A stretch of 64,000 nt of DNA from contig NZ_LKBA01000024.1 in the NCBI RefSeq assembly GCF_001307765.1, positions 62,001 through 126,000 on the forward strand, written 5' to 3'. Below are positions 1 through 64,000 of this stretch, in pieces. Within the stretch, counting starts at the first letter, position 1; each line of letters begins with the position of its first letter. The position numbers and the translations under genes were made by a program. Source of the DNA: Aliiroseovarius crassostreae. GTDB taxonomy: Bacteria > Pseudomonadota > Alphaproteobacteria > Rhodobacterales > Rhodobacteraceae. The notes under the pieces are model-generated. The model ran no database searches. It was not told the origin of the DNA and saw only the letters and a list, made by a program, of their open reading frames with translations.

Positions 1-112
1 TGAAAACATCCACCTGATCCGGACGGATCTTTTCCTGAAATCCCAGCAAGGCCTGATCGACAATATCCGCATGCCATGCGGCCTTGATGAATGCGTAACG
101 GGTGTGTGTCAT
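1..112 (-). CDS. ribH: 6,7-dimethyl-8-ribityllumazine synthase, partial (N-terminus)
   Basis: Only the first 37 codons lie in the window; the gene continues past the left edge. The protein begins MTHTRYAFIKAAWHADIVDQ, which matches the start of the lumazine synthases of alphaproteobacteria (type II, RibH2-like). The enzyme condenses a pyrimidinedione with dihydroxybutanone phosphate in the penultimate step of riboflavin synthesis. The ATG has an AAGGAA ribosome binding site. An FMN riboswitch lies about 100 bases upstream on the same strand, which independently supports a riboflavin role. The type II assignment comes from N-terminal similarity only. Confidence 0.85.
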   Translation of the reverse strand, partial: MTHTRYAFIKAAWHADIVDQALLGFQEKIRPDQVDVF

Positions 113-210
113 GGCGTTTCCTTTCTTCATCAGACACGTCACCCAAGGCGCAAACGAAGAAAGGAGGGCACACGAGGCCCCTCTGCACGCCTGATCCGGC
201 GCACCCTTAC

Positions 211-332
211 CCGCTCTCTTCCATCCGGACTATCACCGTCGGCCCCGGAATTTCACCGGATCTGCTGTCACCCGAACCGGGCCGCTCGCGGGCTTTAACC
301 GCCGGTGGGGAATTGCACCCCGCCCTGAGAAC
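211..332 (-). promoter_or_regulatory. FMN riboswitch (RFN element) upstream of ribH
   Basis: Read on the minus strand, the conserved RFN blocks appear in order: GGGGCGGGGTGCAATTCCCC, ACCGGCGGT, AGCCCGCGAGCG, CAGATCCGGTGAAATTCCGG, GGCCGACGGT and ATAGTCCGGATGG. These are the diagnostic segments of the FMN aptamer. Between the aptamer and ribH is a short GC-rich hairpin followed by CCTTTCTT that could act as the expression platform. Ligand-dependent control of ribH is established for the class; the off-switch mechanism here is inferred. Confidence 0.93.
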
Positions 333-383
333 GGGCAGAACCTGACATGAGTTCCCCGTTGTGGCAAGAGACAGGACACGAAA

Positions 384-1142
384 ATGATCGAGATGCCAGC
401 CGAGCTGTTTGCCCTCCTGCTTGGGGCCGCCTTCGTTGCAGGTTTCGTCGATGCAATTGCAGGGGGCGGGGGGCTGATCACCGTGCCTGCATTGCTTTTG
501 GCGGGGGTGCCACCAGTGACGGCACTGGCGACCAACAAGGTTCAGGGACTGTTCGGGGCCGGAATGGCTGCGGTGACCTATGCGCGCGCAGGCCATGTGA
601 CCCTGCGCCGCCAGATCCGCCCGGCCCTGTTATCCTTTGCCGGCGCAGTTCTTGGCGCGCTGATGGCCTCCTCGCTGCCCACCGATGTGATCCGCATGGG
701 GCTGCCGGTCCTGCTGATCGGCGTGGCGCTGTTCTTTGCGCTGAAGCCCGGGCTTGACGATGTGGACAAACACGAACGCCTCTCTCCCCTTCTGTTTTCG
801 ATCAGCTTCGTGCCCCTGATCGGTTTCTATGACGGGCTGCTCGGCCCCGGCACCGGGGCGTTTTTCATGCTGGGTTTCGTGGGCCTCGCCGGCTATGGCA
901 TCCTGCGCGCCACCGCCCATACGAAATTGCTGAATTTCGCGTCGAATGTCGGCGGGCTGGTTGGGTTCCTGCTGGTGCTGCAGCCGCTCTGGCTGCTCGG
1001 ACTGGCGATGGGAGCGGCACAAATGGCCGGCGCCTGGCTCGGCTCACAACTGGCCAGCCGGATCGGCGCAAGGCTGATCAAACCGGTGCTGGTGATCGCA
1101 GCCTCCGCAATGGCCATCAAACTGATCAGCGAATGGATGTGA
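384..1142 (+). CDS. TSUP (TauE/SafE) family membrane permease
   Basis: A 252-residue, strongly hydrophobic protein with about eight predicted membrane helices, typical of the TauE/SafE (TSUP) family, whose characterised members move sulfite, sulfoacetate or other small anions across the inner membrane. The two internal halves are visible: the first carries GFVDAIAGGGGLITVP and ALATNKVQG, and the second carries the related FYDGLLGPGTGAFF and LLNFASNVGG. The ATG follows a weak ACACGAAA leader and no better start is present. The gene stands alone and is convergent with the asparaginase gene. The substrate cannot be deduced from sequence. Confidence 0.85.
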   Translation: MIEMPAELFALLLGAAFVAGFVDAIAGGGGLITVPALLLAGVPPVTALATNKVQGLFGAGMAAVTYARAGHVTLRRQIRPALLSFAGAVLGALMASSLPTDVIRMGLPVLLIGVALFFALKPGLDDVDKHERLSPLLFSISFVPLIGFYDGLLGPGTGAFFMLGFVGLAGYGILRATAHTKLLNFASNVGGLVGFLLVLQPLWLLGLAMGAAQMAGAWLGSQLASRIGARLIKPVLVIAASAMAIKLISEWM

Positions 1143-1179
1143 CAGCGCGCACGCCGAATTTAACGCAAACCTCGCGCCG

Positions 1180-1345
1180 CTCGGCAGGGGCTTTGCCCCT
1201 CTTGGCTGCGCCAATTCACCCCAGGATATTTCCAACAAGAAAAAAGACGATGGGTCCGCCTTTTCCTCTTGCCCAAAATATCCCGGGGTGAGCCCACGCT
1301 CAGCGAGCGGGAGCGAGGGGCAGCGCCCCTCATCGCGACGCGAAG
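1180..1345. repeat. Family B intergenic repeat, inverted pair
   Basis: Two cores face each other: CACCCCAGGATATTT with AACAAGAAAAAAG, then TTTTCCTCTTGCCCAAAATAT with CCCGGGGTG. Each is flanked by a GC-rich hairpin such as GGGGCTTTGCCCC or GAGGGGCAGCGCCCCTC. The pair lies between two convergent genes, so it could terminate transcription from both sides. Similar copies occur at 4765, 10196, 18060, 23036, 53931 and 54128. Confidence 0.8.
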
Positions 1346-1415
1346 CGGCGCAAATCAGACATGTTTCACAAAGTGACCCTCTGAAGCCGCAGCAGCACCC
1401 AGGCCGAAGGGGGGC

Positions 1416-2432
1416 CTACCCCACCCAAAGCTCTGCCGCCGGCCGGATCTCACCTGTGTCCTGCCCGGCAAAGTTCAGCACCCGCGGGTTCAGGCGCTTT
1501 TTCACCAGCGGGTCCGCCGGATCAGCCACGCCAAGGCGGGCAAGGATTGCGGCGATGGCACATTCGGAGGCGCGGGTCGCGCCATCATTGATCTTGAGCG
1601 CAACCCCAAGCCCCTGCCCCGGCAGGATGGCGATGAAAAAGGCTTCTGCCCCGGTTTTCACGGCAACCTGACCTGGCATGGCGCGCATCAATTCGGTACA
1701 GGCCCGCCCTTCTCCGGCAACCAGATCCGGGTGCGCCATCATTGCTTCGCGCAGCCGCACCATGGCCGTGTCCCGCGCGGAACGCCCCTCAACCGCGCCA
1801 GCAAACGCGGCCATGGCGCGGGCCATACCGGTCAGCGTGGTCGCATGGTTGGGCGCCGAACAGCCGTCGATGCCAAAGCCGGGGCTGTCCATGCCCGTTA
1901 GCTCTTCAAACGCCAGTTTGGCAGCCTGTTGCACCGGGTGATCATGGGCCACGTAATCCTTGAGATCCGCCCCCATGTGGCGGGCAAGCGTCAGGAAGCC
2001 CGCATGTTTGCCAGAGCAGTTATTGTGGATTTTACAGGCGGCATCCCCTGAGCAGATCAGGTCCTTCTTCGCAGCCTTGTCGCGGGGGAATTGCGGACCG
2101 CAGCAGAGGTCCCCGGCTCCGAGCCCCATTTCAGCCAGCCATTTGGCCACCGGATCGGTATGGATTGCCGCCCCTTCATGACTGGCACAGGCCAGTGCCA
2201 GATGGGATGGGTTCAGCCCCGCCGCATCCGCCGCCCCGCTTTCCACCAGAGGCAGGGCCTGAAGCATCTTGGCCGAGGAGCGCGGCAAGATCACCTCATC
2301 GGCATTCCCCCAGCTCTCCACCACCTCACCTGCGGTATTGCAGATCACTGCATGTCCCAGATGTTGCGATTCCATGAACGGGCCGCGCCATATCTCGACA
2401 AGGCGGGCGGGATCTTGCGTGATTGCGGGCAT
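1416..2432 (-). CDS. L-asparaginase II family protein
   Basis: A 338-residue protein of the PF06089 family, the thermolabile rhizobial-type asparaginases unrelated to the classical bacterial enzymes. It is expected to hydrolyse L-asparagine to aspartate and ammonia in the cytoplasm; there is no signal peptide. Family blocks seen are LPRSSAKMLQALPLVESGA, CASHEGAAIH, IHNNCSGKHAG and GIDGCSAPN, which hold the conserved Ser-Lys and Cys residues of the active site. The ATG at 2432 was chosen over a longer frame because it has an AAAGGAAAG ribosome binding site and begins at the conserved domain. It is monocistronic. Confidence 0.87.
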   Translation of the reverse strand: MPAITQDPARLVEIWRGPFMESQHLGHAVICNTAGEVVESWGNADEVILPRSSAKMLQALPLVESGAADAAGLNPSHLALACASHEGAAIHTDPVAKWLAEMGLGAGDLCCGPQFPRDKAAKKDLICSGDAACKIHNNCSGKHAGFLTLARHMGADLKDYVAHDHPVQQAAKLAFEELTGMDSPGFGIDGCSAPNHATTLTGMARAMAAFAGAVEGRSARDTAMVRLREAMMAHPDLVAGEGRACTELMRAMPGQVAVKTGAEAFFIAILPGQGLGVALKINDGATRASECAIAAILARLGVADPADPLVKKRLNPRVLNFAGQDTGEIRPAAELWVG

Positions 2433-2658
2433 GTGTCTTTCCTTTTCTGATCCTTTGCCCATCCGGTGATGGCGGGCGCGCGCAATTTTCCGCCGCATAT
2501 TACCGCTCCGGGGCTTTCACAACAGTCATTTTTCACGTTAGACTGCGCGGCGTAGGGATAGATGCGCCTGAATGTGATGGCATGGAATGGAACGCCGCCA
2601 AAGACGGCCGGGACGTTGCAGGGGCGCGAGGCAGAGACAGCTTGGAGGCTGTAAGGAT

Positions 2659-3213
2659 ATGAAACGAATGATCGCAGCAGCGCGGAGCGCCTTTGTGGCT
2701 GGCGCCGTGCTCACCATTTTCACCGCAACGGGCGCCGTGGCGCAGGAAAGCACCAACCGGGTTGCCGCCAACACCGACTGGAGCGTGTTTGTCGAGGACA
2801 ATCCCACCGGTTGCTGGAGCGTGTCCGCGCCCACCAAAGTGGTCAACACCCGTGACGGGCGGGCTGTGGCGGCAAAGCGCGGCGATATCCGTCTGTTTGT
2901 CAGCTATCACCCCGGCTCTCAGGTGAAGGGGCAGGTTTCCTTTGCTGGCGGTTACCCGTTTGACCGCAACAAGGCGATCACGCTGACCATCGATACGAAA
3001 AGCTATCAGCTTTATTCCGAGGGAAGCCCGCAGAACCGCGAGACAGCCTGGGCCAATCCCAGCGAGGAAGCGCAGATCGTCGCCGCGATGAAACGCGGGG
3101 CCAAGGCGGTTGTCACGGCCTATTCCAGTCGCGGCACCCGGACCGAAGACACGTTCTCGCTGTTGGGTTTCACGGCGGCGGTGGACGAAGCTGCAAAACG
3201 CTGCGGCAACTGA
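2659..3213 (+). CDS. Invasion-associated locus B (IalB) family secreted protein
   Basis: A 184-residue protein with a signal peptide ending near AVAQES. The mature part reads DWSVFVEDNPTGCWSVSAP and later VSYHPGSQVKGQVSFAGGYP, the pattern of the IalB family. Members are periplasmic or envelope proteins of alphaproteobacteria; the name comes from Bartonella and does not imply virulence here. Two cysteines, one in GCWSV and one near the C-terminus, could form a disulfide. The start follows GGAGGCTGTAAGGAT. A terminator follows at 3239, so it is transcribed separately from rlmN. Confidence 0.8.
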   Translation: MKRMIAAARSAFVAGAVLTIFTATGAVAQESTNRVAANTDWSVFVEDNPTGCWSVSAPTKVVNTRDGRAVAAKRGDIRLFVSYHPGSQVKGQVSFAGGYPFDRNKAITLTIDTKSYQLYSEGSPQNRETAWANPSEEAQIVAAMKRGAKAVVTAYSSRGTRTEDTFSLLGFTAAVDEAAKRCGN

Positions 3214-3238
3214 TCCCGGTTATCCGCCCCTGTTTTCC

Positions 3239-3267
3239 AAAGCCCCGCCCGACCGGACGGGGCTTTT
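3239..3267 (+). terminator. Rho-independent terminator after the IalB-like gene
   Basis: Inverted repeat AAAGCCCCG...CGGGGCTTTT with a short GC-rich loop, 25 bases after the stop codon and followed by a T-rich tail. Confidence 0.8.
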
Positions 3268-3337
3268 CATTTCTCTGACCCTGTGTTGTGCATGGGGTGA
3301 CAAGCCTTTCATGCTAGGCTATAGACTGCTGCCTTCT

Positions 3338-3466
3338 AAAGCATTTCAGTTTTGGCCTGACACAGTATTAAGCTGATCGGGACAATGACCGAAACGCGGC
3401 AAGAGATATCAATGATGCGGGTGGTTCGGGGCAAACATGTGTCTCAGGATTTTACCGAACCGCCTT
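3338..3466 (+). repeat. Family A palindromic repeat, degenerate copy
   Basis: Starts TAAAGCATTTCAG and shares CGCGGCAAGAGATATCAATG and ACATGTGTCTCAGG with the better copies at 10074 and 12647, but carries an extra segment and mutated ends. It fills the gap between the IalB-like gene and rlmN and may include part of the rlmN leader. Confidence 0.7.
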
Positions 3467-3484
3467 GTTACAGGATGACGCGCG

Positions 3485-4726
3485 ATGGATCGCAAAGACC
3501 AGACCACGGATACCCAGGCCACGGATACCCAGGCCTCAGCCGGGGCCGCGGCCCCGATTACTCAGGACGTGAAAGTCGCGCCGCGTATTCTGGTTCCCGA
3601 GGTCAAGCCAAACCTCGTGGGCATGACCCGCGACGTGATGCGGGCGGCGCTGATCGACATGGGCACGCCGGAAAAGCAGGCCAAGATGCGGGTGAACCAG
3701 ATCTGGCAATGGATCTATCAATGGGGCAAGCGCGATTTTGCCGAGATGACCAATCTGGCCAAAGCGTTCCGCGCCCAGCTGGCGGAGCATTTCGTGATCG
3801 AAATCCCGGAGGTGGTGTCGAAACTCGTCTCAGAGGATGGCACCCGCAAATATCTGGTGCGCATTGCCGGCGGTCATGAGGTCGAGGTGGTTTATATCCC
3901 CGAGGAAGGGCGCGGCACGCTGTGCATTTCCAGCCAGGTCGGCTGCACGCTGACCTGTTCCTTCTGCCATACCGGCACCCAGAAACTGGTGCGCAACCTG
4001 ACCGCGGCTGAGATTATCGGCCAGGTGATGATGGCGCGCGATGATCTGGATGAATGGCCGGTGCCCGGCGCCCCCAAGGACGAAACCCGCCTTCTGTCCA
4101 ATATCGTGCTGATGGGCATGGGTGAGCCTTTGTATAACTTTGAAAACGTGCGCGACGCGATGAAGATCGCCATGGACCCGGAGGGGATCCAGCTGTCGCG
4201 CCGCCGCATCACGCTGTCGACCTCGGGGATCGTGCCGGAAATCGCCCGCACCGCGCAAGAGATCGGCTGTCTTTTGGCGATTTCCTTCCACGCAACCACC
4301 GATGAAACCCGCGATGTTCTGGTGCCGATCAACAAGCGCTGGAATATTGAAGAGCTTCTGGGGGCGCTGGCGGCCTATCCCAAGGCCTCGAACTCGGAAC
4401 GGATCACCTTTGAATATGTGATGCTGGCAGGGGTGAATGACAGTGACGAGGACGCGCATCGCCTGATCGACCATATCAAGCGCCACAATATCCCCGCCAA
4501 GATCAACCTGATTCCGTTCAACGAATGGCCGGGCAGCCCCTATAAACGGTCCTCGAACAACCGGATCCGGGCCTTTGCCAACATCATCTATCAGGCTGGC
4601 TATGCAAGCCCCATTCGCAAGACACGCGGCGATGATATCATGGCCGCCTGCGGGCAGCTGAAATCAGCCACGGAGCGCGCGCGCAAGTCGCGCAAGCAGA
4701 TCGAAAAAGAAGCGGGGATATCCTGA
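3485..4726 (+). CDS. rlmN: Dual-specificity 23S rRNA (A2503-C2) / tRNA (A37-C2) methyltransferase
   Basis: A 413-residue radical SAM enzyme that methylates C2 of adenosine 2503 in 23S rRNA and, in characterised homologues, A37 of some tRNAs. The iron-sulfur motif CTLTCSFC supplies C154, C158 and C161. The N-terminal accessory domain ([18 protein letters not shown]) and the downstream [10 protein letters not shown] and [10 protein letters not shown] blocks are typical of RlmN. The first 25 residues are a non-conserved tail containing a duplicated TDTQA encoded by a 15-bp tandem repeat. The start at 3485 follows GGATGACGCG; a start nearer MTRD is possible but would lose conserved sequence. Confidence 0.96.
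3504..3533 (+). repeat. 15-bp tandem duplication inside rlmN
   Basis: CCACGGATACCCAGG is present twice in direct succession and encodes the doubled TDTQA near the RlmN N-terminus. The frame is kept. Confidence 0.9.
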
Positions 4727-4764
4727 AGCATTTCGACCGGTTCTGTGGCGAATGCGGGTCAGAT

Positions 4765-4814
4765 GCGAGGGCGCTGCCCTCGCGCTCCCGAGGTATTTCT
4801 GGCAAGAAAAAGAG
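4765..4814. repeat. Family B intergenic repeat
   Basis: GC-rich hairpin GCGAGGGCGCTGCCCTCGC followed by the core CTCCCGAGGTATTTCTGGC and AAGAAAAAGAG, 39 bases after rlmN. The rest of the gap from 4727 to 5038 shows no other recognisable element. Confidence 0.75.
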
Positions 4815-5038
4815 CGCGCGCCGGGGCAGAGGCCTTGGGCCAGCTATTTGAGAACAGAGCATTTGGGGGCGGGGCGTTTGAGGTCAGGCGTTAGCCACCT
4901 GTATCCTGATTGGCGCCAATTACACCATATCACCCCGTTTGGCTCTGAATTCCTAACAATTGCCACAATTGCGAACGAATTGCGCCATCTCCCGCGCGTT
5001 ACCTGTTGTTAAGGTTAATATGGTCACGGGAGGCGGCT

Positions 5039-5248
5039 GTGGATCTGACCCATCGACAATTCAAGGACATGCAGACAATGATCCGCTTTCTGAAACAGGA
5101 GCGGGCACAGGTGGCAAGCTTTGCCGATTTCCGCGCAAGGCTGCGCAATTACGGCTATTGCATTCGCGGCGACGAAGGCGAGCATTTCGTGCATGCCCTT
5201 CCCACCCTTGAGAAAATCTGCCCGGTGCCGATGGAGGTCTTTGGCTGA
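5039..5248 (+). CDS. Small conserved-type protein of unknown function
   Basis: A 69-residue soluble protein beginning MDLTHRQFKDMQTMIRFLKQ and ending CPVPMEVFG. I do not recognise the family. The GTG start at 5039 is preferred because CGGGAGGCGG lies at the right spacing; a TTG 33 bases upstream in the same frame has no ribosome binding site. The N-terminal half is predicted helical and charged. A hairpin followed by T residues lies at 5278. Codon use resembles neighbouring genes, which supports expression, but the function is unknown. Confidence 0.6.
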   Translation: MDLTHRQFKDMQTMIRFLKQERAQVASFADFRARLRNYGYCIRGDEGEHFVHALPTLEKICPVPMEVFG

Positions 5249-5276
5249 GGTCAGGCCCTACAGGTGACATTGAAAA

Positions 5277-5310
5277 CCCCCGGCAGCGCTGCACCGGGGC
5301 ATTTGTTTTT
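5277..5310 (+). terminator. Probable terminator after the 69-residue gene
   Basis: CCCCGG and CCGGGG arms enclose CAGCGCTGCA, followed by CATTTGTTTTTC. Confidence 0.55.
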
Positions 5311-5422
5311 CAACCGGTTGCTTATCCTCAAGCACTCCTGCCTCGACTTCCAAGTTCTCAACATTGCCGGCAGAGATATCATCTGCAGCTTGGGTATATT
5401 CCTGCTCAAGCCTTTGTAACAT

Positions 5423-5767
5423 TTATATTATTACGGCTCGTGCCTTTGGGTTTGGCGCCACCTGAATAACTGTCAGGTAATTGCGCCCGGCTCCCAAAGC
5501 CCCCTCAACCAGCGGGCCAAAGTGGCGACGCGCAATCGGTGCTTTTTCAGGGGTCACCCGCACCGCCTCGATCAGCTTTTGCACCGCACCTTTATAGGCA
5601 TTGAAGCTGGAATACAGGTCGCGATCCCCAATATGTGCCACCTCGTGATCCGCATCCTCAAGATGTTGCAGTACAGTATCCAGCCGTTGGTTCAGGATAT
5701 CCTGCCTGCTGGTCCTATTGCGTTTTGCAAACTGAAAATCCAGCCCGAAAGACAGAAGGCAAAGCAC
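5423..5767 (-). CDS. Hypothetical protein, N-terminus abutting a repeat
   Basis: A frame of 114 codons starting at GTG 5767. The N-terminus is hydrophobic (LCLLSFGLDFQFA) like a membrane anchor, and the rest is a charged helical segment with no family I recognise. A family A repeat begins nine bases upstream, and the reading frame stays open leftward out of that repeat (RRNALG precedes the GTG). The original 5' end may therefore have been displaced by the repeat. No clear ribosome binding site is seen. Base composition is lower in GC than the neighbours. This could be a real small gene or the remnant of a larger one. Confidence 0.45.
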   Translation of the reverse strand: MLCLLSFGLDFQFAKRNRTSRQDILNQRLDTVLQHLEDADHEVAHIGDRDLYSSFNAYKGAVQKLIEAVRVTPEKAPIARRHFGPLVEGALGAGRNYLTVIQVAPNPKARAVII

Positions 5768-5775
5768 AAGACACC

Positions 5776-5893
5776 CTAAAGCGTTTCGCCTTATTATTGA
5801 GACACAATAATGAGGCGAAACGCTCGAAACCTACTGATGTTGCGGGCGTTGCGATATCAACTTGTGTCTCAAGTCAATCTCGAAACGCTTTAA
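5776..5893 (+). repeat. Family A palindromic repeat, 118 bp (subtype II)
   Basis: Bounded by CTAAAGCGTTTCG and CGAAACGCTTTAA. The inner part has its own inverted repeat, GCGTTTCGCCTTATTATTGA against AATAATGAGGCGAAACGC, so the RNA would fold into two adjacent hairpins. It matches the copy at 23971 in opposite orientation. Confidence 0.85.
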
Positions 5894-5928
5894 CGCATAT
5901 TGTGTCACTTCCAGCCCAGGACCGAATT

Positions 5929-6144
5929 TCATCCAGGCCAGAGTTCCGGTTGCCACGCTGGCAACGACACTGCCCGAAAAGCCAAGAGAAGAATTGGAAA
6001 AAGGATTACGGGCAGCATTGGCACAAGGACGACCACGCCCACAGCCGTGGTACCTGCCGCGAGCTTTTGCCGCCCATGCAGCCACGCAACATATGCCGCA
6101 ATGAGAAAAGGCGCAATAAATACAAACGTCAAAACCATGGCCAC
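5929..6144 (-). CDS. Small hydrophobic membrane protein, possibly a frameshifted remnant
   Basis: A frame of 71 residues with two strongly hydrophobic segments (VLTFVFIAPFLIAAYVAW and VVVLVPMLPVILFPILL). No family recognised. Beyond codon 50 the alternative minus frame reads SGSVVASVATGTLAWMKFG and runs into the family A repeat at 5893, which looks more protein-like than the annotated end. A one-base shift or truncation by the repeat is therefore possible. The start is uncertain; no good ribosome binding site was found before the ATG. Confidence 0.4.
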   Translation of the reverse strand: MAMVLTFVFIAPFLIAAYVAWLHGRQKLAAGTTAVGVVVLVPMLPVILFPILLLAFRAVSLPAWQPELWPG

Positions 6145-6269
6145 AATAGCCCCTATGGCTATGTCAAAAATGAGGCTTCATCCGAGCAAAATACGGGAAA
6201 GTGAAAATTACGCATCTGAGTGCGTGACTGCCCGCGGCATTCACACCCGGGCAGTCAAGTGTCATATGC

Positions 6270-7124
6270 TTACCGACCCGGGATCACATCGCGCGGGGTA
6301 TCGGCACAATCCCAGCAATCAATTGCGGCAATCGCCTCTTCTGCGCTGTCGACAAAACGGAACAGGTCAAGGTCTTCGGGGCTGATCGTGCCCGCATCGG
6401 ACAGGGCATCCCAGTTGACGATTTTCTTCCAGAACGCGCTGCCGAACAGAAGGATCGGCACCCGGTTCATCCGGCCGGTCTGCACCAGGGTAAGCGTTTC
6501 AAACAGCTCATCCAGCGTGCCGAACCCGCCCGGGAAAACGGCGATCACCTCAGCCCGCATCAGGAAATGCATCTTGCGGATGGCGAAATAGTGAAAGTTG
6601 AAGCAGAGGTCAGGGGTCACATATTCATTGGGGGCCTGTTCATGCGGCAGCACGATATTCAGCCCGATCGACACGCCACCTGCATCTTCGGCGCCGCGGT
6701 TGCCCGCTTCCATCACGCCGGGACCACCCCCCGTGACCACCACATGTTCGCGCCCACCAGAGGCAATCGAACGCTCGGTCATCAGCCGGGCAAAGCTGCG
6801 CGCTTCGTCATAAAAGGCAGACAGATCCGCCAGGGTCTGGGTGCGGGCGCTGTCTTTGCGGGCGGGTTCGGGGATACGCGCGCCACCAAACAGAACCACG
6901 GTGCTGTCCACACCATATTCCGTCATCATCATTTCGGGCTTCAGCAGTTCCAGCTGCAACCGCACCGGGCGCAGCTCTTCGCGGCACATGAAATCCTGAT
7001 CGTCATAGGCCAGGCGATAGGCTGGCGCACGCGTCTGCGGCGTATCCGGTGTATGCTGGGATGCCTCGCGGTCCTGACGCGAACGACGCAACGGGTGCCG
7101 GGGGGCAGGGCATTGATCTTCCAT
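6270..7124 (-). CDS. LOG family / TIGR00730 Rossmann-fold protein
   Basis: A 284-residue protein of the LOG (lysine decarboxylase-like) family, which includes cytokinin riboside 5'-monophosphate phosphoribohydrolases and nucleotide-monophosphate nucleosidases. The signature PGGFGTLDELFE is complete, with VVLFGGARIPEP and VVTGGGPGVMEAGNRGA forming the nucleotide site. An N-terminal extension of about 60 polar residues precedes the fold, as in the longer bacterial LOG proteins. The ATG at 7124 has AGGA upstream and was preferred to an earlier in-frame start lying in the divergent promoter. It is transcribed away from the GntR gene at 7310. Substrate is unknown. Confidence 0.82.
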   Translation of the reverse strand: MEDQCPAPRHPLRRSRQDREASQHTPDTPQTRAPAYRLAYDDQDFMCREELRPVRLQLELLKPEMMMTEYGVDSTVVLFGGARIPEPARKDSARTQTLADLSAFYDEARSFARLMTERSIASGGREHVVVTGGGPGVMEAGNRGAEDAGGVSIGLNIVLPHEQAPNEYVTPDLCFNFHYFAIRKMHFLMRAEVIAVFPGGFGTLDELFETLTLVQTGRMNRVPILLFGSAFWKKIVNWDALSDAGTISPEDLDLFRFVDSAEEAIAAIDCWDCADTPRDVIPGR

Positions 7125-7309
7125 GAAATATCCTGTTCGACTGAGGGGACTTGTCTTATGATCTGATTTTAACGCGCACCTTGGCAGGTGACCAGTCACA
7201 GCGCGTCACCTTTCGGTGCAAACAGACGCGCATTGGCGGGGAATTTTCCTTGCCGGGCCGCACCGGTGATTTTATCTATTATCTAGTCATTCAAAGGAAC
7301 GGGCCCGAT

Positions 7310-7909
7310 ATGACCGCCACCATTGCCGACACGATTTACCTGGCGCTGAGCCAGCAGATCATCTCGGGCCAGCTTGAGGCCGGAGAGAAGCTGCGTCAGG
7401 ACCATATCGCCAAGGCGTTTGACACCAGTCATGTGCCCGTGCGTGAGGCCCTTTTGCGGCTGGAGGCGCATGGGCTGGCGATCAGTCAGCCGCGCCGGGG
7501 GATGCGGGTGACAGCTCTGGATCCCGGTGAGGTGCGCGAGGTGATCGAGATGCGGGTCGCGCTGGAAACCCTTGCCCTGTCCCACGCCATCCCGCGCCTG
7601 CTGGCGGCAGATCTGAAAGCGATTGATGCGGCGCGGATCGCCTGTGATGCGGCAGAAGACATGGCCAGTTGGGAAGAGAAGAACCGCGCCTTTCACCGGG
7701 CGATCCTGACCCCCTGCGCCATGCCGCGGCTGTTATCGGCCATCAATGATCTGCACATCGCCAGCGCCCGCCACCTGTTTGCCCATTGGCGTCACCGCTG
7801 GTCCCAGCGCGCGGATATGGACCACGCGGCGATCCTGCAAGCGATGAAGAAACGGGATAGCGTGGCGGCCTGCGATATCCTCACCCGCCATCTGCGCCGC
7901 GTTAGATAG
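7310..7909 (+). CDS. GntR family regulator (FCD type)
   Basis: A 199-residue regulator: an N-terminal winged helix (LRQDHIAKAFDTSHVPVREA, residues 25-65) followed by an all-helical FCD ligand domain. The ATG at 7310 follows AAAGGAAC; longer frames upstream lack a ribosome binding site and non-homologous sequence would precede the helix. It is the first gene of a two-gene operon with the dehydratase at 7918 (eight bases apart), so it probably controls that gene and itself in response to an amino acid or related acid. The ligand is inferred from context only. Confidence 0.85.
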   Translation: MTATIADTIYLALSQQIISGQLEAGEKLRQDHIAKAFDTSHVPVREALLRLEAHGLAISQPRRGMRVTALDPGEVREVIEMRVALETLALSHAIPRLLAADLKAIDAARIACDAAEDMASWEEKNRAFHRAILTPCAMPRLLSAINDLHIASARHLFAHWRHRWSQRADMDHAAILQAMKKRDSVAACDILTRHLRRVR

Positions 7910-7917
7910 GATAACCC

Positions 7918-8838
7918 ATGAACTGGAAAGACGAGATCACCGCCGCCCATACGCGGATCGCTCCTTATGTGCGGCGCACCCCGGTGGCAACGCTGACCCT
8001 GTCCGGCTGGGATGACCCGATCGAGATGAAGTTCGAACAGATGCAGCATACCGGCACGTTCAAGGCGCGCGGGGCGTTCAATTCTCTTCTGTCCGGCGCA
8101 GTGCCAAAAGCCGGGATCGTGGCGGCCTCCGGGGGCAATCACGGGGCGGCGGTGGCCTATGCCGCCAGCCAGCTTGGCCATAAGGCAGCGGTATTTGTGC
8201 CCCAGATGGCGGGACCGGCCAAGATCGAGCTGATCCGCCGCGCGGGGGCGGATCTTCGGGTGGTGCAGGGCGCCTATGCGGACGCGCTGGAGGCAGCCCT
8301 GGCCTATGAGGCCGAAACCGGCGCGATGCAGATCCACGCCTATGACGGCAACGGCACGGTGACCGGTCAGGGCACGGTGCTTCGGGAATGGGAAGAGCAG
8401 GGGCTGGCGGCTGATACTGTGCTGATAGCGGTGGGCGGCGGTGGGCTGATCGGCGGGTCCCTGGCGTGGACACAAGGGGGCCGCAAGATTGTCGCGGTCG
8501 AGCCGGAAACATCCTGCGCCCTGAACGCGGCCCTCGTGGCGGGCAAGCCGGTGGATGTGGATGTCTCCGGCATTGCCGCCAATGCGCTTGGGGCCAGGCG
8601 GATCGGCAGCCTGTGTTTTGACCTTGCCACCCGCCACCTGCACCAAAGCGTTCTGGTCACGGACAATGCCATTTCCGATGCGCAAAAACTTCTGTGGCAA
8701 GGGGTGCGGCAACATGTGGAACCGGCAGGGGCCACAGCGCTTGCCGCGCTTCTGTCCGGCGCCTACACACCCGCCCCGCAAGAGCGCATCGCCGTGTTGA
8801 TTTGCGGGGCCAACCCGGCACCTGACCCGTTTTCCTGA
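7918..8838 (+). CDS. PLP-dependent threonine/serine dehydratase
   Basis: A 306-residue fold-type II PLP enzyme. The Schiff-base lysine is in GTFKARGAFN, the phosphate loop in VGGGGLIGG, and the substrate-contact loop in ASGGNHGAAVAYAA. It lacks the C-terminal regulatory ACT domain of biosynthetic threonine deaminase, so it resembles catabolic or racemase-like members that deaminate L-Thr, L-Ser or a hydroxy amino acid such as 3-hydroxyaspartate. It is co-transcribed with the FCD regulator upstream. AGGATAA precedes the ATG. Exact substrate is unresolved. Confidence 0.85.
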   Translation: MNWKDEITAAHTRIAPYVRRTPVATLTLSGWDDPIEMKFEQMQHTGTFKARGAFNSLLSGAVPKAGIVAASGGNHGAAVAYAASQLGHKAAVFVPQMAGPAKIELIRRAGADLRVVQGAYADALEAALAYEAETGAMQIHAYDGNGTVTGQGTVLREWEEQGLAADTVLIAVGGGGLIGGSLAWTQGGRKIVAVEPETSCALNAALVAGKPVDVDVSGIAANALGARRIGSLCFDLATRHLHQSVLVTDNAISDAQKLLWQGVRQHVEPAGATALAALLSGAYTPAPQERIAVLICGANPAPDPFS

Positions 8839-8979
8839 CATTTCCGCTGCAATTCGCCGCAATCCGTAGGCAAAACAGTCGTTTTGGCAATTGAGCGCCC
8901 GCACCCACGCCTTTATACGCAAGGGAAACTGGCGGCACCCTGCCCCGGCCAGCCCACAGGAACGTGAACGGAGAGACCC

Positions 8980-9807
8980 ATGTCGAACGCCCAACTGGAA
9001 CAAGCCATCGAAGCCGCGTGGGACGCCCGCGACACCATCACCTCATCCACCGGCGGTGAAACCCGCGAAGCGATCGAGGCCACGCTGGCCGCGCTGGACA
9101 GCGGCACATTGCGCGTGGCTGAACGTCAGGATGATGGCAACTGGCATGTGAACCAATGGGCCAAAAAGGCCGTGCTGCTGGGGTTCCGCATCAAGGACAT
9201 GGAATTCCAGGATGGCGGCCCGCAGGGCGGCGGCTGGTGGGACAAGGTCGACAGCAAATTCAAGGGCTGGGGCGACCATGAATGGAAAGAAGCAGGCTTC
9301 CGCGCCGTGCCGAACTGCGTTGTGCGCAAGTCGGCCTATGTGGCACCGGGCGCGGTGCTGATGCCCAGCTTTGTGAACCTCGGCGCCTATGTGGACGAAG
9401 GCACCATGGTTGACACCTGGGTGACCGTTGGCTCCTGCGCCCAGATCGGTAAAAACGTGCACCTCTCGGGGGGCGTGGGCATTGGCGGCGTGCTGGAACC
9501 GATGCAGGCAGGCCCGACAATCATCGAAGACAACTGCTTCATCGGCGCGCGCTCCGAAGTGGTCGAAGGCTGCATCGTGCGCGAAGGATCCGTTCTGGGC
9601 ATGGGCGTGTTCATCGGCCAGTCGACCAAGATCGTCGATCGTGAAACCGGCGAAGTGATGTATGGCGAAGTGCCCGCCGGCTCCGTTGTGGTCGCAGGCT
9701 CGATGCCCTCGAAAAACGGTGTGAACCTCTACTGCGCCGTGATCGTGAAACGCGTCGACGCAAAAACCCGTTCGAAAACCTCGATCAACGACCTGTTGCG
9801 CGACTAA
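8980..9807 (+). CDS. dapD: 2,3,4,5-tetrahydropyridine-2,6-dicarboxylate N-succinyltransferase
   Basis: A 275-residue acyltransferase of the left-handed beta-helix type that succinylates tetrahydrodipicolinate in lysine and diaminopimelate synthesis. N-terminal helices are followed by hexapeptide repeats (residues about 105-215), with [20 protein letters not shown] and [11 protein letters not shown] as the DapD-specific blocks. The length is normal. GGAGAG precedes the ATG, and TTGAGC and TTATAC about 80 bases upstream could be a promoter. dapE, two steps later in the pathway, lies 7 kb away at 16837 rather than in the same operon. Confidence 0.97.
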
Positions 9808-9824
9808 AGGATCCGGACGGACCG

Positions 9825-10076
9825 ATGATCTTTGCGACCATCGCGGAAAACATAGGGCGTGCCGGGCCACATGCGCGGCGCGCCCTTGCCATTCTGGACC
9901 TGGGCTGCGTGGCCGGTTTTGGGCTGATCTGTTTTGAACCGCTTATCTTACTGATTTACCTGTTTGGCCTCAGCACCCCCTGGGCGGCGGCGCTGGTAGG
10001 GCTTTTTGTGGCCCTGCTGACCCTTCTGGCCTGGCTCGCCCTCCGAGCCTTTCTCAAACCAGGCAAAGCGCCCTAA
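9825..10076 (+). CDS. Small two-helix membrane protein of unknown function
   Basis: An 83-residue protein with two hydrophobic segments (GLICFEPLILLIYLFGL and ALVGLFVALLTLLAWLAL) after a short basic N-terminus. It starts 17 bases after dapD and is probably co-transcribed. No family recognised. The TAA stop codon lies inside the left end of the family A repeat at 10074, so the repeat defines the present C-terminus and the ancestral protein may have been longer. Confidence 0.6.
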   Translation: MIFATIAENIGRAGPHARRALAILDLGCVAGFGLICFEPLILLIYLFGLSTPWAAALVGLFVALLTLLAWLALRAFLKPGKAP

Positions 10077-10189
10077 AGTGTTTCGGCTTTAACCTGAGGC
10101 AGGGAAAAGTCGAAGCGCCGCAAGAGATATCAATGTCATGGGCGTTTCGGAAGAAACATGTGTGTCAGGTTTATCCCGAAACGCTTTAA
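10074..10189 (+). repeat. Family A palindromic repeat, 116 bp (subtype I)
   Basis: Ends TAAAGTGTTTCGG and CCGAAACGCTTTA form terminal inverted repeats; the middle holds GCCGCAAGAGATATCAATGTC. The first three bases are the stop codon of the preceding gene. It is followed directly by a family B repeat. Confidence 0.87.
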
Positions 10190-10195
10190 CCCGCC

Positions 10196-10257
10196 CCCTT
10201 TTTCTTGCTTCAAATACCTCGGGGTGAGCCTCGCAGAGGCGAGGGGCAGCGCCCCTC
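10196..10257. repeat. Family B intergenic repeat
   Basis: TTTTTCTTGC, then CAAATACCTCGGGGTGAGCC, then the hairpin GAGGGGCAGCGCCCCTC. Orientation is opposite to the 4765 copy. It lies between convergent genes. Confidence 0.8.
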
Positions 10258-10279
10258 CTGCCCAGCGCCCTCACTCCTG

Positions 10280-11362
10280 TCAGCTTGACGGACCAAAATA
10301 TTTGCGCCGGAGCTGATCATATCGCCCACTTTCACGCAAAGACAGCAGCGCCCGATTGATCGGTTCGGTCAGGGCGCTGCCCGATGGCAAGGCGATGCCA
10401 TAGTTTTCACGTTTGAACACCCGCGGCAGAAGACGACCCGACTGGCTGCCATTTTCAGTAAGATACCACGCCAGAAGCGGCCCATCGAAGACAACCGCGT
10501 CAAGTTCCTGCTCTTCAAACGCTTTCAGCAACACGTTCAGGTCATCGAAATCACCATGGGCAATCTCGCGCTGGTCCAGAAACAGCGCAGCCGTTGAGCC
10601 TGCCGTGGTGCCAATACGCTTGCCGTCAAGGTCCGCGAGGCTGTCGATATTGCCGGAAATCGCCGCCACGGTCATGGCCGCGGTGATCCGGGCGACAAAA
10701 ATCGACACGATGAACAGGGATGAAATCACCAGAAGGACACCAAAGACGCGCCCACCGCGCGACTGCGGCACCCGTTCTTCGAACCCCCCATTCACAACAA
10801 GGTTCAGGGCCCACCAGAAAGAGGTGAACATTGCATCTTTCAGCGGCCGGTCAAAATAGGGCTGACGGCGGCGTTCGAACAGCCACATCATCATGCCCCC
10901 GCCATACAGAAGCGCCGCGGCCCCCAGGATGGCCAATGCAATATCGCGGTTGAACAATGCGGCAAACAAGCTGCCGCTATCGCCATCTTCGGGTGGCAAC
11001 ATGATCTGGAGCCCCGCTTCGAAGGTGGGTTGGGAAAAGTCCATAACTTCCTCACGGGCCGCCGTGATCGAGATATTGGCAACCGCGCCATCCACCTGCC
11101 CAAGCTCAACCAACCCAAGCATATCGGCAAAACGCGGGGCCAGTTTGAACTCCACGGGCCGCCCGATCTCTCTTCCGATATCTCGCATCAGCTCAACCGA
11201 AAACCCGGCAAACTGATCCCCATCCCGATAGGCAAAAGGCGCGCGTTCCACGGTGGCGAAGATCAGTGCCGATCCAGTATTCGACTGGGCCGCCAGCGCC
11301 TGTGGAACAAGCAGCAGCACAAGGCCGATCAACATCGGCAGATTGCGGATATATGGAATCAT
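10280..11362 (-). CDS. Prokaryotic glutamate receptor-like ligand-gated ion channel
   Basis: A 360-residue protein with the GluR0 architecture: signal peptide (1-25), first half of a family 3 solute-binding domain (30-125), membrane helix M1 (142-163), pore loop (177-201), membrane helix M2 (206-232), then the second half of the binding domain (240-355). Amino acid binding outside would gate an inner-membrane pore. In GluR0-type channels the pore loop carries a TVGYG potassium filter. Here an ungapped comparison from WWA to RVP places VNGGFEE at that position. The ATG at 11362 follows AGGTGGGGA; a GTG five codons earlier is less likely. A plain solute-binding protein is excluded by the central membrane insert. 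Ion selectivity is unknown. Confidence 0.85.
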   Translation of the reverse strand: MIPYIRNLPMLIGLVLLLVPQALAAQSNTGSALIFATVERAPFAYRDGDQFAGFSVELMRDIGREIGRPVEFKLAPRFADMLGLVELGQVDGAVANISITAAREEVMDFSQPTFEAGLQIMLPPEDGDSGSLFAALFNRDIALAILGAAALLYGGGMMMWLFERRRQPYFDRPLKDAMFTSFWWALNLVVNGGFEERVPQSRGGRVFGVLLVISSLFIVSIFVARITAAMTVAAISGNIDSLADLDGKRIGTTAGSTAALFLDQREIAHGDFDDLNVLLKAFEEQELDAVVFDGPLLAWYLTENGSQSGRLLPRVFKRENYGIALPSGSALTEPINRALLSLRESGRYDQLRRKYFGPSS

Positions 11363-11546
11363 GACGAAGGTCCCCACCTACAGTGTTGCCCGCTCTATAC
11401 CCTTTGCAGGCACGGGGCTAGGGCAGGAAAGCGATACCCCCGCGCCTCTTGCCTTCCTGCAACAGCGCAGGCGACATCAGAGGGCTGGACCTTTCGCAGA
11501 TTTTTCGGCATGTGAAAGACAGATCCCAATCCTGCTGCAGGAGAGC

Positions 11547-11927
11547 ATGATGACCCAGAACCCGAAAGCTGCGGCCAAGCCGAAGAAGAAACAGCAGGTC
11601 TATACGCTGCTGGTCGAAGTGGGCCGCAAGGAGGGGGACGGGTTGCCGGATGAGGCCACCGGGGGCGCGCTTGTCTGCTATGCGTCAGGTGTGGACGAAG
11701 CGGAAGCGGTGCGCGAAACGGTTGCGATCCTGAAGCAGGCCGATCTGGCCCCGCTGGATGTGTCGGGCTACGGCGCGCTGGATGACCGGCTGGCGGAAGG
11801 ACACGATATTCCTGCGGAAGAGCGCAAGCTGATGGGGCGTGCCCTGGCTGAAAACTCGGTGGTCATCGCGCAGATGACCCCGTTTTTTGATGGCGAACGT
11901 CTGGATGATGCCGCGGGTGAAGCATGA
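11547..11927 (+). CDS. Hypothetical protein co-transcribed with a HAD phosphatase
   Basis: A 126-residue soluble protein with a lysine-rich N-terminus (MTQNPKAAAKPKKKQQ) and a compact acidic alpha/beta-like remainder. No family recognised with confidence. CAGGAGAG precedes tandem ATG codons; the first at 11547 is used, the second at 11550 is equally possible. The stop overlaps the start of the next gene by four bases (ATGA), which indicates translational coupling with the phosphatase. Confidence 0.75.
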   Translation: MMTQNPKAAAKPKKKQQVYTLLVEVGRKEGDGLPDEATGGALVCYASGVDEAEAVRETVAILKQADLAPLDVSGYGALDDRLAEGHDIPAEERKLMGRALAENSVVIAQMTPFFDGERLDDAAGEA

Positions 11928-12568
11928 CCCGGACCGGGGGCGCGGTTTACTGGGATCTGGACGGCACCCTGACCAACCCCAAGAAGGGCATCACTGAAAG
12001 CATCCAATATGCGCTGCGTGAGCTGGGCCTGCCTGTGCCACCTGCCGCTGATCTGACATGGTGCATCGGTCCCGCCCTGTTATGGAGCTTCGAACGGCTG
12101 GGAGCACCCGACCCCGAAGCGGCGCTGGCACATTACCGCACGGCCTATACCGGCAAAGGCATGTTCGACTGCACGGTTTACGACGGCATTCTGGAGGCCC
12201 TGACCGAAATCGGCGCCCGTCACCAGATGCATCTCGCCACCGCCAAACCCCATGCCTATGCAACGAAAATCACCGCCCATTACGGCATTGCACCGCATAT
12301 GACGCAGGAGTTTGGCCCGGAACTGGATGGCACCCGCAATGACAAGGGCGCGCTCTTGGCCCATGCGCTGAAGATCACCGGCAACGATCCGGCAAAGTCC
12401 GTGATGATCGGGGACAGGCATTACGACCTGAAAGCGGCCCGCGACGTGGGCATGAAATTCATCGCCGTGAGCTGGGGCTATGGCGGCGCGGATGACCTGT
12501 CAGCGGCGGATGCGTTTGTGAAGACGCCGGGGGAATTGGCGACGGCGGTGCGGGATCTGATTGGCTAA
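11924..12568 (+). CDS. HAD superfamily hydrolase, phosphoglycolate phosphatase-like
   Basis: A 214-residue HAD subfamily I enzyme. Motif I is DLDGTLTNPKKGITES with the nucleophile Asp and acid/base Asp, motif II is ATAKPH, and motif III/IV lies in KSVMIGDRHYDLKAARDVG. The helical cap between motifs I and II fits phosphoglycolate phosphatase and 5'-nucleotidase-like members (the PF13419 group). It probably dephosphorylates a small cytosolic phosphoester. It overlaps the preceding gene by four bases. The substrate cannot be assigned. Confidence 0.85.
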   Translation: MTRTGGAVYWDLDGTLTNPKKGITESIQYALRELGLPVPPAADLTWCIGPALLWSFERLGAPDPEAALAHYRTAYTGKGMFDCTVYDGILEALTEIGARHQMHLATAKPHAYATKITAHYGIAPHMTQEFGPELDGTRNDKGALLAHALKITGNDPAKSVMIGDRHYDLKAARDVGMKFIAVSWGYGGADDLSAADAFVKTPGELATAVRDLIG

Positions 12569-12646
12569 AACATTTCCCGGTAGTGTTGGCTCACACCAAT
12601 ACCTGAAACCCCTTCAAGAGGAGGGGCGCCCTGGCGCTCCTCATGC

Positions 12647-12763
12647 TTAAAGCGTTTCGGGATAAACTTGAGACACATGTTTATTCCGAAACGCCCACGA
12701 CAATGATATCTCTTGCCGCGTTTCGGTTTTGCCCTGTGTCAGGTTAAAACCGAAACGCTTTAG
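12647..12763 (-). repeat. Family A palindromic repeat, 117 bp (subtype I)
   Basis: Read on the minus strand: CTAAAGCGTTTCGG ... CGCGGCAAGAGATATCATTG ... CCGAAACGCTTTAA. This is the best-preserved subtype I copy; the arms match the 10074 copy in opposite orientation. Confidence 0.9.
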
Positions 12764-12870
12764 AGCGCCCGACCTTAAGCCTGAGGCACGAATACCCTGC
12801 CCTGCTTCGCATTCTCGGGACATTCGCGCCACATGATGGTTCAGGCAATAGGCCGGACGTTTTAACAAAA

Positions 12871-12946
12871 CTAGTTTTCTAGTTTTCTAGTTTTCTAGTT
12901 TTCTAGTTTTCTAGTTTTCTAGTTTTCTAGTTTTCTAGTTTTCTAG
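12871..12946. repeat. Octamer tandem array (CTAGTTTT)9 plus CTAG
   Basis: Nine uninterrupted copies of CTAGTTTT and a terminal CTAG, flanked by AAAA and AGAGAAAAC. Every unit contains CTAG, a tetranucleotide usually scarce in bacterial genomes. The array is intergenic between the 3' ends of convergent genes. The remainder of the 12569-13040 gap holds a family A repeat and a terminator. Confidence 0.97.
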
Positions 12947-12990
12947 AGAAAACCTGCTGATCCCCGCCGACAGACAAGCCCGTCTCAAAC

Positions 12991-13020
12991 AAAAAGGGCA
13001 GGTCCAAAAACCTGCCCTTC
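12991..13020 (-). terminator. Rho-independent terminator of the lipoprotein gene
   Basis: Perfect arms AAGGGCAGGT and ACCTGCCCTT around a six-base loop. On the minus strand the stem is followed by TTTTTG, 21 bases after the stop codon. Confidence 0.85.
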
Positions 13021-13040
13021 GCAAAACTTTTGACCACAGA

Positions 13041-13637
13041 TCAGTTCGGGTTGATCACCACGTCAAAACTGTCCGGCAGGTCATTCTCCGGCGCAAACAG
13101 CTTGGTCAGCGGGATCACCATCGACGCCGATTTCCCGTCTTCAGCCAGCACACCATTGGTTTCAACCACCTCCGGTCCCACCACGGTGATCGAGATCTGA
13201 CGCCCGGTAAATGCCTGCATCATGCCCTCCATCATCTGCGGATCCATCCCCTGTTCTGCCATGTCATCATTCATGCTGCCCAGATCGAAGGCCACCTTGA
13301 TATTCCCGTTCTCCAGCCGCTCCAGCGCAAAGCCTTCGCCCATATCCATCGGGTTTTCGCTGTCCTCGGACACCCCTTCATTCAGCTCGGCAATAATATT
13401 GTCGATCGTATCGCTTTCTTCGATGGTGCAGGTATAGCCACCATCCGCCAGCACCTCACCCACGCCTTCTTCACAGGGATCTTCCCCCGAAGCGGCAATC
13501 ATGCCGTAAAGCTCCGGCCCCATGCGCATCACCACATGCATCTTGGCGTTGTCACTGTCTTCAACCGTAAAGGTCATGTCCGCATCAAAACAGGCGGCAA
13601 GCGGCATCAGGGCAAGCGCCAGCAGAAGTTTTCTCAT
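13041..13637 (-). CDS. Secreted lipoprotein, LppM-like fold suspected
   Basis: A 198-residue lipoprotein. The signal sequence MRKLLLALALMPLAAC carries a clear lipobox (LAAC), giving a lipidated Cys16. The mature protein is very acidic with alternating strands (MTFTVEDSDNAKMHVVMRMG, then SITVVGPEVVETNGV), resembling the single-domain LppM-type beta proteins; that resemblance is from pattern only. Cys54 and Cys70 could form a disulfide. AGGAGATACGG precedes the ATG. It is monocistronic with a strong terminator. Function is unknown. Confidence 0.72.
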   Translation of the reverse strand: MRKLLLALALMPLAACFDADMTFTVEDSDNAKMHVVMRMGPELYGMIAASGEDPCEEGVGEVLADGGYTCTIEESDTIDNIIAELNEGVSEDSENPMDMGEGFALERLENGNIKVAFDLGSMNDDMAEQGMDPQMMEGMMQAFTGRQISITVVGPEVVETNGVLAEDGKSASMVIPLTKLFAPENDLPDSFDVVINPN

Positions 13638-13715
13638 CCGTATCTCCTTTCCCCGAACGGGGCATAAATGACTTGACGGGATACTACGCGCGCAACCAGA
13701 ACGGGTCCAGAGGGA

Positions 13716-14942
13716 TCACGCGTAAATGGCGCTGACCAGATTGCGCGCCTCGAACTGGGACAGGGTGGGCGTGGGCATCAGCCTGTGAATTGGCACGGAG
13801 AGGGGTGGCAGCCCGGACAGAACCGTGGTGCGCAGGATATCCGGCACCATCGGCCCCACAAACAGGCTTTCGGCACACAGCCCCTGCACCGACAGGCATT
13901 CATGACTGTCCAGCAGGACCGCATGATATCGGATCAGCGGGCCGGTTTCATGCTGGCTTGCAGCGCGGAAATGATGCAGGTGCCGCGCCTGGATCATCAC
14001 CGAATCCCTGCCATAAAGATATTCCGCGTCACTCCCTGTCAGAACAAGACGTTGATCGGGCAACAGCACCAGATCCCGCGACAGCCCCATGAAAGGCGCA
14101 CGCAATGTCATTGGGCGCATCAACCCCACTGCCGGAACCTGCCGACTGGCCAGATAACGGACCCGGTGCGCCTCTCCTGAGGTGCTGAGCACAAGATCTC
14201 CGGCCGTCAGGGTTTCCACCGCACGTGGCCCCATCGGTGTGTCGATCAGACTGCCACTGGCAAGACCCGGTGCCAGCGCCACGGGCGCGATCCCGCGCGC
14301 GATCCCAAGCATCAGGATCTTGCCCCGCTCCCCGGCCACGGCCTGCCCCCGCAGCATCCGCTCCGCGTCAGAATAGGGCAGCGGCAGTGGATCGCGAAAA
14401 CGGGTCTGGTGCAGGGTCTCGGCTTCAAGATGTTCAACACTCAAAACCCCCGACCGGCACGGGGCATCCCAGCTATAGGTGATGCGCAGGTCACATTCGC
14501 CGATGATCGGCGCCACATGAACCGAGGCACGGCGCAGCTCATCCCCCTGCACCATATCCACCACAACCCGGTGGTCATCCGGGTGATAGGTGATCATCAT
14601 CCCGCGCAGCCATCCCTCGCGCGCGCCATAACGCAGCACCGGGGCGGGCTGGCCGGGCCGGGGCTCCAGCCGGGCTTCGATCACGATGGTTCCGGTGGCA
14701 ATCAGCCCCTGTGGGCCCGGATCAGATGAGGCCGGACAGGCAGCCGACGGGGCAACATCCCTACTGCCGCCGATGAGGCCACAGCGGTTGAACCACAGCT
14801 TTCCCGCCCCCCGGACACCGATCCAGGAGACCGACCCCGCCAGAAGCCTGCGCGATTTGGCAACAAGCCGCGCTGCGGATGGATCAGAGCACAAAGCTGT
14901 CTTTGTCCCCCGCCTGTCCTCAGCTTGCCGATGCCCTGTCAT
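13716..14942 (-). CDS. Hint-domain protein lacking the N-terminal cysteine nucleophile
   Basis: A 408-residue protein. Residues 80-215 form a beta-rich domain (IATGTIVIEARLE, MMITYHPDDHRVVV), and residues 225-370 a Hedgehog/intein (Hint_2-type) domain recognised by SLIDTPMGPRAVETLTAGDL and LLPDQRLVL. Aligning with the neighbour's CFVAGTLIELADG puts GLASGSLIDTPMG here, so the splicing or cleavage Cys is replaced by Gly226. There is no standard signal peptide. The gene starts 11 bases after the stop of the upstream Hint gene, and its AAGGAAAG ribosome binding site overlaps that stop, so the two form an operon. Autoprocessing is unlikely unless another residue serves. Confidence 0.8.
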   Translation of the reverse strand: MTGHRQAEDRRGTKTALCSDPSAARLVAKSRRLLAGSVSWIGVRGAGKLWFNRCGLIGGSRDVAPSAACPASSDPGPQGLIATGTIVIEARLEPRPGQPAPVLRYGAREGWLRGMMITYHPDDHRVVVDMVQGDELRRASVHVAPIIGECDLRITYSWDAPCRSGVLSVEHLEAETLHQTRFRDPLPLPYSDAERMLRGQAVAGERGKILMLGIARGIAPVALAPGLASGSLIDTPMGPRAVETLTAGDLVLSTSGEAHRVRYLASRQVPAVGLMRPMTLRAPFMGLSRDLVLLPDQRLVLTGSDAEYLYGRDSVMIQARHLHHFRAASQHETGPLIRYHAVLLDSHECLSVQGLCAESLFVGPMVPDILRTTVLSGLPPLSVPIHRLMPTPTLSQFEARNLVSAIYA

Positions 14943-14953
14943 TCCATCTTTCC

Positions 14954-16540
14954 TTACGCCGCGTGGCCCTGCGCCGCCAGAAGCCGCGCCTCAAACGGGC
15001 GCAGGGTGCGGCGGGCGGCCGGGGAGTATCCCGCGCCGGTCAGGGGATCAAGCTCAGGGAACAGCGCGCAGATTTCTTCCACCGCGTCATGTTCAAGACT
15101 GTTTGTCGCCTGCGGGCCGGGCAGGAAACTCTCGGTGGCAAGCCCCTGTGAATAGACCACCTGATGCTGATCAAACAGGATGTGAACATACACCACCTCC
15201 TCCCCTTCGATCCGCCGCACCGTCAGGTCATTGACCAGATCACGCGCCGCAACCAGCACCTCGCGCTCGCCGAACAGAAGCTCGGCCAGGACATCGCGGA
15301 TCAGGATCCGGTGCAGCGGTGACACAAGCAGGTGGTCGTGATCGCCAAACGTATCTGCCGCAATATGGATCGGGGCAAATTTGCCCTGGGCGGGGACGCG
15401 GCGACAGCCGATCCAGCGCAGCGGCTGGGGCCCATTGTCATGGGTCAGCACCATGTCCCCCGGCGTCAGGGTTTCCACCGGCACCGCCCGTCCGTCTGCC
15501 AGTTCGATCAATGTGCCTGCCACGAAACAGGGCACAGCATCGACCGTGACCATCCCCACATCGCTGACCCCTGACGGGCCTCCGGTAAGGGTATATGTGA
15601 AGGAGAAGCTTTCATCGGTGCCATCGCCCACAAGCGTCAGCGTGCCATCCGCGTTCAGCCCCACGGTCTGCCCGGTGGCCAGGGTCACCGTATCGCCGGG
15701 GGACACGGCAATTCCGTTGATATGGGTGATCGTGGCACTCAGCCCGGGCGCCACATCATCATTTGCCATGACGTCGATCACCTTGGTCTGGTCCCCCAGC
15801 AGGCTGACCGTATCATCAAAGGCCAGAAGCGCCGACTGTCCGCTTTTGGCGGCAATCAGAAGATTGGAATCATAGCTGCTGTCCGACACATCCGCGATGC
15901 CGATCTTCAGCGAGTTCACCTCGCCCGAGGTAACCGGGATCTTGACCGACATGGTAACCGTAAACCCGTCCATCTCGGTATTGAACTGGTCCCCGGTATT
16001 GTCGTTATAGAGGTTCTGGTTATCGACCTCGTTCACATTGGTCACGCTTGAGGTGCCAAAAGACAGGTCAACCGGCTGGCCATCTACCCAGACCCCCACC
16101 ACATCATTGTAGATCGAGTTGATGTATTCCGGGTATTCATCCGATGAGAATACGAACTGCAACGAGATGAAATTCGTCTCCGGGTCGGGGATGAAATCAA
16201 TCTCGATAAAGGAGGCGTCATAGGTCCGCGCACCCGCCAACGCATCGAAATCAGCGTCCCGGTCAATGCCAAGCCACATATTCGACGATTGGTTGTTATC
16301 CTGGTTTGCCTGCCCCGATGAATTGGTGAAATCCGCCACCCGCCCCGTCGAGAGGATGACGCCGCTGTCAGAGGGAGTCACACCGGGCGAGGTCTCATCC
16401 CCGCCGGAGAAAACACCCGAGCTGCGATTGTCGCCCGAATAGGACGCGCCGGTCACGGTGACACCATCGCCCATGATGGTTTCCGCCATGGCCAAGGCAC
16501 TTGCATTTGTGTCGATCGAAAGCTCTGACGCCGCGACCAT
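14954..16540 (-). CDS. Choice-of-anchor L plus Hint domain secreted protein
   Basis: A 528-residue protein. Residues 15-240 are a choice-of-anchor L domain (FIEIDFIPDPETNFISLQFV, FSSDEYPEYINSIYNDVVGV), then a cadherin-like or Ig-like spacer (245-335), then a Hint_2 domain starting at Cys338 in VPCFVAGTLIELADGRAVPV. There is no N-terminal signal peptide, so export may use a C-terminal type I signal. The ATG at 16540 follows a perfect AGGAGG. Proteins of this layout are common in Rhodobacterales and are thought to be extracellular or surface-bound and to cleave themselves at the Hint Cys. The first gene of an operon with the Hint protein at 13716. Confidence 0.85.
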   Translation of the reverse strand: MVAASELSIDTNASALAMAETIMGDGVTVTGASYSGDNRSSGVFSGGDETSPGVTPSDSGVILSTGRVADFTNSSGQANQDNNQSSNMWLGIDRDADFDALAGARTYDASFIEIDFIPDPETNFISLQFVFSSDEYPEYINSIYNDVVGVWVDGQPVDLSFGTSSVTNVNEVDNQNLYNDNTGDQFNTEMDGFTVTMSVKIPVTSGEVNSLKIGIADVSDSSYDSNLLIAAKSGQSALLAFDDTVSLLGDQTKVIDVMANDDVAPGLSATITHINGIAVSPGDTVTLATGQTVGLNADGTLTLVGDGTDESFSFTYTLTGGPSGVSDVGMVTVDAVPCFVAGTLIELADGRAVPVETLTPGDMVLTHDNGPQPLRWIGCRRVPAQGKFAPIHIAADTFGDHDHLLVSPLHRILIRDVLAELLFGEREVLVAARDLVNDLTVRRIEGEEVVYVHILFDQHQVVYSQGLATESFLPGPQATNSLEHDAVEEICALFPELDPLTGAGYSPAARRTLRPFEARLLAAQGHAA

Positions 16541-16836
16541 GATCTGCCTCCTGCCCCTTTCAAGAGGCAAAAGCACAGGAATCACAGGCCTTATCTCGGC
16601 CTCTTCATGGATCACTGCATAACGAGCCGCTGCACTTTTGTGCTTGTTTTTCAGCTCCTTACCCTGCCTCGGGTCATATTATTGCCCCAAATATGGCGCA
16701 GAATTGACGTTTTGTTAACCCTCACGTTGCGCTTTTCCCAAAGCTTCGCGCCAAGTGACGCATTTTCCCCACAGCGATGATCCCCTGGTTTTCCTTTGCC
16801 CCACAACGCGCTAAGGGATGGAGAAAGGAGTTCCCC

Positions 16837-17991
16837 ATGACCGCATCCCCCACCGATCCCGTCCTCTTGACCCAACGCCTGATCCAATGCCCATCGGTCA
16901 CCCCCGAAGAAGGCGGCGCATTGGCATTGCTCGAAGACATGCTGTCAGCAGCAGGATTTGCCTGCACCCGGGTGGATCGGGCCGGCACACCGAACCTGTT
17001 TGCGCGCTGGGGGGCGAAAAACGCTCGCACACTGGGTTTCAACGGACATACGGATGTGGTGCCAGTGGGGGATGAAACCGCCTGGACGGTGGACCCGTTC
17101 GGGGGGGAAATCCGCGATGGCCTGCTATGGGGGCGCGGGGCGACCGATATGAAATCCGGCGTCGCCGCCTGGGTTGCCGCCGCCATCGACTTTGTCGCAG
17201 ACGCCCCCGACGATGCTGCGCTGGTGATTACCATCACCGGGGATGAAGAAGGGGATGCCACCGACGGAACCGTCGCTCTGCTGGACTGGATGCAGGCCGA
17301 AGGCGAGGTCATGACCGACTGCATCGTCGGCGAACCCACCTGCCCGAATGAAATGGGCGAGATGATGAAGATCGGCCGAAGAGGGTCGATGACCGCGTAT
17401 TTCACCGCGAAAGGTGTGCAGGGTCACGCCGCCTACCCTCACCGCGCCAAAAATCCGGTGCCTGCTCTGGCCCGGCTGATCGCAGACCTGGACGCCCATG
17501 TGCTCGATCACGGCACCGGTCACTTTGATGCCTCCACCCTGGCGGTCACCACCATGGATGTGGGCAACCCGGCCACCAATGTGATCCCGGCCGAGGCCCG
17601 CGCCACGGTCAATATCCGGTTCAACGACGCCCACAGCTCTGACATGCTGAGCCAATGGCTGCATCAGGAAGCCAGCCGGATCGCTGCAGATACCGGGATC
17701 GAGATCGAACTGCAGATAAAAGTGTCGGGCGAAAGTTTTGTGACACCCCCCGGCGCCCTGTCTGACCTGGTGGCAGATGCCGTCGAAACCGAAACCGGCC
17801 GCCGCCCCGAGTTCTCCACCTCGGGCGGCACCTCGGACGCGCGATTTGTCAAAAACCATTGCCCGGTGGTAGAATTCGGCCTCGTCGGCAAAACGATGCA
17901 CCAGGTGGATGAGCGGGTAGAGGTGGCCCAGATCCAGCAGCTGAAAGCAATCTATAAGACGCTGATGCACAAGTACTTCGCCACGTCATGA
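16837..17991 (+). CDS. dapE: Succinyl-diaminopimelate desuccinylase
   Basis: A 384-residue dinuclear zinc M20 peptidase-family enzyme that removes succinate from N-succinyl-LL-diaminopimelate in lysine and cell wall synthesis. Metal and catalytic motifs are [20 protein letters not shown] and [13 protein letters not shown], and the dimerisation domain is inserted in the middle (about residues 180-290). The family start [20 protein letters not shown] is at 16837 behind GAAAGGAG; an in-frame start 60 bases earlier adds unrelated residues. The last metal ligand is in [13 protein letters not shown]. It works with dapD at 8980. Confidence 0.96.
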
Positions 17992-18059
17992 TCTGATGCT
18001 GGCGGGCGTCCTCCGCGTCGCTCCGCCGCGCGACCGGTGGCTCACCTTGTGAGCCTGCC

Positions 18060-18190
18060 AGGGGCGCTGCCCCTCGCGAGACAAGCTCGCTCACCCCGGG
18101 ATATTTTCGGCAAGAGGAAAAGAGCAGCTGCCATCTTCCTCTTGCCACAAATATCCTGGGGGAGAGCCGCAGGCTCGGGGGCAAAGCCCC
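18060..18190. repeat. Family B intergenic repeat, inverted pair
   Basis: GGGCGCTGCCC and CTCACCCCGGGATATTTTCGG with CAAGAGGAAAAG, then the mirror copy CTTCCTCTTGCCACAAATAT with CCTGGGGGAGAGC. It occupies the gap between dapE and rnr; no other element was seen between 17992 and 18348. Confidence 0.85.
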
Positions 18191-18348
18191 AGCACGGCGC
18201 GCAGCGGCGCAGGTGAGAATGAACCGAGCGCAGCGAGGCCACGCCCAAGCCTGTCGCCCGCAAGGGCGTAAGGGCGCGGGAGCAACTCTGCCCTTGTGAC
18301 GCCACGCGGGCGCTTTCTCATTACAACTCTCTGTGATAGGGGCAGGTC

Positions 18349-20598
18349 ATGAAACAGATGCCAACCAAAGCCGAGATCCTGCAATGGATCACCGACAACC
18401 CGACCCTCACCTCGAAGCGCGACATATCCAAAGCTTTCGGGATCAAGGGAGCTGCGCGGATTGACCTCAAGCGGATCCTGAAAGAGCTGGAAGCCGAGGG
18501 GCATCTACAGAAGCGAAAGAAAACCTATCGCGAAAAGGACAAGCTGCCGCCGGTTGCCGTTTTGTTGGTGGGAGATGTGGATCGGGATGGCGATCTCTTT
18601 GCCACGCCTCTGGAATGGCAGGGTGAAGGGGCCATGCCGCGGGTGCTGATGATCACCAAGACCTCCGAACCCGCACTTGGAAAAGGCGATCGCATTCTGG
18701 CGCGCCTGACCGAGATCGACGGAGAAGAGCACGCCTATGAAGGACGGCTTATCCGGAAGATCGGCACCAACCCCCGCACCATTCTGGGTCTTTTCCGCGC
18801 AGGTGCCGAGGGCGGGCGGATCGTGCCTGTCGACAAGGGGGCAGACCGGGAATGGATGGTGCCCCTGGGGTCGGACGAAGGGGCGCGCGATGGCGAGCTT
18901 GTCGAAGCGCAGCAGGTTGGACCAAAGGCACGGATGGGACTGCCCAAGGCGCGGATTATTGCCCGGCTGGGCGACCCTTCTGCCCCCAAGGCCGTCAGCC
19001 TGATTGCCATCCACCAGCACGGCATTCCCGACCGGTTCCCCGATACGGTGATTGAGGATGCGGACCGGCAGAAGCCTGCGGGCCTTTCGGGGCGCGAGGA
19101 TCTGCGGCACCTGCCCTTGATCACCATCGACCCGCATGATGCACGCGACCATGATGACGCGGTCTATGCCCATGCGGATGACAACCCGAAAAACCCGGGC
19201 GGACATGTGGTCTGGGTCGCCATTGCCGATGTGGCGCATTACGTGACGCCGGGATCGGCGCTGGATCACGAGGCCCGCAAGCGCGGCAACTCCACCTATT
19301 TCCCGGACCGGGTTGTGCCGATGCTTCCTGACCGTCTGTCGGGGGATCTGTGTTCGCTGCATGAAGGCGTGCCGCGCGCCTGTATTGCCGTGCGCATGGT
19401 TCTGGATGCGCAGGGTCACAAGATCCGCCACAGCTTTATCCGCGGTTTGATGAAATCCGCCGCCTCGCTGAACTATGCCGAGGTGCAGGCCGCGCAGGAT
19501 GGCAATCCGAACGAAAAATGTGCGCCTTTGATGGAGGAGGTGATTGCGCCGCTTTACGCCGCCTATGCCGCGACCAAACTTGCCCGTGCCGACCGCCAGC
19601 CGCTGGATCTGGACCTGCCGGAGCGCAAGATCGTCCTGAGCGACGTGGGCAAGGTGGAAAGCATACGCTTTGCCGAACGTTTCGACGCACACCGGCTGAT
19701 TGAAGAGTTCATGATCCTTGCCAATGTGGCGGCGGCAGAGGAGCTGACCCGGCTCAAACGCCCGCTTCTGTTCCGGGTGCATGAAGAGCCCAGCCCGCAG
19801 AAGCTCGACGCCCTGCGTGAGGTGGCACAGGCCTCCGGGTTCACCTTGGCCAAGGGGCAGGTTCTGAAGACGCGTCACCTGAACAACCTGCTGGCGCAGG
19901 CCGAAGGCACCGAATTTGACGAGCTGGTGAACATGTCAACCCTGCGGTCGATGACACAAGCCTATTACCACCCTGAAAACTTTGGCCATTTTGGTCTGGC
20001 CCTGAGGAGTTACGCCCATTTCACCAGCCCAATCCGGCGCTATTCCGACCTGATTGTGCACCGCGCCCTTGTCACCGGTCATGGCTGGGGCAAAGACGGG
20101 CTGTCGCCAGTCGATATTGAACAGCTTGAAGCCACCGCAGAACATATTTCCGAAACCGAACGCCGGTCGATGCTGGCCGAGCGCGACACCAATGACCGCT
20201 ACCTCGCCGCGTATCTTTCGGAACGGCTGGGCAATGAGTTTACCGGGCGGATCTCGGGTGTGCAGCGGTTTGGCGTTTTTGTGCGACTGGATGATACCGG
20301 CGCCGACGGGCTGGTTCCGGTGGCGAGCATTGGAACCGAATATTTCCGCTATGATGGCGAGGAACAGACCCTGACCGGAGAGCATTCCGGTCTCACGCTG
20401 GGGGTTGGCGGGCGCGTGACCGTGCGGCTGGCCGAAGCGGTGCCCACCACGGGCGGCGTGATGCTCGATCTCCTGACCCTGAATGGCGCCCCGCTGCCAA
20501 AGGGCGGGCGCGGGCGCCGGGGGCGTGTGGTCAAGCGCCAAGCCAATCGCGGCAAGCACAAACAGGCAAAATTAAAGCGGAAACTCACAAGAAAGTGA
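18349..20598 (+). CDS. rnr: Ribonuclease R
   Basis: A 749-residue 3'-5' exoribonuclease of the RNB family, acting on structured RNA in the cytoplasm. Order of domains: N-terminal helix-turn-helix (residues 1-60), cold-shock-like RNA-binding region (65-230), RNB catalytic domain from about 245 (PLITIDPHDARDHDDAVYA supplies the metal-binding Asp cluster), then S1 (about 625-710) and a basic tail rich in Arg and Lys. ALRSYAHFTSPIRRYSDLIV is the invariant RNB block. GGGGCAGG precedes the ATG. The length is normal for alphaproteobacteria. Confidence 0.96.
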   Translation: MKQMPTKAEILQWITDNPTLTSKRDISKAFGIKGAARIDLKRILKELEAEGHLQKRKKTYREKDKLPPVAVLLVGDVDRDGDLFATPLEWQGEGAMPRVLMITKTSEPALGKGDRILARLTEIDGEEHAYEGRLIRKIGTNPRTILGLFRAGAEGGRIVPVDKGADREWMVPLGSDEGARDGELVEAQQVGPKARMGLPKARIIARLGDPSAPKAVSLIAIHQHGIPDRFPDTVIEDADRQKPAGLSGREDLRHLPLITIDPHDARDHDDAVYAHADDNPKNPGGHVVWVAIADVAHYVTPGSALDHEARKRGNSTYFPDRVVPMLPDRLSGDLCSLHEGVPRACIAVRMVLDAQGHKIRHSFIRGLMKSAASLNYAEVQAAQDGNPNEKCAPLMEEVIAPLYAAYAATKLARADRQPLDLDLPERKIVLSDVGKVESIRFAERFDAHRLIEEFMILANVAAAEELTRLKRPLLFRVHEEPSPQKLDALREVAQASGFTLAKGQVLKTRHLNNLLAQAEGTEFDELVNMSTLRSMTQAYYHPENFGHFGLALRSYAHFTSPIRRYSDLIVHRALVTGHGWGKDGLSPVDIEQLEATAEHISETERRSMLAERDTNDRYLAAYLSERLGNEFTGRISGVQRFGVFVRLDDTGADGLVPVASIGTEYFRYDGEEQTLTGEHSGLTLGVGGRVTVRLAEAVPTTGGVMLDLLTLNGAPLPKGGRGRRGRVVKRQANRGKHKQAKLKRKLTRK

Positions 20599-20667
20599 GG
20601 TATCACGTTTTGACAGACAAATGGTGCTGGTCGCATGTTTAGGGGATCGATCTGAGAGGGGTTTGCC

Positions 20668-21810
20668 GTGATCGACGAAAGGGACAGAAGCTTTACCTCA
20701 TGGAAAGAGGAGTTCGCCCTGCGTCTGCAGGATGAGCGGCTGCGCGCCCGGACCCGCAACCGATTCCTTGAAATCGCACAATACCTGCCCGAAGTTCTGG
20801 ACCGCCAGGCCAACCAGAAAGAGCTTCTGCTGTCGGTGCATGACTACCTTGAAATCACTGTTTCCGACGAACGTGTGCGCAAAGGGCGCAAGGCGTTGCG
20901 CAAATACCGCCTGCTGATGGGGGAACTTGAAGAAACCTATCGCGTCTCGGCGGATGCGGTTCTGGCGATCTGGGGGCTGGAGACAGGTTTCGGCGCCAAT
21001 CGCGGGGATTATCCGGTGATCTCGGCGCTGGCCACTCTGGCCTTTGCCGGCGAGCGCAGAGCGTTCTTCGCCGATGAGCTGGTTGCGGCTTTGCACATCA
21101 TTCAGGCAGGCGACATTGCGCCTGAAAAGATGCTGGGGTCCTGGGCCGGGGCCATGGGGCACGGGCAGTTCATGCCCTCAAGCTATCTGAAATATGCGGT
21201 GGATCATGACGGCGATGGGCGGCGTGACATCTGGGCGGAGGATCCGACGGATGCGCTGGCCTCGATCGCCAATTACCTGCGGGAACATGGGTGGCGCAGC
21301 GGGCAACCCTGCGGCGAAGAAATGTATCTGCCGGACGGGTTTGACCTGTCTCTGACCGGGCGCGATCAGGTGCGCCCCGTGGCCGAATGGGCAGCGCACG
21401 GTGTGCGGTCCCCGCGCGGGCTGCAACCGGTGGATTACGGTGATGCAATGGTGCTGCTGGCGGCGGGGGCACAGGGTCCGGCCTATCTGGCCTATCACAA
21501 TTTCAACGTGTTTCTGGCCTATAACAACTCGGTTCACTACGCCCTGTCCGTCGGCTGCCTGGCCCATCGGATTGACGGCAACAAGAAATTCACCCGCCCC
21601 TGGCCGGCGGGGCAGCGGGTTCTGTCTCGTGCAGATATGCGCGAGTTACAGGAGCGGCTGACCGCGCTTGGGCATGACACCCGGGGGGCCGATGGGTTGG
21701 CGGGGCCGAACACGCATCGTGCGCTGCGCAACTGGCAGGTTGCCGCGGGATATCCCGCTGATGGCTTTCCCTGCGGCGAGGTGCTGGATCAGTTGCGCGC
21801 ACAGCCCTGA
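20668..21810 (+). CDS. Lytic murein transglycosylase (MltB type) with peptidoglycan-binding domain, no signal peptide
   Basis: A 380-residue protein. Residues 10-310 form the MltB-type lytic transglycosylase fold with the catalytic Glu105 in IWGLETGFG and the block GAMGHGQFMPSSYL. Residues 320-378 form a PG_binding_1 repeat (MRELQERLTALGHDT, GLAGPNTHRALRNWQ). The family cleaves murein in the periplasm, yet this frame opens MIDERDRSFTSWKEEFALRL with no hydrophobic export signal. GTG 20668 follows GAGAGGGG, and an in-frame TGA 15 bases upstream excludes a longer protein. Either the export signal has been lost or the protein leaves by an unusual route. Confidence 0.88.
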   Translation: MIDERDRSFTSWKEEFALRLQDERLRARTRNRFLEIAQYLPEVLDRQANQKELLLSVHDYLEITVSDERVRKGRKALRKYRLLMGELEETYRVSADAVLAIWGLETGFGANRGDYPVISALATLAFAGERRAFFADELVAALHIIQAGDIAPEKMLGSWAGAMGHGQFMPSSYLKYAVDHDGDGRRDIWAEDPTDALASIANYLREHGWRSGQPCGEEMYLPDGFDLSLTGRDQVRPVAEWAAHGVRSPRGLQPVDYGDAMVLLAAGAQGPAYLAYHNFNVFLAYNNSVHYALSVGCLAHRIDGNKKFTRPWPAGQRVLSRADMRELQERLTALGHDTRGADGLAGPNTHRALRNWQVAAGYPADGFPCGEVLDQLRAQP

Positions 21811-21957
21811 TACGTTTGGCCTCAGGCTTGGTGCAGGACATGCCGACACCACGTGAGCGGTCAGGCTGGGAGGCCGGACACGCCCGCGCCCAGGGTCTGG
21901 CCTTAGCCCACTATGTCCCCTTCAACCCGAAGCGGGCGGACGCTCGGGGCGGGGACC

Positions 21958-22911
21958 TTACTCAAACTCCATTTCAGAAAAGACCTGGCCCGCATTCTTC
22001 GTCGCCAGTTCGCCAAACGTATCGTGATGCGCATAGGCTGACTGATCCACGTAATAGGCATCTTCCAGCGTGCCGCCATTTTCCAGATGCGCGCCGATCC
22101 TGCTGCGCAGGTGTTTGAGATACCCGATTGTGTGATCTTCGACCTGCGCCATATTGGTCGGGTAGCCGTGCCCCGGAATGACATAGGTGGCGTTCAGCGG
22201 GGCAAAGCTCGTTTCCCAGGTTTCGATCCAGCAGCTTGTGCAGGTGTCTTCAAAGATCGGTGGAATCCGGTTGTGAAACGCCATGTCCCCGGCAATCATC
22301 AGCCCTTCGTCCGGGATCCAGACCTGGGTATCTCCGAGGCTGTGGGCGGGGCCAAGATGCAGCACCTCGATGGTGAACCGCCCCATGGTGATCACCTCAC
22401 GATCATCAAAGGTGCGGGTTGGACCGGTGGGATCGGTGCCTTCCGAGCTTTCCCTTGCGTAGCCCTGCATCTATTGCAGCAACATGCCATTGTCATGTTC
22501 GCACACCTCAGCCGCGTCCACATGGGCCAGCACCTCACCCCCCTGCTCGGTCCAGTAATTATTGCCCAGCATGGCGTGGCCCTGCCCATTTTCATTGATC
22601 ACCAGCTTCACGGGCTGGTCAGTGATTTTCCGGATCTCGTCATGCAGAGCCGCGGCCAGTTTCACATTGGCACCGGCATTGATCACGATCACCCCATCCC
22701 CGGTCACGATAAAGCTGAGGTTGTTGTTATGGCCTGCATTTTCGTAAGTCCGCGGCGCCGTGGCGCCGATGGCGGTTCAGACATCCGGGATCACTTCAAC
22801 CGGTTTTTCATACAACACGGAGCCGGGATATTGGTCCGCAATCTCCTCATCCGCCCATATCGGAGTGGCAAGCAGTGCCAGGGTGATGGCAGCGGGGATC
22901 GTTCGGGGCAT
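21958..22911 (-). pseudogene. MBL-fold hydrolase pseudogene with two in-frame stop codons
   Basis: Starting at ATG 22911 behind AGGAGAAGGA, one frame of 317 codons runs to 21958 without a frameshift but is broken by TGA at 22777-22779 (codon 45) and TAG at 22471-22473 (codon 147). Restoring Trp and Gln would give IPDV-W-TAIGATAPRTYENAG and NGMLLQ-Q-MQGYARESSEG. The product would be a periplasmic metallo-beta-lactamase-fold protein: signal peptide MPRTIPAAITLALLATPIWA, then NENGQGHAMLGNNYW in the metal-motif position, LGPAHSLGDTQVW and VIPGHGYPTN. It resembles periplasmic MBL hydrolases near sulfur-oxidation or quinoprotein systems; that link is tentative. The two stops make it non-functional as read. 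Confidence 0.85.
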
Positions 22912-23035
22912 GCAAGTTATTCCTTCTCCTGTTAAGATTTAACATAGATACATTCGCATGTGTCATTACAGAGAAAGCAACCACCGATCCACGCATATGT
23001 TCGGCCGCCGTGGCAGGGAAAAGCCGAGACGCTTT

Positions 23036-23098
23036 AAGGGGCGCTGCCCCTCGCGGCTTTGCCGCTCACCCCGAGGTATTTTAGGCAAGAAAAAAGAG
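23036..23098. repeat. Family B repeat fused to a family A end fragment
   Basis: A family A terminus (GAGACGCTTTAA, ending near 23037) runs into GGGGCGCTGCCCC, GCTCACCCCGAGGTATTTTAG and GCAAGAAAAAAGAG. The poly-A of the repeat supplies the T tail of the rpe terminator on the minus strand. Confidence 0.75.
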
Positions 23099-23118
23099 GG
23101 CCTGCTGGAAGCCCTCTT
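23090..23118 (-). terminator. Rho-independent terminator of rpe
   Basis: Arms AGAGGGC and GCCCTCT around a nine-base loop. On the minus strand the stem is followed by TTTTTTC, which belongs to the adjoining family B repeat. Confidence 0.82.
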
Positions 23119-23146
23119 TACGGATAGGAAATTACCGCTGTGGCGC

Positions 23147-23848
23147 TCAGCCCAGCGCGGCCTCGGCTGCGGCCCGCAGGTCGCGAATATTTTCGCCATA
23201 GATCTCGGGTTTTGCGACCGAACCACCTTTGAAGACAGCGGACCCGGCCACCAGCACGTCCGCGCCGGCTTCAGCCACCAACGGCGCAGTTTCCGTGGTC
23301 ACACCGCCATCAATCTGGATGTGAATGTCACGATCCCCGATCATCTGGCGCAGACGGCGGGTTTTCTCGACCCCGGAATGGATGAATTTCTGCCCGCCAA
23401 ACCCCGGATTCACGGTCATGATCAGCACCATATCCACGAGGTCGAGCACATGCTCGATACTCTCCAGCGGCGTTCCGGGATTGAGCGAGACCCCCGCCTT
23501 CACCCCCTGCGCCTTGATGGCCTGAAGCGTGCGATGGATATGCGGTCCGGCCTCAACATGGGCGGTGATCATGTCCGCACCTGCCTCGGCATAGGCTTCG
23601 ATGTAAGGATCGACCGGCGCGATCATCAGATGGACATCCATGAAGGTTTTCACATGCGGCCGAAACGCCTTCACAGCGGGCGGTCCGAAAGTCAGGTTCG
23701 GCACGAAATGCCCGTCCATCACATCCACATGCACCCAATCGGCGCCCTGCGCTTCAATCGCCTGAATTTCCTGCCCGAAATTGGCAAAATCCGCAGAAAG
23801 GATCGATGGGGCAATCTTGATGGAACGATCAAAAGGCATGGTGGACAT
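23147..23848 (-). CDS. rpe: Ribulose-phosphate 3-epimerase
   Basis: A 233-residue TIM-barrel enzyme interconverting ribulose 5-phosphate and xylulose 5-phosphate in the pentose phosphate and Calvin pathways. Signature blocks: [50 protein letters not shown] and IQIDGGV, containing the metal ligands and catalytic Asp residues. ATG 23848 follows CAGGAGC; an in-frame ATG nine bases later is also possible. The gene is monocistronic with its own terminator. Confidence 0.96.
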
Positions 23849-23970
23849 GGCGGGCAGCTCCTGAATCTCTGTTGCGCGCCTTATAGCCGGTTTCCCGCCG
23901 AGCGACAGAAAAAACCACACCTACCGCCACAGTGCCCCCCGCCGGACCTTATTTTCTGGTTAAAAATATC

Positions 23971-24088
23971 CTAAAGCGTTTCGAGATTAACTTGAGACAC
24001 AAGTTGATTTCGAAACGCCCGCAACATCAGTAGGTTTCGAGCGTTTCGCCTCATTATTGTATCTCAAAAATAAGGCGAAACACTTTAG
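23971..24088 (-). repeat. Family A palindromic repeat, 118 bp (subtype II)
   Basis: Ends CTAAAGCGTTTCG and CGAAACACTTTAG. It is the reverse-complement match of the 5776 copy, including CTACTGATGTTGCGGGCGTT read on the minus strand. A GC-rich half of a family B repeat (GTGAGCCTCGAAGAGGCGAG and GGGCAACGCCCC, to 24121) is joined directly to its right end. The gap 23849-24202 holds nothing else recognisable. Confidence 0.88.
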
Positions 24089-24202
24089 GTGAGCCTCGAA
24101 GAGGCGAGGGGCAACGCCCCTGACCGAGCATCGCGAGGCCACCGAACGCGCGCCCAGAGTGTCAACGCGGGCGCCCTACCGATCAGCTCAGGTCAGTTAA
24201 GG

Positions 24203-24697
24203 TCAGCGTACAGGCAGTTCCGGATCACATCCCGAACCACGCATGCAGGCCTTGACCCGTGACAGCATATCCGGGTCCGGATCGCCAAAGGCAAACCCAC
24301 CGCAGGGGTTGGTTTCCAAAAGATACCCCGCATCCGTTCGCTTCAGAAAGGCCAGATAGACCTCTCCATCCGTCAATCCGCCACACCACGGACCGTAGCA
24401 TTGCACATTGGCGGTGATGTCCTCACGAAACGGGAGCACAAACCCGCGCCGTGCAAGGCTATGCCCTTCCAGCCGGGCTGGAAAAACATTGTCGGGCTGG
24501 GTTTCCGTCTGACCTGCCAGCCCCCCCTGCGGCAAATCTGCCTTGTCGAAACGAAGTGTGCCCAGCACCACCAGATAGTCGTCCGGGCTTTCCTGGGCAT
24601 CCAGAAAGGCCTGCACCGCGTTATAGGGCATACAGGACAATGCCAGCGCGGGGGCAGCGGCAAAGACGGTGAAAACAGCTGCAATCAGAAAGCGCAT
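24203..24697 (-). CDS. Cysteine-rich periplasmic protein of unknown function
   Basis: A 164-residue protein with a signal peptide (MRFLIAAVFTVFAAAPALAL). The mature part has seven cysteines arranged in small groups (SCMPY, QCYGPWCGG, NPCGG, KACMRGSGCDP), suggesting disulfides in the periplasm. No family recognised. The gene begins 16 bases downstream of the rppH stop on the same strand and is likely co-transcribed. The start at 24697 was chosen because a signal peptide begins there; an earlier in-frame start would overlap rppH and mask the signal. Confidence 0.7.
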   Translation of the reverse strand: MRFLIAAVFTVFAAAPALALSCMPYNAVQAFLDAQESPDDYLVVLGTLRFDKADLPQGGLAGQTETQPDNVFPARLEGHSLARRGFVLPFREDITANVQCYGPWCGGLTDGEVYLAFLKRTDAGYLLETNPCGGFAFGDPDPDMLSRVKACMRGSGCDPELPVR

Positions 24698-24713
24698 CAA
24701 CGTGCTCCGTTGA

Positions 24714-25208
24714 TCAAAGATAGGCCGCGAAACCATCCACCACTTTGGCATAGATCTCGCGTTTGAACGGCACGATATTGTCCACCACCTGATTGGCGGG
24801 CATCCATTGCCATTGGGAAAATTCCGGGTGTTCGGTGGCGATGTTCACATCCTTGTCCGAGCCCTTGAAGCGCAGCAGGAACCAGCGCTGTTTCTGGCCG
24901 CGATAGCGACCTTTCCAGATCTTCGGCACGATGTCATGCGGCAGGTCATAGGGCAGCCAATCGGGCAGTTCGGCCTCAACCTCAACCAGATCAGCACTCA
25001 CGCCGGTCTCTTCCCACAGCTCACGCAAGGCGGCATCACGAGGGTCCTCGCCCTCATCCACGCCACCTTGCGGCATCTGCCAGGCCGCCTTGGTGCCCAG
25101 TTTCGGCGCATCCAGACGCTGACCCACGAACACGCGGCCATCTGCATGGGCCAGCATGATGCCGACACAGGGGCGATAGGGAAGTTTTGCAATCTCTTCT
25201 GGCGTCAT
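24714..25208 (-). CDS. rppH: RNA pyrophosphohydrolase
   Basis: A 164-residue Nudix enzyme that converts 5'-triphosphate RNA ends to monophosphate, starting decay. The Nudix box is complete: [20 protein letters not shown] followed by [22 protein letters not shown] and WQMPQGGVD are typical of RppH rather than of ADP-ribose hydrolases, as are PYDLPHDIV and KRWFLL-like KQRWFLLRF. Position close to ctpA and the envC-like gene is common in alphaproteobacteria. The ATG follows GGAAATG. Confidence 0.92.
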
Positions 25209-25263
25209 TTCCGCTTTTCCTCAAATCTCTTGTTTTCTGTTACACCGTTCTGAATTCAAACGC

Positions 25264-25296
25264 AAAAAGACCGCCCGGTCGGGGGCGGCCTTTTGC
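25264..25296 (-). terminator. Rho-independent terminator of the ctpA operon
   Basis: On the minus strand AAGGCCGCCC, a short loop and GGGCGGTCTTTTTG, 35 bases after the ctpA stop. It separates ctpA from rppH. Confidence 0.8.
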
Positions 25297-25329
25297 TGGT
25301 GTGACAATATCCACCCGTTTTCAGCGCCC

Positions 25330-26685
25330 TTATTGCGCGCTGGCCTGTTTGGTCAGCCCGGCCTGTTCGATCGTGGCAAGACCACGGATCAGGTCGACCG
25401 CGTAGGAGAGTTGGAAATCCTCGGCGCGCAGCTTTGCGGTTTCCTCGGCGATTTCCCGTTCCTCTTCGATCTGGCGACGCTCATCCTCGGTCAGGCTGTC
25501 ATTGCCCAGGCTGCCGCGCAGATCGGCCTCGGTGCGCGGATTGCGGGTCTCTTCCTCTTCCGTCGCATCGGGTTTGCGGCGCGGCTGTTCCACGACGATA
25601 TCGGGGCTGACGCCCAGCGCCTGGATCGAGCGTCCCGACGGGGTGTAATACCGTGCGGTGGTCAGGCGCATTGCGCCATTGGACGGCAGCGGCATCACGG
25701 TCTGCACCGATCCTTTGCCAAAGCTCTTGGTGCCCACCACAATGCCGCGACGGTGATCTTGCAGCGCACCGGCCACAATCTCAGACGCAGACGCAGATCC
25801 GCCATTGATCAGCACCACCAGCGGTTTGCCATTGGTCAGGTCACCCGCCGCTGCATTCCAGCGCTCGCTTTCACCTGCGACACGGCCACGGGTCGAGACA
25901 ATCTCGCCGCTCTCAAGAAACGCATCAGAGACAGAGATCGCCTCATCGAGCAGGCCGCCGGGGTTGTTGCGCAGATCCAGCACGAAGCCTGACACTTTGT
26001 CGATACCACCCAGCGCCTCAACCTCGCGCTTCAGGCCGTCCGTCAGGTTCGGCGTGGTCTGGTCATTAAACGTGGTCACGCGCAGCACCACCGTGTCGCC
26101 CACGGTGCGGGCGGTGGCGGCGGTCAGCTTGATCGTGTCACGGATGATCGACACGTCAAACGGCTCTTCCACCCCTTCTCGCACCACGGTCACGATGATC
26201 TCGGACCCGATCGGGCCGCGCAGGAGTTCCACCGCATCATCAAGGGTCAGCCCCAACAGGCTCTCCCCATCCACATGGGTGATGAAATCACCGGCTTCCA
26301 TGCCCGCCTTGTCAGCCGGGGTGCCATCCATTGGCGTGACCACGCGCACAAAGCCTTCTTCCTGGGTCACTTCGATCCCAAGGCCGCCAAAGGACCCGCG
26401 GGTCTGCACCCGCATATCCGCCGCATCTTCGGCGGACAGGTAGCTTGAATGGGGATCCAGCGACGACAGCATCCCGTCAATCGCCGCCTCGATCAGCTCT
26501 TTCGAATCGACCTCTTCCACGTATTGCGCGCGGATGCGTTCAAACACGTCACCGAACAGGTCGAGCTGTTCGTAAACCGTGTTGCCGCGCCCGCTGTCCT
26601 GCGCCAAAAGCGGAGCGGCGACCTGTGTGGTCAGCAGCGCGCCCGCCAATGTGCCGCCCAGCGCGGCCATCACGAATTTCTTCAT
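25330..26685 (-). CDS. ctpA: C-terminal processing peptidase, S41 family
   Basis: A 451-residue periplasmic serine protease. Signal or membrane anchor at 1-28; N-terminal helical region (35-90); PDZ domain (about 95-175, GSFGGLGIEVTQ, MEAGDFITHVDG); S41 catalytic core (about 190-390). The catalytic dyad is Ser299 in NGGSASASEI and Lys324 in SFGKGSVQ, at the 25-residue spacing of Prc. The tail (400-451) is charged and helical. It is the last gene after gpmI and the envC-like gene, six bases from the latter. It trims or degrades envelope proteins such as murein hydrolases, with the EnvC-like neighbour a plausible partner. Confidence 0.95.
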   Translation of the reverse strand: MKKFVMAALGGTLAGALLTTQVAAPLLAQDSGRGNTVYEQLDLFGDVFERIRAQYVEEVDSKELIEAAIDGMLSSLDPHSSYLSAEDAADMRVQTRGSFGGLGIEVTQEEGFVRVVTPMDGTPADKAGMEAGDFITHVDGESLLGLTLDDAVELLRGPIGSEIIVTVVREGVEEPFDVSIIRDTIKLTAATARTVGDTVVLRVTTFNDQTTPNLTDGLKREVEALGGIDKVSGFVLDLRNNPGGLLDEAISVSDAFLESGEIVSTRGRVAGESERWNAAAGDLTNGKPLVVLINGGSASASEIVAGALQDHRRGIVVGTKSFGKGSVQTVMPLPSNGAMRLTTARYYTPSGRSIQALGVSPDIVVEQPRRKPDATEEEETRNPRTEADLRGSLGNDSLTEDERRQIEEEREIAEETAKLRAEDFQLSYAVDLIRGLATIEQAGLTKQASAQ

Positions 26686-26691
26686 CTGACT

Positions 26692-27876
26692 TCAATCCTT
26701 ACCTGCCGCGAACCACTCTGCCGGGTCCACTGGCCTTTGGTTATCTCTCAACTCTATATAAAGCGTTTCTGACGCTTCTGCGCCAGCACCTTGCGCAACT
26801 TCGATCAAAAACGCTTGATCTGTGCCGGTTTCTGCCGATGGATCTGGCGCATTGTCCGGGAAACCCTGCCCCGCCCCGCCCATCAGGCCAACCGGAGCCC
26901 CCTGCGCGATCACTTCACCCACCTCGCCATAAAGCTGGCCCAGCCCGGCCAGCACTAGCAGATATCCGTCCCCCGGCTCAAGAATGACCACATTGCCGTA
27001 GTCCAGAAGCGGGCCAAGGTAACGGATCGTGGCGGGCCAGGGCGTGGTCACCAGTGCAAGCGGCCGGGTGGCCACAACCCAGCCCGGACGCTCGACCCCG
27101 GCGGCGTCCGCCTCGTCAAACTGGCGCAGAACCCGCCCCAGAACCGGCAGTTTCAACCGCCCTTTCGACGAGGCGAAATCCTGCAGGGCGCCGCCGCTTT
27201 GATGGCTGGCCGGATCGGACAGGAGGCCGCTGGCGAAACTGGCCAATGTGTCGGAGCTGGCAATCAGGGTGCGCATCGCCTGTTCATCCTGCACGAAACG
27301 GCGGGGCAGTTCGGTGCGCGAGGCGATGGCCTGGCTCAGCTCGGCGCGGGCCGTCTGCGCCCCTTTCAACCCGTCCTGCAGGGTCTCAAGCGCCCCTTCC
27401 TGCAGCGCGCGGATGGTGGCAAGCTCTTCCAGCCCTTCGCGCAGGGTTTCGGCCTGCTGCTGCAACGCGGGTGCCACATCCGACAGGATCATGCCCGACC
27501 GGGCGGTGCCAATCGGCCCGTCAGGATGGATCAGCAGCGACGGTTCCGGTGCCTTTTCGATGGTCTGGAGCACCCCCAGAAGCTGCGCCAGCCGTTCGCT
27601 TTCGGCATCAAACGCGCCCTGGATGGTCGCCTCGCGCAGGCGTGCGCGCCGCAGCCCTTCGCGCAGGGCCGCCAGCCCCGCCTCATAGGCTTTCACCGTC
27701 TGGGTCAGCGCCGCCACCCGGTCGCGGGCGGATTTTGCCTCTTCCAGCGCAGCTCCTGCCATTTCGAGCGAGATCATGGCCGCGCGCGCATCCGCGGCCG
27801 GACCCGCCTGTGCCAGACCCTGTCCGGCAGGCAGGCAGGCAAGGCAGACAGCAAGAAGGCGCGCGATCAGCTTCAC
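26692..27876 (-). CDS. EnvC-like murein hydrolase activator with degenerate M23 domain
   Basis: A 394-residue secreted protein: signal peptide (MKLIARLLAVCLACLPAGQG), a long coiled coil (about 25-240, rich in Ala, Glu, Leu and Arg) and a C-terminal LytM-like domain (about 260-390). The zinc-binding His residues of active M23 peptidases are absent; the strand that normally ends in HxH reads GYLLVLAGLGQLYG. That is the mark of EnvC-type activators, which switch on amidases at the division site rather than cutting murein. It starts four bases after gpmI and ends six before ctpA, so it is part of the same operon. Confidence 0.87.
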   Translation of the reverse strand: MKLIARLLAVCLACLPAGQGLAQAGPAADARAAMISLEMAGAALEEAKSARDRVAALTQTVKAYEAGLAALREGLRRARLREATIQGAFDAESERLAQLLGVLQTIEKAPEPSLLIHPDGPIGTARSGMILSDVAPALQQQAETLREGLEELATIRALQEGALETLQDGLKGAQTARAELSQAIASRTELPRRFVQDEQAMRTLIASSDTLASFASGLLSDPASHQSGGALQDFASSKGRLKLPVLGRVLRQFDEADAAGVERPGWVVATRPLALVTTPWPATIRYLGPLLDYGNVVILEPGDGYLLVLAGLGQLYGEVGEVIAQGAPVGLMGGAGQGFPDNAPDPSAETGTDQAFLIEVAQGAGAEASETLYIELRDNQRPVDPAEWFAAGKD

Positions 27877-27880
27877 GGGG

Positions 27881-29404
27881 TCATGCGCTCCCCAACAGGC
27901 TGGTGCCGGTCATTTCCGCAGGTTGCGGCAAGCCCATCAGCTCCAGCAGCGTCGGGGCAAGATCCGCAAGGCGGCCATGGCCCAGCGTGGCCCCTTGCGG
28001 ACCGCCGAACAGGATCACCGGCACCGGGTTTGTGGTATGTGCGGTATGCGGCCCGCCCGTGTCCTCATCCCACATGGTTTCGCAATTGCCGTGATCAGCG
28101 GTGACAATCATCGCGCCGCCCGTTTTTTCCAGCGCCGCCATGACCCGGCCAAGCCCGTCATCCACGGCCTCACAGGCGGCGATGGCGGCGTTCAGATCCC
28201 CGGTATGGCCAACCATGTCGGGGTTGGCGTAGTTGGTGACGATCAGGTCATAGCCCGCTTCGATGGCCTCCACGAAATGTTCGGTCACGTCGGGGGCGGA
28301 CATTTCCGGTTGCAGATCATAGGTGGCCACTTTGGGGCTGGCGGCCATATAGCGCACCTCGCCCTCTACCGGATCCTCTTTGCCGCCATTCAGGAAGAAG
28401 GTGACATGGGGGTATTTTTCGGTCTCAGCCGTGTGGAACTGGGTCTTGCCCTGTTTGGCCACCCATTCGGCCAGCGTGTTCACGATGTCACGTTTCGGGA
28501 AGCAGGTGGTCATATAGGCGTTATGGGCGTCGGAATACTCCACCATGCCAAGCAGCGCGGAAAGCTTCGGGCGCGGGCCGGGGTCAAATTCGGCAAAGCC
28601 CGGTTCGCCAATGGCGCGCAGGATTTCACGGGCGCGGTCGGCGCGGAAGTTGATGAAGAACAGCCCATCGCCCTCCTTGATCCCGTCAAAATCCTCCAAC
28701 ACAACCGGACGAATGAACTCATCCGTGGTGTCATTGTTATAGGCCGATCCAATGGCGCCATCGGCGCTGCTGAACCGTGTGCCCTGCCCCAGCACCATGG
28801 CTTTATAGGCAAGCGAGACCCGTTCCCAGCGATTGTCGCGATCCATGGCAAAGTAACGCCCGGACAGGGTGACGATCTGTGCGCCCTCGGGCAGGGCTGT
28901 CTGGAACGCGGCAATCTGCGCACGCGCGCTTTGGGGTGCCACGTCGCGCCCATCGGTGATCGCATGGATTGCCACCGGTAATCCCTGATCGGTCAGCGCC
29001 TTTGCGGCGGCAACAAGGTGGTCTTGGTGCGCATGCACCCCTCCGGGGCTGGTCAGCCCGGCGATATGGGCCGTGCCCCCGGCGGCTTTGACCTTGGCGG
29101 CAAATTCGGCCAGAGCCTCATTCGCGAAAAAGCTGCCATCCTCGATGGCAAGGTCGATCTGCCCCAGATCCATCGCCACCACGCGGCCTGCGCCAATATT
29201 GGTGTGGCCGACTTCGGAATTGCCCATCTGTCCGGTGGGCAGGCCCACATCGGGACCATGGGTGATCAGGGCGTTATGCGGGCAGGTGGCCATCAGCCGG
29301 TCGAAGTTTGGCGTGGCTGCCAGCGCGGGCGCATTATGGGCAGTGTCTTCACGCAGCCCCCATCCGTCGAGAATACACAGGACTACGGGTTTCGGGGCGC
29401 TCAT
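27881..29404 (-). CDS. gpmI: 2,3-bisphosphoglycerate-independent phosphoglycerate mutase
   Basis: A 507-residue two-domain, manganese-dependent enzyme of the alkaline phosphatase superfamily, interconverting 3- and 2-phosphoglycerate. Asp13 in LDGWG and the phosphorylated Ser63 in GQMGNSEVGHTNIGAGR are seen, as are RGWDVAP-equivalent ITDGRDVAPQS and the C-terminal metal site VTADHGNCE. The length is standard. The order rsfS, rlmH, (HEAT), gpmI, envC-like, ctpA follows a cluster found in many alphaproteobacteria. Confidence 0.97.
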   Translation of the reverse strand: MSAPKPVVLCILDGWGLREDTAHNAPALAATPNFDRLMATCPHNALITHGPDVGLPTGQMGNSEVGHTNIGAGRVVAMDLGQIDLAIEDGSFFANEALAEFAAKVKAAGGTAHIAGLTSPGGVHAHQDHLVAAAKALTDQGLPVAIHAITDGRDVAPQSARAQIAAFQTALPEGAQIVTLSGRYFAMDRDNRWERVSLAYKAMVLGQGTRFSSADGAIGSAYNNDTTDEFIRPVVLEDFDGIKEGDGLFFINFRADRAREILRAIGEPGFAEFDPGPRPKLSALLGMVEYSDAHNAYMTTCFPKRDIVNTLAEWVAKQGKTQFHTAETEKYPHVTFFLNGGKEDPVEGEVRYMAASPKVATYDLQPEMSAPDVTEHFVEAIEAGYDLIVTNYANPDMVGHTGDLNAAIAACEAVDDGLGRVMAALEKTGGAMIVTADHGNCETMWDEDTGGPHTAHTTNPVPVILFGGPQGATLGHGRLADLAPTLLELMGLPQPAEMTGTSLLGSA

Positions 29405-29481
29405 CGGGATCTTCCTTGTTTAGGGTTGACTGCTCGGGGATGTTCTAGGCCGCATTCTGGCATAAGGCAACGCAGACAAGA

Positions 29482-30744
29482 TCAAACATCGCGCCTGAAC
29501 AGGCGAACAAGGATCCCGCGCTCGCCCAGCCATTGCCTCCACTTCGCCCGATCATGGGGAACCCCAAACCGCTTGCACACGGCGGCGGCATTCCCATTGG
29601 TCCTCGCCCAAAACCAGAAATTTCCGGGGTTGCGGGGTTTTTCCACCAAAGCCAATGCAAGCTGACGACGCCCGGACCCGAGCGTGCAGGGATCCGTTGG
29701 GATGTTGGGGCGCCTGTCCCCAAGGATCAGCGACAGGATCAGGTCATACCGAAACATCAGGGTCGGATCCGTTAGCAGGGGGATGCAAAGCGGGGCCATG
29801 TCATCAATACAATCATCAGGCAGGCTCAGCACCAGCGACATCAGGGTTTCCGTCGCACCAAGGGGCCAGGGCCAGTCGACCGCCTTCATGTCAGCCTGAA
29901 GCGTGTCACGCTCGGCCATCATCTGCTTGGTGAGCGCACCAAATTCCAGTGGAAGTCTGGGCTGTTTGGCAAGCACCTGCTCCGCCTGAAACACGACGAT
30001 CACGTAACGCTCAAGCGGTGCCGCATCGGCAGCCCGGTCAAGTTGGAGGGCAGGGTGGGATCTGCAGTTGAGACGGGCGAGGATCTGCAACAGGACCGCA
30101 GGCGCAATTTCCGATCTGCCCTGATCCAACGCATCCACGACCCAGCCAATCCACCGATCCGCAAAGGCCCCCTGCTCTGTGCCCTCGGGGCGGATACCAA
30201 AATAGGCTTCGGGCCGGTCATCCGGCGCTGCGTCGCGTTGATCACAACGGGCAAGGCGGGTCAGCACCTCGGCCGCCGCCATCTGGACCGCAGGGTTGGA
30301 GGAGGTCAGCAGGTGATAGGCCTTGTCCGCCACCTCAAAGACAGCAAGAGTTGTCTGGCGGACGACGGCCTTTTCCTCTCGAAGCTGCTGGTCCGGATCC
30401 TCGACAAAAGACGCTCTCATCGCCTCATCCGCCCATTTGTAATGGCGGTGCACGTCGTAATATCCGTGTCCCTCTGACATATCGCCAAGCAAATTGAGCA
30501 AGGTAGCCTGGACATCGGGGGAAACATGATCGAGCGCCTCGATCAAATAGGGCACGGCAGGGGCGCTGGCAGGATAGACCGTTCCCTGATGCCAGATATT
30601 TCCATACAGCGCATCCAGGGCTGCATTTGCGCGATCCGCGTCCTCCGAGACCAGATCCCGGATCAGCCCCGGCACGTCCTCCGCTGATCCATAGGCATGT
30701 TCAAAAGTTGCCCATGGAACATCATCCAGACCTGCAAACACCAC
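29482..30744 (-). CDS. HEAT-repeat protein of unknown function
   Basis: A 420-residue soluble alpha-helical protein built from HEAT-like repeats, e.g. SAPAVPYLIEALDHVSPDVQ, NPAVQMAAAEVLTRLARC and CIPLLTDPTLMFRYDLILSL. The NIWHQGTVYPASAPAVPYLI segment recalls HEAT proteins of streptomycetes and myxobacteria whose function is not known. GTG 30744 follows AAGGGGG. The gene sits 26 bases downstream of rlmH and 77 upstream of gpmI, inside a cluster that is usually uninterrupted, so it looks like an insertion. No catalytic motif is visible; a scaffold, PBS-lyase-like or immunity-type role are all possible. Confidence 0.7.
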   Translation of the reverse strand: MVFAGLDDVPWATFEHAYGSAEDVPGLIRDLVSEDADRANAALDALYGNIWHQGTVYPASAPAVPYLIEALDHVSPDVQATLLNLLGDMSEGHGYYDVHRHYKWADEAMRASFVEDPDQQLREEKAVVRQTTLAVFEVADKAYHLLTSSNPAVQMAAAEVLTRLARCDQRDAAPDDRPEAYFGIRPEGTEQGAFADRWIGWVVDALDQGRSEIAPAVLLQILARLNCRSHPALQLDRAADAAPLERYVIVVFQAEQVLAKQPRLPLEFGALTKQMMAERDTLQADMKAVDWPWPLGATETLMSLVLSLPDDCIDDMAPLCIPLLTDPTLMFRYDLILSLILGDRRPNIPTDPCTLGSGRRQLALALVEKPRNPGNFWFWARTNGNAAAVCKRFGVPHDRAKWRQWLGERGILVRLFRRDV

Positions 30745-30770
30745 GCACGCCCCCTTACCTGCACTCCATA

Positions 30771-31241
30771 TTACACCCGATGATACGGGCTGCCTGCCAG
30801 AATGGAAGCCGCGCGGTAAAGTTGTTCGGTGAGCATGACGCGGGCAAGCATATGGGGCCAGACCATTTTGCCAAAGGACAGCGAGGCATCGGCCTGCGCC
30901 CGCAAGGACGGGTCGATCCCGTCGGCCCCGCCGATCACAAACGCCACGTCCTGCCGCCCGTCATCCCGCCAGCGCGCGATCATCTTGGCGAAATCCGGAG
31001 AGGACATCAGCTTGCCGCGCTCATCCAGGGTGCAGATCAGCGCCCCTTTGGGGATGGATTTTTCCAAAAGGGCGGCTTCGGGCTTCATGCCGCCGCCTTT
31101 CTTGTCCTCAACCTCAACGATTTTGGCCGGGCCAAGCCCAAGGGGCCGCCCGGTGCGGTCAAACCGTGTGAGGTAGTCGTCGATCAGATCGCGCTCGGGG
31201 CCGCCACGCAGCCGCCCCACAGCACAGATTTGCACACGCAT
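30771..31241 (-). CDS. rlmH: 23S rRNA (pseudouridine1915-N3)-methyltransferase
   Basis: A 156-residue SPOUT methyltransferase acting on helix 69 of 23S rRNA in the assembled 70S ribosome. The knot motifs are DERGKLMSSPDFA, VAFVIGGADGIDPSLR and LMTEQ-like VMLTEQLYRAASILAGSPYH with the conserved C-terminal YHR. ATG 31241 begins the conserved MRVQICAVGRL; longer in-frame sequence upstream overlaps rsfS and is not conserved. It follows rsfS by 17 bases. Confidence 0.95.
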   Translation of the reverse strand: MRVQICAVGRLRGGPERDLIDDYLTRFDRTGRPLGLGPAKIVEVEDKKGGGMKPEAALLEKSIPKGALICTLDERGKLMSSPDFAKMIARWRDDGRQDVAFVIGGADGIDPSLRAQADASLSFGKMVWPHMLARVMLTEQLYRAASILAGSPYHRV

Positions 31242-31258
31242 CTGGGCCTCGTCCGGGC

Positions 31259-31657
31259 TCAGCCCTCTTGGTTGGTGACATCCACCGGACCGGGAGGGGT
31301 CGGGGCAACACCCGGTTCCATCCACATCTTCTCGACCTGATAGAATTCCCGCACTTCGGGGCGGAACACGTGAACGATCACGTCCCCCGCGTCGATCAGC
31401 ACCCAATCCCCCTGCGCCTTGCCTTCAACCTTGGAATAGATGCCAAACTCCGACTTGATCTTGTCGGTCAGCTTTTCCGAGATTGCCGCAACCTGACGCG
31501 ACGAGCGGCCAGAGCAGACGACCATGTGATCGGCCATTTCCGATTTGCCCTGCAAATCGATCACCACCACATCTTCGGCTTTGTCTTCTTCTAGGGATTT
31601 GAGGATGTGCGCCAACAGGGCACCGTCCTTGGCGGATTTCAGGACCTGAACCGTCAT
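31259..31657 (-). CDS. rsfS: Ribosome silencing factor
   Basis: A 132-residue RsfS/Iojap protein that binds L14 and blocks subunit joining during starvation. ADHMVVCSGRSSRQVAAISE, GDWVLIDAGDVIVHVF and RPEVREFYQVEKMW are the family blocks. The C-terminal 18 residues (GVAPTPPGPVDVTNQEG) are a disordered tail. AGGAGGACCGCAA precedes the ATG. It heads the rsfS-rlmH-HEAT-gpmI-envC-ctpA series. Confidence 0.95.
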   Translation of the reverse strand: MTVQVLKSAKDGALLAHILKSLEEDKAEDVVVIDLQGKSEMADHMVVCSGRSSRQVAAISEKLTDKIKSEFGIYSKVEGKAQGDWVLIDAGDVIVHVFRPEVREFYQVEKMWMEPGVAPTPPGPVDVTNQEG

Positions 31658-31763
31658 TTGCGGTCCTCCTGCGGTCGAAACTGCTGCGACCTGATTTTCA
31701 AGAGACAGGACATAGTCCTCCGATCAAAGCACACCGATCCGCCCCGGCGCTGGGCATAAACGA

Positions 31764-31787
31764 ATCGTAACACCAGATGGTTACGAT
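31764..31787. promoter_or_regulatory. Perfect 8-bp inverted repeat in the rsfS / 31933 divergent region
   Basis: ATCGTAAC, eight bases, GTTACGAT. It lies between divergently transcribed genes, where it could be an operator or a small hairpin. No T tail follows, which argues against a terminator. Confidence 0.4.
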
Positions 31788-31932
31788 CTCAATGACGGGC
31801 GGTGATACATCAAAACGGATGGATGCAAAAGGGCCACGTATGCCTTTGCCACATTCCTGCCCAGATTCGCCCCTATCCTAAGGGACCGGCACGTGGGCAT
31901 GCGCGATACCATCGCGATACGGGGAGGACTGC

Positions 31933-33039
31933 ATGGAGCGACGGACAGCGATGTCGCAATCAGCTGACAACACAGTGGGCATCAACACGGGTGCCGGCAC
32001 TATGAAGGCGGACAGCAAGGGTGCCGGGCAGGATGCAACTGGCACACCGGAGACCGACACGCGCAGGGCACCCTCCCCCACAGAGACAGCCCCTGCTGAA
32101 ACATCCCCCCCAGACACTGGACTGCAGACAGGTGAAAAACCGCACAGCCCCGGATCAGAGCTCGACCCGGATCTGGCCGCAATCCGCGCCATGATACGCG
32201 AGGCCTCTGCCGATGGTGAAATTGCGACACCGGGGCAGAAGGACAGGGCTCAGCCTGCCACAGCCCCGTCTGCTCCTGCCCCCTCCTCAGCTCTTTCCCC
32301 TTCCCCCGCCGCGCACATGGCCAACCGCCGGGAGGACAGCCTCAACACCTCCATCAAAACCATGATCGCAACCGCCGAGGCCGACGCCGACCGCACGCAG
32401 TTTGCAGAGCCCGCCCCTGCCCCTCCTGCCCGCAAAAAGGCCCCCAGGACAAAACGCCAAGGGCCGGGCATCGGGCGCAGGATCTTTGCGGAATGCCGTA
32501 AAACACTGGTACTGCTGGCGCGTTTCCTCTGGCAGGTGCTGCGCCACCCACGCACGCCACGGGTTCTGGCCATCGCGCTGATCGCCGCGGTGACAGTGGC
32601 CCAACCCCTGTTCATCCTGGCGCTGCTGCTGGTGGCGGGCATGGTTGCGGCCATCACCTATTTCTCGGTCGGGCCAGAGGCGGTGGACGCCTTTATCATC
32701 CGGCGGTTTCAGCACCTGAAAGCGCGCGACCCGGCAAAGGCCGAGCAGCTATATTCACGCGCCCTGCGGGGGATTGACCTGCTGAACAAAGGGATAGACC
32801 GCCTGCCGGAACGGTGGACGCAGGGGCTTTACCTGCCCGATCTGACCCCCGAACAGACCCCGCTGGAAAAGATGCGAGAAGACCCGTTTGCGCGACTGGA
32901 AGCCGCGGCAGACGCCGGGCCGAGCCGGGCCGCAGACCTGTTGCCCCCGCTGGAGCCGCCACGCCGGCGTCGCGCGCGCGTCATGGATCCCCTCACCTCT
33001 TCCAAGCCCCGTCGCCCACCCCGTCGGCTGCGTCCGTAA
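31933..33039 (+). CDS. Membrane protein with long disordered N-terminus
   Basis: A 368-residue protein. Residues 1-160 are low-complexity and rich in Ala, Thr, Pro and Asp. Residues 195-250 hold a pair of hydrophobic segments (VLAIALIAAVTVAQPLFILAL, VAGMVAAITYFSVGP region). The C-terminal 110 residues are basic and proline-rich, ending KPRRPPRRLRP. No family recognised; such proteins occur in Rhodobacterales with no known role. GGGAGGA precedes the ATG. Its last 47 bases overlap the 3' end of the convergent mscS gene. Confidence 0.65.
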   Translation: MERRTAMSQSADNTVGINTGAGTMKADSKGAGQDATGTPETDTRRAPSPTETAPAETSPPDTGLQTGEKPHSPGSELDPDLAAIRAMIREASADGEIATPGQKDRAQPATAPSAPAPSSALSPSPAAHMANRREDSLNTSIKTMIATAEADADRTQFAEPAPAPPARKKAPRTKRQGPGIGRRIFAECRKTLVLLARFLWQVLRHPRTPRVLAIALIAAVTVAQPLFILALLLVAGMVAAITYFSVGPEAVDAFIIRRFQHLKARDPAKAEQLYSRALRGIDLLNKGIDRLPERWTQGLYLPDLTPEQTPLEKMREDPFARLEAAADAGPSRAADLLPPLEPPRRRRARVMDPLTSSKPRRPPRRLRP

Positions 33040-34498
33040 CCGCGCCACCGGGCGCATCGTCAAGCAGGCGCACCTCGCGTTGCGGGAAGGGGATGTCGAT
33101 GTCGTTTTCCTGAAACGCATCCCAGAGCGCCAGATAGACATTGCCGCGAATATTGGTCAGCCCGCCGGTCGGGTCATCAATCCAGAAGCGCAGGATGTAA
33201 TCCACCGAACTGTCACCAAACCCGACGATGTGGCAGACCGGGGGGCGGAAGCTCAGCACCCGGTCGACACCACTGGCCGCCGCAATCGCGATCTTGCGCA
33301 CCTTGTGCGGGTCATTGGCATAGGCGGTGCCAAAAAAGATATCGAGCCGCACAAAGGCGTTGGTATGCGACCAGTTCACCACCTGCCCGGTGATCAGGTC
33401 TTCGTTTGGAATGAGATATTCGCGCCCGTCACGCGTCACCACCGAGACATAGCGCGCGCCCAATTGCTGGATCCAGCCAAAGGTCTCGCCCAGCGAAATC
33501 ACGTCCCCCGGCTTGATGGATTTGTCCAGAAGGATGATCACCCCGGAGACAAGGTTCGACACCACTTTCTGCAGACCAAAGCCAAGCCCGACACCGATGG
33601 CACCGGACAGGACCGCAAGGCCGGTCAGGTCCACCCCCACCGCCTTCAACCCGATGAAGAAAGCCGCGCCGTAAAGCACCATCTGCAGGAACTTCACCAT
33701 CAGCACCTGCATCGAGGGTGAAATATCCTCGTTCTTCTGGATTTGTTCAGACGAGGTGCGGCTAAACATGCGGGCCACGGCAAACAGCGTCCCGGTGATC
33801 ACCACCGCCCGGATCACATCCAGAAGGGAAAGGCGCATGTCACCCACCGACAGCGCAAGATTGTTCAGAACCGCGGACACTTCGTCAATTGCGCCGACAT
33901 AAAACAGCGTGACATAGATCCACAGCCCCCATTTGATCACCCGGCGCAGCGCGCGGTTTCCCACCACGAAAGAGGCAATCCCCACCGCGACCCAGGCCAG
34001 TGCAATGGTGCAGACCAGCCCGATCAGATAGGATCGCGACGGCCAGGTCATCTCTCGCATCACCACCACGGTCACCCATGAGAGCAGCACGAATATGATC
34101 ATCCGCGCCCGTCTGCGCAGTTGCAGGGCAAAGCGCAGGCGCCGCTTGGACCAGCCTTCGCGCTCTCGCAGCCAGTTTTCCAGCTTGGGATCAAGGAAAC
34201 GCCCCAGCACCCAGGACAGTGCCGCAAGGGCCACGATGATCGCGACCTGATACAGCCGCCATGTCTGGGTGAGGCTGAACAGGAAATCCCCGCCGTCCCG
34301 CGCAAGGTCAACCACCTGATCACGCAGGCTTGCCACGGTTTCACTGTCCGTCAGATCAGGTTGCTGGTTTACTGGCCCGTCTGTCGGCCCGTCCGCAGGC
34401 CCACCTGCGGGCGCCTCCACGGGGGGCTCGGCAGGCGGTTCTGCGCCAGCCTCGTTTTTTTGGGGGCTTTGAGGGGGTTTAACTTCGTCCTGCTCCAT
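32993..34498 (-). CDS. MscS-type mechanosensitive ion channel
   Basis: A 501-residue inner-membrane channel. After a disordered Pro/Ala/Glu N-terminus (1-45) come several membrane helices, then the MscS core. The pore helix is VLSGAIGVGLGFGLQKVVSN, followed by the beta domain IKPGDVISLGETFGWIQQLG and NEDLITGQVVNW. It relieves turgor after osmotic downshock. The C-terminal residues 400-501 make the alpha/beta cytoplasmic vestibule. It overlaps the convergent gene at 31933 by 47 bases and has no terminator before it. Confidence 0.92.
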   Translation of the reverse strand: MEQDEVKPPQSPQKNEAGAEPPAEPPVEAPAGGPADGPTDGPVNQQPDLTDSETVASLRDQVVDLARDGGDFLFSLTQTWRLYQVAIIVALAALSWVLGRFLDPKLENWLREREGWSKRRLRFALQLRRRARMIIFVLLSWVTVVVMREMTWPSRSYLIGLVCTIALAWVAVGIASFVVGNRALRRVIKWGLWIYVTLFYVGAIDEVSAVLNNLALSVGDMRLSLLDVIRAVVITGTLFAVARMFSRTSSEQIQKNEDISPSMQVLMVKFLQMVLYGAAFFIGLKAVGVDLTGLAVLSGAIGVGLGFGLQKVVSNLVSGVIILLDKSIKPGDVISLGETFGWIQQLGARYVSVVTRDGREYLIPNEDLITGQVVNWSHTNAFVRLDIFFGTAYANDPHKVRKIAIAAASGVDRVLSFRPPVCHIVGFGDSSVDYILRFWIDDPTGGLTNIRGNVYLALWDAFQENDIDIPFPQREVRLLDDAPGGAVTDAADGVGDGAWKR

Positions 34499-34806
34499 AA
34501 CCCCACTGTGTCACGGGAGTTTTCTTGCGTCCAGACCGCGTGTTCACGCAATAAATGCCCGGCACACCGGTTTCGCATGTGCACAGGCTTGCTCTGAACG
34601 CCACAAAAGAGTATCTGGGCGGCATGACTCGGATTTTTGACATGGATGACCACGCCTTTTTGCCGTGGCGCTTTCACGGCGCCATGAAGGCCGTGCTCGC
34701 CCGACTATAAGCGTCCGCCGCCTGCGAAAGGTGGCTCTCATCGCTCGGTATTCGGGCCGATGATCCCTGTCACACATCACATTTTGACCATCCACGGAGA
34801 GCGAAC

Positions 34807-36216
34807 ATGACCGCCCCGAAGACACTCTATGATAAAATCTGGGATGCCCACGTAGCCCATGAAGCGGACGATGGCACCTGCCTTCTCTATATCGACCGCC
34901 ATCTGGTGCACGAAGTGACCAGCCCGCAGGCGTTTGAAGGCCTGCGCATGACCGGCCGCAAGGTACACGCGCCGGACAAGACCATTGCCGTGCCGGACCA
35001 CAACGTGCCGACCACCGCGGGCCGCGAAGACCCGGCGCAGATGACCGAGGAAAGCCGCATTCAGGTGGCCGCCCTTGACACCAACGCCAAGGAATTTGGC
35101 GTGCATTACTACCCGGTGACCGACGTGCGCCAGGGCATTGTGCACATCGTTGGCCCGGAACAGGGCTGGACCCTGCCCGGCATGACCGTTGTGTGCGGCG
35201 ACAGCCACACCGCGACCCATGGCGCGTTTGGTGCGCTGGCCCACGGGATCGGCACCTCGGAAGTCGAGCACGTTCTGGCCACGCAGACGCTGATCCAGAA
35301 GAAATCCAAGAACATGAAGGTGGAAATCACCGGCAAGCTGAAGCCGGGCGTGACCGCCAAGGACATCACCCTTGCCGTGATCGGTGAAACCGGCACCGGC
35401 GGCGGCACCGGCTATGTCATCGAATATTGCGGTGAAGCGATCCGCGATCTGTCGATGGAAGGCCGCATGACCGTCTGCAACATGGCGATCGAAGGCGGCG
35501 CGCGCGCGGGCCTGATTGCCCCGGACGAGACCACCTTTGACTATTGCAAAGGCCGCCCGCACGCCCCGAAAGGTGCGCAGTGGGAAGCCGCAGTCGAGTA
35601 TTGGAAAACGCTCTTCACCGACGAAGGCGCGCATTTCGACAAGGTTGTCACGCTGAAAGGCGAAGAGATTGAGCCGGTTGTGACCTGGGGCACCTCGCCC
35701 GAGGATGTGCTGCCGATTTCCGGCGTTGTTCCGCACCCCGAAGATTTCGAAGGCGGCAAGGTCGAAGCTGCCCGCCGCTCGATCGAATATATGGGCCTGA
35801 CCCCCGGCCAGAAGCTGACCGATATCGAGATCGACACCGTGTTCATCGGATCCTGCACCAATGGCCGCATCGAAGACATGCGCGCCGTGGCCGAGATCGT
35901 GAAAGGCAAGAAGATCAAGGACGGTCTGCGCGCCATGATCGTTCCCGGTTCGGGTCTGGTTCGTGCGCAAGCCGAAGAAGAAGGTCTGGCTGAGATCTTT
36001 GAAGAGGCCGGTTTCGAATGGCGTCTGGCAGGCTGCTCGATGTGTCTGGCGATGAACCCCGACCAGCTCAGCGAAAACGAGCGCTGCGCCTCAACCTCGA
36101 ACCGCAACTTCGAAGGGCGTCAGGGCTATAAAGGCCGCACCCACCTGGTGTCGCCCGCCATGGCCGCCGCTGCCGCGCTGACCGGTCGTCTGACCGACGT
36201 TCGTGACCTGATCTAA
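34807..36216 (+). CDS. leuC: 3-isopropylmalate dehydratase large subunit
   Basis: A 469-residue aconitase-family subunit that isomerises 2-isopropylmalate to 3-isopropylmalate in leucine synthesis. The [4Fe-4S] cysteines are in [15 protein letters not shown] and [33 protein letters not shown] is the family signature. GGAGAGCGAAC precedes the ATG. The 308 bases upstream contain no leader peptide rich in leucine codons and no riboswitch that I could recognise. It is followed by the small gene at 36227 and leuD. Confidence 0.97.
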
Positions 36217-36226
36217 GGAAGTAACG

Positions 36227-36451
36227 ATGAGCCACAAACCTACTAGAGAGACTAAACCGTCCGACTGGAAAGTTATCGATGCTTTCTTTACGGCAGCGCT
36301 TGACGCAAAAGAAAACGGTGAAATGTCCGACGAGCAATACAAGTATTGGGTCACTCATTTCGTTGGTCTCGCAAATAATGAAGGCATTGAGAACGTACTT
36401 GATGCAATGAACACTGTTCTCGGTGAAACCCCGATCAAGTGGTCAATGTAA
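36227..36451 (+). CDS. Small low-GC protein between leuC and leuD
   Basis: A 74-residue acidic, helical protein beginning MSHKPTRETKPSDWKVIDAF and ending GETPIKWSM. It has a good AAGGAAG ribosome binding site, lies 10 bases after leuC and 12 before leuD, and is therefore translated from the leu mRNA. Base composition is clearly poorer in GC and its codons (AAA, GAT, ACT, GTT) differ from both flanking genes. No family recognised. The real start codons and spacing argue for a true gene; the composition argues for a recent origin or transfer. Confidence 0.75.
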   Translation: MSHKPTRETKPSDWKVIDAFFTAALDAKENGEMSDEQYKYWVTHFVGLANNEGIENVLDAMNTVLGETPIKWSM

Positions 36452-36463
36452 GGAGCTGAGATT

Positions 36464-37069
36464 ATGGAAAAGTTTGAAAAACTCCAAGGTATCGCGGCCC
36501 CCATGCCGCTGGTGAACATCGACACGGATATGATCATCCCCAAGGTGTTCCTGAAGTCGATCCAACGCACGGGCTTTGGCAAGAACCTGTTTGACGAGAT
36601 GCGCTATAACCGCGACGGCACCGAGATTGCAGATTTCGTGCTGAACAAGCCGCAATACCGTGATGCCGAGATCCTGATCGCTGGCGATAATTTCGGCTGT
36701 GGTTCCTCGCGCGAGCATGCTCCATGGGCGATTGCAGATTTCGGTATCAAATGCGTCGTGTCGACCTCGTTCGCGGACATCTTCTTCAACAACTGCTTCA
36801 AGAACGGCATCCTGCCGATTGTCCTGCCGCAAGAGCAGGTCGACATCCTGATGGCAGATGCAGAGAAGGGCGCAAACGCGCGCATGACCGTGGATCTGGA
36901 AGCGCAGGAAATCACCACCTCGGACGGCGAAACCATCGCGTTTGAAGTGGATGCGTTCAAGAAACACTGCCTGCTGGAAGGTCTCGATGACATCGGCCTG
37001 ACGATGGAGAAGAAAGCCTCGATCGACGCTTTTGAAGCACAGGCTGCCGCGGCCCGTCCCTGGGTGTAA
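36464..37069 (+). CDS. leuD: 3-isopropylmalate dehydratase small subunit
   Basis: A 201-residue swivel domain subunit that completes the LeuCD isomerase. Conserved blocks: [37 protein letters not shown] and [28 protein letters not shown] precedes the ATG. It is the last gene before a terminator at 37105. The separation from leuC by a small unrelated gene is unusual. Confidence 0.97.
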
Positions 37070-37104
37070 CCCCTCGGAAATACCGGCAAATTCGTTAAGA
37101 ATTG

Positions 37105-37138
37105 AAGGGCGGCCTGCAACGGGTCGCCCTTTTCTTTT
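37105..37138 (+). terminator. Rho-independent terminator after leuD
   Basis: AAGGGCGGCC, seven-base loop, GGTCGCCCTT, then TTCTTTTCC. Confidence 0.82.
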
Positions 37139-37336
37139 CCCAGCAATGATGCATTGCCGCACCAGTTCCGCCACAAAAACGGCAAAATGGTAAAGCTATA
37201 TTAACCCATAACTTGCAGATTCCCGCCTGTCGGGGCATCGTGCCCTGAAGAGGCATCCGCCAATAAGGCGGGGATCAACATCGGAACAAGGGATGCGGCA
37301 TCGTATCGCTCCCGTCCAGAGTTGAGGGTAGAGGCT

Positions 37337-38173
37337 GTGGTTTCAAAACTGGCTGGCGCATTGCTACGCGCAATACTTATCGTGGTGGTGATAGCACTCC
37401 CATCGATCATGGTGCCCGGCACCAATACTGACACGGCGCAGATCGTGGCACTTGTTGCCCTGTGCGCCGGGGCGCTGACCCTGTTTGAATATGCCGCCAC
37501 CTATCCCGGCCTGGTCGAGTTTCGTGACGCCCCCCCCTTCAACAGAATTCGCTTTTTCAGCCTGTTCGCGATGGTGTTCACCCTGTCCATTGTGGTGCGC
37601 GGTAAAACGGATCCGACCATCATGACCGAGTTTGTCACCCAGATTGGCATGCTGATCGGGCGGGCAATTGACTTCCCCTATTCCCCGGTACGCCTTGTGG
37701 TGCTGATGCTGCCCGAGGGATCCAGCGCCGCCGACATCTCGGCCATGCGCACGGCAGCCGGCATGACCTACCTGATTTCCCTTCTGTCTTTGGGTGTTTT
37801 CGTCATTGCTCTGCGTTCAAGCCGCTGGCCCGCCAACGGGTGTTTCAATGTCTGGGTCAATTTGCCCACATTCGACCCCACCGCAGGCGGGGATGTGGTG
37901 AAACGGCTGGAACGCGACGCCCGCTTCAATATTGCGCTGGGATTCTTGCTGCCTTTTGTGACGCCCGCCGTCATTCAGGCCGCATCCGCGCTGTTCGGAT
38001 CGGTCTCGGTGGCCAATGACCAGACCCTGATCTGGACCCTCACCGCCTGGGCCTTTCTGCCCGCCTCGCTATTCATGCGCGGCATCGCCATGGGGCGTGT
38101 GGCCCTGATGATCAGCGATGAGCGCAAGAAAAACGCCAAAGCCGAACAGGAGGAGGCGTGGCAACCCGCCTGA
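37337..38173 (+). CDS. Multi-helix membrane protein of unknown function
   Basis: A 278-residue protein with five or six predicted membrane helices (for example AILIVVVIALPSIMV, FFSLFAMVFTLSIVV, MTYLISLLSLGVFVIAL and a C-terminal pair). No family recognised. GTG 37337 follows GGGTAGAGG and is preferred over a TTG 15 bases upstream that has no ribosome binding site. The stop overlaps the next gene by 16 bases, indicating coupling to the endonuclease/exonuclease/phosphatase-type protein. Confidence 0.7.
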   Translation: MVSKLAGALLRAILIVVVIALPSIMVPGTNTDTAQIVALVALCAGALTLFEYAATYPGLVEFRDAPPFNRIRFFSLFAMVFTLSIVVRGKTDPTIMTEFVTQIGMLIGRAIDFPYSPVRLVVLMLPEGSSAADISAMRTAAGMTYLISLLSLGVFVIALRSSRWPANGCFNVWVNLPTFDPTAGGDVVKRLERDARFNIALGFLLPFVTPAVIQAASALFGSVSVANDQTLIWTLTAWAFLPASLFMRGIAMGRVALMISDERKKNAKAEQEEAWQPA

Positions 38174-39210
38174 TCCCCGTTCTGGCGCTTGCAATCAGCG
38201 CCCTTGCCTCCTCAGCCATGGCAGAACGCCTGCGCCTTGCCAGTTACAACACCGAACTGGGTCGGGATGGGCCGGGGCTGCTGCTGCGCGACATCACCCG
38301 CGGGAAGGACAAGCAGATCAAGGCCGTGATCGACGTGATCCGCCAAACCGCACCAGATGTGCTGGTGTTGCAGGATTTTGACCACGATCTGCAGGGGCAC
38401 GCCCTTGCCGCCTTCCAGACCGCCCTCGCGCAGGCCGGCCATCCCATGCCCCATTCATTCGCCATCCGCCCCAATGCAGGCCTGCCCACGGGGCTGGATC
38501 TGGATGGGGACGGCCAGCGGGGCACCGCCCGCGACAGCCAGGGCTATGGCAATTTTACCGGGGCGGGGGGAATGGCCGTGCTGTCACGCCTGCCGCTTGG
38601 CCCGGCCCGCGATTTTTCGCAGTTTCTCTGGCGCGATCTGCCCGGGGCCAACCTGCCCACCCACCCGGATGGCAGCCCTTTTCCCTCCGCCGAAGCGCAG
38701 GCCATTCAGCGCCTGTCCAGCGTGGCCCATTGGCAAGTCCCGGTGATCCTGCCCGACGGCCAGACGCTTGACCTGCTGACCTGGCACGGCTCCACCCCGG
38801 CCTTTGACGGCCCCGAAGATCAGAACGGAAAACGCGGCGGCGACGAAACCCGGTTCTGGATCCGGCTCCTTGAGGGCGCCCTGCCCTTTCCCGCCCCCTC
38901 GGCACCTTTCGTGGTGATCGGCCAGGCCAATATCGACCCCGAGGATGGCGACGGAGACCATGACGCCATACGTGCCCTGATCAGTCATCCCCGCCTGACC
39001 GACCCCGCGCCCACCGGGGCAGAGGGCACGGATAGCGCGGATTGGAGCGGCATCGGCGTCGGGAAACTCCGTGCAAGCTATATTCTGCCCTGGGCCGAAG
39101 CGCATGTTCTGGACACAGGCGTGTTCTGGCCCGAACCAGACGATAGGATGGCCGTGACCGCTACCACCGCGTCACGCCACCATCTGATCTGGGTCGACCT
39201 CAACTTTTAG
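38158..39210 (+). CDS. Secreted endonuclease/exonuclease/phosphatase family protein
   Basis: A 350-residue protein with a signal peptide ([18 protein letters not shown]) and an EEP-fold domain: [62 protein letters not shown] and the final [10 protein letters not shown]. The metal-binding residues of the family (Asn, Glu/Asp, His, Asn-Asp, His) are largely present, with QDFD and ANID variants. GTG 38158 lies behind AGGAGGAGG inside the preceding gene. It could be a periplasmic or extracellular phosphodiesterase or nuclease; substrate unknown. Confidence 0.82.
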
Positions 39211-39314
39211 CGGCTATTTCCGCGCAAATCCCCCTGCATTTCTTGACGCATCCGCCCCAACTCGCTAGGCCGTTCGGGAACAGAATTTCTGCAAGTCTCT
39301 CAAGGATACCCGAC

Positions 39315-40418
39315 ATGTCGAACCCCTCTCTCCTCATCCTCCCCGGCGATGGCATCGGCCAGGAAGTCATGGCCGAAGTGCGCAAGGTCATCAACTGGAT
39401 CGGTGACAAGCGCGGCGTGAGCTTCGACGTGTCCGAGGATCTGGTCGGGGGCGCGGCCTATGACAAATATGGCGTGCCGCTGGCCGACGAAACCATGGCA
39501 AAAGCGCAAGAGGTGGACGCGGTTCTGCTGGGCGCCGTGGGTGGCCCGAAATATGACGACCTGGATTTCTCGGTCAAACCGGAACGCGGCCTCCTGCGCC
39601 TGCGCAAGGAAATGGACCTCTATTCCAACCTGCGCCCGGCGCAGTGCTTTGACGCGCTGGCCGATTTCTCCTCACTGAAAAAAGACATCGTGTCCGGCCT
39701 CGACATCATGATCGTGCGCGAACTGACCTCGGGTGTGTATTTCGGTGAACCGCGCGGCATTTTCGAAGAAAACGGCGAGCGTGTGGGCATCAACACCCAG
39801 CGTTACACCGAGGCCGAGATCGAACGCGGCGCCCGTTCGGCGTTTGAACTGGCGATGAAACGCGACAAGCGCCTGTGCTCGATGGAAAAAGCCAATGTGA
39901 TGGAATCGGGCATCCTGTGGCGCGAAGTTGTGACCCGCGTCAGCAAAGAATACCCCGAGGTGGAACTGAGCCACATGTATGCCGACAATGGTGCGATGCA
40001 GCTGGTGCGCGCGCCCAAGCAGTTTGACGTGATCTATACCGACAACCTGTTTGGCGACATCCTCTCGGATTGTGCCGCCATGCTGACCGGTTCGCTGGGC
40101 ATGTTGCCCTCCGCCTCGCTGGGCGCGCCGATGGCCAATGGCCGTCCGAAAGCCCTTTATGAGCCGGTGCACGGCTCGGCCCCGGACATCGCAGGTGAAG
40201 GCAAAGCCAACCCCTGCGCCTGTATCCTCAGCTTTGCCATGGCGCTGCGCTACAGCTTTGACATGGGCGAAGAGGCGGATCGTCTGGAAGCAGCGGTCGA
40301 GAAGGTGCTCGCCGATGGGGTGCGCACCGGGGACCTTCTGAACGAACAGGGCGTGAAGCCGGTTTCGACCTCGGAGATGGGCGACGCGGTAATCGCGGCC
40401 CTGAACGCCAGCCTTTGA
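39315..40418 (+). CDS. leuB: 3-isopropylmalate dehydrogenase
   Basis: A 367-residue NAD-dependent beta-decarboxylating dehydrogenase making 2-oxoisocaproate in leucine synthesis. The start [15 protein letters not shown] is at 39315; longer frames are unconserved. [35 protein letters not shown] and the metal-binding [18 protein letters not shown] are complete, with NAD motif [18 protein letters not shown]. It is separated from leuCD by the membrane protein and the EEP gene. Confidence 0.97.
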
Positions 40419-40453
40419 TCTGAAGCGTTTCGCTTTGGTCCTGAAAAGTGATG

Positions 40454-40488
40454 AAACGGCCCGCCTTCCCGCGGGTCGTTTTCATTTT
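40454..40488 (+). terminator. Rho-independent terminator after leuB
   Basis: AACGGCCCGC, five-base loop, GCGGGTCGTT, then TTCATTTTGC. A GAAGCGTTTCG stretch just before it resembles one arm of repeat A but lacks the rest. Confidence 0.8.
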
Positions 40489-40584
40489 GCGATCGGGACA
40501 GGGGGTTTCTGCCCCTTCCCACGGCCCCCATGCATTTTGGGGCTTGCAGCGCCCGCGTATTGAGGCTATTTCGCACGCCACGGT

Positions 40585-40661
40585 CGGGCTGTAGCGCAGC
40601 CTGGTAGCGCACCTGCTTCGGGAGCAGGGGGTCGGAGGTTCGAATCCTCTCAGCCCGACCA
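40585..40661 (+). tRNA. tRNA-Pro (CGG anticodon)
   Basis: A complete cloverleaf: acceptor CGGGCTG pairs with CAGCCCG, D arm AGCGCAGCCTGGTAGCGC, anticodon stem-loop CTGCTTCGGGAGCAG with CGG at the tip, T arm with GGTTCGAATCC, and encoded CCA. Seven of seven acceptor pairs match. Confidence 0.97.
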
Positions 40662-40667
40662 ATTCAG

Positions 40668-40698
40668 CAAAGGCCCCGCTTCGGGGCCTTTTGTTTTT
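40668..40698 (+). terminator. Rho-independent terminator after tRNA-Pro
   Basis: AAGGCCCCG, TTC-type loop, CGGGGCCTTTTGTTTTTT. Confidence 0.88.
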
Positions 40699-40728
40699 TC
40701 CCAACATCCTGGCTAAAACGTTTCGATT

Positions 40729-41748
40729 TCAACCCCGATTTCGGATCGCCCCCGGCGTGGTGCCAAACCAACGCTGAAAGGCGCGGAAAAACGCGCTGGG
40801 TTCCGCATAGCCCACCCGTCCGGCAATCTCTGCCACCGGCAGATCGGTCTTTTTCAAAAGCGACAGGGCCAGGTTGCGGCGACGCTCCTCCTTGATTTCA
40901 CCAAAGCTCTGCCCCGCGTCTTTCAGGCGCCGATGCAGGGTCGAGGTGGACAGACCCAGCCGCTGCGCGATCTCATCCACACCGGGCCAGCCCCCGACCT
41001 CTCCCAGTGACAGCTCTGCCACCACCCGCGCCTTGATCCCGTCCCCATGGCGATAGCCGGACAGGAACGCGGTGGGGGCGGATTTCAAAAACACCTTCAG
41101 CGCCCGGTCCGAGCGGTTGATCGGTTTGCGCAGATATTTGCGCTCAAATTCCAGGCGGGCCACGGGGGCGGAAAACGCCACCGGCACGCCAAAGAAATCC
41201 CCGTAATCATTGGTGCCTTCCGGGGCTGCACAGGGGAACTGGATGCGTTGGATCGGGATCCGCTCTCCGATCAGCCAGCAGTTCAGCGCATGCAGGATGG
41301 TAAAATAAAGCCGGTAGGCAAAGGCCGATTTCGGCGCGCCTTCTTCGCGCAGTGTCACCTCGGCATGTCGCCCCTCAACAGAAAGTGTCCCGGCCGGGTC
41401 CTCCAGCACCACCGTCAGAAAACGCAACGCACGGGCCACCGCCACCTCAAGGGTCGGCGCGTGGCGGGTTGCGTGGCCAAGCAGGGTAAAACTGCCCGGC
41501 CGCATCGGGCGGGCGGCAAGGCCAAAGAACTCATCGCGCATGCGAAAGGACAGCTCCAGCCAGATCTGACCGAACTGGTCCGGGGTCAGGTGGTGCAGGT
41601 CCTGTTCGGGGATACCCAGATCCTGGATCAGCGCACCCATATCCACCCCCGCCAGACGGCCACATTCAATTGCTTCCGCTGCAAATGCTGCGGGGATCGG
41701 GGCGCTGGACATCTGCGCAGGCGGTGGTGACAGCATGGGGGTGGGCAT
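40729..41748 (-). CDS. AraC family transcriptional regulator with arabinose-binding-like N-terminus
   Basis: A 339-residue regulator. Residues 20-200 match the PF12625-type effector domain of the OruR/PsrA-like AraC group ([20 protein letters not shown]). The double helix-turn-helix is at about 238-338: [20 protein letters not shown] and [23 protein letters not shown] 41748 follows AAGG; a GTG one codon earlier opens the same frame. It diverges from the acyl-CoA dehydrogenase gene 150 bases away, which it probably controls in response to a fatty or branched-chain acid. Confidence 0.87.
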
Positions 41749-41862
41749 CACAAACCTTATGGCATTTCAGGTCAAATTTCTGAAACATGGTGGCATCGTG
41801 TGCGAGTGATTTCAACTTTAGGATCGCCGCAGAGAATCACTTTGATCGGGACCGCAACACGC

Positions 41863-41890
41863 CCGGACAGATCAGGCCGGACAGATCAGG
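41863..41890 (+). repeat. 14-bp tandem duplication before the acyl-CoA dehydrogenase gene
   Basis: CCGGACAGATCAGG occurs twice in direct succession, ending where the AGGAG ribosome binding site begins. The duplication could have copied an operator or simply be a slippage product. Confidence 0.85.
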
Positions 41891-41900
41891 AGAGACAAAC

Positions 41901-43046
41901 ATGCTTGACGAAACCCAATCCGCCATCCGCGACATGGCCGCGCAATTCGCCCGCGAACGCCTGTGGCCCGGCGCCGAGGAACGCGACCGCACCAAGGCCT
42001 TTCCCCGCACGGAACTGGACGAAATGGGTGAGCTGGGCTTTCTCGGGATGCTGGTGCCGGAAGAATATGGCGGGATTGAACTGGACGCGGTGACCTATGC
42101 CAGCGTGGTCGAGGAAGTGGCCGCCGGTGACGGCGCCTGTTCGACCATCCTGTCGGTGCACAGCTCGGTCGGCTGCGGCCCGATCGTGAAATACGGCACC
42201 GAGGCCCAGAAACAGAAATACCTGCCGAAGCTGGCCTCGGGCGAATGGATCGGCGGCTTTGCCCTGACCGAACCGCAAGCAGGCTCGGACGCCTCGAAAC
42301 TGCGCACCACGGCGGTGCGGGACGGGGATCATTACGTGCTGAACGGCGCCAAGCAATTCATCACCTCGGGCAAGAACGGCAAGGTGATCATCGTCTTCGC
42401 CGTGACCGACAAAGACGCCGGATCGAAAGGCATCAGCGCCTTTATCGTGGAAACCGACATGCCGGGGTATGAGGTCGTCCGGGTCGAGGAAAAGCTGGGG
42501 CTGCATTCCTCGGACACCTGCCAGTTGTCGTTTGAAAACATGCGGGTGCCGGCCGAAAACCTGTTGGGTCAGGAAGGCGAAGGCTACAAGATCGCCCTGG
42601 CCAATCTGGAAGGTGGACGCATCGGCATCGCCTCACAGGCGGTGGGCATGGCCCGCAAGGCGCTGGAATGCGCCTTGGAATATGCGCAGGAACGCAAGGC
42701 GTTCGGCAAGGAGATCGCCCAGCATCAGGCCGTTGGGTTCCGGTTGGCTGACATGGCCACCAAGGTCGAAGCGGCCCGCCAGTTGGTGCATCTGGCCGCA
42801 GCCCGCCGCGATGCGGGCCTGCCCGCTCTGCGCGAAGCCTCGATGGCGAAACTCTTTGCCACCGAAATGGCCGAGGAAGTGTGCTCAGCCGCGATTCAGA
42901 CCTTCGGCGGCTATGGCTATCTGCGCGATTATCCGGTCGAGCGCATCTATCGCGACGTGCGCGTATCGCAGATCTATGAAGGCACCAGCGACATTCAGCG
43001 CCTTGTGATTTCCCGCGACCTGATCGCCAATCCCGGCCCACGCTGA
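41901..43046 (+). CDS. Acyl-CoA dehydrogenase
   Basis: A 381-residue FAD enzyme that introduces the alpha-beta double bond in acyl-CoA oxidation. [14 protein letters not shown] (signature 1), the FAD-binding [18 protein letters not shown], and [20 protein letters not shown] with the catalytic-base segment IYEGTSDIQ are all present. The real start is [12 protein letters not shown] at 41901 behind CAGGAGAG; the frame runs further upstream but without conservation. Chain-length specificity cannot be read. The divergent AraC gene likely regulates it. Confidence 0.94.
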
Positions 43047-43060
43047 AGCATTTTTTCAGG

Positions 43061-43088
43061 AGGGGGCGGCCCGTCTGCCCTCTTTTTT
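43061..43088 (+). terminator. Rho-independent terminator after the acyl-CoA dehydrogenase gene
   Basis: A nine-pair stem AGGGGGCGG / CCGTCTGCCCTCT region with a five-base loop CCCGT, allowing two G-U pairs, followed by TTTTTT. Confidence 0.75.
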
Positions 43089-43155
43089 CCCTGTGTTCCT
43101 CTGCCCCGCGTTCCGAACTGTCCCGGCCCAGGATCGGCCCAAGATCGTCTGCGCA

Positions 43156-43207
43156 GTATGCGTTGCGGAACAAACATGTGTTTCAGGTTTTTCCCGAAAC
43201 GCTGTAG
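43156..43207 (+). repeat. Family A repeat, right-end fragment
   Basis: ACAAACATGTGTTTCAGGTT and TTCCCGAAACGCTGTAG match the right half of subtype I copies. The left half is absent. Confidence 0.7.
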
Positions 43208-43237
43208 GCATAACGCATCCCAGCAAGGAGCCCCCGG

Positions 43238-43591
43238 ATGACCGAGCGTTTTGCCCGCACCCCCGAACCGCCCTACTACGCGGTGATTTTCACAAATCAG
43301 CTCAGCAAAGATGATGCGGGCTATGCCGAAATGGGCGATCGCATGTATGCGCTGGCGCTGGAAGAACCCGGTTGCCTGGGCGCGGAAAGCACCCGCGACA
43401 CAGCCAGTTTCGGCATCACCGTCTCCTATTGGGACAGCGAAGACAGCATCCGCGCCTGGAAAGCCAATGCCAAACACCTCGTGGCCCAGACATTGGGGCT
43501 GGAGCGGTGGTACAGCCATTTCGAACTGCGCGTGGCAAAGGTTGAACGGGCCTATGCAGGACCGGAGGGGCGCAGCCTGCCCCAAAGCTGA
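43238..43591 (+). CDS. Antibiotic biosynthesis monooxygenase (ABM) domain protein
   Basis: A 117-residue protein of the dimeric ferredoxin-like ABM fold: YYAVIFTNQL, a central helix (DAGYAEMGDRMYALALEEPG), then SYWDSEDSIRAWKANAKHL. Members include quinol monooxygenases and small stress proteins of the YqjZ type. AAGGAG precedes the ATG. It lies 43 bases upstream of a flavodoxin-like gene, so a redox link is plausible but not shown. Confidence 0.78.
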   Translation: MTERFARTPEPPYYAVIFTNQLSKDDAGYAEMGDRMYALALEEPGCLGAESTRDTASFGITVSYWDSEDSIRAWKANAKHLVAQTLGLERWYSHFELRVAKVERAYAGPEGRSLPQS

Positions 43592-43634
43592 AACCGCGCT
43601 TCAAAGCTGGTGAAATTGGCTGTAGCATCGCCGC

Positions 43635-44120
43635 ATGACCCGGCTTTTGATTGTCTATCATTCCCGCACCGGCGGCAGTCAGCAGATGGCACAGGCCGCC
43701 TGTCAGGCCGCCCGTGACGAGGTGGAGGTGGTGCTGAAACCAGCCCATGAGGCCGGCCCGGACGACCTCATGGCGGCTGATGGCTATCTCTTCTGCGCGC
43801 CCGAAAACCTCGCCGCCATTTCCGGCGAGATGAAAGAGTTTTTTGACCGCTGCTATTACCCGGTGCTGGGCCGGATCGAAGGGCGGCCATATGCGCTGAT
43901 GGTCTGTGCCGGATCAGATGGCGAAAACGCGTTGCGGCAAATGGCGCGCATTGCAACCGGGTGGCGGCTCAAAGAGGTTCAGCCGGGGCTGATCATCGGC
44001 ACCCACGCCCAGACGCCTGAGAAAATCCTTGCGCAAAAAACCATTTCCGACACAGATCTGGAACAATGTCGTGCATTGGGTCTAGGGCTGGGCGCGGGGC
44101 TGGCCATGGGAATATTCTGA
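43635..44120 (+). CDS. Flavodoxin-like NAD(P)H-dependent oxidoreductase
   Basis: A 161-residue flavodoxin-fold protein. The FMN phosphate loop is YHSRTGGSQQMA, followed by the second flavin contact ENLAAISGEMKEFFDRCYY. It probably carries FMN as an electron-transfer or quinone-reduction protein in the cytoplasm. The first ATG is used; upstream sequence has only a weak ribosome binding site. It is likely co-transcribed with the ABM gene. Confidence 0.8.
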   Translation: MTRLLIVYHSRTGGSQQMAQAACQAARDEVEVVLKPAHEAGPDDLMAADGYLFCAPENLAAISGEMKEFFDRCYYPVLGRIEGRPYALMVCAGSDGENALRQMARIATGWRLKEVQPGLIIGTHAQTPEKILAQKTISDTDLEQCRALGLGLGAGLAMGIF

Positions 44121-44297
44121 CCTTTTTTCGGCGTTGGAAGCAGCCCAACCGCCCCCGTCAGGAAAATGCCATTTCCCCTCAACAAAGGCTGGATTTAGCG
44201 CCAACAATGCTTCAGAAGGGGGCAGTTTGTCGCGGCTCCAAGCGGGGCACAGACCCTGTATCGCGCACATATCACCCATTGAAGAAGTGAGGGGAAG

Positions 44298-45584
44298 ATG
44301 ACTGATACAACCGACGTTCGCGGGGCAAACGACCTGTCGAACACTGAATATTCCTTTGGCGCAAAACAGGCGCTGATCGGCGCGCAAATGCTGTTCGTGG
44401 CCTTTGGGGCCCTTGTGCTGGTGCCGCTTCTGACCGGGCTGGACCCGAGCGTGGCGCTGTTCACGGCGGGGCTTGGTACGCTGATTTTCCAGATCACCAC
44501 CCGTGGCAAGGTGCCGGTCTTCCTGGCCTCATCCTTCGCCTTTATCGCACCGATCATTTATGGGGTGCAGACCTGGGGCATGGCTGCCACCACCGGGGGG
44601 CTAGCGGCCGCCGGTCTGCTTTATGTCGCACTCAGCTTTGCGATCCGCATTTTTGGCAGTGATTTCCTGCACAAGCTGCTGCCGCCGGTTGTGGTTGGTC
44701 CGGTGATCATGGTGATCGGCCTGTCGCTGGCGCCGGTTGCGGTCAACATGTCCACCGGTGTGGCCGGGGATGCGCAGATCGTGCCCAAGGGCATTGCCCT
44801 GATCCTTGCCGCGGTCTCGCTTGGGGCGACCATGATCACCGCCATTCTCGGCCGTGGCATCATGCGTGTGGTGCCGATCATTGTCGGTGTGATTGCGGGT
44901 TACGTCACCGCGCTCATCATCGGGGCGATCACCGGGGAAAGCCTGATCAACACCGCGCCCCTGGCAGGTGCCGCCTGGTTTGCGGTGCCGGGTTTCGTCG
45001 CGCCCGAGTTCAACCTTGCGGCCATCCTGTTCATCCTGCCCGTGGCCATCGCCCCTGCGATTGAGCATTTCGGCGATATCCTCGCAATCGGATCGGTCAC
45101 CAAAAAGGATTACATTGAGAACCCCGGCATCCAGAACACCATGCTGGGCGATGGCCTTGCCACCACAGCGGCGGGCCTGCTGGGCGGTCCCCCCAACACC
45201 ACCTATTCCGAAGTGACCGGCGCCGTGACCCTGACCCGCGCCTTCAACCCGGCGATCATGACCTGGGCCGCCATCTTTGCCATCGCACTGTCATTTGTGG
45301 GCAAGCTGGGCGGCGCACTTGGCACCATCCCGATGCCCGTCATGGGCGGCATCATGATCCTGCTCTTTGGGATGGTCACCGTCGTGGGCCTGACGGTTCT
45401 GATCCGCCTGGGCGATCATCTGCAGGACGCGCGCAACATGGTGATTGTCTCGACCGTGCTGATCATCGGCATCGGTGGGCTGACGCTGGAATTCGGAGAT
45501 GGCTTCACCCTGGCCGGCATTGGCCTGTCCGGTGTGGCCGGGCTGGTCCTGAACCTGTTCCTGCCCCGTCAGAAACCCGAATAA
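44298..45584 (+). CDS. uraA: Uracil-xanthine permease (NCS2 family)
   Basis: A 428-residue permease with about 14 hydrophobic segments. The UraA-type substrate motif [11 protein letters not shown] is present with the conserved Glu and His, and the transmembrane motif [19 protein letters not shown] is intact. It imports uracil with protons; xanthine or uric acid are alternatives within the family. GAGGGGAAG precedes the ATG. It is monocistronic, with a strong terminator at 45607. Confidence 0.88.
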
Positions 45585-45606
45585 TCACAGCAATATCCAA
45601 AACCAG

Positions 45607-45640
45607 AACGCGCGCCCAACCGGCGCGCGTTTTCTTTTGT
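45607..45640 (+). terminator. Rho-independent terminator after uraA
   Basis: AACGCGCGCC, five-base loop, GGCGCGCGTT, then TTCTTTTGTC. Confidence 0.88.
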
Positions 45641-45673
45641 CTTCTTTTGTCCGAAACAGGAAACCCCCGGCAC

Positions 45674-47356
45674 TTACCCGTAATTCTTCCGGCGCGACAT
45701 CTTCCCGATCCCCGGATTCATTGAATTGGTGGGGTCGACGGATTTGTAAAACGCCGCAAGATCGGGTTTGGCCGGGTAAAGATGCCCCACGTTATGCTCC
45801 GCCGGGTATTCCGCCCCGCGCGCATCCAGGATCTTCAGCATCGCCGCTTTCAGCGCCTTGGGATCAGCCCCCTTTTTCACGATGTAATCCTGATGCAGCA
45901 CATGACACATGAAATGGCCGTAATAGAGCTTGCTCACAAGCTGGTCGGAAATCTCGGCGGGCAGTTCTTCAAACCAGTCCCGGTCATTGCGGCGCAGAGC
46001 GATATCAAGCGCAAGGATGTCTTCGACCTCATCGCGATGCACATTCATATATCGCACCGCAGCCCCGGCAGCGGCAAAGCGGTGCAACCCGGCCATCTTG
46101 GCCTCACGCGGGTCACATTCGAAATAGTCCAGCCGCCCTTGCCCGGACATCTCCGCCAGCAGCGCCTGCGCCTCTTCAATGCCGCCATCGCGCATTTTCA
46201 GGATCAGGTGGTGGGGATACTGACCACGAAAATCACGCATCCGCGCAGGCAGGATATCCGGCCAGATCCGGGCAAGCATCTGCATGACCTTATCGGTGAA
46301 GTTTGCCATCCCCGGCACATTCGCCAGCCGCGCATCCACCGCGCCCTTCATGGCAAAGAACATCGGCAAGCGATCGGTGCCCAGCTTGTCGATCATCACC
46401 ATCGTGTCCTTGCCGTAACGATCCGAGAGGTCAAACACCTCTTCATGCATGTATTCAGCCGACACCGGCAGCGTGTCGAAATCGGCCAGGATCCGGCGGC
46501 GCAGCTCTGTCAGGGCGGCGGTGTCCTTGGTGCCGACATAGAAGGTCCGCTCATCCGCATTCATCGGATAGGTATCGAGCCGCACGGCAAACACGGCAAG
46601 TTTCCCGGCACAGCCCGCGGCCTCGTAAAGGCGGGACTTGTCGGCGTTGAACCGCGCCGGTGTGTCCGCCTCCACATTCCGCACCCGGCGGGCATAATCC
46701 GTGTCCGACGCTTTGCGGTTGGAGCTTTCCAGATCCGCGGCAGAATAATCCCCCTGTTCCAACCGGGTCAGGATCTCTTCCGGGGTTTTGCCTAGGTTGA
46801 TGCCCAGATGGTTGACCAGCTCCAGCCGCCCCTCTTCGGTAATGCGGGCAAAAAGGGAGAGCTCAGTATAGGACGGGCCGCGCTCAACCAGCGAGCCACC
46901 GGAATTGTTGCACACACCCCCCACCACGGACGCCCCGATGCAGGAGGAGCCTATCACCGAATGGGGCTGGCGGTTGAGCGGGGCGAGCAGTTTTTCCAGC
47001 GCAAACAAGGTGGAGCCCGGAAAGGAAATCACCTGCGTGCCATCCTTGATCAGCTGCAACCGATCCATGCGGCGCGTGTTGATCAAGACCACCTCGCGGT
47101 CATAGCGGCCCTTTGGAGTCGACCCTTCGGTCAGGCCCGTATTGGCCGCCTGCATGATCACGATCTTGTCTTCCGCCACGCAGGCCTCTAGCACGTTCCA
47201 CTGTTCAAGCAGCGTGCCCGGCTGCACCACTGCCAGCGCCTCGCCCTCTCCTGAGCGAAACCCCTTGCGAAAACGTGCGGTGCGGCGCGCACCTGTGAGC
47301 ACATGCCGGCGCCCACAGATTTTTTGCAATTGCGCGATGAGGTCCTGATCGGTCAT
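45674..47356 (-). CDS. dld: Quinone-dependent D-lactate dehydrogenase
   Basis: A 560-residue FAD flavoprotein of the E. coli Dld type, oxidising D-lactate to pyruvate and passing electrons to quinone at the inner membrane. The N-terminal FAD-binding PCMH domain contains VQPGTLLEQWNVL and IGASVVGGVCNNSGGS; the Dld-specific membrane-binding C-terminal domain ends HNVGHLYPAKPDLAAFYKSV and DPTNSMNPGIGK. The protein is complete. It lies 14 bases downstream of the decayed TRAP permease, and the FadR-type gene at 49440 is the likely regulator. Confidence 0.93.
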   Translation of the reverse strand: MTDQDLIAQLQKICGRRHVLTGARRTARFRKGFRSGEGEALAVVQPGTLLEQWNVLEACVAEDKIVIMQAANTGLTEGSTPKGRYDREVVLINTRRMDRLQLIKDGTQVISFPGSTLFALEKLLAPLNRQPHSVIGSSCIGASVVGGVCNNSGGSLVERGPSYTELSLFARITEEGRLELVNHLGINLGKTPEEILTRLEQGDYSAADLESSNRKASDTDYARRVRNVEADTPARFNADKSRLYEAAGCAGKLAVFAVRLDTYPMNADERTFYVGTKDTAALTELRRRILADFDTLPVSAEYMHEEVFDLSDRYGKDTMVMIDKLGTDRLPMFFAMKGAVDARLANVPGMANFTDKVMQMLARIWPDILPARMRDFRGQYPHHLILKMRDGGIEEAQALLAEMSGQGRLDYFECDPREAKMAGLHRFAAAGAAVRYMNVHRDEVEDILALDIALRRNDRDWFEELPAEISDQLVSKLYYGHFMCHVLHQDYIVKKGADPKALKAAMLKILDARGAEYPAEHNVGHLYPAKPDLAAFYKSVDPTNSMNPGIGKMSRRKNYG

Positions 47357-47370
47357 GGTTCCACCTTTTC

Positions 47371-48559
47371 TTAATAGGCGACCGATGGCAACCAGGTTGC
47401 AAGCGCGGGCCAGAGGAAGACCAGCATCAGGCCCAAGAGCTGCAAGAGCACGAAGGGAATGATGCCCTTATAGATATCGGTCAGCTTGATTTTTGGCGGG
47501 CAGACCCCCTTGAGGTAAAAGAGCGCAAACCCAACCGGCGGCGTGAGGAACGAGGTCTGAAGCGTCACGGCCACAAGTATCACGAACCACACGAGGGCCG
47601 GTTCATCAATCGCCCAAATCCGGGGATATCCAGACCCAGCGCATTCACGATCGGGCGCATCAAAGGCAGCACAATCAGGGTGATCTCGATCCAGTCCAGG
47701 ACAAACCTCAAAAGGAAGACGATGAAGAGGATCAGGAAGACCGTGCCATTGGCACCCAGCCCCGCGCCGTGGATCATATCTTCGATCAGCGCGTCGCCCC
47801 CCGGTTCGCGCAGCACATAGCTGAACACGGTTGCGCCAAGGAAAATCGCGAAGATATAGGCGGTGGTGTTGACGGTGGCCTTCAGCACATTCACCAGTTT
47901 GCGCAGCGTAAGCTTGCGATAACCAAGCGCCAGAAGGGTCGCGCCCAAGGCCCCCACGCCAGAAGCTTCGGTCGGCATGGTCAGGCCCGCAAAGATCGAG
48001 CCCAGCACGACGAGGATCAGGCCCAGCGTTGGCAGGACCGCAATCAACACATCTTTCACAGCGGCCCAGTCAGGGCGGGTTGCCCCCCTCGGGCACCGGG
48101 GCCACGTCGCGTTTGATCAGGGCGATCACGAAAATATAGGTCAGGTACAGCCCGCCGATGATCACACCGGGGAAGACGGCTGCCATGAACAGATCCCCCA
48201 CCGACAGCGCCATCTGATCCGCCATGATCACCAGCATGATCGAGGGCGGGATGAGGATGCCCAGCGTGCCCGAGGCAGACACCACACCGGCCGCAAGGCT
48301 GGGCGAATATTTCTGCTCCATCATCGACGGCAGCGACAGAACACCCAGCAGCACAACGGAGGCGCCGATAATGCCGGTCGAGGCTGCAAGGATGATGTCG
48401 ATCACCACATTGCCGATCCCTTTGACCGTCTTGTCGATGGCAACGGCAGCAACCTGCGTGTCACGATCCTCATCGTTCCAGGATGTGCTCATACACATCA
48501 ATCAGATCCAGATCGGGATCATTCGGGGCGGGAATATTCTGGGTCACGTTCTGGGCCAT
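47371..48559 (-). pseudogene. TRAP transporter permease remnant (DctQ start fused to broken DctM)
   Basis: Starting at ATG 48559 behind GAGGAGGACG, the first 29 codons (MAQNVTQNIPAPNDPDLDLI) look like a permease N-terminus and then stop. The following sequence encodes the last two-thirds of a DctM large permease in three pieces: IILAASTGIIGASVVLLG from 48501, then VLPTLGLILVVLGSIFAGLT, then VAVTLQTSFLTPPVGFALFY. A one-base shift in a run of six G near 48087 and a one-base loss near 47615 separate the pieces. Undoing them gives EGATRPDWAAVKDV and DIPGIWAIDEPALVWFVIL. Most of DctQ and the first third of DctM are missing. The transporter cannot be functional. Confidence 0.82.
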
Positions 48560-48639
48560 GGGGCGTCCTCCTCAGAAACTTGCGCGCAAATGGCACGGCT
48601 CACAGGATGGAAAGGTCACAAACAAATGCGGAAAAAGGG

Positions 48640-48661
48640 GCGCGGCCTGAACGTGCCGCGC
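48640..48661 (-). terminator. Hairpin between the dctP remnant and the permease remnant
   Basis: GCGCGGC, eight-base loop, GCCGCGC, followed on the minus strand by CCCCTTTTT. In intact TRAP operons such a hairpin attenuates read-through from dctP into the permeases. Confidence 0.6.
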
Positions 48662-48720
48662 TAAGGTGTGGGGGCAGGTAGGCCACCGCCCCCCATTTGC
48701 CTTATTGGCGCAAGAATGGG

Positions 48721-49164
48721 TTACTTGCGCGGGAGGAAGGCATCTTCAACCCGGGCCTGGTCATACATTTCCTGATACAGGGTCATGCCGTTGCCATAGT
48801 AAAGCCACGCCATATATTCACCCGCTTCGGGGCCGAAGGGAACGGCCGAAAACAGCGGTGCGGCCGGGATCTTGCCGGCCCAGTGACCTGCGGTGGTGTA
48901 ACCCGAATTGATCTTGCCCAAGCTGACCGCATCAAGGATTTCAAACGGCGGCACCAGCTTGCCCGGCTCATACACTTTCATCTTGAGCGAACCGCCCGAC
49001 ATGAGCTGCAGCTGTTCGGCCACACGCGGAATGGGCGATCCCAGGCCGGGCAGAGCGGTCGAGAACGCGATCGGGGTTTTCAACAGAAGTTTGTCAGCGG
49101 CTTCCGCAATCGGTGCGGTCAGCATGGTGGCGGCAATTGCCACCGATGTCAGGGTCTTTTTCAT
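48721..49164 (-). pseudogene. TRAP solute-binding protein DctP, truncated or internally deleted
   Basis: A frame of 147 residues with a signal peptide (MKKTLTSVAIAATMLTAPIA) and the start of a DctP domain (PIAFSTALPGLGSPIPRVAE, MKVYEPGKLVPPFEILDAV, YGNGMTLYQEMYDQ). Family members have roughly 320-360 residues, so over half is missing, after YDQ. The final ARVEDAFLPRK could be the true C-terminus joined by an internal deletion. AGGAGATACAC precedes the ATG. By context it would have bound lactate or a related hydroxy acid. Confidence 0.8.
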
Positions 49165-49232
49165 GTGTATCTCCTCCAAGATGCAAGCAGACCGCCTCCA
49201 CGGCTGCCCTGTGCCATCGGGCACCCCTAAAT

Positions 49233-49251
49233 TGGTTAATATTATTTACCA
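49233..49251. promoter_or_regulatory. AT-rich palindrome in the dctP / fadR-type divergent promoter
   Basis: TGGTTAATATTATTTACCA is a near-perfect palindrome centred between the divergent genes. TGGT and ACCA half-sites are typical of FadR/PdhR/LldR operators, though their usual spacing is three bases and here it is eleven. The surrounding 49231-49290 is unusually AT-rich for this window. Confidence 0.4.
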
Positions 49252-49439
49252 TTAATTTATGTCAGCAAATTAATTTGCCAGCAAACCTTTTGACCCTATC
49301 CACGGCTCATGCCGGCCGGGTGGAAGACGAACCGGGAAATCCCCAAAAACCGATCCGCATCAGCGCATTGAAGCAAGAATTGCCGCAGGAATTTCCCCCA
49401 ACTTTCCTTTGAGATCCGAGGCAAAAGCGGTAAAGATAA

Positions 49440-50249
49440 ATGACAACCGGCACAGTTCAGGGGATGCAGGACATGGGGGATACAAGCCCGTTTGAGCAGG
49501 TGGGGCACGAATCGATTGCCGAAGCCGTGATGCACCAGATCGAGCAGATGATCGTCGACGGCATCCTGAAAGAAGGGCGCAAACTGCCCTCGGAACGTGA
49601 ACTGGCCGAGGCGATGGGCGTCTCTCGTCCGAAGCTGCGCGAGGCATTGCAGACGCTGGAAAATCGCGGACTGGTCCATGTGCGCCATGGCGAAGGCACC
49701 TTCATCGCCACCCTTTCAGGCCGCGCCATGTCCCCTGCCATGCTGGCCCTTTATGCCCGCCATGGCAGCGCCTTTTACGACTATCTGGAATATCGCTCGG
49801 AACAGGAGGCGTTTGCCAGCCGCCTTGCCGCTGAACGCGCCACCTCCTCTGACAAGGAACGTCTGAAGGATATCATGAACGATCTTCAGGCCGCGTGGGA
49901 AACCGGCGATGCCGAGGCCTCAAGCGAGGCCGATCTCGCGCTGCATGTGGCGGTGGTGGATGCCAGCCAGAACACCACGCTGATCCACATGATGGGCTCA
50001 ATCTACGACCTCACCCGACAGGGGATTTTCTACAATCGCAAATTCCTGCGCACGACGGACGGGAGCGGACGGATGCTTCTGGATCAGCACCGCGAGATTG
50101 TGCATTCCATTCTGGACGGCGACCCGGACCGCGCGGAAAAGGCAGCGCGCGACCATCTGAAATTCGTGGAAACCAGCTTTCGCCTCGGTCAGGAGCAAAA
50201 GCTGCGCGAAGAGCGTGCCGCCAAGAGACGGCAACTGTCGCGGGACTGA
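49440..50249 (+). CDS. FadR/LldR-type GntR family regulator
   Basis: A 269-residue regulator with a winged helix at about residues 25-90 (LPSERELAEAMGVSRPKLRE) and an FCD domain at 105-250. The Asp, His and His metal ligands of FCD regulators fit LALHVAVVDAS, DQHREIVHSI and AARDHLKFVE. It diverges from the dctP remnant and by position resembles LldR/PdhR-type lactate sensors. The start is uncertain: the first ATG has a weak ribosome binding site, and later ATGs at 49464 and 49473 are possible. Its target transporter is now broken, but dld remains. Confidence 0.85.
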   Translation: MTTGTVQGMQDMGDTSPFEQVGHESIAEAVMHQIEQMIVDGILKEGRKLPSERELAEAMGVSRPKLREALQTLENRGLVHVRHGEGTFIATLSGRAMSPAMLALYARHGSAFYDYLEYRSEQEAFASRLAAERATSSDKERLKDIMNDLQAAWETGDAEASSEADLALHVAVVDASQNTTLIHMMGSIYDLTRQGIFYNRKFLRTTDGSGRMLLDQHREIVHSILDGDPDRAEKAARDHLKFVETSFRLGQEQKLREERAAKRRQLSRD

Positions 50250-50351
50250 CGTTTGGAAACGGGAACATGCCGCTGCTGGCGGTGACAAAGCTGTCTTTGG
50301 GTGCTAATTCAGCGGCGCCTCAGACCCAACCGGGCCTGTTGGCACGACGGA

Positions 50352-50999
50352 ATGAACCTGAACAAAGGGGCGGGGCGCACATTGGCACAGGATGTCAAAT
50401 ATGTCTTTGATCTGGACGGCACCCTGACACGGGTGGAAACCCTGCCGTTGATCGCGCGCCATTTCCATATTGAGGAAGAGATTGCCGAGCTGACCGAACG
50501 CACCATTCGCGGCCACATTCCGTTTGAAGACAGCTTTCTGAAACGGGTTGGGATCCTCGGGCTGTTTCCCGTGAATGAGGTGGATCAGCTGCTGGCGGAT
50601 ATCCCTTTGTTCGAGGGGCTGCTTGAGTTCATTCAGCGCCGGCAAAGTGACTGCATCGTCGCCACGGGCAATCTGGATGTCTGGATTTCCACCCTGCTCA
50701 TGCGCTTTGGCTGCCAGGTCCACAGCTCGTGCGGGCAGGTTGTTGATGGCAAGGTGTCGGGCGTCACACATATCCTGCGCAAGGCCGATGTCGTGGCGGA
50801 TTTGCAGGCCCGCGGCAATTATGTGGTTTTTGTGGGCGACGGGGACAATGATGCCGGGGCAATGCGCCTGGCAGACCTGTCAATTGCCTGTGGGCTCGTG
50901 CATGAACCAGCCGAAGCGGTGATTGCCGCCGCTGATCACATCGCATATCGCGAGACACGGCTGCTTGACCTGCTGGCAGACATTACCACCCCGGCCTGA
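50352..50999 (+). CDS. HAD-superfamily phosphatase, phosphoserine phosphatase-like
   Basis: About 215 residues. Motif I is VFDLDGTLTRVETLP, motif II is VATGNLDVW, and motif IV is VVFVGDGDNDAGAMRLAD. The cap and motif spacing place it in the HAD-IB (SerB-like) group. ATG 50352 is listed, but it lacks a ribosome binding site; TTG 50382 with AAGGGGCGGGG upstream would give MAQDVKYVFDLDGTL, which may be the real start. The substrate is unknown; a sugar or serine phosphate is possible. Confidence 0.75.
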   Translation: MNLNKGAGRTLAQDVKYVFDLDGTLTRVETLPLIARHFHIEEEIAELTERTIRGHIPFEDSFLKRVGILGLFPVNEVDQLLADIPLFEGLLEFIQRRQSDCIVATGNLDVWISTLLMRFGCQVHSSCGQVVDGKVSGVTHILRKADVVADLQARGNYVVFVGDGDNDAGAMRLADLSIACGLVHEPAEAVIAAADHIAYRETRLLDLLADITTPA

Positions 51000-51004
51000 C
51001 CCTA

Positions 51005-51034
51005 AAGAAAAAGAGGGCCGCAGCCCCCTTTTCC
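51005..51034. terminator. Weak bidirectional terminator between convergent genes
   Basis: AAAGAAAAAGAGGGC, CGCA, GCCCCCTTTTCCC: a short four- to five-pair stem with A-rich left and T-rich right flanks. Confidence 0.4.
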
Positions 51035-51042
51035 CATCCGGA

Positions 51043-51588
51043 TCAGCCGTCTTTGTTCAGCTCTTTCGCGTGCAGCCAATCGGCGTGTTTGGGCGCCTTT
51101 TTGGTCACGGACCATTCGTTCAGCATGTCCCATTTCACCTCATCCATGCGCTTCAGCATGGCTTCTTCTTCCGGGTCCGGACAGGCCAGTTCGACACGAT
51201 GCCCGTTCGGGTCGAAGAAATAGATCGAGTGGAAGATCGAATGATCAGTCACGCCGAGCACTTCAACACCATTTGCTTCCAGATGCTCTTTGAACTCGAT
51301 CAGCGTGGCGCGATCTTTCACCTTGAAGGCGATATGCTGCACCCAGATCGGCGTATTCAGATCCCGGCCCATCTCCGCTTTTGTCGGCAGCTCAAAAAAG
51401 GCAAGCACATTGCCCATCCCCGCATCCAGGAAGATGTGCATATAGGGGTCGGGTTCATGGGTCGAGGGCACATGGTCTTCGGCAATCGCCAGAATGAAAT
51501 CCATGTTCAGCATTTTTCCATACCATTCCACGGTCTCTTTGGCGTCTTTGCAGCGATAGGCAACGTGGTGGATCTGTTCGATTTTCAT
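51043..51588 (-). CDS. VOC (glyoxalase/dioxygenase) superfamily protein
   Basis: A 181-residue vicinal oxygen chelate protein. Paired beta-alpha-beta modules are visible: IHHVAYRCKDAKETVEWYGK then WVQHIAFKVKDRATLIEFKE. Metal ligands would be His7, His84 or nearby, and the Glu in DPNGHRVELACP. It resembles glyoxalase I or ring-cleaving dioxygenase-like members. The C-terminal helix (KRMDEVKWDMLNEWSVTKKA) extends the core. It is monocistronic. The reaction cannot be assigned. Confidence 0.82.
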   Translation of the reverse strand: MKIEQIHHVAYRCKDAKETVEWYGKMLNMDFILAIAEDHVPSTHEPDPYMHIFLDAGMGNVLAFFELPTKAEMGRDLNTPIWVQHIAFKVKDRATLIEFKEHLEANGVEVLGVTDHSIFHSIYFFDPNGHRVELACPDPEEEAMLKRMDEVKWDMLNEWSVTKKAPKHADWLHAKELNKDG

Positions 51589-51770
51589 GGGTGCGGTCTC
51601 CTCTCCCGGCGGCCATTCTTAACGGGTGCACTATCGGGATCCATGTGGCGCCTGTCAAGTTCATTTCATTTGCAACGAATGATTCGGCCATTCTGCAGAA
51701 TTAACAGATCCTACTTCGCGCTACGCGACAGCAGCCCCAAAACCCCAGTGATTAAAAACAGAACGACGTT

Positions 51771-51852
51771 CGTCGAAACGCTGCAAGAAATATCAATGTC
51801 GTGGGCGTTTCGGGGCAAACATGTGTCTCAAGTTTATCCCGAAACGCTTTAA
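51771..51852 (+). repeat. Family A repeat, left-truncated
   Basis: CGAAACGCTGCAAGAAATAT and CAATGTCGTGGGCGTTTCGG with the right end ACATGTGTCTCAAG and CCCGAAACGCTTTAA match subtype I; the left arm is missing. The rest of the gap from 51589 to 51993 shows only the leading debris of the next pseudogene. Confidence 0.8.
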
Positions 51853-51993
51853 TATCTGCCCCCTTAACAAGTCGATACTGGCGCCCCCCGACCGTGTATC
51901 TCGCTGTCATTTATTCAAATTGTGGATCAAATCCGTTTCCCGTTGCTCAAAGGATTGCATCATTTCCTCCTGTTTCTCCAAGTTTCAAGCTAG

Positions 51994-52780
51994 CGGCACC
52001 TTAAAAAAGGAAAAGGGAGAGCGATCACATGGGGCACCGCCCCAAACCGCCCCCTGATGCTCGAACGCATCCCGGCTACCGAAGGGTTCAAAGGGTACGA
52101 AATCGACGTGATTACCGAGCTGGCCAAGGATCTTGAAGTTGAGCTGGAATTTGTTCCAACCGACTGGAAGACGCTGGTGAATGAGATTGTCGCAGGCAAA
52201 TATCACATGACCGGATCCGCTTCGATCTCCCCCTCCCGGATGAAAGTGGCGGAGTTCTCTATCGCCTTATATCTCGCTGCAGATCGGGCCTTACACAACC
52301 AAAGACAAGCTGGGCCGGTTCACAGATTTCGCCTCGATCAACGCACCGGACGTGAAAGTGGCAACCACCCTGGGCACCTCATTTGAGAAAATGGTGCGGG
52401 ACTGGTTCCCAAACGCAGATATCAAGGTGGTCGAGGCCCCGGCACGCGGGTATCAGGAAGTGATCTCTGGCCGGGCTGACGTCTTCATCACCTCAAATAT
52501 CGAAGGCGCCACGCTGACCGAGAAATTCCCCCAGATCCGCCGGATGGAGGTCGACGCCCCCGCGCGCCCAACACCGATCGCCATGATCCTGCCGCAGGCT
52601 GGTCAGGTCTGGATCAACTATGTGAACAACTGGATCAAGCTGAAACAGGAAAAGGGGTTCTTTGCGGCCACCGCCGCCAAATGGGCCTTCAGTAAAAAAC
52701 GCATAAAATCTGCGCTGCGAAACGGGGGCTTCGGCCTCCGGTTTTCTTGCACACATCAATTGGATCCAAAATCCACTTGA
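51994..52780 (+). pseudogene. Amino acid-type solute-binding protein pseudogene
   Basis: A family 3 solute-binding domain without a start or signal peptide, beginning near ITWGTAPNRPLM and continuing GFKGYEIDVITELAKDLEVE. An extra T at about 52267 shifts the frame; removing it joins AEFSIA to YISLQIGPYTTKDK and KVATTLGTSFEKMVRDWF, then ISGRADVFITSNIEG. An in-frame stop lies at 51991 upstream. The end (FSKKRIKSALRNGGFGLRFS) looks out of frame. It would have bound an amino acid or cyclohexadienyl-type substrate. Confidence 0.8.
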
Positions 52781-52832
52781 CGAAACCACCCCGTCATGCG
52801 CCCATGACCCACGATCATATGAAGGACTGCTG

Positions 52833-53924
52833 ATGGACTACTCCGCCCGCCTGACCCGCCTGCACCATAAAATGCATGACACCGGAACCGACTTGGTGGC
52901 CGTGGGGCCAACCAGCCACCTGGCCTGGCTGACCGGGCTGGATCCGCACGGGGATGAGCGCCCGGTGCTGTTGCTGATCACACAGGATCAGGCCGAGTTT
53001 CTGATGCCTGCCCTCAATGCCGACAGCGTGCGCCAGCACACCGCGCTGCCCTTCACCACCTGGAAAGACGCTGATGGACCGCACGGCGCACTGGAGGATA
53101 TCCTCACCCGCCTCACCCTACCCGCCCGGCCGAAACTGGCTCTGGACGAAATGATGCGCTCCGACTTCTCCTTCCTGCTTCTGGACAAGCTGCCGGGGGC
53201 CACGCACGGTTTTATGCAAGACACAATCGGTGCGCTGCGAAAGATCAAGGAACCCGCCGAATATGATGCGCTGAAAGCAAGTCACCTTGTCAACGACATC
53301 GCTCTGACCCGCGCCTTTGACGGGCTGCAAGACGGGATGAGCGAAGAGGACGTGGCCGCGATCATTGCCGCCACCTACGCCGAACATGGCGCAGAGGTCG
53401 AGTTCATCAACGTGGCCTTCGGCCCCAACGGCGCCTTCCCCCACCACCACACTGGCCCAACCACACTCAGCCAAGAGATGGCCGTGCAGATTGATTGCGG
53501 GTGCCGCCACATGGGATATCCCGCCGACAACACCAGATGCGGCTGGTTCGGCACACCAACCGATCACTACAAAGAGATTTTTGCCATCGTCGAACAGGCT
53601 GTCAAAGCCGGATTGGCCGCAGCCAGACCCGGCGCAACCTCGGGCGACGTCGACAAGGCCGCACGGGACGTGATCATTGCCGCAGGTTACGGCAAAACCC
53701 TCGCGGCCCGCGTTGGCCACGGGCTGGGGCTTGATCTGCATGAAAAGCCCGACATCGTGTCAAACTCAGATGTCGTGCTCGAAGAAGGCAATGTCTTTTC
53801 GATTGAACCCGGTATCTACCTTCTTGATCAGTTCGGCATCCGCCTTGAAGAGATTGTAATCCTGCGCGCCACCGGCCCCGAGGTTTTTTCCAACCTCCCC
53901 CGCGACATGATCATCCGCAGCTGA
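52833..53924 (+). CDS. M24 family metallopeptidase, Xaa-Pro aminopeptidase-like
   Basis: A 363-residue pita-bread-fold enzyme: N-terminal creatinase-like domain (1-125) and catalytic domain (130-360). The dinuclear metal ligands can be read in IDCGCRHMGYPADNTR (two Asp), GHGLGLDLHE (His), FSIEPGIYLL (Glu) and FGIRLEEIVI (Glu). It is likely a cytoplasmic dipeptidase or Xaa-Pro aminopeptidase. It lies beside a peptide ABC transporter on the opposite strand, consistent with peptide use. The ATG follows GAAGGACTGCTG. Confidence 0.87.
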   Translation: MDYSARLTRLHHKMHDTGTDLVAVGPTSHLAWLTGLDPHGDERPVLLLITQDQAEFLMPALNADSVRQHTALPFTTWKDADGPHGALEDILTRLTLPARPKLALDEMMRSDFSFLLLDKLPGATHGFMQDTIGALRKIKEPAEYDALKASHLVNDIALTRAFDGLQDGMSEEDVAAIIAATYAEHGAEVEFINVAFGPNGAFPHHHTGPTTLSQEMAVQIDCGCRHMGYPADNTRCGWFGTPTDHYKEIFAIVEQAVKAGLAAARPGATSGDVDKAARDVIIAAGYGKTLAARVGHGLGLDLHEKPDIVSNSDVVLEEGNVFSIEPGIYLLDQFGIRLEEIVILRATGPEVFSNLPRDMIIRS

Positions 53925-53930
53925 GCCATC

Positions 53931-53990
53931 TTTCTTCTTGCCAGAAATACTTCGGGGTGAGCCGCGCAAGCGGCGAGGGGCAGCGTCCCT
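53931..53990. repeat. Family B intergenic repeat
   Basis: TTTCTTCTTGCCAGAAATAC and TTCGGGGTGAGC followed by GGCGAGGGGCAGCGTCCCT, a few bases after the M24 peptidase gene. Confidence 0.8.
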
Positions 53991-54127
53991 CAGGCTCACG
54001 AAGTGAGCCACCAAAAGCGCGCTGGAACGTAAGTAAAAGCGCCCTCTACCCCACCCGTTGCGCCCGCGCCTTTTCTCCCTACGGTCGACAGGCTTTGGGG
54101 TGGCTCAAACCTGCGGTTTGAGCCTGT

Positions 54128-54163
54128 GCCTCCGGCGGAGGTATTTGGGGCAAGAAAAAAGGG
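54128..54163. repeat. Family B repeat forming the dppF terminator tail
   Basis: CCTCCGGCGGAGGTATTTGG with GGCAAGAAAAAAGGG. Read on the minus strand, its poly-T directly follows the stem GGGTGCC / GGCGCCC after dppF (54160-54180), so the repeat completes a terminator. Confidence 0.7.
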
Positions 54164-54186
54164 CGCCGGTTGGCACCCCTTTCACT

Positions 54187-55161
54187 TTAGGTCGCACCGT
54201 TCTCCGGGTGGAAACAGGCAAACCGATGTGCGCCATCACTCATATCCGGGCGTGAGGCACGACAGTTTTCCGTGGCCTTCCAGCAACGTGGGTTAAAGGC
54301 ACAGCCAACGGGCACATTGAGCGGTGAGGGCAGCTCTCCCTCCAGTTTGATCCGCTCCTGTCGGCGGGTCGGATCGGCCATGGGGGTCGCGGACAAAAGT
54401 GCCTTGGTATAGGGGTGGCGCGGATTTTCGAACACTTCTTCCTTGGCGCCTTGCTCCACCGGTTTGCCCAGATACATCACGATCACATCATCTGCGAAAT
54501 GACGCACCACTGAGAGGTCGTGGCTGATGAAAAGGTAGGCCAGGTTGAACTTGTCCTGCAGATCGGTGAGCAGGTTCAGAACCTGCGACTGGATCGAAAG
54601 GTCCAGAGCCGAGACAGGTTCATCAAGGACCAGGATTTCCGGCTCAAGCATCAGCGCCCGGGCCACTGCGATCCGCTGCCGTTGTCCGCCCGAGAACATA
54701 TGCGGGTAGCGGTTGAAATGCTCGGGGCGCAGCCCCACCAGTTCCACCATTTCCCGTGCCCGGCGTTCGCGCTCTTCAGCGGAGACCTCCGGGCGGTTCA
54801 AAAGCAGCGGTTCCATCAGGATCTTGCCGATGGTCTGTCGTGGATTGAGCGAACCGTAGGGGTTCTGGAACACGATCTGCACCTTGGCGCGCAGCACCTT
54901 ATCGCGCAGTTCATCACCGGGCTGGATGTCCTGCCCGTCAATGGAAAATGACCCCGAGGTCGGTGTGTCGATCATGGTCACAAGGTTGGCGAGGGTGGAT
55001 TTCCCACACCCACTTTCCCCCACCACGGCAAGGGTGCGGCCGGGCACCAGCTCAAAGCTGGCGCCATCCAGCGCGCGCACGGTGTGGGGTTGCCCAAACA
55101 GGCCAGATTTCACCTCGAAATGGCGGCGCAGGTCGGTTGCGGTCAGGATCGGGGCGCTCAT
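54187..55161 (-). CDS. dppF: Peptide ABC transporter ATP-binding protein (DppF type)
   Basis: A 324-residue ATPase. Walker A VGESGCGKSTLANL, signature FSGGQRQRIAVARAL and Walker B ILVLDEPVSALD are intact. The oligopeptide-transporter C-terminal extension holds the cysteines in GCAFNPRCWKATENC, which in homologues bind an iron-sulfur cluster. It powers uptake of di- or oligopeptides with the partners below. The start overlaps the end of dppD by four bases. Opp or nickel-type specificity cannot be excluded. Confidence 0.92.
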   Translation of the reverse strand: MSAPILTATDLRRHFEVKSGLFGQPHTVRALDGASFELVPGRTLAVVGESGCGKSTLANLVTMIDTPTSGSFSIDGQDIQPGDELRDKVLRAKVQIVFQNPYGSLNPRQTIGKILMEPLLLNRPEVSAEERERRAREMVELVGLRPEHFNRYPHMFSGGQRQRIAVARALMLEPEILVLDEPVSALDLSIQSQVLNLLTDLQDKFNLAYLFISHDLSVVRHFADDVIVMYLGKPVEQGAKEEVFENPRHPYTKALLSATPMADPTRRQERIKLEGELPSPLNVPVGCAFNPRCWKATENCRASRPDMSDGAHRFACFHPENGAT

Positions 55162-56150
55162 GCCGGGACCTCCTTGATTTCTTGTGGTTCACCCTGCTCA
55201 AGCGGGCGGTGACACAGGGCCTTGCCCAGATCCGCATGGGCCGCGACCGGCGGTTTGGTGCGGCACAGGTCATCGGTAAAGGCGCAACGGGGCGAGAACA
55301 GGCAGCCCTGCGGGCGGTCAAACTGCCCCGGCACCACCCCCGGAATGGTCGGCAGATGCCGCCCGGTGGCCCGTTCCGGCAGGGCCGCAAGCAGGGCCGC
55401 CGTATAGGGGTGATGCGGGTTGGCAAAGAGTGCGTTCACCTCCTGCTCTTCCACCCGCTGGCCGGCATATTGCACGCTGACACGTTCCACGGTTTCCGCA
55501 ACCACACCCATGTCATGGGTGATCAGAATGAGCGCCATGCCCTCGGTCTTTTGCAGGTCGATGAGCAGGTCAAGGATCTGCGCCTGGATGGTCACATCAA
55601 GCGCGGTGGTTGGTTCATCCGCGATCAACAGCTTGGGTTTGCACGCGAGCGCCATGGCGATCATCACCCGCTGGCTCATCCCCCCCGAGAGCTGGTGCGG
55701 GAACACGTTCAGGCGCTTCTTCGGGTCGGGGATGCCGACTTGCTCCATCAGCTCCACCGCGCGGGTTTGCCGTTCAGCCCGGCTCAGATCGGTGTGCTGG
55801 CGCAGCACCTCTTTGATCTGAAAGCCAACCGTATAGCAGGGGTTCAAGGATGACATCGGTTCCTGGAAAATCATCGACACATCTTTGCCGATGATCTTGC
55901 GGCGCGCTTTCGGTGACAGGGTCAGAAGGTCCTTTCCATCAAACTCCATCTTGTCGGCAGTGATATTGGCGGTCCAGGGCAGCAACCCCATCATGGCGAG
56001 CATCGACACGGACTTACCGGAGCCGCTTTCGCCCACAATGGCAACCAATTCGCCTGCATCCACAGTCATGTCGACGCTGTCCACCGCACGGAAAGGCCCG
56101 TTTGCGGTGCGAAACTCGACAGTGAGGTTCTTAATCTCGAGAAGGCTCAT
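55158..56150 (-). CDS. dppD: Peptide ABC transporter ATP-binding protein (DppD type)
   Basis: A 330-residue ATPase. Walker A VGESGSGKSVSMLAM, signature LSGGMSQRVMIAMAL, Walker B LLIADEPTTALD, and the C-terminal GCLFSPRCAFTDDLC cysteine motif are present. Four-base overlap with dppF and a three-base gap from dppC show a tight operon dppABCDF. It pairs with DppF as the heterodimeric motor. Confidence 0.92.
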   Translation of the reverse strand: MSLLEIKNLTVEFRTANGPFRAVDSVDMTVDAGELVAIVGESGSGKSVSMLAMMGLLPWTANITADKMEFDGKDLLTLSPKARRKIIGKDVSMIFQEPMSSLNPCYTVGFQIKEVLRQHTDLSRAERQTRAVELMEQVGIPDPKKRLNVFPHQLSGGMSQRVMIAMALACKPKLLIADEPTTALDVTIQAQILDLLIDLQKTEGMALILITHDMGVVAETVERVSVQYAGQRVEEQEVNALFANPHHPYTAALLAALPERATGRHLPTIPGVVPGQFDRPQGCLFSPRCAFTDDLCRTKPPVAAHADLGKALCHRPLEQGEPQEIKEVPA

Positions 56151-56153
56151 GCG

Positions 56154-57050
56154 TCAGCTCCGTTTCAGCTTGGGATCAAGCGCATCGCGCAGCCCGTCGC
56201 CCATCAGGTTGATGGCCAGAACGGACACGAGGATGCAGACACCGGGCAGGGTGACCACCCACCAGGCACGCAGGATGAACTCTCGCGCCTCGGCAAGCAT
56301 GGTGCCCCATTCCGGCGTGGGGGGCTGCGCACCCATGCCAAGGAAGCCCAGGGCCGCCGCGTCCAGAATGGCGGTTGAGAACGACAACGCAGCCTGCACG
56401 ATGATCGGCGCCAGACAATTGGGCAGCACGGTCACGAACATGGTGCGCAGACGACCTGCGCCTGCCACTTTGGCAGCGGTCACGTAATCCTTGGTGCGTT
56501 CCGAGATAACCGCAGCGCGGGTCAGGCGCACGAAATGCGGCTGCAGAACCAGCGCGATGGCGATCATGGCGTTGATCAGGGACGGCCCAAGAATGGCCAC
56601 CAGCACCAGCGCCAGAAGCAGCGACGGGAAGGACAGGATGATGTCCATCAGGCGCATGATCAGCGTATCGACCCATTTCGGTGCAAAGCCCGAGATCACG
56701 CCGATGATCACCCCGAAGAATGAGGCGATCGACACAACAATCACACCGATGAAGAACGAGAACCGTGCGCCGTGCAGCAGGCGCGACAGCATATCGCGGC
56801 CAAGCGGATCGGTGCCCAGAAGGAACTCGGCTGATCCGCCTTCCTGCCAGAATGGCGGCTGCAACAGGTGGTCACGGAACTGTTCGTTCGGGGCATAGGG
56901 GGCAATCAGCGGGGCAATCAGGGCGATGATGAAAAACGCCATGAACACATACATGCCGATCACGGCACCCCGGTTTTCGCGGAAATAGCTCCAGAACTCG
57001 CGAAGAGGGCTGGGCGGCTGCATCGTTTGGGTTGCGGAGGTATCGGTCAT
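56154..57050 (-). CDS. dppC: Peptide ABC transporter permease (DppC type)
   Basis: A 298-residue permease with six membrane helices and the long N-terminal region of DppC/OppC proteins (LREFWSYFRENRGAVIGMYV). The EAA-type loop lies in AAKVAGAGRLRTMFVTVLPN. The LLGTDPLGRDMLSRLLHGAR block precedes helix 2. It joins DppB in the membrane channel. It starts five bases after the dppB stop. Confidence 0.92.
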   Translation of the reverse strand: MTDTSATQTMQPPSPLREFWSYFRENRGAVIGMYVFMAFFIIALIAPLIAPYAPNEQFRDHLLQPPFWQEGGSAEFLLGTDPLGRDMLSRLLHGARFSFFIGVIVVSIASFFGVIIGVISGFAPKWVDTLIMRLMDIILSFPSLLLALVLVAILGPSLINAMIAIALVLQPHFVRLTRAAVISERTKDYVTAAKVAGAGRLRTMFVTVLPNCLAPIIVQAALSFSTAILDAAALGFLGMGAQPPTPEWGTMLAEAREFILRAWWVVTLPGVCILVSVLAINLMGDGLRDALDPKLKRS

Positions 57051-57055
57051 CTCGC

Positions 57056-58063
57056 TCAGCCCTTTCTGATTTTCGGGTTGATCCAGCCGTAGAGCACATC
57101 CACGGTCAGGTTCACGATCATGATGATGGACGCAATCAGCAAAAGCCCGCCCTGCACCACCTGGTAGTCACGGCGGAAAATACTGTCGACCATCCATTTG
57201 CCGATGCCCGGCCAGGAAAAGATCGTTTCAGTCAGGATCGCACCGGCAAGAAGCGTGCCGACCAGAAGGCCGATCACGGTCACGACAGGAATAAGCGCAT
57301 TTCGCAGCGCGTGCTGGCCGTTCACCCGCAAGGGTGACAACCCCTTGGCCTTGGCAGTGCGCACATAGTCTTCTCCCAGCACTTCCAGCATGGCCGACCG
57401 TGTCTGGCGCGCAATCACGGCCAGCGGGATGGTGGCCAGCACAATGGTCGGCAGGATCAGGTGGCTCACGGCGGAGGCAAACGCACCTTTCTGTCCCGAC
57501 AGGAAACTGTCGATCAGCATGAAGCCGGTCACTTCGTCAAAGAAGTACAGGAACGAGATCCGCCCTGAAACAGGCGTCCAGCCCAGACCGGAGGAAAACA
57601 CGATGATGAGCAGCAGCGCCCACCAGAAAATTGGCATGGAATACCCGATCAGCGCACCGGTCATCAGTGCCTGATCAAAGAACTTGCCCCGGTTGACCGC
57701 TGCAATCACACCTGCCGGAATGCCCACCACAATGGCCAGAATGATCGCACAGATCGACAGTTCCAGCGTTGCCGGGAACAGCGCAAAGAACTCGGACACA
57801 ACAGGTTTCTTGGTCACGAAAGACGTGCCCAGATCGCCCTGCATGACGCCCCAGAGATAGTCGACATATTGTCGCCAGATCGGTTGATCGAAACCGAACT
57901 GTTTGACCAGCTCAGCATAACGTTCTTCGCCGACACCCCGTTCCCCTGCCAAAAGCAGGATCGGGTCTCCGGGAAGCAGGCGGATGAAAAGGAAAGAGAC
58001 GATCGTCACCCCGATGAACGTGGGCACGAAGGTCAGCAGTCTGCGCAGCAGAAAGGACAGCAT
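57056..58063 (-). CDS. dppB: Peptide ABC transporter permease (DppB type)
   Basis: A 335-residue permease opening MLSFLLRRLLTFVPTFIGVT, typical of DppB. The EAA loop reads YVRTAKAKGLSPLRVNGQHA and RNALIPVVT. Six membrane helices are predicted. It is separated from dppA by 71 bases that carry a strong hairpin. Confidence 0.93.
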   Translation of the reverse strand: MLSFLLRRLLTFVPTFIGVTIVSFLFIRLLPGDPILLLAGERGVGEERYAELVKQFGFDQPIWRQYVDYLWGVMQGDLGTSFVTKKPVVSEFFALFPATLELSICAIILAIVVGIPAGVIAAVNRGKFFDQALMTGALIGYSMPIFWWALLLIIVFSSGLGWTPVSGRISFLYFFDEVTGFMLIDSFLSGQKGAFASAVSHLILPTIVLATIPLAVIARQTRSAMLEVLGEDYVRTAKAKGLSPLRVNGQHALRNALIPVVTVIGLLVGTLLAGAILTETIFSWPGIGKWMVDSIFRRDYQVVQGGLLLIASIIMIVNLTVDVLYGWINPKIRKG

Positions 58064-58088
58064 GGTTGTGGCTCGCTTGAACTGGCGA

Positions 58089-58113
58089 GGCCGGGCGCAT
58101 GATGCGCCCGGCC
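58089..58113 (-). other. Stem-loop between dppA and dppB
   Basis: A perfect ten-pair hairpin GGCCGGGCGC / GCGCCCGGCC with a five-base loop. There is no T tail on the minus strand, so it more likely protects dppA mRNA or gives partial termination, which would raise the amount of binding protein relative to the membrane parts. Confidence 0.8.
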
Positions 58114-58134
58114 CTTATTTCGTTGAAAAACTTA

Positions 58135-59730
58135 TTATTTTTCGAGACTTACACCGTAGAAGATGTGACCACCCAGCGGGTCGATCTTATAGCCTTTAAC
58201 TTCATTGCGCAGCGGCATGTGCACGATCGAGTGTGCGATGGTTGCCCAGGGCGCTTCACGCTTGAACACAACCTGCGCTTCTTCATAAAGCGCGGTGCGC
58301 TTGGCCGGATCGCTTTCCTGCTTGGCCTGTTCGATCAGCGACTGGAACTCATCGTTACACCATTGCGCGCGGTTCGAGCCACCTACACCGTCACAGCCCA
58401 GCAGAACGGCCAGGAAGTTGTCGGGGTCGCCGTTGTCACCGGTCCAGCCCAGCAGAACGGCACCGTCACGGTCCTTGTCTTTCGAACGCGACAGGTATTC
58501 ACCCCATTCGTAAGACACAACCTCGGCCTGCACACCAACCTTGCTGAAATCTTCCTGGATCAGCTCAGCCATGCGACGGGCATTTGGGTTATAGGGACGC
58601 TGCACCGGCATCGCCCAGATCTTCATCGACAGATCGCTTACACCGGCGGCTGCCAGCATCTCTTTCGATTTCACCGGATCATAGGGATCGTCAACGATCG
58701 CGTCATTATAGGACCAGATCGTCGGCGGGATCGGGTTCTTGGCGATTTTACCGGCACCCTGGAACACCACGTCAATGATGGCCTGCTTGTTGATCGCCAT
58801 GTTCAGCGCCTTGCGCACTTCCGGCTTGTCAAACGGCGCAACCAGCGCGTTGTACGCCAGATAGCCCACGTTCAGGCCCTCCTGCTCGGTCAGATTGATG
58901 TCAGCATCCGCACGCATGGCGTCAATGTCAGCCGGGTTCGGGTAAGGCATGACGTGGCATTCGCCCGCTTTCAGCTTTTGATACCGCACAGCCGCATCCG
59001 GGGTGATCGCAAAGATCAGGTTGTCCACATCCGCCTTGCCGCGGAAGAAGTCCGGGTTGGCGGCATAGCGCACCACGGCGTCTTTCTGATAGCCCACAAA
59101 CTGGAACGGACCGGTGCCCACCGGCTGCTGGTTCAGGTTCTCAGGCGTGCCAGCGGCCAGCATCGCATCTGCATATTCTTTCGAAACGATCGACGCGAAA
59201 TCCATGGCCAGGTTCGAAACCATCGGCGCTTCGGGGCGCGTCAGCACGAATTTCACAGTCATGTCGTCGACTTTTACGATCTCTTTGATCAGCGACGGCA
59301 TCGACATGCCGTTGAAATATTCCCAGGTGCCACCCGACACTTTGTTATACGGGTTCGCTTCGTCACTTTGGCGTTCAAACGTGAAGATCACGTCGTCAGC
59401 ATTCATGTCACGGGTCGGGGTGAAGTAGGGGGTGGAGTGGAATTTCACACCCGAACGCAGGTGGAACGTATATTCCAGACCATCCTCGGAAACGTCCCAG
59501 CTCTCGGCCAGTCCGGGGATCACATTGGTGGTGCCGGTTTCAAATTCGGTCAGACGGTTATAGATCGCCTTTGATGACGCATCAAACGTGGTGCCCGAGG
59601 TGTAAAGTGCTGCGTCAAAGCCTTCCGGTGAGCCTTCCGAACAATAGACCAGCGTACCACCAGCCAGGGCTGTCGACGCAGTCATGATTGCGGCTGCAGC
59701 AAAGCCGGCCAGCGTGAATTGTTTTTTCAT
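58135..59730 (-). CDS. dppA: Dipeptide ABC transporter substrate-binding protein (DppA type)
   Basis: A 531-residue periplasmic binding protein (SBP_bac_5). Signal peptide MKKQFTLAGFAAAAIMTAST; mature start GGTLVYCSEGSPEGFDAALY, where EGSPE matches DppA-type proteins. The sequence RMAELIQEDFSKVGVQAEVV, VLLGWTGDNGDPDNF and NEVKGYKIDPLGGHIF supports a dipeptide or heme binder. ATG 59730 follows GGGAGGAAC. It is the first gene of dppABCDF and diverges from the FCD regulator at 60010, with two matching palindromes between them. Confidence 0.93.
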   Translation of the reverse strand: MKKQFTLAGFAAAAIMTASTALAGGTLVYCSEGSPEGFDAALYTSGTTFDASSKAIYNRLTEFETGTTNVIPGLAESWDVSEDGLEYTFHLRSGVKFHSTPYFTPTRDMNADDVIFTFERQSDEANPYNKVSGGTWEYFNGMSMPSLIKEIVKVDDMTVKFVLTRPEAPMVSNLAMDFASIVSKEYADAMLAAGTPENLNQQPVGTGPFQFVGYQKDAVVRYAANPDFFRGKADVDNLIFAITPDAAVRYQKLKAGECHVMPYPNPADIDAMRADADINLTEQEGLNVGYLAYNALVAPFDKPEVRKALNMAINKQAIIDVVFQGAGKIAKNPIPPTIWSYNDAIVDDPYDPVKSKEMLAAAGVSDLSMKIWAMPVQRPYNPNARRMAELIQEDFSKVGVQAEVVSYEWGEYLSRSKDKDRDGAVLLGWTGDNGDPDNFLAVLLGCDGVGGSNRAQWCNDEFQSLIEQAKQESDPAKRTALYEEAQVVFKREAPWATIAHSIVHMPLRNEVKGYKIDPLGGHIFYGVSLEK

Positions 59731-59809
59731 GAGTTCCTCCCAATCAGGTCTACGCGCCAAACGGCGCGGAATGGGGGCAGCTTATGAGGAAGATTAACGC
59801 AAATCAACA

Positions 59810-59821
59810 CTGATATATCAG
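59810..59821. promoter_or_regulatory. Palindromic operator candidate 1 (dppA side)
   Basis: CTGATATATCAG, a perfect 12-bp palindrome, 79 bases upstream of the dppA ATG. The same core recurs at 59958. Confidence 0.65.
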
Positions 59822-59957
59822 CAAAATATTTGCGGTGTTAACATGCGCTTACGCAATATTGTTACCGCCGCCATGGGGTATTTTGATCTTTTAACAAACC
59901 ACTCACCAAAAAGTGATTCACTTAATCTAACGGAAAGGTCTTCAAAATTGCGGCGTT

Positions 59958-59971
59958 ACTGATATATTAGT
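59958..59971. promoter_or_regulatory. Palindromic operator candidate 2 (regulator side)
   Basis: ACTGATATATTAGT, matching site 1 with one changed pair, 38 bases before the regulator ATG at 60010. Centre-to-centre distance to site 1 is 149 bases. Confidence 0.65.
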
Positions 59972-60009
59972 GACACGCCAACATGCGGCCAGCAGCCGGA
60001 ATCAACCCC

Positions 60010-60648
60010 ATGTCCAACCCGCCCAATCTTGCCGCCCAGGCCTATCTCGCGATCGAGGAACGGATCGTGACGTTGGTGCTGGAACCCGGATCGCTGATTT
60101 CCGAACGCAGTCTGATTGACATGATCGGGCTGGGCCGCACCCCCGTGCGCGAGGCGATGCAACGGCTGTCCTGGGAAGGGCTGATCGAAGTGCGCCCGCG
60201 GGCCGGGATCAAAATTGCCGATATTCGCGCCGAAGATTGCGCCAAGGTCACGGAATTGCGGCAGGTGCTGGAACCACGGCTGGCCCGGTCGGCCGCGCGT
60301 TTCGCCACCCCCAATCTGCTGGATGACATTCAACAGTACCGGCAAATGATGCTGGACAGCCTGCCAGATCAGGATGCCTCACTTTACCTCAAAGCGGATA
60401 AAGGGTTTGACGAGGCCCTGATGGGCGCGGCCGAAAACCCCTATCTGACCAATATCCTGGCCCCCCTGCAAACCCATTCGCGCCGCTTCTGGTTTCGCTA
60501 TTTCTCCCGCGACAGCATGGAGCGTCTGGCACAGGGCCATATTGCGGTCATGGATGCGGTTCTGACCCGCGATGACCTGCGCGCCTTCCAGCAAATGGAA
60601 ACCCTGATGGGTGTCGTGGCCAGCCACGCTCAGGCGTTAAAAGATTGA
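60010..60648 (+). CDS. GntR family regulator (FCD type) of the dpp operon
   Basis: A 212-residue regulator. The winged helix (residues 10-75: ISERSLIDMIGLGRTPVREA) is followed by an FCD domain (85-210). It diverges from dppA, and a CTGATATATCAG-type palindrome occurs near both start codons, so it most likely represses dpp and itself. ATG 60010 is used; an ATG 27 bases earlier lies close to the operator and has no ribosome binding site. The effector, perhaps a peptide breakdown product, is unknown. Confidence 0.85.
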   Translation: MSNPPNLAAQAYLAIEERIVTLVLEPGSLISERSLIDMIGLGRTPVREAMQRLSWEGLIEVRPRAGIKIADIRAEDCAKVTELRQVLEPRLARSAARFATPNLLDDIQQYRQMMLDSLPDQDASLYLKADKGFDEALMGAAENPYLTNILAPLQTHSRRFWFRYFSRDSMERLAQGHIAVMDAVLTRDDLRAFQQMETLMGVVASHAQALKD

Positions 60649-60689
60649 TTTTGCAAGCCTCTTTCAGCTGAGAAGCCAATTTGAAAATT

Positions 60690-60703
60690 TTGATCTGCGT
60701 CAA
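60690..60703 (+). promoter_or_regulatory. FNR/DNR-type box before the Crp/Fnr gene
   Basis: TTGATCTGCGTCAA fits the FNR/DNR consensus TTGAT-N4-(A/G)TCAA exactly. Centred 61 bases before the ATG, it suggests control by oxygen or nitric oxide, possibly autoregulation. Confidence 0.65.
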
Positions 60704-60757
60704 TTCACCGATACACTTCACACGTTAAGATATTCCTCTAACCTCAAGGAATACCCC

Positions 60758-61438
60758 ATGCGCGAAAAGCCCACCAACACCCTGGCGTCACTTCCGTTCT
60801 TTTCCCAGTTGTCCCCCCATGTACGCGCCTGCCTGATCAAGAAATCCACCATCCGCAGCCATAAGCGCGGAGAGCTTATCGCCCTGCAAGGCGATCTGAA
60901 CCCCACGTTGAAAATTGTGATCTCTGGCTGGGTCAAGCTTTACCGCCTTATCCAAAGCGGAGAAGAGGCAACCTTGGCGATGCTGAAACATGGTGAAAGT
61001 TTTGATGAGGTGCCCGCCCTGTCCTCAAGCGCCGCCTTTCAATCCTCGGAAGCAATCACCGACTGCTCGGTGCTGCATCTCGACCCCAGCGCAATCTGCA
61101 CCTGCAAGAATGCCTTTGCGGAACTGCATCTTGCTGTGCTGCGGGCCGCACATGATCACGCCCATGGCATGATCCACCATATCGAGCAGCTGAAAGGCCA
61201 GACCGGGGCACAACGCCTGTCCGGTTTCCTGCTGGACCTGATCGGCGCGAATGATGGCGGAGAAGAGCTGACCCTGCCCTTTGGCAAAAAGGTTCTGGCC
61301 AGCAAGCTCGGCATGAAACCGGAAAGCCTGTCGCGCGCATTTCGCCAGCTAAAACCCTTCGGGGTGGCCAGCCAGGATCGGAAAGTGCATCTGGGCAATG
61401 TGGCAGGTCTGCGAAACTTCTTTCAGGAATGTGCCTGA
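60758..61438 (+). CDS. Crp/Fnr family transcriptional regulator (Dnr/Nnr-like)
   Basis: A 226-residue regulator: an N-terminal cyclic-nucleotide-binding-like sensor (10-125), dimer helix (130-160) and a winged helix at the C-terminus (FGKKVLASKLGMKPESLSRA). It lacks the N-terminal four-cysteine cluster of FNR, so it fits the Dnr/Nnr group, which senses nitric oxide through heme. Cysteines occur at CSVLHLDPSAICTC but not in FNR spacing. An FNR-like box precedes it. No denitrification gene is nearby, so its targets are elsewhere. Confidence 0.83.
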   Translation: MREKPTNTLASLPFFSQLSPHVRACLIKKSTIRSHKRGELIALQGDLNPTLKIVISGWVKLYRLIQSGEEATLAMLKHGESFDEVPALSSSAAFQSSEAITDCSVLHLDPSAICTCKNAFAELHLAVLRAAHDHAHGMIHHIEQLKGQTGAQRLSGFLLDLIGANDGGEELTLPFGKKVLASKLGMKPESLSRAFRQLKPFGVASQDRKVHLGNVAGLRNFFQECA

Positions 61439-61473
61439 TCCGTTTGCCCATTGAAGGCTGACCTGAGCCAAAC

Positions 61474-61506
61474 AAAAAGCCCCGGCCAGTTCGACCGGGG
61501 CTTTGA
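61474..61506. terminator. Bidirectional terminator between convergent genes
   Basis: AAAAAGCCCCGG, CCAGTTCGA, CCGGGGCTTTGAT: perfect arms serving both the Crp/Fnr gene and the coiled-coil gene. Confidence 0.85.
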
Positions 61507-61524
61507 TATGTCCTGAGTATCGGA

Positions 61525-62490
61525 TCAGGCGGTTTCGTCGTCCGAGGAGCCGTCACCCTCTTCCGCGTCACCCTCACCGTCTTCCGTATCGCCATCGGCG
61601 ACCTCTTCGGCGGCTTTCTCCTGCAACTCCTGATATTCCCCTTCGAGCCGCTCCATCTGGCCATCGACCCAGTCCCGCATCTCGTCGGTCACATCGGCAT
61701 CCGTCACGGTTTTGTTGCCGGTTGCATTCAGACCATCCACGATGGCCTGATCAAGGGAGGCATCAAGCTCGGCTGCCTGCTCTTCCTGAGCAGCCTTGGC
61801 GGCTTCCAGTTCTGCCTCTGTAGTTTCAATTGCCGCCTGCGCGTCTTCCCAACCTTGCCGGGCCTCTTCATAGGCTGCCATCGCGTCATTGTAAGCCGCT
61901 TCATCTTCATAGGCACCGGCATCAGGTGCCACCGGCTCTTCGATATCCTTCATCCGCTCCAGCTCGGCTTCCATCTCTTCGATCTCGGCTTGCTGCTCCA
62001 TATAGGCGGCCTTGGCCTCAAGATAGTCGCGGAACCCTGCCATCTTGGGATCAGAGCTGTTCATAAGCCCATTGATGTTGCGGTTGAGCGAATTGAGCCC
62101 CCCCAGCTGCGCGCGAATGTTCTTGGGCTTAACGGCGGGTCGGACAGAAGATTTTGGGGCCGTTTTACGGGGGGCTTTTGTCGCCGCCTTGGGTGCGGGC
62201 GCGCCAGAAGATTTTGCGCCGCCGGATTTGGAACCTTTTGCGCTCCAGTCCTTGCGACCGCCACCTTTACCACCGCGATCTTTGCCATCACGATCCTTGC
62301 CACCGCGGTCACCACGGTCGCCGCGGTCACCACCACCGCCGCCACCATTGCCACCGCCATTACCGTTCTTGGCATGGGCCGCTCCGATTTGTGCGGTGGA
62401 TCCATCCAATGTGTCTGACACCAGTTCGGGTGCCATCAGTCCAACTGCGGACAGAACCATTACTCCGACAATACCTTTCAGGGGGCGCAT
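61525..62490 (-). CDS. Secreted Gly/Arg/Asp-rich protein with coiled coil and acidic tail
   Basis: A 321-residue protein. Signal peptide MRPLKGIVGVMVLSAVGLMA; residues 40-80 are a Gly-rich region with overlapping RGD triplets (DRGDRGDRGG) and repeated GKDR units; 85-125 are Lys/Ala/Pro-rich; 150-285 are a long Ala/Glu coiled coil (EQQAEIEEMEAELERMKDIE); the tail is nearly all Glu, Asp and Gly. I recognise no family. ATG 62490 follows GGAGGAAAG and starts the signal peptide. It could be a cell-surface or periplasmic spacer protein. Confidence 0.72.
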   Translation of the reverse strand: MRPLKGIVGVMVLSAVGLMAPELVSDTLDGSTAQIGAAHAKNGNGGGNGGGGGGDRGDRGDRGGKDRDGKDRGGKGGGRKDWSAKGSKSGGAKSSGAPAPKAATKAPRKTAPKSSVRPAVKPKNIRAQLGGLNSLNRNINGLMNSSDPKMAGFRDYLEAKAAYMEQQAEIEEMEAELERMKDIEEPVAPDAGAYEDEAAYNDAMAAYEEARQGWEDAQAAIETTEAELEAAKAAQEEQAAELDASLDQAIVDGLNATGNKTVTDADVTDEMRDWVDGQMERLEGEYQELQEKAAEEVADGDTEDGEGDAEEGDGSSDDETA

Positions 62491-62740
62491 ACGTCTTTCC
62501 TCCGATTCGCATCTTTGGAACTGTTTTGTCATAAAAATAGGGCATGCTTGAGGCACCCCCAGCCTTTCGGATAGGTCTTGGCGAAGCTCTGCCGATTGCC
62601 GGCCATTCCCTACCGTTTTTCGCTGATACGGGTTTTCGAACGACCTGCGGGAAAATTGGATCCAACATGCAATTTTCACCCTCCAACTCTCTTCATCTGA
62701 GCGAAGCAACCTGCTAGCCTCTCTGAAAACGTGAGGGAAC

Positions 62741-63409
62741 ATGCAGCTCAAGTCAGTCGATCCAGTTGATATCTCCAAAACGGCCTCTGCCGCCTCGATC
62801 ATCTTCAACGCGTTGAAGAAGGCGATCATCGAAGGGGATCTGGAGGAAGGGGCGCCGCTGCGCCAGGATGAGATTGCCCGCATGTTCAACACGTCCCGCA
62901 TACCGGTGCGCGAAGCGATCTCACGGCTGGAAGAACACGGGCTGGTCAAGTCGCAGCGTTATAAGGGGGCGGTGGTCTCTGGCCTCTCAGCGGAGGAAGC
63001 GGACGAGATCTTCGATTACCGGTCCCTGCTTGAACCCCATGTGATCCGCGCAGCCGTGCCCAACATGACCCCGGCCATTCTGACCAAGGCCCGCGCCTAT
63101 CTTGAGGCATTTGCCAAATCGGAAGATCCGATGGAATGGGGCAACCTGAACCGGCAGTTCCACGCAACACTCTATAATGCATCCGGCCTGAGCTTTCATC
63201 TGGAGGCCATCGAGAGCGCGCTGGACCGGATTGACCGATATCTGCGCGCGCAACTGGTTCTGAGCGACGGCATGATCCGCGCCAATGATGAGCATATCCG
63301 CATTCTGGCCGCCTGCGAACGGGGCGACGCGGACACCGCCGCAGAGCTGACCCGCCAGCACATCCTCGGATCCAAAGACAGCCTGCTGAAGAACCTCAGC
63401 AAGTTGTAA
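62741..63409 (+). CDS. GntR family regulator (FCD type)
   Basis: A 222-residue regulator with a winged helix (residues 15-80: LRQDEIARMFNTSRIPVREA) and an FCD domain (90-215). Candidate metal ligands lie in NRQFHATLYNAS, NDEHIRILAAC and RQHILGSKD. It diverges from the Gly-rich coiled-coil gene at 62490, with 250 bases between them. The target is not clear; no catabolic genes are adjacent in the window. Confidence 0.85.
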   Translation: MQLKSVDPVDISKTASAASIIFNALKKAIIEGDLEEGAPLRQDEIARMFNTSRIPVREAISRLEEHGLVKSQRYKGAVVSGLSAEEADEIFDYRSLLEPHVIRAAVPNMTPAILTKARAYLEAFAKSEDPMEWGNLNRQFHATLYNASGLSFHLEAIESALDRIDRYLRAQLVLSDGMIRANDEHIRILAACERGDADTAAELTRQHILGSKDSLLKNLSKL

Positions 63410-63414
63410 CGCAT

Positions 63415-63909
63415 CTATTGCCCCAACATGGCCCCGGCAAAGGGTGGGGTTTTCAGTAGCACGGTAAAGCTGGTCGCCCCATTGATGCTGAGGACACGAA
63501 ATTGTGGTGCCCCCCAGTAAGCAGCCTCCTCTCCTTTTTCTTTGCAGGTTAGCGATGAAAACCTTGTGACGTGTCGCCGGATATCACACGGCGAAGTCTG
63601 ATCTGTAGCTGTCATTTCGATTTTCACATCCGTTTCGGTTTCGCGGGTAACAAAAATCCGAATTGCATGACTTGGCTTGTCACTCAGCGTAACACGTTCG
63701 TATAAAATCATAGCCCGATCCTGTAGACACATGGGCAGGTATGATACCTCAGCCGTTTCGCCCACCAAAATATCGGAAAGAAAACGGCTGCCATCCAGAC
63801 GTTGAATGTCCTTTCTCTCCATATCCACCACAAAGCCCCCTTCTGCACCGGCAGCGGTCGGCAGAAATAGCCCGGACATGAGGACCGCAATGATCGCAAA
63901 GGACCGCAT
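63415..63909 (-). CDS. Small secreted protein of unknown function
   Basis: A 164-residue protein with a signal peptide (MRSFAIIAVLMSGLFLPTAA) and a beta-rich mature part (RAMILYERVTLSDKPSHAIR, IFVTRETETDVKIEMTATD). Three cysteines (MCLQD, PCDIR, TCKEK) may form disulfides. No family recognised. ATG 63909 has AGAGG just upstream; an earlier in-frame ATG at 63924 lacks one. GC content is lower than in the rest of the window. Its stop lies five bases from the convergent regulator's stop. Confidence 0.68.
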   Translation of the reverse strand: MRSFAIIAVLMSGLFLPTAAGAEGGFVVDMERKDIQRLDGSRFLSDILVGETAEVSYLPMCLQDRAMILYERVTLSDKPSHAIRIFVTRETETDVKIEMTATDQTSPCDIRRHVTRFSSLTCKEKGEEAAYWGAPQFRVLSINGATSFTVLLKTPPFAGAMLGQ

Positions 63910-64000
63910 GAATACCTCTTTCATTTCAATACACCGTCACCATGACGGGGTATTGGTTAATTCGAGGTTTCACCATTCAAAGGAAGTGCGATGCACGGGC

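Follow-up and report, generated by a model that had tools for sequence, protein, structure and literature searches.

The gene at 10280-11362 on the minus strand of the window (the whole 64,000-nucleotide stretch of DNA that was analysed) encodes a prokaryotic ionotropic glutamate receptor (iGluR) that carries NGGFEE in the alignment columns of the K+ filter, and its sequence and predicted structure indicate that the product is probably an amino-acid-gated cation channel without K+ selectivity, possibly permeable to Ca2+. From the filter residues, it is reasonable to expect that K+ selectivity has been lost and that the pore has an acidic ring. The position of Asn191 on the Q/R/N site, an Asn clade fixed beside dapD, a Gln clade, and Arg once per clade go beyond what the papers seen describe and may be new; in a search of open-access titles and the starts of abstracts, no description of Q/R/N-site residues in bacterial receptors was found.

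The receptor gene has 360 codons and a stop in one open frame. The mechanical ORF extends to a GTG at 11377. By eye, the better start was judged to be the ATG at 11362, which is preceded by AGGTGG at a distance of about 11 bases. According to Pfam, a family-3 solute-binding domain is split around a ligand-gated channel domain, with a single SBP_bac_3 profile spread across residues 39-357 (84.7 bits) and Lig_chan at residues 149-248 (43.9 bits), both above cut-off; the receptor is the sole Lig_chan match of its genome. Pfam and the model give the order S1-M1-pore loop-M2-S2, in which S1 and S2 flank two transmembrane (TM) helices and a pore loop, and the protein of 360 aa has two TM helices and one pore helix, and neither an N-terminal domain nor M4. 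On the split binding domain, two membrane helices and pore loop that had been described in an earlier note on this DNA, Pfam and AlphaFold agree. The gene and its parts are listed below.

10280-11362, minus strand: the whole prokaryotic iGluR of 360 aa, with NGGFEERVP as its filter (frame, Pfam, PDB match, model)
11288-11362, minus strand: probable signal peptide, residues 1-25 (translation, judged by eye)
10991-11275, minus strand: residues 30-124, the S1 half of the ligand-binding domain, including Arg103 (alignment, model)
10877-10948, minus strand: M1 helix, residues 139-162 (model)
10790-10843, minus strand: pore helix, residues 174-191 (model)
10766-10792, minus strand: filter NGGFEERVP, residues 191-199 (codons, alignment)
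10655-10759, minus strand: residues 202-236, the M2 helix, which corresponds to M3 of eukaryotic receptors (model, alignment)
10292-10654, minus strand: S2 half of the ligand-binding domain, residues 237-357, including Asp293 (alignment, model)

The codons at 10766-10792 translate to NGGFEERVP (residues 191-199). In K+-type relatives, some of them from the same bacterial family, TVGYGDKxP occupies exactly these alignment columns, and therefore the register in which NGGFE and a second Glu had been proposed to replace the K+ filter is right. The loop length had been said to be that of the GluR0 class, and the WW-to-Pro span is indeed equal to that of TVGYG-type relatives such as FWWAAVTMTTVGYGDKAP; bacterial TVGYG homologues have TVGYG at the filter column only and not at another position. 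Close homologues (33 rows from 32 genomes, its own included) have NGGFEER in 32 rows and NGSFEER in 1, and the filter in the 80 named loci, which are the top-scoring 80 among the 363 relatives found, is NGGFEE in 76, NGGFEQ in 3 and RGGSEQ in 1. Filter codons drift synonymously at third positions in the 76 loci counted among these best 80 of 363, and a filter conserved across homologues while third codon positions vary is not kept by chance.

Conservation was calculated, and the structure modelled, from an alignment of 64 rows, consisting of the window protein and 63 of the 80 named loci (best 80 of 363). Gly192, Gly193 and Glu195 are present in all 64 rows, Asn191 and Phe194 in 63 each, and Glu196 in 60. 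Averaged by region, the share of the top residue falls from 0.92 (filter) through 0.84 (pore helix), 0.77 (M2), 0.66 (M1) and 0.65 (S1) to 0.64 (S2), so that residues 191-199 are the most conserved region among those compared; this ranking, together with the synonymous codon drift, speaks for a used pore.

The AlphaFold2 monomer model built on this alignment (mean pLDDT 83.6, pTM 0.63) has M1 at 139-162, a pore helix at 174-191 ending at Asn191, a loop at 192-201 and M2 at 202-236; confidence in the filter is moderate (mean pLDDT 74 over residues 191-200), which was counted against the channel reading. In a Foldseek search with the receptor model, AMPA receptor chains occurred throughout the 50 matches listed (best E 1e-22). 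By VIA-align, the top Z belonged to binding domains of ABC transporters (4oen, Z 27.5), with Z 26.2 for 2pyy, the ligand-binding core of Nostoc punctiforme GluR0 in complex with L-glutamate (212 residues, 39% identity), and Z 24.4 for the AMPA receptor LBD-TMD chain 9hpc_C (319 residues, rmsd 3.9). Pore helix, short loop and M2 are superposable on AMPA receptors, so that in this monomer model the loop is re-entrant as in iGluRs, and not the non-re-entrant loop that the earlier note had allowed for.

By HMMER alignment with GluA2, Asn191 stands opposite the Q/R site, where QQGCD has its first Gln, and Glu195 stands opposite the Asp of QQGCD, with Glu196 one residue beyond the Asp position and the AMPA receptor loop one residue shorter; with GluN1, the loop is equal in length and the Asn, second Gly, second Glu and Pro are identical. 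The eukaryotic iGluR pattern of a Q/R/N residue and an acid at +4 is present in the receptor as Asn191 and Glu195, the register of the acid being ambiguous by one. In PMC12226733, the Q/R/N site is given as the narrowest, selectivity-governing point, occupied by Asn in NMDA receptors, Asn or Gln at this site is said to give largely non-selective monovalent pores, and the acid at +4 to be involved in polyamine block. The same text assigns to GluR0 a '+4 aspartate equivalent' in a register different from that of the HMMER alignment; with this assignment and the shorter AMPA receptor loop, the +4 register may shift by one residue, which was counted against the channel reading. Members of the Asn clade have Glu in both candidate registers, and NGGFEE is better read as the eukaryotic Q/R/N arrangement, with Asn at the site and the acid at +4/+5.

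When the M1-P-M2 segment was searched alone, AMPA receptors came first (8vj6, 9e-6) and the 60 of 209 matches listed were all glutamate receptors; with M1-P-M2 of the TVGYG relative L039, Kv channels came first (1e-11), and plant GLR3.4 (2e-10) and GluN1 (2.4e-9) were also matched. Pore segments were scored pairwise as shuffle z (2000 shuffles each, no shuffle reaching the real score). The window receptor gave z of 18.9 with L039, 15.9 with L172, 15.1 with Kv1.2 (a shorter segment), 13.7 with L037, 10.2 with GluN1 and 9.7 with GluA2, and L039 gave 16.9 with GluN1 and 18.4 with GluA2, above the scores of the window receptor. Since L039 and Kv1.2 score above GluN1 and GluA2, and L039 is closer to both, the receptor has no special kinship with eukaryotic filters, and convergence appears a likelier cause of the likeness than descent. 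Descent of eukaryotic pores from the Asn clade is not supported, as L039 is nearer to GluN1 and GluA2 by shuffle z. SYTANLAAF, the gating motif of eukaryotic iGluRs, is absent, and SIFVARITAAM stands at the aligned place in M2; this too was counted against the channel reading.

The ligand-binding domain is two-lobed and of the periplasmic type. Among solved structures, the receptor is closest in sequence to the bacterial iGluR homologue 2pyy; binding proteins and AMPA receptors rank next. Arg103 and Asp293 occur in 64/64 rows of the alignment, and Ser256 and Thr257 in 63 each; the positions of Arg103 and Asp293 align with their counterparts in 2pyy. An S1 Arg and an S2 Asp are the glutamate contacts kept across the two groups of prokaryotic receptors, Groups 1 and 2, according to PMC2950845, and the ligand of the window receptor is likely an amino acid, judging from these residues. 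We infer a mechanism in which four subunits would form a cation pore of inverted K+-channel topology, and an amino acid (glutamate or similar) would close the clamshell and thereby pull M2 open. Asn191, at the Q/R/N site, would form a ring at the narrowest point, with Gly-Gly behind it and, towards the cytoplasm, a second ring made of Glu195/Glu196. A pore of this kind would be expected to lack K+ selectivity and to let mixed monovalent cations through, possibly Ca2+ as well, so that an external amino acid may cause depolarisation or Ca2+ entry.

The receptor gene lies between two neighbours on the opposite strand.

8980-9807, plus strand: dapD, convergent neighbour downstream of the receptor (on the same side in 73/80 named loci, best 80 of 363)
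11550-11927, plus strand: divergent neighbour, about 125 aa, no Pfam match (frame)

Among the best 80 of 363 relatives, the gap between dapD and the receptor is below 1 kb in 58 of the 73 loci (range 2-3749, stop-to-stop frames). Of these 80 loci, 76 have the divergent small gene close to the receptor on the other strand, at a median of about 200 bases upstream (range -2584 to 2145). A small hydrophobic frame without a Pfam match lies between dapD and the receptor (9825-10076, plus strand) and recurs in 2 of these 80 loci. Further along the window are a choice-of-anchor L protein (14954-16615, minus strand, NF038133) and its neighbour (13716-14942, minus strand), with similar frames in 44 and 49 of the same 80, respectively.

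Within the genus, the receptor was found in 10/21 genomes and dapD in 20/21. Ten of the 20 dapD loci have the receptor, and in the other 10 dapD stands directly beside the divergent small gene; the receptor gene is thus dispensable, which was counted against the channel reading, and from this neighbourhood it is an accessory gene at a fixed site. Inheritance with loss accounts for this history better than wandering does, and a single-site gain is a possible alternative. A functional link to dapD was rejected because the genes are convergent and form no operon and because half of the dapD loci of the genus have no receptor; dapD marks a stable site and not a pathway.

In the bacterial family of the host, the receptor is matched at E 7.6e-100 or better in 33/149 genomes, looser matches including ordinary binding proteins. 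One clade member (G064:C299) matches in two overlapping frames, one with an internal TGA, and is probably a broken copy or an assembly error. In the class, a search with the clade profile at 1e-25 picked out 8/385 genomes, of which three belong to that family; no NGGFEE was found in the pores read outside the family in this search, the nearest filter there being MGGFEKEVP in L159. No relative was found on viral contigs with the search patterns used. Plasmids gave 103 matching records, 23 of them over at least 80% of the query, with all listed identities below 60%, and there was no NGGFEE in the eight plasmid loci read. Full-length iGluR-like proteins with about 24% identity are encoded on Salmonella enterica plasmids (matches H20-H23).

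The filter column was counted in a wide sample of 88 distinct full-length rows. At the position of Asn191 there are 20 Asn (19 of the clade and L035, with NASF), 20 Thr of GYG-type K+ filters, 13 Gln, 12 Ser, 10 other Thr, 4 Lys, 3 Arg and 2 Gly, while Asp, Leu, Met and Ala occur once each. Gln was found in rows from the family of genome G705, in which 23/149 genomes have a match at 1e-40, and from a Rhizobium tumorigenes plasmid (L048); their typical loops are QRGIGNFGP and QRSSAEKGP, with the +4 acid mostly absent. Arg stands at the Q/R/N column in L188 (genome G986; RRGNVDYSP), within the Gln group, and in Tateyamaria omphalii L104 (RGGSEQ), within the Asn clade; of the three Arg rows in the wide sample, L049 and L170 belong to a different, unlike pore class. 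At the Q/R site of animal receptors, Arg arises by RNA editing, and L104 and L188 are a genomic counterpart of the edited site.

Other loops were also observed. L049, L054, L167 and L170 (Vibrio, Photobacterium and relatives) have an R/KGPFNY(F/Y)EF loop and a long tree branch. L040, L051, L052, L053, L055, L157, L158 and L160 form a further iGluR-like clade with the basic loop SGxxxxRKNLFG, which, having no cation filter, may not be a cation pore. On one contig of genome G282, two distinct iGluR-like genes, L142 and L144, lie about 4 kb from each other in the same orientation, and each has a loop of its own.

Two trees were built, one of 64 rows with all columns and one of 53 rows with the filter columns removed, both rooted at the midpoint only. 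In the 64-row tree, the NGGFE rows form one group (99/97), beside other non-K+ clades and three K+ rows. In the 53-row tree, the Gln rows and L188 form one group (100/99) among K+-type rows (support of 100/98 for the 26-row group and 82/94 for the 23-row group); the Asn rows and L104 are grouped (98/95; 99/97 with L153) outside the 26-row group, and the three K+ rows previously near the Asn clade shifted across a weak branch (79/56). Because the groups stay separate without the filter columns, the two filters look independent, Asn marking one clade and Gln a second, separate alphaproteobacterial clade among K+-type receptors. It is possible, though somewhat doubtful, that the K+ filter was left more than once and that Q/R/N-type pores were reached independently, with Asn in Rhodobacterales beside dapD, with Gln, and with Arg encoded once per clade.

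Other explanations of the receptor were weighed against a conducting pore. The fold could have been kept in a non-conducting receptor, in which ligand binding is relayed to partner proteins or the membrane domain serves just to anchor a sensor; this would agree with the missing K+ filter, with the very different or shortened pores of other clades and with the absence of the gene at a clean site in 10/20 genus-mates. A dead pore would, however, decay faster than the ligand-binding domain, whereas the filter is the most conserved region compared and is kept despite codon drift, with Glu195 in every row, and a non-conducting receptor is unlikely. The automatic names ('transporter substrate-binding domain-containing protein' and 'glutamine ABC transporter, periplasmic') imply a membrane-tethered solute-binding protein of an amino acid ABC transporter, and both the best NCBIfam full-family profiles (GlnH and LAO-binding proteins, below cut-off) and the top structural Z of 4oen agree with them; M1-P-M2 nevertheless interrupts the binding domain between S1 and S2 in iGluR order, no permease or ATPase was found among the neighbours examined in the window, and the assignment is quite improbable.

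Poorer still are the prospects of a K+-selective channel that works like GluR0 through an unorthodox filter. TVGYG relatives are in register, the pore segment scores higher with them, and Gly193 and an aromatic residue at 194 are retained, but nearly the whole clade has other residues in place of the Thr, the Val and the second Gly of TVGYG, with Glu standing for that Gly, and other members of the same bacterial family (L037-L039 and L041-L044) have the canonical filter, so that the change does not come from a local misreading. The reading preferred here is a cation channel that is gated by an amino acid and is not K+-selective. If the independent Q/R/N-type pores are real, bacteria would hold natural amino-acid-gated mixed-cation or Ca2+ channels, and the whole Q/R/N series would be open to study in a minimal two-TM architecture. 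A conserved Asn clade and a Gln clade would show that the non-selective pore type arose in bacteria too, would offer minimal 360-residue models of an NMDA-like filter, and would raise the question of whether amino-acid-gated depolarisation or Ca2+ entry is used by bacteria.

The protein YP_168531.1 is from Ruegeria (Silicibacter) pomeroyi. The R. pomeroyi genome gave 8 matches at 1e-6, just one of which is a full-length receptor, with NGGFEER. YP_168531.1 is included in the receptor list of Ger et al. 2010 (PMC2950845), who described 22 prokaryotic receptors of this topology. Twelve of them have the K+ filter and make up Group 1; the 10 that lack it are Group 2, whose P regions have no recognised likeness to any channel with known selectivity. 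Group 2 and the window receptor share the order S1-M1-P-M2-S2, with S1/S2 flanking the TM helices, the absence of an ATD and of M4, the S1 Arg and S2 Asp, the lack of a K+ filter and a P region unlike that of any channel with known selectivity, and Group 2 probably contains the lineage of the window receptor. Most Group 2 members have a cleavable signal peptide, and residues 1-25 of the window receptor may be one, judging by eye. Since Group 2 was described in 2010 and the R. pomeroyi receptor has NGGFEER, the kind was already known; unlike the present analysis, the available part of PMC2950845 has no filter-residue analysis, dapD location or Asn-site clade. Passages of PMC12551409 and PMC11479355 discuss the bacterial receptors in terms of GluR0, which is K+-selective, and assign non-selective pores to eukaryotes. 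The earlier note was right in direction, the K+ filter being replaced in register, and not in taking GluR0 as its only yardstick, because the closest solved ligand-binding domain by sequence is that of the Nostoc punctiforme homologue and the receptors without a K+ filter are Group 2 of PMC2950845. The binding of divalent ions by the acidic pair, which the note had suggested, is possible.

Among the known systems, that GluR0 homologue of Nostoc punctiforme (2pyy core, L-glutamate-bound) is the closest by sequence among solved ligand-binding domains, with the 39% identity given above. The cyanobacterial relative from Kovacikia (L050) differs from the window receptor in its shorter, unlike loop. 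The K+-selective Synechocystis GluR0 (Group 1) has the same architecture and loop length as the window receptor but has TVGYG, which is absent here. NMDA and AMPA receptors differ in having an N-terminal domain, M4 and SYTANLAAF, and in showing no special sequence kinship, but share with the window receptor the ligand-binding and pore fold and an Asn or Gln at the apex of the pore helix with an acid 4-5 residues on.
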